The notes beneath the pieces were generated by a model, which saw only the letters and a list, made by a program, of their open reading frames with translations, was not told where the DNA came from and did no database searches. 27,177 bases of DNA. Origin: a virus. Shown piece after piece: positions 1 to 27,177 of the stretch. The number at the start of each line of letters is the position of its first letter. Positions within the stretch are counted from its first letter, which is position 1. The DNA is taken from positions 1 to 27,177 of IMG/VR virus record IMGVR_UViG_3300025626_000107; one strand, written 5' to 3'. A program made the translations under genes and the position numbers.

Positions 1-23
1 CCCCTCAAAGGGGTGCGTATAAT

Positions 24-413
24 ATGAAGAAATTAACTAGAAGTAAATTAATCAAAAAACTAGATAGTGTATTTAGCAAATACATCAGAAGAAAAGATGC
101 TATTGATGAGGTAGCAAAATGTGTTACTTGTGGTGTAGAAAGACATTGGAAAGAACTTCAATGTGGACACTTCCAAAGCAGAACACATTACTCTACTAGA
201 TGGGATGAGTTAAATGTAGGTGTTCAATGCATCAGTTGCAACATCTTTAAAAATGGGCAACAATACCTTTTCAGCAGATACCTAGATAAAACCTTTGGAG
301 AAGGCACATCAAACGAATTATTTCTAAAATCTCAAACATTAGGAAAATTTACCACAAATGAAATTGAAGAGATGATTAAAAAATATAAAAATTTGCTAGA
401 TCAGTTGGATTAG
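24..413 (+). CDS. ninG: NinG-like (lambda Rap/NinG family) recombination protein
   Basis: A 129-residue protein with the metal-binding pattern of the lambda NinG/Rap family: C33-x2-C36, then C47-G-H49-F, then C69-x2-C72-N, all embedded in the family's usual surroundings (SR after the GHF motif, R-W-D-x-x-N before the last Cys pair). NinG proteins act on branched recombination intermediates and help phage recombination. It sits upstream of an ERF annealing protein and an SSB-like protein, which fits a recombination module. The C-terminal 40 residues are a charged helix. The start at 24 is the first ATG and gives the complete N-terminal basic helix seen in the family. No Shine-Dalgarno sequence precedes it. 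Family call is by motif recognition only. Confidence 0.85.
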   Translation: MKKLTRSKLIKKLDSVFSKYIRRKDAIDEVAKCVTCGVERHWKELQCGHFQSRTHYSTRWDELNVGVQCISCNIFKNGQQYLFSRYLDKTFGEGTSNELFLKSQTLGKFTTNEIEEMIKKYKNLLDQLD

Positions 414-422
414 TTATCTTTG
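392..422 (+). promoter_or_regulatory. Host-type promoter for the small RNA
   Basis: TTTG at 392-395, a 19-base spacer, then TATCTTTG at 415-422. This matches the Bacteroidota housekeeping promoter (-33 TTTG, -7 TAnnTTTG) at every fixed position. The -33 element lies inside the end of the ninG gene. No good protein gene follows within the transcript, which ends at the terminator at 501-529. Confidence 0.75.
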
Positions 423-428
423 AAGGGT

Positions 429-529
429 AAATAAACTGTGGTGGTATATTTTATAGGTAGAGCAAGATCGAAAGATTCCCTGCCTAGTATCTGTTCGGAA
501 GGGGAAAATTAATTTTTTCCTCTTTTTTT
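429..529 (+). ncRNA. Probable structured small RNA of about 100 nt
   Basis: The 181-base gap between ninG and the gene at 595 holds a perfect host-type promoter (392-422) and a Rho-independent terminator (501-529), so a transcript of about 100 nt is expected; the 5' end is estimated from the promoter. Between them, TAGGTAG (454-460) pairs with CTGCCTA (480-486, one G-U), enclosing a small GATC-GAAA-GATT hairpin (466-477) with a GAAA tetraloop. The only reading frame, from GTG at 438, encodes 24 residues without any leader signal. It is not a tRNA: no acceptor pairing and no proper T-loop were found. I do not recognise the RNA family. It could be a regulatory RNA or an antisense or decoy RNA. 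Confidence 0.55.
501..529 (+). terminator. Rho-independent terminator of the small RNA
   Basis: GGGGAAAA (501-508) pairs with TTTTCCTC (515-522; 8 bp, one G-U) around a TTAATT loop, followed by seven T (523-529). It separates the small RNA from the promoter at 540-570. Confidence 0.8.
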
Positions 530-539
530 GTTTAAATAG

Positions 540-570
540 TTTGTTATTAAATAAAAGTTTTATATCTTTA
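540..570 (+). promoter_or_regulatory. Host-type promoter for the gene at 595
   Basis: TTTG (540-543), 19-base spacer, TATCTTTA (563-570), differing from the Bacteroidota consensus only in the last base. It is followed by an A-rich leader with CAAACAAAAACAAA directly before the ATG at 595, with no Shine-Dalgarno sequence. Confidence 0.75.
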
Positions 571-594
571 CATTATTAATCAAACAAAAACAAA

Positions 595-792
595 ATGGAA
601 AATTTAAAAGTAGGACAAAGAATAAGGTTTCAAATTGAAGGAACAAATGATGTATATACTAGAAAAATATATAGCATTTATATACCAAAATTTGGTAAAT
701 CAATTATTAAATACAATACAAAAGGAATAGATGGAGGTTATGCATCTGAAGGATTTTCAGTTGAACCACACGAAATAATTAAAGTATACTAA
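595..792 (+). CDS. Small unknown early protein
   Basis: A 65-residue protein, not recognised. It alternates short charged and aromatic beta-type segments (VGQRIRF near the start, several Tyr and Ile in the middle), suggesting a small beta-barrel or SH3-like fold, but this is only an impression. The gene forms a complete unit: host-type promoter at 540-570, an A-rich leader, the gene, then a terminator at 799-821. Such independently transcribed small genes in the early region of phages often act against host functions; that is inference from position only. The start is decided by the promoter and leader. Confidence 0.75.
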   Translation: MENLKVGQRIRFQIEGTNDVYTRKIYSIYIPKFGKSIIKYNTKGIDGGYASEGFSVEPHEIIKVY

Positions 793-798
793 TTCAAT

Positions 799-821
799 GG
801 GGGGTAAAACCCCCTTTTTTT
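799..821 (+). terminator. Rho-independent terminator
   Basis: A G run (799-804) pairs five G with CCCCC (810-814) around a TAAAA loop, followed by seven T (815-821). The next start codon (822) touches the T tract. Confidence 0.85.
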
Positions 822-998
822 ATGGAGCAAAAAAAACCAACACTATTGAACGTACTTTACGACAAACCAACAGAGGCAGGAAGAGATAGATTTTCCTTTG
901 CGTTTTCATCAGACATAAACGATTGGATTTGTTCAAGAAGAAGAAAATACGATAAAAAAGCATACATGATTAAAGCAGAAAAAAAGCGTTCAATTTAA
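822..998 (+). CDS. Small unknown basic protein
   Basis: An ATG directly after the terminator T tract opens a 58-codon frame ending in TAA at 996-998. The product begins MEQKKPTLLNVLYD and has a very basic second half (S-R-R-R-K-Y-D-K-K, then KAEKKRSI). I recognise no family. Supporting points: it fills an otherwise empty gap and has ordinary phage composition. Against: it lies immediately behind a terminator with no promoter or leader of its own, so it would depend on read-through. It could be a DNA-binding or adaptor peptide; nothing in the sequence settles this. Confidence 0.45.
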   Translation: MEQKKPTLLNVLYDKPTEAGRDRFSFAFSSDINDWICSRRRKYDKKAYMIKAEKKRSI

Positions 999-1015
999 TT
1001 TTAAAATAAAATGTT

Positions 1016-1023
1016 TATATTTG
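1016..1023 (+). promoter_or_regulatory. Possible host-type -7 box before 1036
   Basis: TATATTTG matches TAnnTTTG exactly and lies 12 bases upstream of the ATG at 1036. The -33 region about 19 bases upstream (around 993-996) reads ATTT, not TTTG, so only half of the promoter is convincing. It would start the ERF/SSB transcription unit. Confidence 0.45.
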
Positions 1024-1035
1024 TTCAAAAAAACG

Positions 1036-1188
1036 ATGGAACAAATCGTAAACATAGAAGATTTAAAGTATCAGCACAAGGTGCAGATTCAAGAATTTCA
1101 ACTAATTATTTACAAGTTGGAGAATAAGATTGAGATGCTACAAGCACTCCTTCAATCTAGGGAGAATCCCGAACAGGTTAAATTTTAA
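1036..1188 (+). CDS. Small coiled-coil protein
   Basis: A 50-residue frame beginning MEQIVNIEDL and ending in TAA at 1186-1188, nine bases before the ERF gene. From about residue 10 to 42 it is a continuous amphipathic helix with hydrophobics in heptad-like spacing (V, I, F, L, I, L, I, L), so a short coiled coil is likely. I recognise no family. Because it is the first gene behind the -7-like box at 1016 and is followed closely by the ERF and SSB-like genes, it may be an accessory of the recombination module; this is inference. Alternative: a chance frame, but the clean spacing argues against that. Confidence 0.55.
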   Translation: MEQIVNIEDLKYQHKVQIQEFQLIIYKLENKIEMLQALLQSRENPEQVKF

Positions 1189-1197
1189 AACAGAAAA

Positions 1198-1722
1198 ATG
1201 GATATATCACTAAACCACAAACTAGCACAGATTCAAACAGAACTAAAAGTTCACAAATCACAATTCAATAAGTATGGAAATTACTATTATAGAAGTGCAG
1301 AAGATTTTACAGAGGCTTTAAAACCTTTTTTATTACCTCATGATGTTACTGTTACTTTAAAAGAAAAGTATCTTGGTGATCATGTAATAAAATCAACGGC
1401 TATAATAAGTGATGGAGTGCAAAGAATTAAGGCTACTGCAATAGTACAGGTTGACATGGATTCAAAAGTAAATATGTCAATTCCTCAAAGATATGGAACT
1501 GCTAGTTCTTATGGTAAAAAATACGCATTAGGTAATCTTTTCTTAGTTGATGACACACAAGATGATGATGCAACAAATAAAAACAAAAAACCATTGATTA
1601 AAGGCACACTTTTATATAAGCAAGTGGTAGAGGCTTTGAAAGATGGATCAAGAACTTTAGATAAGATTAAAGAAACCTTAATAATATCTGAAGAATTAGA
1701 AGTAGAATTAAATAAATTATAA
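1198..1722 (+). CDS. erf: ERF-family single-strand annealing protein
   Basis: A 174-residue protein with the hallmarks of the ERF superfamily of phage annealing recombinases: an N-terminal helix ending in an FNKYGNYYYRSAEDF segment (about residues 23-37), and the signature Q-R-Y-G-T-A-S-S-Y-G-K-K-Y-A-L-G around 100-115, followed by LFLVDDTQDDD. ERF proteins bind ssDNA as rings and anneal complementary strands, as P22 Erf does. The C-terminal 45 residues form a Lys/Glu-rich extension that may contact partners. The SSB-like gene starts three bases after its stop, so the two are very likely co-translated. Start: first ATG, next to an A-rich stretch, no Shine-Dalgarno sequence. Confidence 0.9.
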   Translation: MDISLNHKLAQIQTELKVHKSQFNKYGNYYYRSAEDFTEALKPFLLPHDVTVTLKEKYLGDHVIKSTAIISDGVQRIKATAIVQVDMDSKVNMSIPQRYGTASSYGKKYALGNLFLVDDTQDDDATNKNKKPLIKGTLLYKQVVEALKDGSRTLDKIKETLIISEELEVELNKL

Positions 1723-1724
1723 AT

Positions 1725-2042
1725 ATGGGATCACTAGGAAGTTTAAATATAAGAGTAGACAAATTACCAAAAGAGAAGTTTGTCAAAGGAAAAGATGGAG
1801 CAGTTTATTGCGACATAACATTTTCCATAAATGATGATACTAGATATGGTAATAATGTGTCAGCAATGGTAAAACAAACAAAGGAAGAGCGAGATGCCAA
1901 GAAAGCAAAAGAGTACATTGGCAATGGCAAAATCTTTTGGACAGATGGAATTATTAAGTTAGCAGATAAGGATGAACTTGCTAAAAATTTAAATAGTTCT
2001 CCTTATGACAATAAAACCGAAGATAGCGGTTTACCATTTTAA
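1725..2042 (+). CDS. ssb: SSB-like single-stranded DNA-binding protein
   Basis: A 105-residue protein with beta-rich N-terminal sequence (LGSLNIRVDKL, then GAVYCDITFSIND) of an OB-fold type and an acidic C-terminal tip ending EDSGLPF. An acidic tail with terminal P-F is the signature of SSB proteins, which use it to recruit other replication and repair proteins. It follows the ERF gene by two bases; ERF/SSB pairs are common because the annealing protein works on SSB-coated DNA. The protein is shorter than bacterial SSB (about 170 residues), as phage versions often are. The terminator at 2048-2072 closes the unit. Confidence 0.75.
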   Translation: MGSLGSLNIRVDKLPKEKFVKGKDGAVYCDITFSINDDTRYGNNVSAMVKQTKEERDAKKAKEYIGNGKIFWTDGIIKLADKDELAKNLNSSPYDNKTEDSGLPF

Positions 2043-2047
2043 TATGA

Positions 2048-2072
2048 GGGGGATTAAGTTCCCCCTTTTTTT
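2048..2072 (+). terminator. Rho-independent terminator
   Basis: GGGGGA (2048-2053) pairs with TCCCCC (2060-2065) around a TTAAGT loop, followed by seven T (2066-2072). It ends the ERF/SSB unit, six bases after the SSB stop codon. Confidence 0.85.
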
Positions 2073-2088
2073 ATAAATTACACACCAC

Positions 2089-2898
2089 ATGACAAACGAA
2101 CAGTTGCAACTTATTGATAAGTTGTGTAAAATAGATACCACAGAAAAAGTAGAATATCCTCCATTAGCATTATCTTTTGGTGACAAGGTTATTCAAAGTA
2201 AAAAGGGAAATATAGTTGTTGAAATACCTCTTGGAACTTTAGGAAATTTTTCCTTTATCCAAGCACCTCCCAAAAGCAAAAAATCATTCTTTGTTAGTTT
2301 ACTAGTTTCAGCGTATTTAAGGAGTAACAACTTTGTAGGCAAAATTAAAAGCCACAGAAGAGATGAGAAGGTTTTACATTTCGATACAGAGCAAGGTAAA
2401 TATCACGCATCATTAGGATTTAGAAGAGTTACAGAGATGTGTGGTGTTACTGATGGTTACCATCCTTACTTTCTAAGAACATTAGGGTACGATCAAAGGA
2501 TTGAGTTTATAGAACATTGCCTAAAAAATTACAAAAATACAGGTTTAGTTGTTATTGATGGGATTGCTGATTTAGTTGCTGATGTAAACGACATAGAACA
2601 AAGTAATAATTGCGTTCAGAAACTAATGAAGTGGAGTAGTGATTACAATTGCCACATAATAACTGTGATTCATAGCAACTTTGGTACTGACAAACCCACA
2701 GGGCATTTGGGTTCTTTCTTGGAAAAAAAGACAGAAACACAAATTTCACTTGAGAAGAATACAGTACACGAAGATCAAGTAACAGTATCTTGTAAAAGGA
2801 GCAGAGGATTCCCTTTTGAGACATTCTCGTTTAAAATTAATAACTTTGGCTATCCCGAATTAGTAGATAGCATTTATGATCCCCTCAAAAACACTTGA
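2089..2898 (+). CDS. RecA-fold AAA ATPase/helicase-like protein with eroded Walker A
   Basis: A 269-residue protein with the plan of the phage RepA/AAA_25 group of hexameric ATPases: a linker, a P-loop region at 55-68, a Walker B strand TGLVVIDGIADL (about 151-162), and a sensor-like strand CHIITVIHSN (about 185-194). These proteins usually unwind or load onto DNA during phage replication. The odd point is the P-loop: A59-P-P-K-S-K-K65-S66 replaces both glycines of G-x4-G-K-S, while Lys and Ser remain. It may still bind nucleotide. The end overlaps the sigma factor gene by 23 bases, so the two are translationally coupled. A strict RecA-type recombinase is less likely given the length. Confidence 0.7.
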   Translation: MTNEQLQLIDKLCKIDTTEKVEYPPLALSFGDKVIQSKKGNIVVEIPLGTLGNFSFIQAPPKSKKSFFVSLLVSAYLRSNNFVGKIKSHRRDEKVLHFDTEQGKYHASLGFRRVTEMCGVTDGYHPYFLRTLGYDQRIEFIEHCLKNYKNTGLVVIDGIADLVADVNDIEQSNNCVQKLMKWSSDYNCHIITVIHSNFGTDKPTGHLGSFLEKKTETQISLEKNTVHEDQVTVSCKRSRGFPFETFSFKINNFGYPELVDSIYDPLKNT

Positions 2899-3355
2899 AA
2901 AAATATTTAAAAAGAACAATCAATGGATTGAAATTGTCCAATCGTTTGGTTGCAATCGTGACACATCACAAGACATTGTTCAAGAGATGTACATAAAGGT
3001 TCAGAAGCGTTTAGAGAAAGGCACAGATATCCAATATAGTGAAGATGACATAAACTATTACTACATTTTTAAAGTGCTTAGATCGCTTTTCTTGGACTTA
3101 AAAAGAAAGGAATCAAAAGTAGAAATTGTAGAGTTGGATGTTGTAGAGAATTGTGATGAAGATATTGACTATGAACAGGCTTATGGATTAGTGGTAGATG
3201 AGATCAATGAATTGTTTTGGTACGATAGAAAGATTTATGAGATTGTTGATGGGGGTATCAGTATTTCCGAGTTAAGCCGACAAACAAACATCAGTTACTA
3301 TTCGCTTTACAACACATACAAAAGAGTTAAAACCAAATTAAAACACTTGATATGA
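2876..3355 (+). CDS. Small sigma-70 family (ECF-like) RNA polymerase sigma factor
   Basis: A 159-residue protein with a two-domain ECF-type layout. Region 2 is residues about 15-85: the SQDIVQEMYIKVQKRL segment (core-binding region 2.1/2.2) and a conserved-type helix YYYIFKVLRSLFLDLKRKE with the aromatic and basic residues of regions 2.3/2.4. Residues 86-105 are an acidic linker. Region 4 is about 108-159, with a helix-turn-helix ISISELSRQTNISYYSLYNTYKRVKTKL that would read a -35 element. Sigma factors redirect RNA polymerase to chosen promoters. The start overlaps the ATPase gene and the end overlaps the next gene by four bases (ATGA). It is the best candidate to recognise the four CGTTATATA promoters of the virion genes; that link is inference. 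Confidence 0.8.
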   Translation: MIPSKTLEKIFKKNNQWIEIVQSFGCNRDTSQDIVQEMYIKVQKRLEKGTDIQYSEDDINYYYIFKVLRSLFLDLKRKESKVEIVELDVVENCDEDIDYEQAYGLVVDEINELFWYDRKIYEIVDGGISISELSRQTNISYYSLYNTYKRVKTKLKHLI

Positions 3356-3834
3356 TTAAGTTTCCAAAATCATTTTGGGCAATAGCAGAACAGATAGGAC
3401 AAGCAAGAAGTGTTGTTAATCAAAAGATATTAGAGAACAATCCAAGGTTCGACAGGGGAGAAAAAAACAATCATGTTGATACGATTGGAATATTGGGTGA
3501 GTTAATCGTAATGGATTATTTAACTCGTAAAGATCAAAAATTTGAAATGGCAAAACTTTTAGATTTCTATCCATCTAAAAATCCCGATTTTGTTATTCGC
3601 AAAAAAAGGATAGATGTAAAAGCAAGTAAGCATTCCCATTATAAAGATTTATTAGTTAATGAAGAGGCTCACAAAAAAGGAGTAGGAAAAATTGATATAT
3701 ATTGGTTTGTGGATATTCTTGATCAAGAAAGTTGTAATTTTTATTTTACTGACTACAATAATGTAAGTGGATGGAATTGCAAACTAATGAAATATACAAG
3801 GGCATATTATAGGAACATAAATGATTTAAAATGA
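3352..3834 (+). CDS. PD-(D/E)XK nuclease-like protein
   Basis: A 160-residue protein with the core of the restriction-endonuclease-like fold: an N-terminal helix with a conserved Glu (GILGELIVMDYL, about 46-57), then NPDFVIRKKRIDVKAS (about 78-93), which supplies the PD...D-V-K catalytic signature, followed by alternating strands and helices. Such nucleases cut DNA in recombination, packaging or host DNA degradation. The gene is tightly coupled: ATGA overlaps at both ends. It could be a resolvase-type or a host-directed endonuclease; the sequence does not tell which. Length is at the low end for a single-domain member. Confidence 0.65.
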   Translation: MIKFPKSFWAIAEQIGQARSVVNQKILENNPRFDRGEKNNHVDTIGILGELIVMDYLTRKDQKFEMAKLLDFYPSKNPDFVIRKKRIDVKASKHSHYKDLLVNEEAHKKGVGKIDIYWFVDILDQESCNFYFTDYNNVSGWNCKLMKYTRAYYRNINDLK

Positions 3835-3980
3835 AACTAGGAGATTTGATATATTACTTCACTAAGTACACAGGAATTAAAGCCTTGGTTGATTGGTATC
3901 ACAGATACACAGATACTGATTGCGGATGTGATGATAGAAGAAGAAAATTGAATGATTTTAAAGGAATTAAAAGATGGTAA
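3831..3980 (+). CDS. Small protein with CGC-x2-RRRKLN motif
   Basis: A 49-residue protein, ATG overlapping the previous TGA and stop at 3978-3980. It begins MKLGDLIYYFTKYTG and has TDCGCDDRRRKLNDF near the C-terminus. A CGC-x2-R-(R/K) tail is recurrent in short phage proteins of Bacteroidota hosts, as far as I recall, but I cannot name a function. The two cysteines could be redox-active or bind metal if the protein dimerises. It overlaps the next gene by seven bases, so it belongs to the same operon. Confidence 0.65.
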   Translation: MKLGDLIYYFTKYTGIKALVDWYHRYTDTDCGCDDRRRKLNDFKGIKRW

Positions 3981-4183
3981 AATTTAATAAAAAAGATTTA
4001 AAGATTTGGGATAAATACAGGGCAAGTAAAAAGTCAACCATTACAAGACAAGAATATGATGAAATTTGTGAATTACACGCTCATTATTTAGATCATCCTT
4101 TAGAAAAACCTTGTACTTGTTCACCCAAAAGAATAAAGCAGATGATTGAAGATTTACATAAAATTTGGGAAGATTCTCAATAA
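3974..4183 (+). CDS. Small unknown protein with CTCSPK motif
   Basis: A 69-residue, lysine-rich, mostly helical protein. It carries P-C-T-C-S-P-K at about residues 46-52 followed by an amphipathic helix (IKQMIEDLHKIWED). The motif pattern (Cys-x-Cys-Ser-Pro-Lys then a helix) resembles other short phage proteins but no function is known to me. The start ATG lies inside the end of the preceding gene, seven bases before its stop. It ends the run of overlapping genes that began with the ATPase; the next gene has its own promoter. Confidence 0.65.
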   Translation: MVKFNKKDLKIWDKYRASKKSTITRQEYDEICELHAHYLDHPLEKPCTCSPKRIKQMIEDLHKIWEDSQ

Positions 4184-4187
4184 CCTA

Positions 4188-4217
4188 TTGCATTATTAAA
4201 TTTTTTGTTTATATTTA
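4188..4217 (+). promoter_or_regulatory. Host-type promoter for the 4246 operon
   Basis: TTG (4188-4190), 19-base spacer, TATATTTA (4210-4217), one base off TAnnTTTG. It is followed by a leader containing TTAAACAAAACAGAACAG before the ATG at 4246, similar in character to the leaders at 595 and 9029. Confidence 0.65.
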
Positions 4218-4245
4218 CAATATTATTAAACAAAACAGAACAGAT

Positions 4246-4425
4246 ATGAATATAGGAAGTGATAAAGAATATGCCTTAAAAGGTTACACCATAGAATCCC
4301 TTTTAGAATTGGCTTATAGATTAGGAAGGAATAGTGCATCATCAGATATTGATGTTAAAGATATGCTGAAATGTGCTGAGAAGGTTCTTGAAAGAACTTC
4401 AGCCTACGAACTTATAGAGGCATGA
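4246..4425 (+). CDS. Small unknown helical protein
   Basis: A 59-residue protein beginning MNIGSDKEYALKGYT. The frame is open further upstream to an ATG at 4165, but that start would lie inside the previous gene and before the promoter at 4188-4217; the ATG at 4246 sits behind an A-rich leader and is preferred. The product is helical with an LLELAYRLGR segment and no recognised domain. It is first in an operon leading through a zinc-ribbon protein to the exonuclease. Its stop overlaps the next start (ATGA). Confidence 0.65.
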   Translation: MNIGSDKEYALKGYTIESLLELAYRLGRNSASSDIDVKDMLKCAEKVLERTSAYELIEA

Positions 4426-4643
4426 GCAACTCAAAACTATTAAGAGAACGAAAAAAAATATATAACCTATGGGTTATTGAATGTCCAACCTGTGGGAACT
4501 ATGCATCATCCTCGAATGATGTTAAAGAGTTACCCGATTGGATTGTTTGTAAAGAATGTTATCCCACTAAATTATTGAATGATGTCATACGAATGGATTA
4601 TAGAAAAAGATATTCAAGAATGGGACGTAAAACAAGCCTATAA
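4422..4643 (+). CDS. Small zinc-ribbon protein
   Basis: A 73-residue protein with two Cys pairs, C-P-T-C at about 21-24 and C-K-E-C at about 43-46, the spacing of a zinc ribbon. The C-terminus is very basic (RKRYSRMGRKTSL), as in nucleic-acid-binding ribbons. Such small ribbons are common in phage genomes as transcription or replication accessories, but no specific partner can be named. The start overlaps the previous stop by four bases. The last 65 bases overlap the next gene in another frame. Confidence 0.65.
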   Translation: MSNSKLLRERKKIYNLWVIECPTCGNYASSSNDVKELPDWIVCKECYPTKLLNDVIRMDYRKRYSRMGRKTSL

Positions 4644-4764
4644 TAAATACTTAAAAGCAAAAAAGTCAACAGGAGACTACATAGAATACAACAAGTGGTT
4701 TGACTATTGGCTAGATTATTTACAAATCAGACACAGATATGATACTACTAGTAGATGCCGATAG
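4579..4764 (+). CDS. Small unknown protein overlapping its neighbours
   Basis: A 61-residue frame (start 4579, or 4582 using the second ATG) rich in Tyr, Trp, Lys and Asp, with YNKWFDYWLDYLQIRHRY in the middle. It overlaps the zinc-ribbon gene by 65 bases and the exonuclease gene by 26 bases. It is supported because otherwise nearly 100 bases between those genes would be empty, which is not the style of this operon. The aromatic composition is unusual. No family recognised; a spurious frame cannot be excluded. Confidence 0.5.
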   Translation: MMSYEWIIEKDIQEWDVKQAYNKYLKAKKSTGDYIEYNKWFDYWLDYLQIRHRYDTTSRCR

Positions 4765-5440
4765 TTTAATTTTTGCGAGTTGTTACCGTCCAAAGGATGA
4801 TATTGACACATTCTATACAGATTTAGATGATGTCATTCATAAGTTTGATGAGGCATTCCAAAAGATAGTAAATGATCTTACTGATCTGTACAACGTAACA
4901 GAGGTGTTTACCTTTAATAACTCAAAGGGCAACTTTAGAAAGATGATTACTCCCAAATACAAAGCAAATAGAATAGGGCAACAGAAACCTCCACTACTAT
5001 CTGATATTCATAATTATGTTACTGAAACCTATGATGGTATTTATGGATACGGAGTAGAGACAGATGATATGGTTGCTACTTATTGGCAAACCCTATCAGA
5101 AAAGTTTGGTAGAGATCATGTAATGATTGTGAGTATTGACAAAGACTATCTTCAATTCCCCGCATTGATTTATAAGTACAATAGAAAAGAAGTTTTAGAT
5201 GTGTCTAAATTTGATGCGTTAAAAAACTTTTATACTCAAATGATAATTGGGGATTCAGCAGATAATGTGAACTACTTCAAAGGCAAAGGCATCAAGTTTG
5301 CACAGAAGTATTATAAGGACTGTGACACACAATATCAGTTCACTAAGATGTTATACCTTCTTTTTAAAGAACGATACAAGAGCAAAGCAAGGGAGAAGTA
5401 CATAGAGTGTTACAACCTTTTAAAACTAAGAACAGAATGA
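4739..5440 (+). CDS. 5'-3' exonuclease / flap endonuclease (T7 gp6 / T5 D15 type)
   Basis: A 233-residue FEN/PIN-type nuclease. Acidic metal-binding residues appear in the right order: D6 and D8 (LLVDADS), E107, D109 and D110 (GVETDDM), D134 and D136 (SIDKDYLQ), D172 and D175 in a helix-three-turn-helix region (GDSADNV, followed by GKGIK). K68-K75-K76-type basic residues at 60-80 lie in the arch region. These enzymes remove RNA primers and flaps or degrade 5' ends, and supply 3' tails for annealing proteins such as the ERF protein at 1198. It is coupled to its neighbours by overlaps at both ends. Full length for the phage type. Confidence 0.88.
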   Translation: MILLVDADSLIFASCYRPKDDIDTFYTDLDDVIHKFDEAFQKIVNDLTDLYNVTEVFTFNNSKGNFRKMITPKYKANRIGQQKPPLLSDIHNYVTETYDGIYGYGVETDDMVATYWQTLSEKFGRDHVMIVSIDKDYLQFPALIYKYNRKEVLDVSKFDALKNFYTQMIIGDSADNVNYFKGKGIKFAQKYYKDCDTQYQFTKMLYLLFKERYKSKAREKYIECYNLLKLRTE

Positions 5441-5610
5441 ATTTAAAAGAACAATTAAGCGAAAAGATAAAGACAAGAGATGAGAGAAGAAAAGCCATCC
5501 TTGATCCAAACATAGATCAAATAAGAATAGTTGGATTAACTAAAGGGTTAAGAATACTAGAAAAAGAAATAAATGGTTTAATTAAACAGATAGAAAATGG
5601 AGAAGGTTAA
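5437..5610 (+). CDS. Small coiled-coil protein
   Basis: A 57-residue highly charged helical protein beginning MNLKEQLSEKIKTRDERR. The frame is open to an upstream TTG at 5407, but the ATG at 5437 overlaps the exonuclease stop (ATGA), the usual arrangement in this operon, and is chosen. The sequence shows heptad-like Leu/Ile spacing in the second half. Function unknown. Confidence 0.6.
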   Translation: MNLKEQLSEKIKTRDERRKAILDPNIDQIRIVGLTKGLRILEKEINGLIKQIENGEG

Positions 5611-5707
5611 ACAAATAGCAAGTGCTTTATTTATACTAATGGCAAGTGCGTTAATTTTAATAATTGGAAATTTTATAGACTTACACAAACCACATGAAAA
5701 CCATTAA
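5597..5707 (+). CDS. Tiny single-pass membrane protein
   Basis: A 36-residue frame from ATG 5597 to TAA 5705-5707, overlapping both neighbours by 14 bases. After a short basic start (MEKVKQIAS) comes one hydrophobic segment of about 20 residues (ALFILMASALILIIGNF), then a short polar tail. This is a typical bitopic membrane peptide. Very small membrane proteins in phage early operons can serve in superinfection exclusion or lysis control; here the role is unknown. Confidence 0.55.
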   Translation: MEKVKQIASALFILMASALILIIGNFIDLHKPHENH

Positions 5708-6497
5708 TTCTTTAAGTGGAGGAAAAACAAGTAGTTACTTGTCAGTTCATTATCCTGCTAACTATAATATTTTTTCCTTGATTAGAATTGATGATGTAAA
5801 ATGTAAACCCAAAGATTCAAAATTAATTCAAATGGTTTCAGATAAATTAGATTTGGATTTTATTGCTACTGCTGAATCTGATAAAACATTAAAAGTTATG
5901 TTTGACTTAGAACAAGTATTAAGTAAAGAAATTACTTGGGTTTCGGGTAATAGTTTTGATGAGGTTATTTTAAAGAAAAAAGCACTACCAAATGAGTTAA
6001 TGAGATTCTGCACAACAGAAATGAAATTAAAGCCAATATTTGATTGGTGGCTAAAAAATATTAATGAGAAGGTGAAGATGGGAATTGGGTTTAGATACGA
6101 TGAAAAAGAACGTGCTGATAGATTTACCACATCATTTAAGACAATAGTAGGAAAAAGAAAAACTAGGAACAAATGGGAAGAAATTGAATGGAGAGAAGGA
6201 TATTTTCCTTTAATAGAAAACAAGATTACTCATTACCCTATTCATAAATGGGCAATGAAAAGTAATATTGATTTTCCCGAAGATTCGAATTGTGTTGGTT
6301 GTTTTCATAAACAAGTTCAGCAACTAAGAAAGAATTGGGATGATGAACCTTTGAAGATGCAATGGTTTTCAAATCAAGAAAAAAAACACACATGGAAAAA
6401 AGAAATGAATTTTAAACAAATAAAAAAGGTAGGTAAACAATTAGACTTCACTTATGGTGGAGGTAGTGGTTGCCAAGGAGGATTTTGTACAGATTAA
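5694..6497 (+). CDS. PAPS reductase / adenine-nucleotide alpha-hydrolase family protein
   Basis: A 267-residue protein of the PP-loop ATPase superfamily. The ATP-binding loop is S8-G-G-K11-T-S near the N-terminus. R105-F-C106-T-T-E-x-K-L-K-P follows the pattern of PAPS-reductase-like phage proteins, as does G132-F-R134-Y-D136-E-K-E-R140. C200-V-G-C203 plus C260 and C265 make a possible metal or Fe-S site. Members activate a substrate by adenylation; relatives include sulphate-assimilation reductases, DndC of DNA phosphorothioation, and enzymes for modified bases. Position in the replication operon suggests DNA or nucleotide modification rather than sulphate assimilation, but this is inference. 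No DndD/E-like partner is visible. Confidence 0.78.
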   Translation: MKTINSLSGGKTSSYLSVHYPANYNIFSLIRIDDVKCKPKDSKLIQMVSDKLDLDFIATAESDKTLKVMFDLEQVLSKEITWVSGNSFDEVILKKKALPNELMRFCTTEMKLKPIFDWWLKNINEKVKMGIGFRYDEKERADRFTTSFKTIVGKRKTRNKWEEIEWREGYFPLIENKITHYPIHKWAMKSNIDFPEDSNCVGCFHKQVQQLRKNWDDEPLKMQWFSNQEKKHTWKKEMNFKQIKKVGKQLDFTYGGGSGCQGGFCTD

Positions 6498-6498
6498 T

Positions 6499-6681
6499 AT
6501 GAAAGATAGTATATTAGAAAGCGTTTTAGACAAGTTTAAACAACGCTCAGAGGAAGGAATTAAGAAGTATGGTGTAACTATGGATAGAAAAGATTTAAAT
6601 GGCTTAGAATGGCTGACACATCTTCAAGAAGAATTGATGGATGCAACGTTATATATAGAGAAATTAAAAAAAGAATTGTGA
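6499..6681 (+). CDS. Short MazG-like/phage nucleotide-hydrolase-related protein
   Basis: A 60-residue protein. The frame opens at 6454 inside the previous gene, but the ATG at 6499, one base after the previous stop, is the likely start. It carries the pattern KYGVTMDRKDLNGLEWLTHLQEELMDA split between residues about 19-45, with an E-E-x-x-D-A helix like one half of MazG-type all-alpha pyrophosphohydrolases, and is a familiar short phage protein. Whether so short a protein is an active hydrolase is unclear; it may dimerise. Operon member. Confidence 0.6.
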   Translation: MKDSILESVLDKFKQRSEEGIKKYGVTMDRKDLNGLEWLTHLQEELMDATLYIEKLKKEL

Positions 6682-6788
6682 TTTCAATTATTGACATAGC
6701 AACATTAATATTAGTAATATACACATTGGCAGTAATAAGTGACATAAAAAACAAAATAAATGACAGACAGAGAAAAAAACGCAAGTGA
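6678..6788 (+). CDS. Tiny membrane peptide, GTG start
   Basis: A 36-residue frame starting with GTG that overlaps the previous TGA (GTGA) and ending in TGA at 6786-6788. It has one hydrophobic stretch (about residues 2-21, IIDIATLILVIYTLAVIS) and a very basic tail (DRQRKKRK), which by the positive-inside rule suggests a cytoplasmic C-terminus. It fills the only gap between two operon genes. The non-ATG start and tiny size leave doubt. Confidence 0.42.
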   Translation: MISIIDIATLILVIYTLAVISDIKNKINDRQRKKRK

Positions 6789-6951
6789 TCAAGCACAGAA
6801 ATTAATCAGCAGATACATCAGCGAATGTGGTGTTGATGAGGATTCCGCAAAAAAAGGAGTTTTGATTTTAGTAGATGAGATATTTAAATGGGGTTTACCT
6901 TATAGATATCAGATAGAATTTTGGACAGAAGTAAAACGATATTTAAAATGA
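6760..6951 (+). CDS. Small unknown protein
   Basis: A 63-residue helical protein beginning MTDREKNASDQAQKL, with a hydrophobic core segment GVLILVDEIFKWG in the middle and an aromatic-rich end. No family recognised. Its ATG lies within the end of the putative membrane peptide, and its stop overlaps the next start by four bases (ATGA), so it is translated as part of the operon leading to the DnaA-like protein. Confidence 0.62.
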   Translation: MTDREKNASDQAQKLISRYISECGVDEDSAKKGVLILVDEIFKWGLPYRYQIEFWTEVKRYLK

Positions 6952-7319
6952 CTGCACAGGAAATTAGTGATAGAATAATCAAGAAAACAGGAGTTAATGT
7001 TTTTGAAGATAGTAGGAAAAGGGAAGTTATTCACCATAGATCATTACTAATCTACTTGTTGAGGGAAAAAATGAATCTAAGATGGACAAATATTGCGTTA
7101 TTCTTTAAGGCAAATAAAAAGAACATAACACACGCAACTGTCATACATTCACATCATTATTACAAGGTGTACAAGGATGAAAATCCTAAACTTGAAGAGT
7201 TAGAAAAACAGTTTAACTTTACACCTGTCGATCTTGACACACTAGATAAAATACACATGCTAGAAAATAAGGTTAAAAATTTAAAAAAAGTAATTCAGAG
7301 ATATGAAAAAGTTGATTAA
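6948..7319 (+). CDS. DnaA C-terminal-domain-like DNA-binding protein
   Basis: A 123-residue protein starting at the ATG that overlaps the previous stop (the frame is open to a TTG at 6921, less likely). Residues about 25-75 resemble domain IV of DnaA: a helix R-K-R-E-V-I-x-x-R-S-L-L-I-Y-L-L-R-E, then W-T-N-I-A-L-F-F, and T-H-A-T-V-I-H-S-H at about 65-73, matching the DHTTV-type motif with which DnaA reads its box. There is no ATPase domain. A coiled-coil tail follows (about 100-120). It may bind specific DNA sites for replication start or packaging; the position just before the terminase genes allows either. Confidence 0.6.
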   Translation: MTAQEISDRIIKKTGVNVFEDSRKREVIHHRSLLIYLLREKMNLRWTNIALFFKANKKNITHATVIHSHHYYKVYKDENPKLEELEKQFNFTPVDLDTLDKIHMLENKVKNLKKVIQRYEKVD

Positions 7320-7473
7320 AAAAATAGGTAACTACATAATAGATTACTTCACAGAGACTGATCCCAACAAATTAGAGATTAGTATTCCTAAAAACTTCAA
7401 GACAAAGAAGGAGCAGAATTTCTTTATCAGAAGGACAAAGGATTTTATAATAGAAAATACCAACATTATATAA
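7303..7473 (+). CDS. Small unknown basic protein
   Basis: A 56-residue protein beginning MKKLIKKIGNYIIDYF and ending in TAA at 7471-7473. It overlaps the DnaA-like gene by 17 bases. It is rich in Lys, Ile and Phe, with basic clusters at the start and middle (KNFKTKKEQ, FIRRTKDF). No family recognised. It is the last gene before the terminase unit, after which 23 bases are non-coding. Confidence 0.6.
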   Translation: MKKLIKKIGNYIIDYFTETDPNKLEISIPKNFKTKKEQNFFIRRTKDFIIENTNII

Positions 7474-7496
7474 ATTGAATAAACAAAAATAAATCT

Positions 7497-7766
7497 ATGG
7501 ATGGCAGACAAAAAAACGGAGGAGCAAGAGAAGGAGCAGGGCGCCCTAAAAAGGCAGATGAAGAAAAGTTAATAGAAAAACTAGATGCATTAATTGATTC
7601 GGACAAGGTAGTAATGAAACTAGGTGAGATGTGTCTTAAAGGAGATTCAAGAGCATTGACATTATACTTCAATTACAGATACGGAAAGCCAAAAGAAAAG
7701 ATTGACATATCAGCAACAGAAGGTTTAAATGTCAACTTTAAGGATTTGATTCAATTTAGTGATTAA
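7497..7766 (+). CDS. terS: Terminase small subunit
   Basis: An 89-residue protein. The N-terminus has GGAREGAGRPKK at about residues 8-19, the glycine/basic segment that opens many phage small terminases and related DNA-binding proteins. A helix EKLIEKLDALIDSD and a second helical part with LTLYFNYRYGKPKEKID follow; YGKP is typical of the family. Small terminase recognises the packaging site and stimulates the large subunit. It overlaps the large-subunit gene by eight bases, which confirms the assignment. It is shorter than most (about 140-180 residues), so the oligomerisation part is minimal. The start follows an A-rich leader. Confidence 0.8.
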   Translation: MDGRQKNGGAREGAGRPKKADEEKLIEKLDALIDSDKVVMKLGEMCLKGDSRALTLYFNYRYGKPKEKIDISATEGLNVNFKDLIQFSD

Positions 7767-8967
7767 GGTAAACCCGAAGTATTCACCAATATCAAAGGCG
7801 GATTCTAGGTATTTTATTGTAACAGGTGGAAGAGGTAGTGGTAAATCATTTTCCATCAATTTAATGTTGTGCCTTTTAACCTATGAGAAAGGACACGTTA
7901 TCCTTTTCAGTAGGTACACCTTAACATCTGCTTATGTATCTATCATTCCCGAATTTATAGAGAAGTTGGAACTGCTTAATATTTTTGATCATTTCCAAAT
8001 AACAAAGGATGAGATTCAAAATAAAATATCGGGTTCAAAGATTATCTTCAAAGGAATAAAAACATCATCGGGTGATCAAACCGCAAATCTAAAGTCATTG
8101 CAAGGTGTCACTACATTTGTACTAGATGAGGCTGAAGAACTAACCAATGAGGACACATTCGATAAGATAGATTTATCTGTACGTTCTCAGATTCAAACAA
8201 ACAGGATCATCTTGATCTTAAACCCAACAACCAAGGAACATTGGATTTACCAAAGGTTCTTCCAAGACAAAGGAACACAGGAGGGGGTAAACACTAGCAA
8301 AGAGGATGTGACATATATCCACACAACCTATCTTGATAACATTCAAAACCTTTCAGAAAGTTACCTATCTCAAATAGACAATATTAAGGTAAGACGCCCC
8401 AATAAATACAAGCATCAAATACTAGGAGGATGGTTAGATAAAGCAGAAGGTGTAATTTTCGATAATTGGAAAATAGGAGAATTTAAAAAGGTAGGGGTTT
8501 CTGTCTTTGGACAAGACTATGGATTTGCATCAGATGAATCTACGCTGATTGAAACCAACATTGACACAACAAATAAAATCATTTATCTAAGGGAATGTTT
8601 TTATATCAAACATCTAACCACATCACAGATTGCTGAACTGAATTTAAAACACGCAGGTGATGCTTTGATAATAGGGGATAGTGCAGAACCTAGATTGATA
8701 AATGAACTGAAATCTAAGGGAAGTAAAATAGTTGCATCTGTAAAAGGACAAGGTTCTATTACCTATGGAATATCCTTGATTCAAGATTATGATTTAATAG
8801 TATCAGAAGATTCGGTTAACTTGATCAAAGAACTTAACAATTACTGTTGGCTAGAACGTAAATCAAAAACTCCACAGGATTCCCACAATCACCTTCTTGA
8901 TGCACTTAGGTACTCGGTTACCTATCAATTACAAAACCCCAATAGGGGTAAATATCATGTTAGATAA
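7759..8967 (+). CDS. terL: Terminase large subunit (packaging ATPase and nuclease)
   Basis: A 402-residue protein with both domains. The ATPase has Walker A G23-G-R-G-S-G-K29-S30 and Walker B FVLD123-E124. The RNase H-like nuclease has acidic residues D253 (GQDYGFASDES), D307 (IGDSAEP) and D381 (HNHLLDALRYS). It cuts concatemeric DNA and drives it into the prohead through the portal. Length is normal. The start is GTG at 7759, within the end of the small subunit gene; the next in-frame ATG lies beyond the P-loop, so GTG must be used. The portal gene is 12.5 kb away, unlike the usual terL-portal neighbourhood. Confidence 0.95.
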   Translation: MIKVNPKYSPISKADSRYFIVTGGRGSGKSFSINLMLCLLTYEKGHVILFSRYTLTSAYVSIIPEFIEKLELLNIFDHFQITKDEIQNKISGSKIIFKGIKTSSGDQTANLKSLQGVTTFVLDEAEELTNEDTFDKIDLSVRSQIQTNRIILILNPTTKEHWIYQRFFQDKGTQEGVNTSKEDVTYIHTTYLDNIQNLSESYLSQIDNIKVRRPNKYKHQILGGWLDKAEGVIFDNWKIGEFKKVGVSVFGQDYGFASDESTLIETNIDTTNKIIYLRECFYIKHLTTSQIAELNLKHAGDALIIGDSAEPRLINELKSKGSKIVASVKGQGSITYGISLIQDYDLIVSEDSVNLIKELNNYCWLERKSKTPQDSHNHLLDALRYSVTYQLQNPNRGKYHVR

Positions 8968-8974
8968 TAAAGTT

Positions 8975-9004
8975 TTTGTTTTATAACTTTATTGTTGTAT
9001 CTTG
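8975..9004 (+). promoter_or_regulatory. Host-type promoter for the 9029-9648 cassette
   Basis: TTTG (8975-8978), 19-base spacer, TATCTTG (8998-9004), close to the Bacteroidota consensus. A leader with AATCAATAAACAAACAAA runs up to the ATG at 9029. It lies just after the terL stop. Confidence 0.72.
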
Positions 9005-9028
9005 CCTTTAAATCAATAAACAAACAAA

Positions 9029-9367
9029 ATGAAAGACTTATTTACAGATCAAGAACTAGAAGAGTTGCTAAAGGATTTAAAACCCATAGACATTCACATA
9101 GGTGATTCAGAGATTCACACAGAAGAAATTACTTGGAGTGTAGGATGCATTGATATTTATGCTGATATTATTTGTGTAAGGAAAACCATTAGTGATCCCG
9201 ACACATACGAGGAATATGGATATATGCGAACCGATGATGGTGTTTATGAATATATTTTTGATATTGATGAAATGGCTATATATTGCGATGATGAAGATTG
9301 TTCAACATACGAGCAAGAATTAAGGGTTGTCATCCCTAAAATTAAATCTTTAATTTCAATAGCATGA
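9029..9367 (+). CDS. Unknown acidic protein (moron-like cassette, gene 1)
   Basis: A 112-residue, strongly acidic protein (many Asp and Glu, few Lys or Arg) with Cys residues at about 40 and in CDDEDC near residues 86-91. No family recognised. It is transcribed from its own host-type promoter and forms a two-gene unit with the next gene, closed by a terminator. This separates it from the terminase before and the virion genes behind. Acidic small phage proteins of this kind can act as DNA mimics or bind host regulators; that is a suggestion from composition and context only. Confidence 0.75.
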   Translation: MKDLFTDQELEELLKDLKPIDIHIGDSEIHTEEITWSVGCIDIYADIICVRKTISDPDTYEEYGYMRTDDGVYEYIFDIDEMAIYCDDEDCSTYEQELRVVIPKIKSLISIA

Positions 9368-9648
9368 ACAAGATACAGAACACACACGATGCAGAATATT
9401 GGAACAATGCACACCTTTGTTCCGAAGTACTTAGAAAATGGAATAAGATCAAACCCGAAAACGAAGAGATCAAAGCAGTAATGACTGCACTTGGAGAGAT
9501 GTCTTTTTATGTTGCTAGGTTGCATCACGATGCACAGGCAAGGGATAAGGTTCTTCAAGAGTACAAATTAGAAAGAAATAAATGGTGTAAAAGAGCAATG
9601 GATGCAGAACACAGATATGACAACGTAAAGAAGTTAGAAGGCATTTAA
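9364..9648 (+). CDS. Unknown helical protein (moron-like cassette, gene 2)
   Basis: A 94-residue helical protein, start overlapping the previous stop (ATGA). It is rich in charged residues, with a likely amphipathic helix in the middle (AVMTALGEMSFYVARLHHDA) and a second towards the end. No known domain recognised. The preceding gene and the strong terminator at 9673-9701 mark the pair as an independently expressed cassette between terminase and tail genes. Confidence 0.72.
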   Translation: MNKIQNTHDAEYWNNAHLCSEVLRKWNKIKPENEEIKAVMTALGEMSFYVARLHHDAQARDKVLQEYKLERNKWCKRAMDAEHRYDNVKKLEGI

Positions 9649-9672
9649 AACTTTTGTTTAGTTGGTTAATTG

Positions 9673-9701
9673 GGGTAGTCAGAAATGGCTGCCCTTTTTT
9701 T
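9673..9701 (+). terminator. Rho-independent terminator with GAAA tetraloop
   Basis: GGGTAGTCA (9673-9681) pairs fully with TGGCTGCCC (9686-9694; two G-U pairs) around a GAAA tetraloop, followed by seven T (9695-9701). It insulates the cassette at 9029-9648 from the virion operon. Confidence 0.9.
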
Positions 9702-9707
9702 GTGTTT

Positions 9708-9738
9708 AAAAATCACTTGGTTTTTGCGTTATATAATT
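9708..9738 (+). promoter_or_regulatory. Candidate phage late promoter 1 (CGTTATATA)
   Basis: CGTTATATA at 9727-9735 is followed by three bases and then the ATG at 9739. An A tract lies at 9708-9712. The same motif with identical distance to the start codon occurs at 16632, 18702 and 21120. It starts the virion operon directly behind a terminator. Confidence 0.62.
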
Positions 9739-10395
9739 ATGAAAGCAACAGTAACTGTACCAAACCTGTCAGAGATTACTTTAGAACAGTATCAAAGATT
9801 CTTGAAAGTTCAGCAGATAAACAAGGATGATGAGTATATCATTAAGTTGAAGATGATTGAAATATTCTGCAACGTAGATTTTAAGGATGCAAGGAATATC
9901 AAGTTCACAGATGTTGAGAGGATCATTGAGAAGTTAACAGAATCCTTTCATCAAAAACCCAATCTTATCAAAACATTCAAAATGGATGGGGTTGAATATG
10001 GGTTTATTCCTTCGATGGAAGAAATGACTTTTGGAGAATACATTGATGTTGACACATACCTTCCACAAGATGATCAAATGCACCTTGCAATGAATGTGTT
10101 GTACCGTCCTATTACAAGTAAGAAAGCAGGCAAGTATTCTATTGAAGATTATGACATAAACACAAAGGAGAGGATGAAACAAATGCCTTTGAAGGTTATG
10201 TTGTCAGCCACTTTTTTTTTGCAAAATTTAGGCTTGGAGTTACTGAACGTTACGAGCAATTATTTACAGGGGGAAATGGAGAAACAACAACTCTCTCCGC
10301 AGGATTTGGAAAAAAGTGGGGATGGTATTCAAGCATCTATGCACTCGCTCAAGGAGATATTGAAAGATTTGAAGGTATCACTTCCCTTGAATTAG
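9739..10395 (+). CDS. Tail assembly chaperone, short (unshifted) product
   Basis: A 218-residue protein starting at the ATG behind the CGTTATATA motif; the earlier ATG at 9685 lies inside the terminator and is rejected. The N-terminal 160 residues are the common domain (MKATVTVPNLSEITLEQYQ..., KMDGVEYGFIPSMEEMTFGEYIDVD). After residue 160 this frame continues with a helix and ends SLPLN. A second frame, reached by a -1 slip at nine T, carries another conserved-looking end. Production of a short and a frameshifted long form is the mark of gpG/gpGT-type tail assembly chaperones, which coat the tape measure while the tube polymerises. The tape measure is 4.3 kb downstream, further than usual. 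Confidence 0.7.
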   Translation: MKATVTVPNLSEITLEQYQRFLKVQQINKDDEYIIKLKMIEIFCNVDFKDARNIKFTDVERIIEKLTESFHQKPNLIKTFKMDGVEYGFIPSMEEMTFGEYIDVDTYLPQDDQMHLAMNVLYRPITSKKAGKYSIEDYDINTKERMKQMPLKVMLSATFFLQNLGLELLNVTSNYLQGEMEKQQLSPQDLEKSGDGIQASMHSLKEILKDLKVSLPLN

Positions 10396-10478
10396 ATCAA
10401 TGTTTAACGATGCTTACATTTATGAAAGAGAAGAACGAAGTGGAAGCACAACAAATAAAAAATAAACAAAGAAGATGA
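9739..10478 (+). CDS. Tail assembly chaperone, long -1 frameshift product
   Basis: If ribosomes slip -1 at the T9 run (10212-10220), residues 1-160 are joined to 86 residues read from 10218 to 10475, stop TGA 10476-10478. That extension contains GFGKKWGWYSSIYALAQGD and a helix LELDQCLTMLTFMKEKNE, a WGWYSSIYALA-type pattern that I associate with tail-assembly proteins of Bacteroidota phages. The -1 frame is open only from 10155 and has no ATG before about position 10408, so the W-G-W segment cannot be made by a separate ATG start. The stop overlaps the next ATG (ATGA), again as for a real gene end. Total 246 residues. Confidence 0.72.
10212..10220 (+). other. Ribosomal slippery sequence (T9), -1 frameshift site
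   Basis: Nine T after GCCAC, read ACT-TTT-TTT-TTG in frame 0. The heptamer T-TTT-TTT fits the X-XXY-YYZ rule for -1 slippage. After the slip the next codons are TTT-GCA-AAA. A sequencing homopolymer error is the alternative, but both frames downstream look protein-like. Confidence 0.7.
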
Positions 10479-10954
10479 GTCAAGGAATTAGGGGATTTTA
10501 TCAAGTAACCAAAACATTGGAAGATCAATTACTTCTAGATGTAAACTGTAAAACTGTTACCACAGGTGACATATCAAATGTCAATTTAAACAAGCAAGAT
10601 ATTTTCCCCTTGTCGCATATATTGATAAATAGTGTGACACAAAGTGATGACAATGGAAGTGGTTTATACACCTTTAACATTAGCATTCTTTCAATGGATA
10701 TTGTAGATCAAAGCAAAGAACCAACAACAGATATTTTCAGAGGCAATGACAATACTCAAGATATTTTAAACACACAAATGTCTGTCAGCAACAAATTGAT
10801 CCAACTAATGCGAGGAGGTACTTTATTTCAGAATATGTACCAAGTAAGGGGAGACGCTACATTTGAGTTTTTCACAGAAAGGTTTGAGAATGAACTAGCA
10901 GGAGTTACTGCTACTTTCAACTTAACCATTTACAACGATATATTTATTTGCTGA
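10475..10954 (+). CDS. Probable tail terminator/tail structural protein
   Basis: A 159-residue protein beginning MSQGIRGFYQVTKTLEDQ. It has alternating polar beta-type strands (VTTGDISNVNL, LYTFNISILSMDIVDQ, GVTATFNLTIYNDI) and a middle helix (DILNTQMSVSNKLIQLMRG), compatible with the small alpha/beta fold of tail terminator or tail completion proteins. The assignment is from position between the tail chaperone and a gp10-like protein. It is coupled at both ends (ATGA overlap upstream, TGATG downstream). The unusual final residue is Cys. Confidence 0.5.
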   Translation: MSQGIRGFYQVTKTLEDQLLLDVNCKTVTTGDISNVNLNKQDIFPLSHILINSVTQSDDNGSGLYTFNISILSMDIVDQSKEPTTDIFRGNDNTQDILNTQMSVSNKLIQLMRGGTLFQNMYQVRGDATFEFFTERFENELAGVTATFNLTIYNDIFIC

Positions 10955-11484
10955 TGGATTATTTAGAACTAAGCAAAGCCTTAAATGCATTTGGCAAATA
11001 TGTTATCCAACAGTCAAGATCAAACTTGACAAAAGGAAAAAAGAACTCTACAAGTGATTTGTACAATTCTTTAAAGTATGAGCCAAGACAAGAAGAGGGT
11101 GCTTTTCTAATTGATTTCATAATGGAAGATTATGGTGATTTTGTAGATCAAGGTGTAAGAGGTGCAGGTAGTAGTTCAAATAATAGAACATCACCATTTA
11201 AGTTTGGTAGTGGTACAGGCAAAAAAGGAGGCTTAACAAAAGGCATTGAAAAATGGATTAAGCAAAAACCCATTAAACAATGGAAGGATAAAAAGACAGG
11301 TAAATTCCTATCTTATAAATCAATGAAATTCTTAATTGCGAGGAGCATATACAACAAAGGGACTAAGCCAAGTCTATTCTTCACAAAGCCTTTTTACTCT
11401 GCTTTTAAACGCTTACCTGTTGATATAGTAAAGGCATTTAAATTAGATATTGAAAAAGCAATAGTTCTAGGAACTAAAAGATAA
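10954..11484 (+). CDS. HK97 gp10-like head-tail/tail completion protein
   Basis: A 176-residue protein; start ATG 10954 overlaps the previous TGA, preferred over TTG 10948. The N-terminal helix LSKALNAFGKYVIQQSRSNL, then LYNSLKYEPRQ and MEDYGDFVDQGVRG at about 40-75, match the pattern of HK97 gp10-type proteins (Y-x-x-x-x-x-x-G after an amphipathic helix and short strands). A glycine/lysine-rich loop (GKKGGLTKGIEKW) and a basic C-terminal half follow. Such proteins join the tail to the head or close the tail end. The family call is tentative because it rests on pattern and context. Confidence 0.55.
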   Translation: MDYLELSKALNAFGKYVIQQSRSNLTKGKKNSTSDLYNSLKYEPRQEEGAFLIDFIMEDYGDFVDQGVRGAGSSSNNRTSPFKFGSGTGKKGGLTKGIEKWIKQKPIKQWKDKKTGKFLSYKSMKFLIARSIYNKGTKPSLFFTKPFYSAFKRLPVDIVKAFKLDIEKAIVLGTKR

Positions 11485-11486
11485 TT

Positions 11487-12473
11487 ATGGCAAATATATT
11501 AGTACGCTCACCAAGGTTTGAAACCTTCACAATGGGAGGATCACAAAACAGTATAAAATTAGAACTGTACATAGGAGGAGTTTTAAGATATACGATTATT
11601 AAAAATGCTGCACCTAGTAGTTTTGTTACTTTTGAAATTGCTGAATTAATCAGAGATTACATTTCTCAAACATTCACAGGTGGACAAACACAACCCGTAA
11701 CAGTATCAACTGCATCTTCAAATGTGAAACAATACACAGGGCAAAATGGAACAGGAACTGAGGGATCACCAACTGCAATTACTCATACTGCTTTCAATGG
11801 ATATGGAACTTTTATGGAAGGAGCAAATCCTACACTTGCAAATGATTCTATTTGGCTGATCTCAAAAGATGTAATTAAGGATGGATATTATGTGTATGCA
11901 CCTATTGGTTCTTCGGGTTGGGTTTCTCAAATAACGGCAGGGGGAACACCTACACAAGCAGGTTTTAATTCAGCAACTACATCATTGACAGTAGGAACAA
12001 CAGATGTTAACATTGTTAGAATTGATTGCACCAAATACGGAGATGGTAAAAAAATTACATTTGTTAACAAGTATGGAGCATTACAAGATTTGTGGTTTTC
12101 TTTAAAAAGTGTAAAAGCAACAGAATCATCAAGAGAAACCTATAACTCAAACACAATAAATACATCTAGTGGATCGGCTACATACTCAGTAAACGCACCA
12201 ACCAAAAGTGTATTTAATAAAACTGCCAAGCAAAAAATCACATTGAGTAGTGGGTATTATCCCGAAGGTGCTAATCCTTATTTTGAGGAATTGCTTTTAT
12301 CAGATCAAGTATGGTTGACACAACCCGATCCATACGATCCCTCCACAGAGCAAGTTGTACCTGTGATTATTACAACATCTTCATTCACATATAAGACTAG
12401 CCTAAACGATAGGTTGATTGATTATGTCATGGAATTTGAAATGGCATTTGATTACATAAATAATGTTAGATAA
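11487..12473 (+). CDS. Tail structural protein, unknown family
   Basis: A 328-residue protein dominated by beta-type sequence, with Gly/Thr/Ser-rich parts (FTGGQTQPVTVSTASSN near 60-80). The start reads MANILVRSPRFETFTMGG. It ends next to the 723-residue tail protein, with the stop and the next ATG sharing bases (TAATG). No cysteine-rich or enzymatic motifs. I recall similar proteins beside tail genes in Bacteroidota phages but cannot give a role; a tail-tip or baseplate-type component upstream of the tape measure is a reasonable guess. Confidence 0.6.
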   Translation: MANILVRSPRFETFTMGGSQNSIKLELYIGGVLRYTIIKNAAPSSFVTFEIAELIRDYISQTFTGGQTQPVTVSTASSNVKQYTGQNGTGTEGSPTAITHTAFNGYGTFMEGANPTLANDSIWLISKDVIKDGYYVYAPIGSSGWVSQITAGGTPTQAGFNSATTSLTVGTTDVNIVRIDCTKYGDGKKITFVNKYGALQDLWFSLKSVKATESSRETYNSNTINTSSGSATYSVNAPTKSVFNKTAKQKITLSSGYYPEGANPYFEELLLSDQVWLTQPDPYDPSTEQVVPVIITTSSFTYKTSLNDRLIDYVMEFEMAFDYINNVR

Positions 12474-14644
12474 TGCAGAAGATTCAATTATACATAGGAA
12501 GTGAAAGGTTAGAACTTTTTAAGGATGAAACTGTATCTATTACTCAGAGCATCCAAAACATAAAAGATATTTCTAAAATCTTCACAGAATTTACTCAAAG
12601 TTTTACCGTACCTGCATCTCCTAACAACAACAAAATATTTACACATTACTACAACTATAATATTGTAGGAGGATTTGATGCAAGAAAAAAAGCATCATCA
12701 TCTATTGAATTAAACTATCTACCTTGGAAGAATGGATTTATAGCATTAAATGGAGTTGATTTAAAGAACAATAAACCATACGCATATAGAATAACCTTCT
12801 ATGGAGAAACAGTTAATCTAAAAGACATTGTAGGGGAGGATATGCTTTCTAGTTTAGTTCCTTTGTCAAATGAAAATCTAGTTTATCAATCAGATTACAC
12901 AAATGGTGCTGATGGAGTAAAGGAAAAATTACAAGCCGATCCAACAAATACAAATACAAAAATAATTGCACCACTAATAACACATACATCTAGGTTAACC
13001 TTTGATAGTGATGAACAAATAGCAACAGGAAAGAATTTATCTTATGATAGTAATTATCCCGAAAGAGGGGTATTGTGGAGTGATTTAAAATATGCTATAA
13101 GAGTAGACACTATTGTACAAGCAATTCAGAGTTATTACACAACTACAAATCAATTTGCATCAAATATTGTTTTTTCTGATGATTTCTTTAATACCTCAAA
13201 TGCAAATTATTATAATTTGTTTATGTGGCTACACAGAAAAAAAGGAAGTGTTGATGCACCTACACAAGTCACACAGTATTCTTCATTAATAAATACTTGG
13301 AGTGTTGATTCTACTTCAAATTTTGCTAGGATGTTGAATAGTTCAACCTTGGCATTATACGATGATGCAACTACTTACAACAACTTAATAATAACAGTAA
13401 ATTCAGTTAGTTCATCCGAACAATATCAAGTAATAGTTCACAATAACCAAAGTGTTTTTTATGAATCTTCTTTTGCATCGGGCAATAGAACTTTCAATCA
13501 AACAGATATGGGGTTAATGACAGGCGGAGTATCTCAATTTTATACTGTCACAATAGTTCAAAAAGGATCAAACGCAATAACCATTGATGATGTAGAATGG
13601 CAAGTTGCAGGTGTGGCTAATCCTCAATCACTTAATCCTATTACTTGGAGTTCAACCTTTACATCTGCACAATTCATAACATCTACTGCATTCGATTTTA
13701 TTATTCAAGAGCAAATTCCCGAAATGAAAGTAATTGATTTTCTCACAGGGTTGTTTAAGATGTTTAATCTAACTGCCTATGTTGAAGATGGAATAATTGT
13801 AGTAAAAACACTAGATGAATATTATCAATTAGAAAGCACTTGGAATACAACCAACACATTGTGGCAGAATGATGATACATTATGGAATGAAGCAGGAACA
13901 TCGGGTGCTAGTGTTTATTCATTAGATGAATTTATGGATGTTAATTCTAGCCAAGTAAATGTGGCACTTCCTTTCAAACAAGTAAATTTTGAATATGAAG
14001 GGTTAGGTACTTTATTAGCAAAGCAGTATAATCAATTAAACAATAAAAGTTGGGGAACAGAAAGGTACACTTTAGATGGTGACACATACGATGCACCAAA
14101 TGAGATTTACACAGTTAAATTACCTTTTGAACACGTTCAGTATGAACGATTAATTGACTTATTTGATGGATCAAATACTGATATACAATATGGGTTCTTT
14201 GTAGATCAAAACCAACAATCATATTTTGGTAAACCATTACTGTTTTATCCTGTACTTCAAACATTAGCATCTGAAATTTCATTTAGAACTGATCAAACTT
14301 CTCATGTATCGTTAACAAGTTACATTGTTCCATCAAATAGTGTTGCTTTATCTGCAAGTACTGACACATCAAATATTAATTTTTATGATGAAATTAACGA
14401 ATACACATTAACAACAGGATTCACAGGTACTTTGTTTACGACATATTACGAGAATTATATTGCTGAGATATTCAACACAAAAAGAAGGATGTTTAAAGTA
14501 ACTGCATACCTTCCTTTGAATCTGATTTACAATATGAAGTTATATGACACAATAGAAATCAACTATGAGAATTACAGAATTAACTCAATGACAACAGATT
14601 TGACAAATGGCAAAAGCAGTATTGAACTAATCAATCTAGTATGA
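12473..14644 (+). CDS. Large tail/baseplate structural protein
   Basis: A 723-residue protein. The first 120 residues carry a recognisable block of Bacteroidota phage tail proteins: IYTEFTQSFTVPASPNN-type text (here ISKIFTEFTQSFTVPASP at about 34-51), then FDARKKA and ITFYGETVNLKDIVGEDML. The middle is beta-rich with a carbohydrate-binding-like stretch, followed by LTGLFKMFNLTAYVEDG and a C-terminal part with YRINSMTTDLTNGKSSIEL. The size and placement before the tape measure suggest a distal tail or tail-tip protein, possibly a host-contact component. No enzymatic motif was found. It is coupled to the next gene by ATGA. Confidence 0.62.
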   Translation: MQKIQLYIGSERLELFKDETVSITQSIQNIKDISKIFTEFTQSFTVPASPNNNKIFTHYYNYNIVGGFDARKKASSSIELNYLPWKNGFIALNGVDLKNNKPYAYRITFYGETVNLKDIVGEDMLSSLVPLSNENLVYQSDYTNGADGVKEKLQADPTNTNTKIIAPLITHTSRLTFDSDEQIATGKNLSYDSNYPERGVLWSDLKYAIRVDTIVQAIQSYYTTTNQFASNIVFSDDFFNTSNANYYNLFMWLHRKKGSVDAPTQVTQYSSLINTWSVDSTSNFARMLNSSTLALYDDATTYNNLIITVNSVSSSEQYQVIVHNNQSVFYESSFASGNRTFNQTDMGLMTGGVSQFYTVTIVQKGSNAITIDDVEWQVAGVANPQSLNPITWSSTFTSAQFITSTAFDFIIQEQIPEMKVIDFLTGLFKMFNLTAYVEDGIIVVKTLDEYYQLESTWNTTNTLWQNDDTLWNEAGTSGASVYSLDEFMDVNSSQVNVALPFKQVNFEYEGLGTLLAKQYNQLNNKSWGTERYTLDGDTYDAPNEIYTVKLPFEHVQYERLIDLFDGSNTDIQYGFFVDQNQQSYFGKPLLFYPVLQTLASEISFRTDQTSHVSLTSYIVPSNSVALSASTDTSNINFYDEINEYTLTTGFTGTLFTTYYENYIAEIFNTKRRMFKVTAYLPLNLIYNMKLYDTIEINYENYRINSMTTDLTNGKSSIELINLV

Positions 14645-14787
14645 TAAAGATGATTTTAAAAATGCTAGAAATAGCAGATGGACAAACAGAGAATATTAAA
14701 ATAGCACAAGGCAAATATCTATATCCAAAAACATTTAAAGGTGCTTGGAAAGGTTTTAAAAATGAAGTAAGATGGCAGAAAAAATAA
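14641..14787 (+). CDS. Small basic protein upstream of the tape measure
   Basis: A 48-residue frame, ATG overlapping the previous stop (ATGA) and TAA at 14785-14787, overlapping the tape measure gene by 16 bases. It begins MIKMILKMLEIADGQTEN and ends in a basic aromatic tail (GAWKGFKNEVRWQKK). No family recognised. The tight double coupling indicates that it is translated with the tail genes; it may be a minor tail or assembly peptide. Confidence 0.6.
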   Translation: MIKMILKMLEIADGQTENIKIAQGKYLYPKTFKGAWKGFKNEVRWQKK

Positions 14788-16607
14788 CAGTAGGTTTAGA
14801 GGTTGACAGTAAAAAAGCGGAAAAGAATGTTGACAATCTAACCGATGGAATAAAAGATTTAACCAAATCGGTTGATGAAGGAAACAAACAAATCAAAGAA
14901 GGTTTAGATGACATAAAAGAAACATCTAAATCAACAGGTGAGGGTGTCAAAGGAATAGGCAATGCCATAAAAGCAGCAGGTGTAGGATTATTTTTAGTTG
15001 CCTTGGAAAGCATGAAAGAATTATTCATGCAAAATCAAGTGATTGCCGATGGGGTAAGTAGTGCCTTTGAAGGTTTGGCTTTGGTATTTAATGATGTCTT
15101 TGGATTATTGACAGGTGGATTACAGAGTGTTGAAAAAATCGGAAATGCCTTCGATAAGTACTTCGGAAAACCAATAGAAACTGCCGTTAAATCATTTGAG
15201 AAATTTGGTGATGCATTTAGCAAGATATTCGGTGGTGATTTTAGTGGTGCATTAGATGATATTAATCTTGGAATGACAGGATTACAAGCAGCCATTACTC
15301 AAACAGGAGATGGATTTGCAGAGGCAACATCAGATGCAGTAGATTATGTTGTTGAAATAAAAGAGGCAGCAGTTGCCAATGTTCAACTTGCTAAATCAGC
15401 AGAAATAGCAGAAGCCACAAATGCAGGATTGCTTGAAAAGTACGATAGACAAGCAGAGCAACAAAGACAAATCAGAGATGAGGAAAGAAACTCTATTGAG
15501 GATCGTATTGCAGCCAATAATAAACTAGGTGAGGTTCTAGAAGAACAGAATACTGTAATGCTTAAAAACGCAAATATCTCTTTAAGAGCAGCACAGATTG
15601 CCTTTGACAAAAACAAATCAACAGAGAATGAGGTTGCTTTGATTACTGCAAAGAATGAAGTGATGGCAGTAGAGGCTACTGTTGAAGGGTTTAGATCAGA
15701 ACAAAAAGCAAATGATCTAGCACTTGACAGAGAGAAGATAGAACTCACAAATTCAAAACTAGAAGCCGAATCTACATTATCTTTTGAGAGAAGAAAATTT
15801 AATGCAGAGCAAGAGCAAAATGCAGTTAAAAGAATTGAAAAATTAAAAGAAATAAACGTAGAAGAAAGATCATCAGAACAAGCAAGATTACAAGCCATAG
15901 TTGATGAGGCTAATCTAGGAACACAAGCAAAGGTTGATGCCCAAATTGCACTTGATGAGTTTATGGAAACTAGCAGACAAGAGTCCATATCATTAAATCA
16001 AGAGTATTCAGATGCAATAGTTGCAGAAGAACAAAAGATATTAGATGCTAAATTAAAAGCAATTGAGGCAGACAGGCAAATGAAACAAGCACAAGTTGAC
16101 ATTGCTTTGGGAGTGTTAAATATTGTTAAACAAAGTGCAGGACAAAGTGCAGAATTACAAAAGGCTTTACTTATAGCAGATTCAGCAGCAGGAATTGCAA
16201 GTATTATAATTGACACAAATGCAGCCAATGCAGCAGCAGCGTTAAATCCACTAGTTTACTTGACACCCGGTGGTTCAGCCATACTAGCAAAAGACATTGC
16301 TAGAAATAAAATAAATGCAGCCATTGGAATTGGTAGTACAATAGCAGCAACTGCACAAGGATTAAAAGGAATAGGAAAAGGAGGATCAGCAATATCATCT
16401 ACTTCTATTCCATCTCCATCTATTAGTGGTGGTAGTGAGGTTTCAGAATCACAAGCACCTGCATTTAACATAGTAGGAACAAGTGGAATTGAACAGATTG
16501 CAGATGTTGTAGCATCACAAACACCTGTTAAAGCGTATGTTGTTGCAAACGATGTAACAACTGCACAAAGCCTTGAGAGAAACATTGTGGAAGGAGCAAC
16601 ATTATAA
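14772..16607 (+). CDS. Tape measure protein (short)
   Basis: A 611-residue protein with the look of a tape measure: an N-terminal coiled coil (about 1-65, MAEKITVGLEVDSKKAEKNVDNL...), a hydrophobic segment (about 70-100), a long Ala/Glu/Lys/Gln-rich helical middle (about 190-450) and Gly/Ala-rich hydrophobic segments towards the end (ADSAAGIASIIID, AAAALNPLVYL). Tape measure proteins set tail length at roughly 1.5 angstrom per residue, giving about 90 nm if it is helical throughout. The gene ends in a 36-base gap with the second CGTTATATA promoter. The alternative, an internal virion protein, is less likely given the chaperone pair upstream. Confidence 0.75.
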   Translation: MAEKITVGLEVDSKKAEKNVDNLTDGIKDLTKSVDEGNKQIKEGLDDIKETSKSTGEGVKGIGNAIKAAGVGLFLVALESMKELFMQNQVIADGVSSAFEGLALVFNDVFGLLTGGLQSVEKIGNAFDKYFGKPIETAVKSFEKFGDAFSKIFGGDFSGALDDINLGMTGLQAAITQTGDGFAEATSDAVDYVVEIKEAAVANVQLAKSAEIAEATNAGLLEKYDRQAEQQRQIRDEERNSIEDRIAANNKLGEVLEEQNTVMLKNANISLRAAQIAFDKNKSTENEVALITAKNEVMAVEATVEGFRSEQKANDLALDREKIELTNSKLEAESTLSFERRKFNAEQEQNAVKRIEKLKEINVEERSSEQARLQAIVDEANLGTQAKVDAQIALDEFMETSRQESISLNQEYSDAIVAEEQKILDAKLKAIEADRQMKQAQVDIALGVLNIVKQSAGQSAELQKALLIADSAAGIASIIIDTNAANAAAALNPLVYLTPGGSAILAKDIARNKINAAIGIGSTIAATAQGLKGIGKGGSAISSTSIPSPSISGGSEVSESQAPAFNIVGTSGIEQIADVVASQTPVKAYVVANDVTTAQSLERNIVEGATL

Positions 16608-16643
16608 AAAACAAAAAACAAGAAAATTAACCGTTATATAAAT
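16608..16643 (+). promoter_or_regulatory. Candidate phage late promoter 2 (CGTTATATA)
   Basis: CGTTATATA at 16632-16640, three bases, then ATG 16644. An A tract is at 16613-16618. The 36-base gap is unusual in a block where most genes overlap, and the motif fills its end. It starts the protease-scaffold unit. Confidence 0.65.
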
Positions 16644-17564
16644 ATGAAAATTGTAGAATTAGTTTTGGATGACAATGAAGAGAGTGGTATTGAAGCCATC
16701 TCTATTGTTGAATCACCTGCTATTGAATCAGATTTTGTAGCCTTAAAATCAGATGAAGTAAAACTAGCAGAAGTTGACACAGAGAAAAAAATATTGATGG
16801 GTGCTTTGTTAATTCCAAACAAACCCATTTACAGAAAAACAGAAGGTGAAGAATATTATATTTATTTCTCAAAGGATACAGTTTTAAAAGCATCTCAAAG
16901 ATACCTAACAAATGGATATCAAGGTAATTCTACATTAGAACATTCTGACAACTTACAAGGATTGACATTAGTTGAAAGTTGGATAGTTGAAGATGATAAG
17001 TATGACAAATCAAGAAAGTATGACATGAATGTTCCAATAGGGACTTGGATGGGTACTGTAAAAGTAAACAATGAAGAGGTTTGGAATGATTATGTTAAAA
17101 CAGGAAAAGTAAAAGGATTTAGTATAGAAGGCTTTTTTGCCGATAAAATTAAAGCATCAAAGGTAGAAAAAATACAAACACTTGAAGAAATAGAAGAAGA
17201 AGAGGCTGCTGAAATGCTTTCTATGATTAAGGGTATTGTGAAAGATGGTAAGGTTGAAATGGAATCTTATTCAGATTATCCCGATTCAGTAAAAAACAAT
17301 GCTCAAAGAGGTATTGATTTAAATAAAGAAGTTAAGAACAAATGTGCAACGGATGTAGGCAAAATAAGAGCGCAACAACTAGCACAAGGTAAACCTATAT
17401 CAGTAAGTACAATAAAAAGGATGTACTCTTATTTAAGTAGGGCAGAAGAATACTATAATGAAAAAGACAAGGAAGCGTGTGGTACAATCTCATATCTTTT
17501 ATGGGGAGGTAAATCTGCAAAAACTTGGGCATTGAGTAAACTAAAACAATTAAAAATCAAATAA
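16644..17564 (+). CDS. XkdF-like prohead serine protease with extra C-terminal domain
   Basis: A 306-residue protein. Residues about 1-175 are an XkdF-type (peptidase S78-like) domain: LTLVESWIVEDDKYD, then MNVPIGTWMGTVKVNNEEVW, with candidate catalytic H100 (LEHSDN) and S160 (GFSIEGFF). The enzyme trims scaffold and capsid during head maturation. Residues about 207-306 are a second module: YSDYPDSVKNNAQRGI, C234, IKRMYSYLSRAEEYY, C279-G-T-I-S-Y-L-L-W-G-G. I associate this block with Bacteroidota phage head genes but know no function. The start is fixed by the CGTTATATA motif at -12. Next gene follows by one base. Confidence 0.82.
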   Translation: MKIVELVLDDNEESGIEAISIVESPAIESDFVALKSDEVKLAEVDTEKKILMGALLIPNKPIYRKTEGEEYYIYFSKDTVLKASQRYLTNGYQGNSTLEHSDNLQGLTLVESWIVEDDKYDKSRKYDMNVPIGTWMGTVKVNNEEVWNDYVKTGKVKGFSIEGFFADKIKASKVEKIQTLEEIEEEEAAEMLSMIKGIVKDGKVEMESYSDYPDSVKNNAQRGIDLNKEVKNKCATDVGKIRAQQLAQGKPISVSTIKRMYSYLSRAEEYYNEKDKEACGTISYLLWGGKSAKTWALSKLKQLKIK

Positions 17565-17565
17565 A

Positions 17566-17997
17566 ATGAATAAAAGAGAATTAAGTAAAGTATTCAGCAG
17601 ACTAGCAAAAGAGGAAGTTAATCTAGGAACTCATAGAGTTGAATTAACATTCGTTCAAGACATTCAAAAACTAATAAGAGAAATTGAAGATGTTATTGAA
17701 CAAGCATATAAAGATGAGGATGAAATTGCTGGGGAATTAAACCAAGTTGAAATGGCAAAAGAATCTTTGTTAAGACAAATCGCAGCATCGGAAAGTAATG
17801 CACAAGAATTAAAAACGGGAGTAAAAGCCGAAATAGCAGATTTGAAAAGCAGAATGTCAAAAGCAGCAGGAGAATTAGGAATTGATGTTAAAGATATTAA
17901 AGGTATGACTGAACTTGATGCTTTGGGAAAAGAAGCACCCAAAGTTGGTGATTATTTAAATGGACTAATAAAGAGGGCTAAAAAAGAAGCCAAGTAA
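17566..17997 (+). CDS. Coiled-coil protein of the head module
   Basis: A 143-residue charged helical protein with a probable coiled coil from about 25 to 95 (repeating Glu/Lys with Ile, Val and Leu at intervals), a short loop, and a C-terminal helix ending NGLIKRAKKEAK. It lies between the protease and the Cys-rich small protein. It could be a scaffold helper or a minor head protein; no family recognised. Its ATG follows the protease stop by one base and its TAA is directly followed by the next ATG. Confidence 0.65.
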   Translation: MNKRELSKVFSRLAKEEVNLGTHRVELTFVQDIQKLIREIEDVIEQAYKDEDEIAGELNQVEMAKESLLRQIAASESNAQELKTGVKAEIADLKSRMSKAAGELGIDVKDIKGMTELDALGKEAPKVGDYLNGLIKRAKKEAK

Positions 17998-18219
17998 ATG
18001 CAAGGCATCAAAAGAAAGAATTACATTCCTAATCCTACATCTCCAAAAGGAGGTAGAAGAGCGTGTTTGTGTCCCGATAATACCTATTCAATAAAGTGTT
18101 GTGATGGTGATAATTGGGCACAAGGCATTGGTGTTATTACAGGAGTGGAAGGTAATTTTTTAACTAAGGAAGATACTGATTTGATTCTTCAAGAGGATAA
18201 CAATAAAATTATAGTATAA
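17998..18219 (+). CDS. Small Cys-rich protein (RRACLC...CCDG)
   Basis: A 73-residue protein with C24-L-C26 and C35-C36 in RRACLCPDNTYSIKCCDGDN (about 20-39), then WAQGIG. This arrangement of a basic run, C-x-C, Y-S-x-K-C-C and a QGIG segment is a recurring short protein of Bacteroidota phage head operons in my memory. Four cysteines could bind zinc or form disulfides in the virion. It starts right after the previous stop and its own stop overlaps the next ATG by one base. Confidence 0.68.
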   Translation: MQGIKRKNYIPNPTSPKGGRRACLCPDNTYSIKCCDGDNWAQGIGVITGVEGNFLTKEDTDLILQEDNNKIIV

Positions 18220-18677
18220 TGGCAAATTCTAAAATATCTGCTTTACCAATAGCGACTGCATTACAAGGTAATGAGGCATTTGCATTGGTTCAAAGTGGTA
18301 CAACCAAAAAAACTACTTTAAGTGATATAGACAATTACGTTATTGCAACACACATAACTGTGGAAGATGGTGACACAATAAATTTATCAGATACTACTTA
18401 TGCTAGTTCTACATTAATAAAGTTTACATTTACTGCAACAGGTGGAATAGAAAATGCAACGGTTAATTTGCCAAGTGTAAACGGAACAAACACAAACAGA
18501 TTAATAAGGTTTATCTCTGACACAACATTTACATCTAATACTAGGGTTAGTTTAACTCCCATTAGTGGAGCAACCATAGATGGTTCATCATCTCCTTATA
18601 TAATCAACAAAGAATACGAAGGTGTTCAGTTGTGGAGCGATGGAACAGAGTGGTTCATAGTTCAAAAGAAAGCATGA
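18219..18677 (+). CDS. Head fibre/decoration-like protein
   Basis: A 152-residue protein. It opens with MANSKISALPIATALQG and GNEAFALVQSGTTKKTTLSD, a segment found at the start of phage head fibre and tail fibre proteins (residues about 3-38). The rest is beta-rich with Thr/Ser/Asn, resembling small decoration or fibre domains (FTATGGIENATVNLPS, NRLIRFISDTTFT). It likely attaches to the capsid outside. Position between protease and scaffold supports a head role. It ends in the 36-base gap with late promoter 3. Confidence 0.62.
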   Translation: MANSKISALPIATALQGNEAFALVQSGTTKKTTLSDIDNYVIATHITVEDGDTINLSDTTYASSTLIKFTFTATGGIENATVNLPSVNGTNTNRLIRFISDTTFTSNTRVSLTPISGATIDGSSSPYIINKEYEGVQLWSDGTEWFIVQKKA

Positions 18678-18713
18678 AAATGCAAAATAAATTTTAACAA
18701 TCGTTATATAATT
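18678..18713 (+). promoter_or_regulatory. Candidate phage late promoter 3 (CGTTATATA)
   Basis: CGTTATATA at 18702-18710, three bases, then ATG 18714. An A tract lies at 18684-18687, preceded by C, the same distance upstream as at 21102-21105. It would drive the scaffold and major capsid genes. Confidence 0.65.
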
Positions 18714-19304
18714 ATGAAATCAAATGAAGTTTTAAACCAAATCAAAACGGTTTTGGGGATTGAGGTTAAACTTGAAACTCAAAAGTTGGAAAATGGTACT
18801 GTTTTAGAAGCAGAATCATTTGAAAAAGGGAGTGATATATTTATCATGACTGATGATGAAAAGGTAGCACTTCCTGTTGGTGAGTATATGCTTGAAGATT
18901 CAAGGCTTTTAGTTGTTGAAGAAGAAGGTAAAATTGCTGATATTAGAGAAGTGAGTGATGAAGTTCCTCAAAAAGAAGAAACAGAAGATTTAGTTGAAGA
19001 AGATTTGACTGAAGAAAGCCTAGAAGAAGAGGCTGATGTTGCTGATTGGAAAGGAATGGAAATAAGAATTAAAAATCTTGAGGATGCCATTGCGGATTTA
19101 AAAGCCGATAAAATGGAAGCAAGTAAAGTAGAGAAAGAAGTTGAAGAAAAACTTGAAGAAAAACTTTCTGCAGAACCTGCTGCCAAAGCAATCAAGCATA
19201 ATCCCGAAGGTGAATCAAGTAAACAAGTAAAAATGCACATTTCTCCTAACCGAGTAATGAGTACAAGAGATAGAGTTTTTCAAAAAATATCAAATTTAAA
19301 ATAA
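18714..19304 (+). CDS. Scaffolding protein
   Basis: A 196-residue acidic protein directly before the major capsid gene. Residues about 1-75 form a small beta-type domain with ALPVGEYMLEDSRLLVVEEEGKIADI, a pattern seen in scaffold regions of Bacteroidota phages. Residues 80-160 are a Glu/Asp/Lys-rich coiled coil (EEDLTEESLEEEADVAD, IKNLEDAIADLKADK). The end is basic (ISPNRVMSTRDRVFQKISNLK), suited to capsid contact. Such proteins guide capsid assembly and are removed by the protease encoded upstream. It starts at the late promoter and is one base from the capsid gene. Confidence 0.78.
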   Translation: MKSNEVLNQIKTVLGIEVKLETQKLENGTVLEAESFEKGSDIFIMTDDEKVALPVGEYMLEDSRLLVVEEEGKIADIREVSDEVPQKEETEDLVEEDLTEESLEEEADVADWKGMEIRIKNLEDAIADLKADKMEASKVEKEVEEKLEEKLSAEPAAKAIKHNPEGESSKQVKMHISPNRVMSTRDRVFQKISNLK

Positions 19305-19305
19305 A

Positions 19306-20211
19306 ATGGCAGTAAACATAACAAGCACATATGCAGGAACTTTCGCAGGTTCTTACATCTCGGCGGCTTTGCTTTCGGGAAATACGATTGCAAATGGTGG
19401 AATCGAAGTGAAACCAAATATCAAATACAAAGAAGTTATCAAGAAGGTAGCAACTAGTGGTTTGGTAGTAGATGCAACTTGTGATTTCACAAGTGCAGGA
19501 TCAGTTACATTAACTGAGAGAATTATTCAACCCGAATATTTCCAAGTAAATCAAGAAATGTGTCTCACACCTTTCCAATCTGATTGGGAGGCTGCTCAAA
19601 TGGGATACTCTGCTTTTGATCAATTACCTCCTAAGTTTTCTGATTTTATTATCGGGCAATTTGCGTCTGAGGTAGCGGCTAAGACAGAATCTAACATTTG
19701 GAGTGGTGCAAATGCTACAACAGGTGAGTTTGATGGTTTTGTAACACTTATGACTGCTGACGCTGATGTTATTGATGTAGCAGCAGGTGCAGTTGTTGTT
19801 GGTAACGTAGTTACTGAAATGCAGAAAATAGTTGATGCTATTCCTGCTACTTTATTTGGTAAGGAAGATTTACATATTTATGTATCACAAAACATTGCAA
19901 AGGCTTATGTTGGTGCAATGGGAGCATTAGGAAGTGGTATTGACAACAGAGGAGCGTTGTGGTATCAGAATGGTGCACCTTTATCATTTGGTGGTATTCC
20001 ATTATTTGTAGCAAATGGATTAGGAGATAATCAAGCAGTTGCTGCTGAGAAATCTAATCTCTTTTTTGGAACTTCTTTACTTTCAGATCAAAATGAAGTT
20101 AAGTTGTTAGATATGAGAGATTTGGATGGCTCACAAAATGTGAGGTTGGTGATGCGATTTGCAGCAGCCGTACAGTACGGAATTGGTTCTGACATCGTTC
20201 TATACTCTTAA
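19306..20211 (+). CDS. Major capsid protein (HK97-like)
   Basis: A 301-residue protein, ordinary size for a compact HK97-fold capsid protein. It follows the scaffold gene and begins MAVNITSTYAGTFAG. Segments such as LTERIIQPEYFQVNQEMCLTPFQSDWEAAQMG (about 70-101, in parts) and ALGSGIDNRGALWYQNG near 205-221 match the style of Bacteroidota phage capsids. The end NVRLVMRFAAAVQYGIGSDIVLYS fits the last strand of the fold. The gene is closed by a strong terminator at 20234-20268, which lets a short scaffold-capsid transcript accumulate to high level. No separate cleavage site was assigned. Confidence 0.88.
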   Translation: MAVNITSTYAGTFAGSYISAALLSGNTIANGGIEVKPNIKYKEVIKKVATSGLVVDATCDFTSAGSVTLTERIIQPEYFQVNQEMCLTPFQSDWEAAQMGYSAFDQLPPKFSDFIIGQFASEVAAKTESNIWSGANATTGEFDGFVTLMTADADVIDVAAGAVVVGNVVTEMQKIVDAIPATLFGKEDLHIYVSQNIAKAYVGAMGALGSGIDNRGALWYQNGAPLSFGGIPLFVANGLGDNQAVAAEKSNLFFGTSLLSDQNEVKLLDMRDLDGSQNVRLVMRFAAAVQYGIGSDIVLYS

Positions 20212-20233
20212 TAAATTTTAAACCATAAGAAAG

Positions 20234-20268
20234 GGGTAGGTGGTTATGTCTATCTACCCTTTTTTTTT
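20234..20268 (+). terminator. Strong terminator after the major capsid gene
   Basis: GGGTAGGTGG (20234-20243) pairs with CTATCTACCC (20250-20259; 10 bp, two G-U) around TTATGT, followed by nine T (20260-20268). The next gene's ATG follows 13 bases later. Confidence 0.9.
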
Positions 20269-20281
20269 AAATATAAAAAAT

Positions 20282-20821
20282 ATGGCGTGTAATGTATCAG
20301 CAGGGAGAGTACTTCCTTGCAAAGCAGGATTCGGAGGAATTAAGGCTGCTTACTTTTTTGATCTAGATGGATTAGGAGCATTGACATATACAGATGGAGT
20401 AATAACTGCAATAGCAGGTACTCCTACTGTTTATGAGTACGATGTGAAAAATACATCTTCACTAGAAACTGCAATTAACAGTTCTAGGGAAACAGGAACA
20501 ACGTTCTATGAGCAAACGCTTAGTTTAACTTTAACTTATCTAGATGCACCAACACAAGAGCAAATTAAATTACTTGCTTGGGGACGTCCTAGTGTAGCGG
20601 TTGAAGATTATTATGGCAATATGTTTATAGTAGGTTTGGAGAATGGTGTAGAGATGACAGGTGGAACAATCGGCACAGGAACACAACCCGGTGATTTGAG
20701 TGGATTCACAATGACATTGGTAGGGCAAGAACCCGATCCTTCAACATTTATCACTTCAACATTGATAACAGGAGCAACTCAAGGAACAAAAATTGATCCT
20801 ACTTCAGCAGTAACTCCTTAA
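20282..20821 (+). CDS. Probable major tail (tube) protein
   Basis: A 179-residue protein; start ATG 20282, since the upstream GTG at 20240 lies inside the terminator hairpin. It begins MACNVSAGRVLPCKAGFGG and is beta-rich, with tube-like text YYGNMFIVGLENGVEMTGG and DLSGFTMTLVGQEPDPS. Single-domain tail tube proteins are of this size, and a copy next to the capsid gene with terminators on both sides suits a highly expressed virion protein. The alternative is a head protein such as a capsid-associated one. It lacks the CGTTATATA motif; AAATATAAAAAATATG precedes it. Confidence 0.68.
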   Translation: MACNVSAGRVLPCKAGFGGIKAAYFFDLDGLGALTYTDGVITAIAGTPTVYEYDVKNTSSLETAINSSRETGTTFYEQTLSLTLTYLDAPTQEQIKLLAWGRPSVAVEDYYGNMFIVGLENGVEMTGGTIGTGTQPGDLSGFTMTLVGQEPDPSTFITSTLITGATQGTKIDPTSAVTP

Positions 20822-20842
20822 TTATTTATTTTTCTTCTAGTA

Positions 20843-20874
20843 AAAGCATCTCTTTGAGGGGGTGCTTTTTTTTT
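20843..20874 (+). terminator. Rho-independent terminator after the tail tube gene
   Basis: AAAGCATCTC (20843-20852) pairs with GGGGTGCTTT (20859-20868; 10 bp, two G-U) around TTTGAG, with T continuing to 20874. Confidence 0.85.
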
Positions 20875-20887
20875 GTCTTATTTAGTT

Positions 20888-20904
20888 GACAGTACACTAC
20901 TGTC
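20888..20904. repeat. Perfect 7-bp inverted repeat, possible operator
   Basis: GACAGTA-CAC-TACTGTC, in the 115-base gap between the tail tube terminator region and the ATG at 20937. It has no T tract, so it is not a terminator. A protein-binding operator is the simplest explanation, but no regulator was identified. Confidence 0.4.
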
Positions 20905-20936
20905 CATTCTTTTTAACCTTAAAATTGTCTATAAAA

Positions 20937-21098
20937 ATGCAAGAATTACACAATCAAATACAAAGTTTAGAATCTCAATTAACAGGTAATATGTTCACAG
21001 ACATGGAAATAAAGGATAAAATCCATAATCTTAAAATGAAATTAAATGGTTCTAAACCTAGTTCTTCTGAAATTGATTGTGTCGGGTGTGGATCATAA
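20937..21098 (+). CDS. Small coiled-coil protein
   Basis: A 53-residue protein starting at ATG 20937; the frame is open to 20886, but that start would lie in the inverted repeat. It begins MQELHNQIQSLESQLTGN and has a second helix (IKDKIHNLKMKLNG), then ends IDCVGCGS with a C-x2-C pair. No family recognised. It sits between two virion units and is followed at once by late promoter 4. Confidence 0.58.
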   Translation: MQELHNQIQSLESQLTGNMFTDMEIKDKIHNLKMKLNGSKPSSSEIDCVGCGS

Positions 21099-21101
21099 AA
21101 C

Positions 21102-21131
21102 AAAACCCTAATTTTTTTGCGTTATATAGGT
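21102..21131 (+). promoter_or_regulatory. Candidate phage late promoter 4 (CGTTATATA)
   Basis: CGTTATATA at 21120-21128, three bases (GGT), then ATG 21132. An A tract is at 21102-21105. It would drive the gene at 21132, portal, connector and tail fibre. Confidence 0.65.
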
Positions 21132-21491
21132 ATGATTGTATCAACAACATCAGCATCTGCACAAACATTTAAGGTAATACCAAGAGATTATACTTTAACG
21201 GCATTCACAATGAGCATAAGAGATGACAGTACAAACGTAACTGTGACATATAATATTACAGGTGTCAGTACAAGCGGAAATTATAGAACATTTCAAAACA
21301 CATTCTCACCTGTTTTAGTATCCAATCACTTTTACGACATGACTCTTTACGCAGGTACAAACATAATTTTCAAGGATAGAATCTTTTGTACTGATCAAAC
21401 AATCAATCAAGTGGATAATGATTATTACAACTTAAATGAAGGACAATTCACAACAGATGATTCTTACAACAACGAATACATAGTAGTATGA
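21132..21491 (+). CDS. Small virion protein upstream of the portal
   Basis: A 119-residue protein. The start is ATG 21132, placed at the fixed distance behind CGTTATATA; the TTG at 21117 lies in the motif itself. The sequence is beta-rich with many Thr, Ser, Asn and Tyr (TSASAQTFKVIPRDYTLTAFTMS, YNITGVSTSGNYRTFQNTF in parts), typical of a small structural protein. It ends SYNNEYIVV. The four-base overlap with the portal gene supports joint translation. Possibly a head or tail accessory protein; I do not know its role. Confidence 0.65.
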   Translation: MIVSTTSASAQTFKVIPRDYTLTAFTMSIRDDSTNVTVTYNITGVSTSGNYRTFQNTFSPVLVSNHFYDMTLYAGTNIIFKDRIFCTDQTINQVDNDYYNLNEGQFTTDDSYNNEYIVV

Positions 21492-23560
21492 AAAGACAAA
21501 AGAGTTTACCCAAAGGTGTGACAAAAAACCCAAGTATTGGATTTGTTAATTTAAGCACCTACACTTCACCCGAAGTAAAAGAGGTAAAAAACAAAGATTG
21601 GGTAGAATACGGTGTTGACAATAATTATTTTCAATTCTTAATTGATAGATATAATGGATCACCCACAAATAACGCTGCTATCAATGGCATAAGCCAAGCA
21701 ATTTATGGTAAAGGATTAAACGCAACAGACGCCAATAAGAAACCTAATGAGTATGCTCAGATGGTTTCATTATTTGGTAAAGATTGTGTTAGAAAATTAT
21801 CCTATGATTTAAAATTAATGGGGCAATGTGCTGCTCAAATTATCTATTCTAAAAACAGAAAAAAGATAATTAAGGTAGAACACTTTCCAATTGAAACTTT
21901 AAGAGCAGAGAAAGCCAATGAAGATGGAGAAGTTCCTGCATATTACTATTTCAAGGATTGGACAAACATTAAACCAAGTGATACACCTTTAAGAATCCCT
22001 GCCTTTGGGATGTCAAAAGAGGATATTGAAATTTTATACATTAAACCATACAAAGCAGGTTTTTATTATTATTCACCTGTGGATTATCAAGGTGGTTTGC
22101 AGTATTGTGAGTTAGAAGAAGAGATTTCTAATTATCATATCAACAATATAATGAATGGGTTAGCACCTTCCATGCTCATTAACTTTAATAACGGCACACC
22201 CAACCAAGAAGAAAGGCAATTACTAGAAAGTAAAATTGCATCTAAATTTAGTGGAACAAGTAATGCAGGTAAATTTATACTTGCATTTAATGATAATGCT
22301 GAATCAAAGGCAGATATTACACCTGTTCAATTATCAGATGCTCACAATCAGTATCAATTCCTTTCAACAGAGGCTACACAAAAAATAATGGTAGCACATA
22401 GGGTTGTCTCTCCTATGTTATTAGGTATTAAAGATAATAGTGGACTAGGCAACAATGCAGATGAAATTAAAACTGCATCCTTATTGATGGACAACACAGT
22501 AATCCGTCCATTCCAAGAGTTGTTAATTGATTCATTTGATCAAATACTTGCCTATAATGACATTGCTTTAAATCTGTATTTTGTCACTTTGCAACCTTTA
22601 GAGTTTACAGAGGTTGACACAACAATACAAAGCGAGGAGGACATCGAAGAGGAGACAGGTGTACAGATGTCTAAGATCAGTTTAAAAGAGATTGATGGGC
22701 AAACTGTCTATGAGACAAAAGAAGAAGCCGAAGAGGTAGCAGAGGCACTTGGATGTGAAGGCTCACACGAGCATGAGGAAGATGGAAAGGTTTGGTTTAT
22801 GCCTTGTGCTACACATGATGATGCTATTAATCTTAAAAAGCCTTGTTACGATGGTTACGAAATGGTAGGAATGAAAACCAAGAATGGCAAGAAAGTTCCT
22901 AATTGCGTACCTATAAAAGCAAATGAAGAAATTCCCGAATTAACAGATGAAATGGGTGATCAAATCCTTGCTGAATTGGAAGGTGAGGTTATCACAGATG
23001 AATGGGAATTGGTAGATGAAAGAGAATACGAAGGTGAAAACCTAGAAGAGTGGGCAACACAACTAATTCAACCAACCAAATCAAAACTTCAAAAGTTTGC
23101 AGATCAAATTACAGGGAAACCTAAAGTTTTTAGTGTACTAGATAAAAGCCTTTACAAAATACGATACAAGTATTTTAAGAAATCTAAGAAGGCAATGAAA
23201 AGCGGAAATGAATCTAGATTGTTTTGCTCAAATATGATGAAGTTAGCAGGGCAAGGAATCATATATAGAATAGAGGATATTGATAAAGCATCAGACAAGG
23301 GTGTAAACAAGCGACTAGGACACAAAGGAAAGCCGTATAACCTATTTAAATTCAAAGGGGGTATCTATTGTAGACACGCATGGAAAGAGCAGTTATATAG
23401 GCTTAAAAAGAACACAGAGAAAACTGATGATTTTGACAAATACAAGAGAGCAAGAACAATACCTAAAAGTTACAAGCCTTCTCCAAGAGGATGGAAAGAG
23501 GCACAAATTGCTCCTGTAAATATGCCCAATCAAGGAGCATATCCAACTAAAAAGAAATAA
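21488..23560 (+). CDS. Portal protein with long C-terminal extension
   Basis: A 690-residue protein. Residues about 30-380 are the portal: SPTNNAAINGISQAIYGKGL, KLSYDLKLMGQCAAQIIYS, NNIMNGLAPSMLINFNNG, then the MVAHRVVSPMLLGIKDNSGLG region around 305-325, as in HK97-type portals. The portal ring is the DNA channel at a capsid vertex. Beyond about 395 come extra modules: C423-x3-H427-x-H429-x10-C440-x2-H443; C453-YDGYEMVGMK to C473-VPIK; and a basic domain (about 550-640) with C580, IYRIEDIDKAS, GHKG, FKGG and C628-R-H630-x-W632. Their roles are unknown. Most portals are 400-550 residues. Confidence 0.85.
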   Translation: MKRQKSLPKGVTKNPSIGFVNLSTYTSPEVKEVKNKDWVEYGVDNNYFQFLIDRYNGSPTNNAAINGISQAIYGKGLNATDANKKPNEYAQMVSLFGKDCVRKLSYDLKLMGQCAAQIIYSKNRKKIIKVEHFPIETLRAEKANEDGEVPAYYYFKDWTNIKPSDTPLRIPAFGMSKEDIEILYIKPYKAGFYYYSPVDYQGGLQYCELEEEISNYHINNIMNGLAPSMLINFNNGTPNQEERQLLESKIASKFSGTSNAGKFILAFNDNAESKADITPVQLSDAHNQYQFLSTEATQKIMVAHRVVSPMLLGIKDNSGLGNNADEIKTASLLMDNTVIRPFQELLIDSFDQILAYNDIALNLYFVTLQPLEFTEVDTTIQSEEDIEEETGVQMSKISLKEIDGQTVYETKEEAEEVAEALGCEGSHEHEEDGKVWFMPCATHDDAINLKKPCYDGYEMVGMKTKNGKKVPNCVPIKANEEIPELTDEMGDQILAELEGEVITDEWELVDEREYEGENLEEWATQLIQPTKSKLQKFADQITGKPKVFSVLDKSLYKIRYKYFKKSKKAMKSGNESRLFCSNMMKLAGQGIIYRIEDIDKASDKGVNKRLGHKGKPYNLFKFKGGIYCRHAWKEQLYRLKKNTEKTDDFDKYKRARTIPKSYKPSPRGWKEAQIAPVNMPNQGAYPTKKK

Positions 23561-23563
23561 GAA

Positions 23564-24076
23564 ATGGCAACAGTATTATTCATAAATCGAACTGATCTAG
23601 TTAGAAATTCTATCTTAGATGGCAATGTTGACACAGACAAGTTCATTCAATTTATCAAGATTAGCCAACAGATAAATATTCAAAATTATCTAGGTACAAA
23701 ATTATACGATAAATTCACAACAATAGTTGGAAATGGTGATATAGATACTGCACCTTATGCTGATTATAAGACACTTTTAAATGAATACATTCAGCCAATG
23801 TTAATTTGGTTTGCACAGGTAGATTATCTTCCCTTCGCTGCTTATCAAGTAAAGAACGGAGGGGTATTTAAACACACCTCAGAGAACGCTGAAACGGTTA
23901 ACAAAACAGAAGTGGACTATCTAGTCGAAAAAGCAAGAACACACGCTCAATGGTACTCTAGAAGGTTTATAGATTATATGTGTTTTAACGAAAATTTATT
24001 TCCCGAATACACATCAAATGTAAACGATGACATTAATCCAAGTTCTGATGCAACATTTAATGGATGGGTACTTTGA
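23564..24076 (+). CDS. Head-tail connector-like protein (DUF6712-type)
   Basis: A 170-residue helical protein: MATVLFINRTDLVRNSILDG, then QINIQNYLGTKLYDKF (about 44-59), NEYIQPMLIWFAQVDYLPFAAY (about 79-100) and VDYLVEKARTHAQWYSRRFIDYM (about 127-149). This pattern of a helical protein with L-G-x-K-L-Y and a long aromatic helix is one I know from proteins after the portal in Bacteroidota phages (DUF6712-type), where it acts as a head-completion/connector. It follows the portal by three bases. The DUF number is from memory. Confidence 0.68.
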   Translation: MATVLFINRTDLVRNSILDGNVDTDKFIQFIKISQQINIQNYLGTKLYDKFTTIVGNGDIDTAPYADYKTLLNEYIQPMLIWFAQVDYLPFAAYQVKNGGVFKHTSENAETVNKTEVDYLVEKARTHAQWYSRRFIDYMCFNENLFPEYTSNVNDDINPSSDATFNGWVL

Positions 24077-24147
24077 GTTACAAACCGAAGGAAGAAAATA
24101 TTAAGAAATTAAAGAAGTTTTTATTAAAACTAAAAAAGAATGGCTGA
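24073..24147 (+). CDS. Possible tiny basic peptide, TTG start
   Basis: A 24-codon frame with TTG overlapping the connector stop and TGA at 24145-24147, overlapping the fibre gene by eight bases. The product is very basic (KPKEENIKKLKKF, LKLKKNG) and helical. It fills a 63-base gap in the same coupled style as other genes, but the rare start and short length make it doubtful. Confidence 0.25.
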   Translation: MSYKPKEENIKKLKKFLLKLKKNG

Positions 24148-26545
24148 TTTATTTAATCAACAAATATCCGCAACATATTCGGGTTTATTAAAAACCACAA
24201 GTAATGGTATTTTAAGTTCATCACTTGCACAAATCACAGATGGCAGAGGAAATGATTCTCCTTTGTCAATGAGTACTACTGAGATTCAATTTAATACAGG
24301 TTCTAATACTTTTAAATTTCCTACAACAAGAGGAACAAGTGGGCAGATTCTAAAACTAGCAGATGCAAATGGAACTTTAGATTGGGTTGCTGATGCAAGT
24401 GGAGATGTTACAAAAACAGGAACGATTGCTTTGAACACTATTGCAGTATGGAATGATAATGCAGATCAGTTAAGGAGTGACACAACAATGTCAATTAACA
24501 CAAATCACACCATTTCATTATTACAACCTAATAGTGTACCTACTGATGTAAATTCTTATAATATAGGTGGAGGAAATATAGCCAATGTAACAGGATCACG
24601 CAATGTAGGATTTGGTAAACAAAATTTAAATGCAGTTTTAGCAGGTTCAGATAATACTGCAATGGGAGACGGTTCACTTGAAAAAGTAACAAGTGGAAAT
24701 AGTAATACAGGCTTTGGTTCTGATGCGTTAGGTAACTCAACTGATGGTGATTTTAATACTGCGGTTGGTTCGGGTGCTTTAAATGATGTGTTAACAGGGG
24801 AGAATAATACGGCAGTTGGGTATAATGCTGGAGTAAATGTTTCAACAGGATCGGGTAATACTTATATAGGAAAAAGTGCAGGGCTAGTAGATGTAGGAAG
24901 TAATAACATTTATATTGGTGAAGGCTCGGGCAGTTCAGTTGCATCGGGAAATAACAATGTAATATTAGGATCAAACACAGGAAATACAATATCTGCAACA
25001 TCCAACAACATTATCATTTCAGATGGTAGTGGGAATAATAGAATACAAGTTGATAGTGGGGGTGATGCTACTTTTAGTGGTAATGTATTAATTGGAACAA
25101 ATATAAATTCAGACATACCTCTACAAGTCAATAAAGAAACAGCGGCTTCGGGTACTGCTATTGCATTTTTAAGAAATACAGATGCTGCGGGTAACGGATT
25201 AGTCGTTGACGTAACAACACCTCAAGATTACGTTGCTGATTTTCGAATTGGAAATGTTAGTAAAATGCGCATCTCATCGGGGGGTGATGTGGGTATTGGG
25301 ATTACACCTACAAGTAAACTGACACTTTTAGGTACAAGTACTGCTGCTTCAAACACACCTTCTGATGCTATTGTTGATATAAAGGGTACTTCAACTGCTC
25401 ATTTACTTATGGGTGTTGCTAATGTTTCTCCTTACGGTGCATGGATAAATACAGATAGTACTACCCAACCACTTATTTTAATGGGTACGGGGGGTAATGT
25501 GGGTGTCGGAAATACCAACCCAAGTGATTACGATTCAGATGCTAATAATTTAGTTGTTGGCTCTTTATCGGGAAATAATGGTATAACAATATTGTCTGCC
25601 GCAGCAAGCGGTTTTGGAAGTTTATATTTTGCGGATGGTACTACGGTAAATAAAGTAAATTCGGGTTACATAAGATATCAGCAGAACCAATCTGTAATGA
25701 GTTTTGGTGTAAATGCGGCTGAAGCAATGCGCATCTCATTGGGGGGTGAGGCTACTTTTAGTCAAGCAATGGCATCAACGGTAAACCCAAGCATATTTAT
25801 AAAGCAAACGGGCAGCAGTTTAGATGGAGGCGGCGGCAGCATAATATTTGGAACATCAACAATAGCAACAACTACAAATTATAACGCATCAATACAAGCA
25901 GTTAGAACGGCATCGGGAGCAGGTTCAAGTGAATTGAGGTTTTTAACAACTCATCAACCCACAAGCATAGCAGCACAAACTAGACTCACCATCACATCGG
26001 GGGGTGATTTAAAAGTAACATCGGGTTCTTTTTATAATTCAGTATCGGGAATCACAAAAATTGGCAATGTAGGGGATTATGAATTTTTAGATTCTCTCGG
26101 ATCGGGAACTAGAAGGTTTCGCCCCGCGACTGATGATGCTATTGATATAGGTGATGCTACGCATAGATTTGATGATATATTTGCTACAAACGGAACTATA
26201 AACACATCTGACAAAAACCAAAAAAACACTATTTTAGAAAGTGATTTAGGTTTAGATTTTATAAATAGGTTAAAACCAAAATCTTATAAGTGGAATAGTA
26301 AAACACGTACTCACTACGGCTTAATTTCTCAAGATATAGAAAGTGTATTATCTGATATATCAAAAGAAACCAAAGATTTTGCAGGTTTTATAAAATCACC
26401 TAAAGATATTGATGATAAAAATAACACTGAATTTGTATATGGATTAAGATATAATGAGTTTATTTCACCAATGATTAAAGCAATACAAGAACAACAAACC
26501 ATTATAGAAGATTTAAAAGCAAGAATTGAAACACTAGAAGGGTAA
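24140..26545 (+). CDS. Tail fibre/spike with adhesin-head repeats and S74 autoprotease
   Basis: An 801-residue protein with three parts. Residues 1-150 form a fibre base (MADLFNQQISATYSG..., GQILKLADANGTLDW). Residues about 155-289 are eight 17-residue repeats of the N-T-A-V-G-x-G-A-L type, like the YadA head of trimeric adhesins. Residues 290-680 are fibre with repeated RISSGGD-type blocks. The end is an intramolecular chaperone of the peptidase S74 type: S690-D-K-N-Q-K695 has the catalytic Ser/Lys dyad spaced five residues apart, with HYGLISQDIE and a final coiled coil (IKAIQEQQTIIEDLKARIETL). The C-terminal ~112 residues help trimer folding and cleave themselves off. The protein binds the host surface. 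Confidence 0.88.
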   Translation: MADLFNQQISATYSGLLKTTSNGILSSSLAQITDGRGNDSPLSMSTTEIQFNTGSNTFKFPTTRGTSGQILKLADANGTLDWVADASGDVTKTGTIALNTIAVWNDNADQLRSDTTMSINTNHTISLLQPNSVPTDVNSYNIGGGNIANVTGSRNVGFGKQNLNAVLAGSDNTAMGDGSLEKVTSGNSNTGFGSDALGNSTDGDFNTAVGSGALNDVLTGENNTAVGYNAGVNVSTGSGNTYIGKSAGLVDVGSNNIYIGEGSGSSVASGNNNVILGSNTGNTISATSNNIIISDGSGNNRIQVDSGGDATFSGNVLIGTNINSDIPLQVNKETAASGTAIAFLRNTDAAGNGLVVDVTTPQDYVADFRIGNVSKMRISSGGDVGIGITPTSKLTLLGTSTAASNTPSDAIVDIKGTSTAHLLMGVANVSPYGAWINTDSTTQPLILMGTGGNVGVGNTNPSDYDSDANNLVVGSLSGNNGITILSAAASGFGSLYFADGTTVNKVNSGYIRYQQNQSVMSFGVNAAEAMRISLGGEATFSQAMASTVNPSIFIKQTGSSLDGGGGSIIFGTSTIATTTNYNASIQAVRTASGAGSSELRFLTTHQPTSIAAQTRLTITSGGDLKVTSGSFYNSVSGITKIGNVGDYEFLDSLGSGTRRFRPATDDAIDIGDATHRFDDIFATNGTINTSDKNQKNTILESDLGLDFINRLKPKSYKWNSKTRTHYGLISQDIESVLSDISKETKDFAGFIKSPKDIDDKNNTEFVYGLRYNEFISPMIKAIQEQQTIIEDLKARIETLEG
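24602..25006 (+). repeat. Eight tandem 51-base (17-codon) repeats in the tail fibre
   Basis: Repeat units start with an Asn codon at 24602, 24653, 24704, 24755, 24806, 24857, 24905 and 24956; all units are 51 bases except one of 48. They encode N-x-A-V/I-G-x-G-A-L-x-x-V-x-x-G type turns of a trimeric beta roll. DNA identity between units is low, so selection acts on protein structure. Confidence 0.8.
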
Positions 26546-26578
26546 GGGTTACCTACATTATTAAAATAAGAGTAAATT

Positions 26579-26839
26579 ATGAAACAAATAGAACCAATTT
26601 CAATATGGCAGAATGGAACAACCAAAACTGCGACACAATTACAAGTACAAGGTACAAGTGTAACTTTAGGAAGTAGTGCATCTTTTTATTGGCAATTGCT
26701 AACAGAGGAAGGACATCAAGTATCAAACGGTAACCTCGGAATTAGCGGTGAGCAATACACTGCTTGGGGTGCTGATGATGATTACGTTTACGATATAGTA
26801 GCAGAAGATTTGAATTTAACATTAGTTTCTGAAGATTAA
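26579..26839 (+). CDS. Small beta-rich virion protein downstream of the fibre
   Basis: An 86-residue protein beginning MKQIEPISIWQNGTTKTATQL. It has VTLGSSASFYWQLLTEEGHQVSN (about 30-50, in parts), then GNLGISGEQYTAW and DDYVYDIVAEDLNLTL. I recall this as a small protein next to tail fibre genes in Bacteroidota phages, without a proven role. It is likely a tail-associated or fibre-chaperone protein. The start follows 33 non-coding bases with no late motif, so it is probably transcribed with the fibre. Confidence 0.65.
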   Translation: MKQIEPISIWQNGTTKTATQLQVQGTSVTLGSSASFYWQLLTEEGHQVSNGNLGISGEQYTAWGADDDYVYDIVAEDLNLTLVSED

Positions 26840-26840
26840 T

Positions 26841-26848
26841 TATCTTTG
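26841..26848 (+). promoter_or_regulatory. Possible host-type -7 box before the lysis genes
   Basis: TATCTTTG, an exact TAnnTTTG match, 14 bases upstream of the ATG at 26862, in the 22-base gap after the previous gene. The -33 position (26818-26821) reads AACA, so the promoter is incomplete. Confidence 0.4.
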
Positions 26849-26861
26849 AAGAAAAAAAACT

Positions 26862-27098
26862 ATGAAAATTACAGATCAAGAATTAGAAACACTACAAGAG
26901 CAAGAGAAAAAGAAGAATGCAATCGCTCACGATTTAGGAGTGCTAGAATCAAAAAAGCACGATCTTTTAAAATTACTAGATGATGTTAGAGAACATCAAG
27001 AAATTACTTTTGAAGATATACAAGAAAATTATGGAAAAATCAGCATCAATCCCGAAACAGGAGAGTACGAAGAAATCAAGGAAGAAGAAACTAAGTAA
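26862..27098 (+). CDS. Small coiled-coil protein before the endolysin
   Basis: A 78-residue protein. A coiled coil spans about residues 4-52 (QELETLQEQEKKKNAIAHDLG, ESKKHDLLKLLDDVREH), followed by FEDIQENYGKISINPETGEYEEI. The last block, GKISINPETGEYE, is recurrent in short phage proteins near lysis or tail genes. It has no membrane segment, so it is not an obvious holin. The endolysin start at 27031 lies inside this gene. Confidence 0.6.
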   Translation: MKITDQELETLQEQEKKKNAIAHDLGVLESKKHDLLKLLDDVREHQEITFEDIQENYGKISINPETGEYEEIKEEETK

Positions 27099-27177
27099 AA
27101 ATCTAAGTTACTCAGAGGGAATACATTCAGATACTGCTAAAAAGTTGGGGATTAGCAATGAACCAACAGATGAGCAT
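27031..27177 (+). CDS. Endolysin, peptidase M15-like (5' end only)
   Basis: An open frame from ATG 27031 to the window edge, 49 codons. After a basic start (KKSRKKKLSKNL) it reads LSYSEGIHSDTAKKLGISN and EPTDEH. This is the N-terminal signature of peptidase M15_3-type D-Ala-D-Ala carboxypeptidase endolysins (L-S-x-x-E...S-x-T-A-x-x-x-G-I-x-N-x-P). Such enzymes cut the peptide stem of cell-wall peptidoglycan at the end of infection. The catalytic His/Asp residues would lie beyond the window. The gene overlaps the coiled-coil gene by 68 bases, so another start within the overlap remains possible. Confidence 0.72.
   Translation, partial: MEKSASIPKQESTKKSRKKKLSKNLSYSEGIHSDTAKKLGISNEPTDEH

Follow-up and report, generated by a model that had tools for sequence, protein, structure and literature searches.

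A conserved small-RNA gene at the junction of ninG and the early operon in uncultivated phages, probably of marine Bacteroidota, with predicted pairing to the phage's own mRNA starts

Positions 415–529 of the window, that is, of the whole 27,177-nucleotide stretch of virus record IMGVR_UViG_3300025626_000107 analysed here, are a free-standing small-RNA gene, consisting of a promoter, a non-coding RNA and an intrinsic terminator. Computational analysis established the gene itself, its conservation, a covarying hairpin, the lack of an open reading frame, and complementarity to phage mRNA starts that goes beyond chance at the level of gene families. From these sequence comparisons we consider it somewhat probable that the product is a trans-acting base-pairing sRNA directed at the starts of the phage's own early mRNAs, probably as a repressor.

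The gene immediately 5′ of the sRNA is ninG (24–413, + strand, as are the promoters, the sRNA features, erf, the ATPase gene and the pairing sites below), encoding a Rap/NinG endonuclease (Pfam PF05766, 4.9e-13; PHROG 5034, 9e-28), and synteny places it there in all relatives. The sRNA promoter consists of a −33 box TTTG (392–395, just outside the range first noted) and, after 19 nt, a −7 box TATCTTTG (415–422), which fits the flavobacterial sigma-A consensus TAnnTTTG. This consensus spans −12 to −5 (PMC9723704), so that transcription is predicted to start near 427; with the end taken from the U-tract, the predicted transcript is about 103 nt long (427–529). The promoter had been called perfect in an earlier sequence-only reading; TAnnTTTG or TAnnTTTA recurs after ninG, at the same spot, in nearly all relatives. 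We note that the pattern TTTG-N18–20-TAnnTTTG occurs once in the window and on average 1.2 times in dinucleotide shuffles, and is thus not improbable by itself; its weight therefore comes from its conservation.

The RNA begins with an unpaired 5′ box, ACUGUGGUGGUAUAUUUU (435–452), which is near-invariant in the alignment and is proposed as the pairing seed on the basis of the pairing tests described below. It is followed by a central hairpin (454–486) whose sequence drifts while its pairing is kept, by an invariant 3′ box, UAUCUGUU (488–495), and by the terminator (499–529; stem 499–508/515–524, U-tract 523–529), which is supported by the terminator scan, the fold and the covariance alignment. 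The minimum free energy fold contains the outer stem of the central hairpin, 7 bp long (454–460/480–486), and a GAAA-capped stem (466–469/474–477) forming the inner hairpin at 466–477, with a stability z of −2.1 (4 of 200 shuffles were equally stable). The 7-bp stem and the GAAA-capped hairpin noticed from the letters alone were thus both recovered, and the strong terminator noticed with them was placed by the scan at 497–526.

These roughly 100 bases had been said to hold no credible gene, which the relatives bear out: the sole reading frame, starting from GTG, is broken in them, and a coding micro-ORF was rejected because the frame is not kept. A tRNA-like remnant, suggested by the stretch GGTAGAGC, was rejected as well, since ARAGORN detected no tRNA or tmRNA at the locus and the stretch is absent from some relatives. 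None of 4227 Rfam families, CRISPR repeats included, matched at the gathering threshold, and the best weak matches were far below it.

As far as sequence can tell, it is conservation, beyond the promoter pattern, that is decisive for an sRNA gene. In relatives retrieved by a NinG search, ninG is immediately followed, in the same order, by the promoter, CUGUGGUGGUAUAUU, a hairpin that differs in sequence, UAUCUGUU and a terminator; two further loci found by DNA pattern (L176 and L374) likewise have ninG upstream and erf downstream. A covariance model, R1, was built from three relatives only (L009, L016 and L018) and did not include the window, which it nevertheless recovered with a score of 73.3 bits (E = 4.8e-13); the model finds a single strong copy per genome, adjoining ninG. 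Two-sided compensatory changes occur in all nine pairs of the central stem, which none of 500 shuffles matched, and 98.7% of its cells pair, falling to 61–75% when the partners are slid; all these values come from 12 distinct members in an alignment fitted to the model. In an alignment-free test, every type of hairpin insert folds better than its own shuffles (p 0.0005–0.015). The 5′ and 3′ boxes remain conserved while the hairpin sequence drifts, and a pairing between the boxes (P1, GGUAU/AUAUC) is invariant in the members. Covariation and alignment-free folding thus agree that the RNA has a conserved structure, and together with the conserved promoter and terminator and the synteny they support the free-standing structured small RNA that had been read from the sequence, for which a covariation analysis over relatives had been suggested. 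An operon end would be expected to carry a terminator in any case, and the locus might be nothing more than the place where the ninG operon terminates, without any regulatory RNA. The conserved promoter, the near-invariant boxes and the compensatory changes in the hairpin all lie 5′ of the terminator, however, and make this very improbable.

The carriers are a family of uncultivated viruses whose host is probably a marine bacterium of the Bacteroidota. No cultured phage with an RNA of the window type was found: R1 does not match the cultured relative Nonlabens P12024L, and in Flavobacterium, Riemerella and Polaribacter phages the next gene follows ninG directly. In 397 Flavobacteriaceae genomes, R1 gave only terminator-driven matches, of up to 42 bits.

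The sequence-only reading had also offered a decoy for an RNA-guided defence. The stretch TTTGAAGGGTAAA at 419–431 resembles the 3′ portion of certain type VI-B CRISPR repeats, a likeness that would favour a decoy of the Racr kind, which mimics a CRISPR repeat. The locus is also a small structured RNA in a phage, and Racrs exist for many CRISPR types (PMC10651486). Against this, the stretch overlaps the −7 box, its first bases precede the predicted start of transcription, and relatives have not retained it; Rfam gave no match; and in the 397 Flavobacteriaceae genomes the conserved box is about as frequent as its reversed control and occurs mostly once per genome. A CRISPR repeat mimic was therefore rejected, on the lack of any matching Rfam repeat family and of repetition of the box in those genomes, and we regard the decoy as extremely improbable.

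The larger genes of the window all point in the same direction. In one relative (G002) erf is found close to one end of the contig and ninG close to the opposite end, which indicates that the genome is circularly permuted and that the sRNA marks where the early operon meets the ninG end. The assignment to the early region needs a slight refinement: the gene adjoins the early operon, but sits between it and the end of the ninG run, not inside it. The genes that follow include erf (1198–1722; Pfam ERF, 1.5e-23), which encodes a single-stranded DNA-annealing protein, a gene for a 105-residue protein, a gene for a RecA-fold ATPase (2089–2898; Pfam AAA_25, 2e-10; DnaB/RepA/RadA-like) and one for an ECF-like sigma factor (from 2876). 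The ATPase was modelled with medium confidence (pLDDT 67, pTM 0.72), and in Foldseek the model resembles DnaB, RepA and RadA/RecA folds (E 5e-6 to 8e-5), so that this protein is probably a replication or recombination ATPase.

Some other features of this region were observed. The first gene after the sRNA (595–792) is a variable slot, which in relatives L002–L021 holds unrelated small genes behind the same leader. Strong terminator-like hairpins occur within the early gene run at 799–816 and 2046–2067; the latter ends some 20 nt short of the start codon of the ATPase gene, and many relatives have one there. The 105-residue protein (1725–2042) has EDSGLPF as its last residues, which is reminiscent of the acidic tail that single-stranded DNA-binding proteins carry, and matched no family except one unknown PHROG. 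The 159-residue protein encoded at 2876–3355 has a weak likeness to ECF-type sigma factors (NCBIfam sigma70-ECF, 5e-6), and a comparable gene of Nonlabens phage P12024L is annotated with Sigma-70 region 2.

A promoter, a hairpin and a terminator directly before the early genes could alternatively form a cis-acting leader or attenuator, in which the short RNA ends at the terminator and antitermination, in the style of HK022 put or lambda PR′-tR′, carries transcription on into the early operon. That operon has a promoter of its own, distinct from that of the sRNA (541–570; TTG at 541–543, 19 nt, TATCTTTA at 563–570). Its −7 box is a perfect TAnnTTTG in L008; in some relatives, such as L009, this second promoter is degenerate, which would suit an attenuator. 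No alternative anti-terminator fold was seen, and an attenuator would leave unexplained both the complementarity to a start 1.6 kb downstream and the co-variation of that complementarity. We consider it improbable.

Targets of the window-type RNA were sought among the translation starts of the 44 gene families that occur in 7 or more of 10 genomes, and in every genome these starts were compared with the 5′ box of that genome. Those of the ATPase gene and erf ranked first and second of the 44 families by mean duplex energy (−13.2 and −12.4), values each reached by 2 of 200 column-permuted queries, in a permutation that ignores shared ancestry. Scored by longest run, the ATPase and erf were again first and second, though with lower significance (17/200 and 9/200, jointly 7/200). 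Three query segments of the sRNA were tried in the target searches, and the 3′ box used as a seed gave no target clearly above controls. We conclude that the predicted complementarity of the seed to phage mRNA starts, as shown computationally, exceeds chance at the family level.

The site predicted for the window's ATPase start (2079–2089) is UAC-a-CACCACA, which would pair with sRNA positions 437–446 and ends at the A of the AUG; the duplex has 7 + 3 bp and ranks fifth of 48 start regions (shuffle p = 0.048). The predicted site in the erf start region (1200–1219) would pair at 1200–1208 with sRNA 443–451 and at 1214–1219 with sRNA 437–442. Neither site in the window has an exact match of 8 nt or more, and the window's own evidence for pairing appears modest to moderate. 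ATPase leaders in phages with the box RNA vary between lineages but keep CCACA beside the start codon: among the matches listed, it is present in all 10 distinct leaders of these phages, and in none of 35 from phages with another RNA. Two relatives (G008 and G009) have ATPases that stand at 59–60% to that of the window, as distant as those of phages lacking the box, and yet share CCACA. In another (G007) the RNA lacks one GGU, and the ATPase leader UAAUAUACCACA matches this RNA over 12 contiguous bases. We observed that a similar leader, TTTAATATACCACACATG, occurs in L457, whose contig is without ninG, and this predicts an sRNA of the G007 type off that contig. Leader-level tests for the box type were weak (4–11 of 200).

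Alternatively, the partners of the sRNA might be mRNAs of the host or one of the host's RNA-binding proteins, and the complementarity to phage leaders seen in the group of the window would then be incidental. Conserved boxes beside a drifting hairpin are what any recognition element would show, and there are sRNAs in Bacteroidota, FopS among them, that bind RbpB and whose seed is an unpaired 5′ segment (PMC11697453). Furthermore, when the seed was searched against ten whole phage genomes, the best non-self duplexes were no better than shuffles until the search was limited to translation starts. On the other side stand the family-level ranking of the ATPase and erf, the co-occurrence of CCACA, and the matching pattern in distant phages described below; nor was any conserved near-perfect site found in the 397 Flavobacteriaceae genomes, in a search to which seeds of 7–8 nt are invisible. 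Of the suggestion that the RNA regulates host or phage mRNA, the phage part is thus supported by the target tests, while action on the host, which lacks a conserved near-perfect target in those genomes, we hold to be unlikely though not negligible.

More distant phages were gathered by ATPase-based retrieval, which points to at least several hundred relatives, and counts from them are among the matches listed. There the promoter and terminator are kept after ninG and the sequence of the RNA is different. In one type, the 5′ stretch is U/G-rich and is followed by a small hairpin, whose loop is often UAACC, and by a terminator. We note that U/G-rich RNAs pair readily with A/C-rich leaders, and that A-rich leaders likewise favour U-rich RNAs. 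In 11 of 13 lineages of this type, among the matches listed, 10–14 contiguous bases of the 5′ stretch are complementary to the phage's own ATPase leader; shuffle p is at most 0.005 in 9 of the 13, and own pairs of RNA and leader beat swapped ones with p = 5e-5, in a permutation that ignores shared ancestry. Two loci differ in step in both partners, pairing UAUUUGUUAUCA with UGAUAACAAAUA in L504 and GUUUUUUGUUAUCA with UGAUAACAAAAAAC in L512. When all leaders are considered, 23 of 231 in the matches listed have at least 11 nt complementary to their own RNA, compared with 1.0 for shuffled RNAs (maximum 4), 9.3 for swapped RNAs (none of 200 reaching 23) and 0 in the same sense. Several further leaders of the same phages match their own RNA, up to four in L489 and three in L512. 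We also observed, at these two and other loci of the U/G-rich type, a phage-specific A-rich leader motif that is common to several early genes and differs between phages. For RNAs of the GUUCUGUU type, own pairs beat swapped ones at the ATPase by energy (p = 0.0098, the permutation again ignoring shared ancestry), and the leader-level count in these phages was not significant. Overall, the complementarity of seed and leader appears moderate for the window type and strong in relatives of the U/G-rich type.

The same short motif lies near the sRNA promoter and, in inverted orientation, at the target starts, which could make it a DNA operator: an element bound by a protein, both within the sRNA gene and ahead of early genes, with no contact between RNAs. 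The motif is not palindromic, however, it falls within a seed that is unpaired, in an RNA whose hairpin covaries, and the leader matches in the distant phages are all antisense to the RNA (23 against 0 in the same sense, among the matches listed). An operator is accordingly quite improbable.

The RNA has all the testable features of a trans-acting sRNA, namely a gene of its own, structure and an unpaired complementary seed, and is provisionally placed in that class on these grounds. In the mechanism that we propose, a host sigma-A promoter at the junction of ninG and the early operon would transcribe an RNA composed of an unpaired 5′ seed, a small scaffold hairpin and an intrinsic terminator. 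The seed (435–452) would pair across the translation starts of the phage's own ATPase (2079–2089) and erf (1200–1219). RNA bound over a start codon most often represses, and the pairing would most likely block ribosome binding, so that the replication and recombination proteins may be limited or timed. More tentatively, the RNA at the ninG junction may be a phage-wide regulator in a broad group of Bacteroidota phages, with a seed antisense to a leader motif of several of the phage's own mRNAs and with seed and leaders changing together, such that each lineage has its own RNA–leader code. If so, a matched code could enable a resident phage to silence a related one that enters with the same code.

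Most of the sRNAs known to be encoded by phages come from enterobacteria and vibrios. No sRNA was described for phages of Bacteroidota in the literature searched, and neither 'Bacteroid' nor 'Flavobacter' occurs in the text of a review (PMC12197685). The locus provides an sRNA family that is backed by covariation, occupies a fixed position in the genome and has named predicted targets within the same small genome. If the co-diversifying pairs of seed and leader are real, the phage steers its own replication and recombination module by RNA pairing. To our knowledge, Bacteroidota mRNAs lack Shine-Dalgarno sites, and little is known of sRNA action in the phylum; such pairs would provide an example from there.

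HK022 put RNA and lambda 6S RNA are likewise short structured phage RNAs close to a promoter; put and PR′-tR′ act in cis on read-through by the polymerase, whereas here the early operon is served by a separate promoter. Antisense RNAs that control plasmid replication genes lie on the strand facing their target and are fully complementary to it. These RNAs, and lambda OOP (PMC12197685), resemble the proposed system in that each would restrain a gene for replication or for lysis/lysogeny on its own replicon. A cis-encoded antisense RNA of the OOP or CopA type was rejected here, because the sRNA and its predicted targets are both on the + strand, with partial complementarity and at distances of 0.7–1.6 kb (about 1.6 kb for the ATPase). 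Racr anti-CRISPR RNAs (PMC10651486) are also solitary small phage RNAs, but no similarity to CRISPR repeats was found here in the Rfam repeat families and in one family of host genomes, the Flavobacteriaceae. FopS/GibS of Bacteroides thetaiotaomicron (PMC11697453) share the phylum and the arrangement of an unpaired 5′ seed followed by an intrinsic terminator; they are, however, encoded by the host, multicopy, without a covarying central hairpin, and present in Rfam, which does not match the phage RNA. The trans-acting phage sRNAs VpdS of VP882 and PreS of lambda (PMC12197685) are likewise short and form their own expression unit, and base pairing on mRNAs is proposed here as well. The RNA described here differs from these two in its Bacteroidota setting and in having no sequence or Rfam relation to them, and also in that its predicted targets are the phage's own replication and recombination starts, with seed and targets appearing to co-diversify between phages.

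Follow-up and report, generated by a model that had tools for sequence, protein, structure and literature searches.

A small ECF-like sigma factor in a phage group, probably of marine Bacteroidota, and its putative late promoters locked to the start codon

The window analysed here is the whole of a 27,177-nucleotide virus record from IMG/VR (IMGVR_UViG_3300025626_000107). It carries a gene for a small ECF-like protein, P0001, and our main conclusion, which on the sequence and structure-model evidence we hold with a probability of about 0.88, is that this protein is a sigma factor made early that redirects the host core RNA polymerase to the late genes via promoters composed of CAAAA and CGTTATATA. 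The conclusion is built on the family signature of the protein, on a bipartite promoter element with fixed spacing and on the coevolution of the sigma factor with the -10 element, all of which can be read from the sequences. The gene and its two predicted domains are located as follows.

2876..3355, + strand: phage sigma factor gene (P0001), an intact ATG open reading frame of 159 aa
2876..3130, + strand: sigma region 2 (residues 1-85), from the model compared with SigR and other ECF region 2 structures
3164..3352, + strand: sigma region 4, a helix-turn-helix (HTH) (residues 97-159), which superposes on sigmaE region 4

Taken alone, P0001 matched the NCBIfam models sigma70-ECF (5.5e-6; 26.1 bits at a curated cut-off of 42.9) and SigZ (5.2e-6) and the Pfam model Sigma70_r2 (0.016), all below the curated cut-offs, and a PDB profile search was by itself weak (SigE, E 0.02). 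A scan of IMG/VR with P0001 revealed homologues at 80 loci, 28 of which were aligned (alignment A1). NCBIfam ECF models matched 20-23 of these 28 (best E values 3.2e-13 and 5.9e-12), the PHROG sigma family phrog_1740 matched 20 and Sigma70_r2 matched 16 (best 2.9e-5). Residues D33, E37, M38 and Y39, which lie within a region-2.2-like DIVQEMY stretch, are invariant in the alignment. It should be mentioned that tblastn of P0001 against isolated phages gave a chance-level match only, and that 84,980 genomes of bacteria and archaea, when scanned, yielded a single short MAG contig, so that no prophage or host could be assigned by that route.

The AlphaFold2 model of P0001 (pLDDT 85, pTM 0.46) was compared with known structures. 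In the PDB search ECF sigma factors ranked top (best E 1.8e-4); residues 1-77 superposed on region 2 of SigR (Z 9.0, 2.6 A, 72 aa) and residues 97-159 on region 4 of E. coli sigmaE with -35 DNA (Z 8.9, 1.6 A, 63 aa). Over the full length the TM-scores were low (about 0.4), as the model leaves uncertain how the two domains are placed relative to each other; the single domains alone superpose well. Phage proteins whose annotation names an ECF or sigma-70-family sigma factor were numerous among the best viral structure matches. As in ECF-type sigma70 factors, regions 2 and 4 are present and regions 1.1 and 3 are absent. Judged by profiles and model, P0001 is a small ECF-like sigma factor composed of region 2 and region 4, with no further domain. 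A 159-residue protein with these two regions was what the sequence-only reading had described, and the profile and structure searches it had proposed returned a sigma factor and not another HTH protein. Region 2 would be expected to bind the core polymerase and to melt and read the -10 element, and the HTH of region 4 to read the -35 element CAAAA.

The sigma gene overlaps the 3' end of an AAA-ATPase gene (2089-2898) and is surrounded by genes of early type, encoding a NinG-like nuclease, an Erf-like annealing protein, the AAA ATPase and a 5'-3' exonuclease. The whole run lies on the + strand, ahead of the terminase genes. For the gene that follows the sigma gene (3352-3834), neither Pfam nor PHROG gave a match. 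No anti-sigma factor was recognised as a neighbour of the sigma gene, and no phage RNA polymerase gene among the genes examined. The following elements precede the sigma gene.

392..422, + strand: host-type early promoter, TTTG-N19-TATCTTTG, a perfect match to the Bacteroidota sigmaA type
497-533, 799-822 and 2046-2072: three intrinsic terminators, downstream of the early promoter and upstream of the sigma gene

The early promoter (TTTG...TAnnTTTG) is kept in the related records G001-G006, and G007 retains its -7 box; in flavobacteria, TAnnTTTG is the -7 box of sigmaA promoters (PMC9723704). The earlier proposal that the early genes use a host-type promoter holds for this one conserved element and not for such matches in general, which are not over-represented in the window (3 against 2.6 expected); likewise, a generic sigma70 promoter scan of the window gave 80 matches against a shuffle expectation of 93. 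No late-type promoter was found between the three early terminators, which suggests read-through or antitermination that could time the synthesis of the sigma factor. The terminators before 822 and 2089 are kept in most of G001-G006, and G024 and G029 have the one before 2089 as well. A conserved leader (ctgtggtggtatatttt ... tatctgtt, 430-500), possibly a short RNA, lies downstream of the early promoter and ahead of the first terminator; an Rfam search of the window, this leader included, found nothing.

The word CGTTATATA occurs in the window five times on the + strand and not at all on the - strand, with 0.15 copies expected. Four of the five copies are preceded by a -35 element (CAAAA or AAAA) and followed by an ATG 3 nt downstream.

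9672..9702, + strand: intrinsic terminator, directly 5' of late promoter 1
9709..9735, + strand: late promoter 1 (AAAA 9709-9712, CGTTATATA 9727-9735, ATG 9739)
16614..16640, + strand: late promoter 2 (AAAA 16614-16617, CGTTATATA 16632-16640, ATG 16644)
18683..18710, + strand: late promoter 3 (CAAAA 18683-18687, CGTTATATA 18702-18710, ATG 18714)
21101..21128, + strand: late promoter 4 (CAAAA 21101-21105, CGTTATATA 21120-21128, ATG 21132)
6647..6655, + strand: in-gene CGTTATATA, inside the ORF 6454-6681, no -35 element
7464..7472, + strand: CATTATATA, a degenerate site ahead of the gene for the small terminase (7497), doubtful in the window

The resulting consensus is CAAAA-N14-CGTTATATA, and counting 12 nt on from the C of CGTTATATA leads to the A of the start codon; promoter and start codon are thus held in a fixed register. 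The -35 element is an addition to the motif originally reported. We collected 49 distinct CGTTATATA sites from whole related records; they share descent and cannot be counted as 49 independent events. At positions -18, -17, -16 and -15 from the C, an A is found in 38, 48, 46 and 44 of them, respectively. An A-rich -35 element and a CGT-type -10 element at fixed spacing are thus present across the 49 sites, as in ECF promoters, and by its sequence CGTTATATA is one half of a bipartite ECF-type promoter. The classical ECF -35 element is AAC, whereas here it is CAAAA.

All four bipartite sites are located at or beyond 9727 and none in 1-6600; the ATG at 16644 belongs to an XkdF-like protease gene. 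The gene starts behind the window promoters are supported by homology, which in most diverged phages extends from the very first residue. Of the five copies originally taken as promoters, these four stand. The copy at 6647 was rejected as a late promoter: it reads as codons T-L-Y-I, has neither a -35 element nor an ATG at the usual distance and is kept together with its gene only in G001 and G003, and it is probably an incidental coding coincidence. The site at 7464 was likewise rejected as a strong promoter, having one mismatch and a weak -35 element and not being kept in G001-G003; G004-G006 carry CGTTATATA at this place. A palindrome-like stretch, TTGATTAATCAA or TTGAATAAACAA, follows the small-terminase promoter just past the expected start (7464-7497 in the window; G004-G007 and G021-G028) and is a possible operator.

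To see how the motif and the sigma gene are distributed, whole related records were searched with profiles. The sigma gene was found in 35 of 36 records, the exception, G021, being a fragment that lacks the early region; all CGTTATATA-type records long enough to judge carry it. Co-directional sets of 3-6 CGTTATATA copies are present in G001, G003-G008, G021, G023 and G025-G028, and the fragment G002 has one copy; a few stray copies on the opposite strand or inside genes also occur among the related records. In the remaining records CGTTATATA is absent or scattered, and the -10 element at orthologous genes reads CGATATA (G009, G022), CGTTTATA (G017/G019, G030/G032/G036), CATTATA (G020, G033/G034), GGTTATTT (G010, G011, G013, G014), CGTTAAA (G012) or TGTACATATA (G031); for several diverged clades it was read by eye from orthologous starts. 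A plain count of words before ATGs was swamped by A-rich words and was replaced by a Markov-corrected test of words before gene starts. CGTTATA-type words were the most enriched in four CGTTATATA clades, and the top word was CGATATAT in G009 and CGTTAAT in phage P12024L. The by-eye motif was not recovered in several A+T-rich clades, and in G008 CGTTATA was not the top word, though three exact copies are present.

We then asked whether the -10 element follows the sigma factor or the terminase. Each comparison paired promoters that belong to different genes and to different records, so that the shared descent of a single upstream region was not counted. Cross-gene promoter similarity correlated with sigma distance (Spearman -0.65) and continued to do so given terminase distance (partial -0.63, permutation p 0.0005, the smallest value obtainable from 2000 permutations), in genomes that are related and whose hosts, and hence host sigma factors, may covary with the phage sigma. 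Controlling for the product of the gene at 19306, a probable capsid protein, gave -0.62. Terminase distance given sigma showed a partial correlation of -0.05 (p 0.35). Individual records agree: G008 has a terminase 31% identical and a sigma factor 51% identical and carries exact CGTTATATA, while G030-G036, with terminases 69-71% identical and sigma factors 25-31% identical, have other motifs. Thus, in the sequences compared, the -10 element changes in step with the sigma factor and not with the terminase. Among close clades, K41 with S, T, N or W at position 70 goes with CGTT, L41/G70 with CGAT and Q41/G70 with CATTATA, and in the alignment S70 of P0001 stands opposite the N in the 'NLFLD' stretch of ECF SigE; as two to four independent lineages underlie this pattern, we regard it as a lead only. 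The co-occurrence of sigma gene and motif, together with this clade-wise matching divergence of sigma factor and -10 element, supports at the sequence level the original suggestion that the sigma factor reads the CGTTATATA promoters.

The closest isolates by terminase (59%) are the Nonlabens phages P12024L and P12024S. Their genes P12024L_35 and P12024S_33, directly before the terminase genes, are annotated only as 'containing Sigma-70 region 2', and no promoters or function were described for them in the literature searched. The A1 profile matches the P12024L sigma at 6e-14 in a small six-frame set; P12024L is reached by this profile only, its sigma being 23% identical to P0001. In P12024L we found six AAACAAA...CGTTAAT sites, each at an ATG annotated by the depositors, with an offset of 12 in five and 11 in one; the A of these ATGs is at positions 294, 2675, 19353, 22034, 23274 and 24875. 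These isolates thus share with the window phage the gene family, the promoter architecture and an ATG at the same offset. Riemerella phage RAP44, a temperate relative whose terminase is 46% identical, had no sigma match and no promoter site in the part of its record that was covered, all but about 8 kb. A two-class switch run by one small sigma factor had been considered unusual for phages of Bacteroidota; this was not borne out, since it looks standard in the group and is also seen in P12024L and P12024S.

Core binding, direct recognition of the promoters, timing and start site are the steps that we infer. Host sigmaA would drive the early operon and with it the synthesis of the phage sigma factor, which would then bind the host core RNA polymerase and redirect it to the late genes that begin at 9739, 16644, 18714 and 21132. 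The first transcribed nucleotide would be the A of the start codon or lie no more than 1-2 nt from it, and the late mRNAs would have no leader or almost none. In phages 7-11 and phiEco32 transcription starts 6-9 bp from the promoter element (PMC8948821). With CGTTA as the core, this rule places the start at positions 11-14, a range that includes the start-codon A at position 13. Fifteen sites have no ATG at that place; in 14 of them position 13 is a purine, and in 11 position 12 is a T. Both the sites and the analogy support the predicted late starts at the A of the ATG. We slightly favour the broader view that a leaderless late class exists family-wide, P12024L and P12024S included, and that the sigma switch also switches the mode of translation initiation. 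Only 5.5% of mRNAs in F. psychrophilum are leaderless (PMC9723704).

The fixed distance to the ATG could also mean that CGTTATATA-NNT-ATG is a translation-initiation or mRNA element and no promoter, and in the CGTTATATA clades 50 out of 54 orthologous sites have the 12-nt offset to the A of the ATG, which fits that reading. We consider it very improbable, since CAAAA lies further upstream at fixed spacing across a spacer of variable sequence, the small-terminase copies stand well upstream of their ATG with the purine at position 13 retained, the copy at 9727 directly follows an intrinsic terminator, and the motif covaries with the sigma factor. Hardly more credible is that P0001 is a non-sigma HTH regulator, an activator or small-terminase-like protein resembling a sigma factor: for P0001 alone some weak matches to HTH models (HTH_26, HTH_psq) equal Sigma70_r2 in score, and some homologues match YlxM/UPF0122, but the ECF matches across the family reach 3e-13, both halves of the model superpose on sigma regions 2 and 4, and the invariant residues fall in the region-2.2-like motif.

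Somewhat less improbable, though still unlikely, is that the phage sigma factor serves something else. Promoters with a conserved CGT -10 box in F. psychrophilum SM6 have been attributed to host ECF sigma factors (PMC9723704), which lends this possibility some weight. Against it, the variation of the -10 element among phage clades follows the phage sigma factor, the sigma gene is nearly universal in the group, and RAP44, temperate and without the sigma gene, is also without the sites. The reading we prefer remains that of a phage sigma factor directing the polymerase to the late genes.

By analogy, the closest known system is gp47 of Salmonella phage 7-11 (SaPh711_gp47), a small phage sigma factor with a C-terminal region 4 and late promoters of the form GTAAtg-16-aCTA (PMC8948821). 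Both phages appear to have a small sigma factor with C-terminal region 4, bipartite promoters upstream of late and not early genes, and two classes only, the early one using host sigma70 in 7-11 and the late one the phage sigma (PMC8948821); they differ in host phylum, sequence family and -35 and -10 elements. Like the window sigma, gp36 of phiEco32 is a phage sigma factor, serving middle and late genes with the host core polymerase; unlike it, gp36 uses single-element promoters (tAATGTAtA), has no region 4 homology and works with gp79 (PMC8948821). The commonest family-level profile match was the Bacteroidota ECF family GFO_1088/PG0214 of NCBIfam (23 of 28, best 5.9e-12), and ECF promoters of F. 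psychrophilum SM6 share the CGT-type -10 box (PMC9723704). In contrast to Bacteroidota host ECF sigma factors, P0001 scores below the curated cut-off and appears to serve phage late genes. Thus, it can be proposed from sequence and analogy that these proteins form a new family of phage-encoded sigma factors for late genes and act in the manner of 7-11 gp47. What is new is the family itself, the probable host group (Bacteroidota), the coevolving sigma-promoter pairs and a geometry that predicts leaderless messages, the start-codon-locked promoter and the series of coevolved pairs being the most unusual features.

These data outline a transcription programme for a large phage group, probably of marine Bacteroidota. 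The naturally diverged sigma-promoter pairs at orthologous genes offer ready material for studying how region 2 recognises the -10 element, and the sigma genes, combined with their promoters, might be used as orthogonal parts for gene expression in Bacteroidota. The predicted leaderless late messages are testable in the cultured phage P12024L and, if real, would occur in hosts where leaderless mRNAs are normally rare.

Two further genes of the window deserve mention. The product of 6921-7319, just before the terminase genes, has a DnaA domain IV-like HTH (Bac_DnaA_C 2.5e-6, below cut-off). The product of 5694-6497 resembles phosphoadenosine-phosphosulfate reductase (phrog_424, 6.7e-18), and its gene is possibly an auxiliary or DNA-modification gene.
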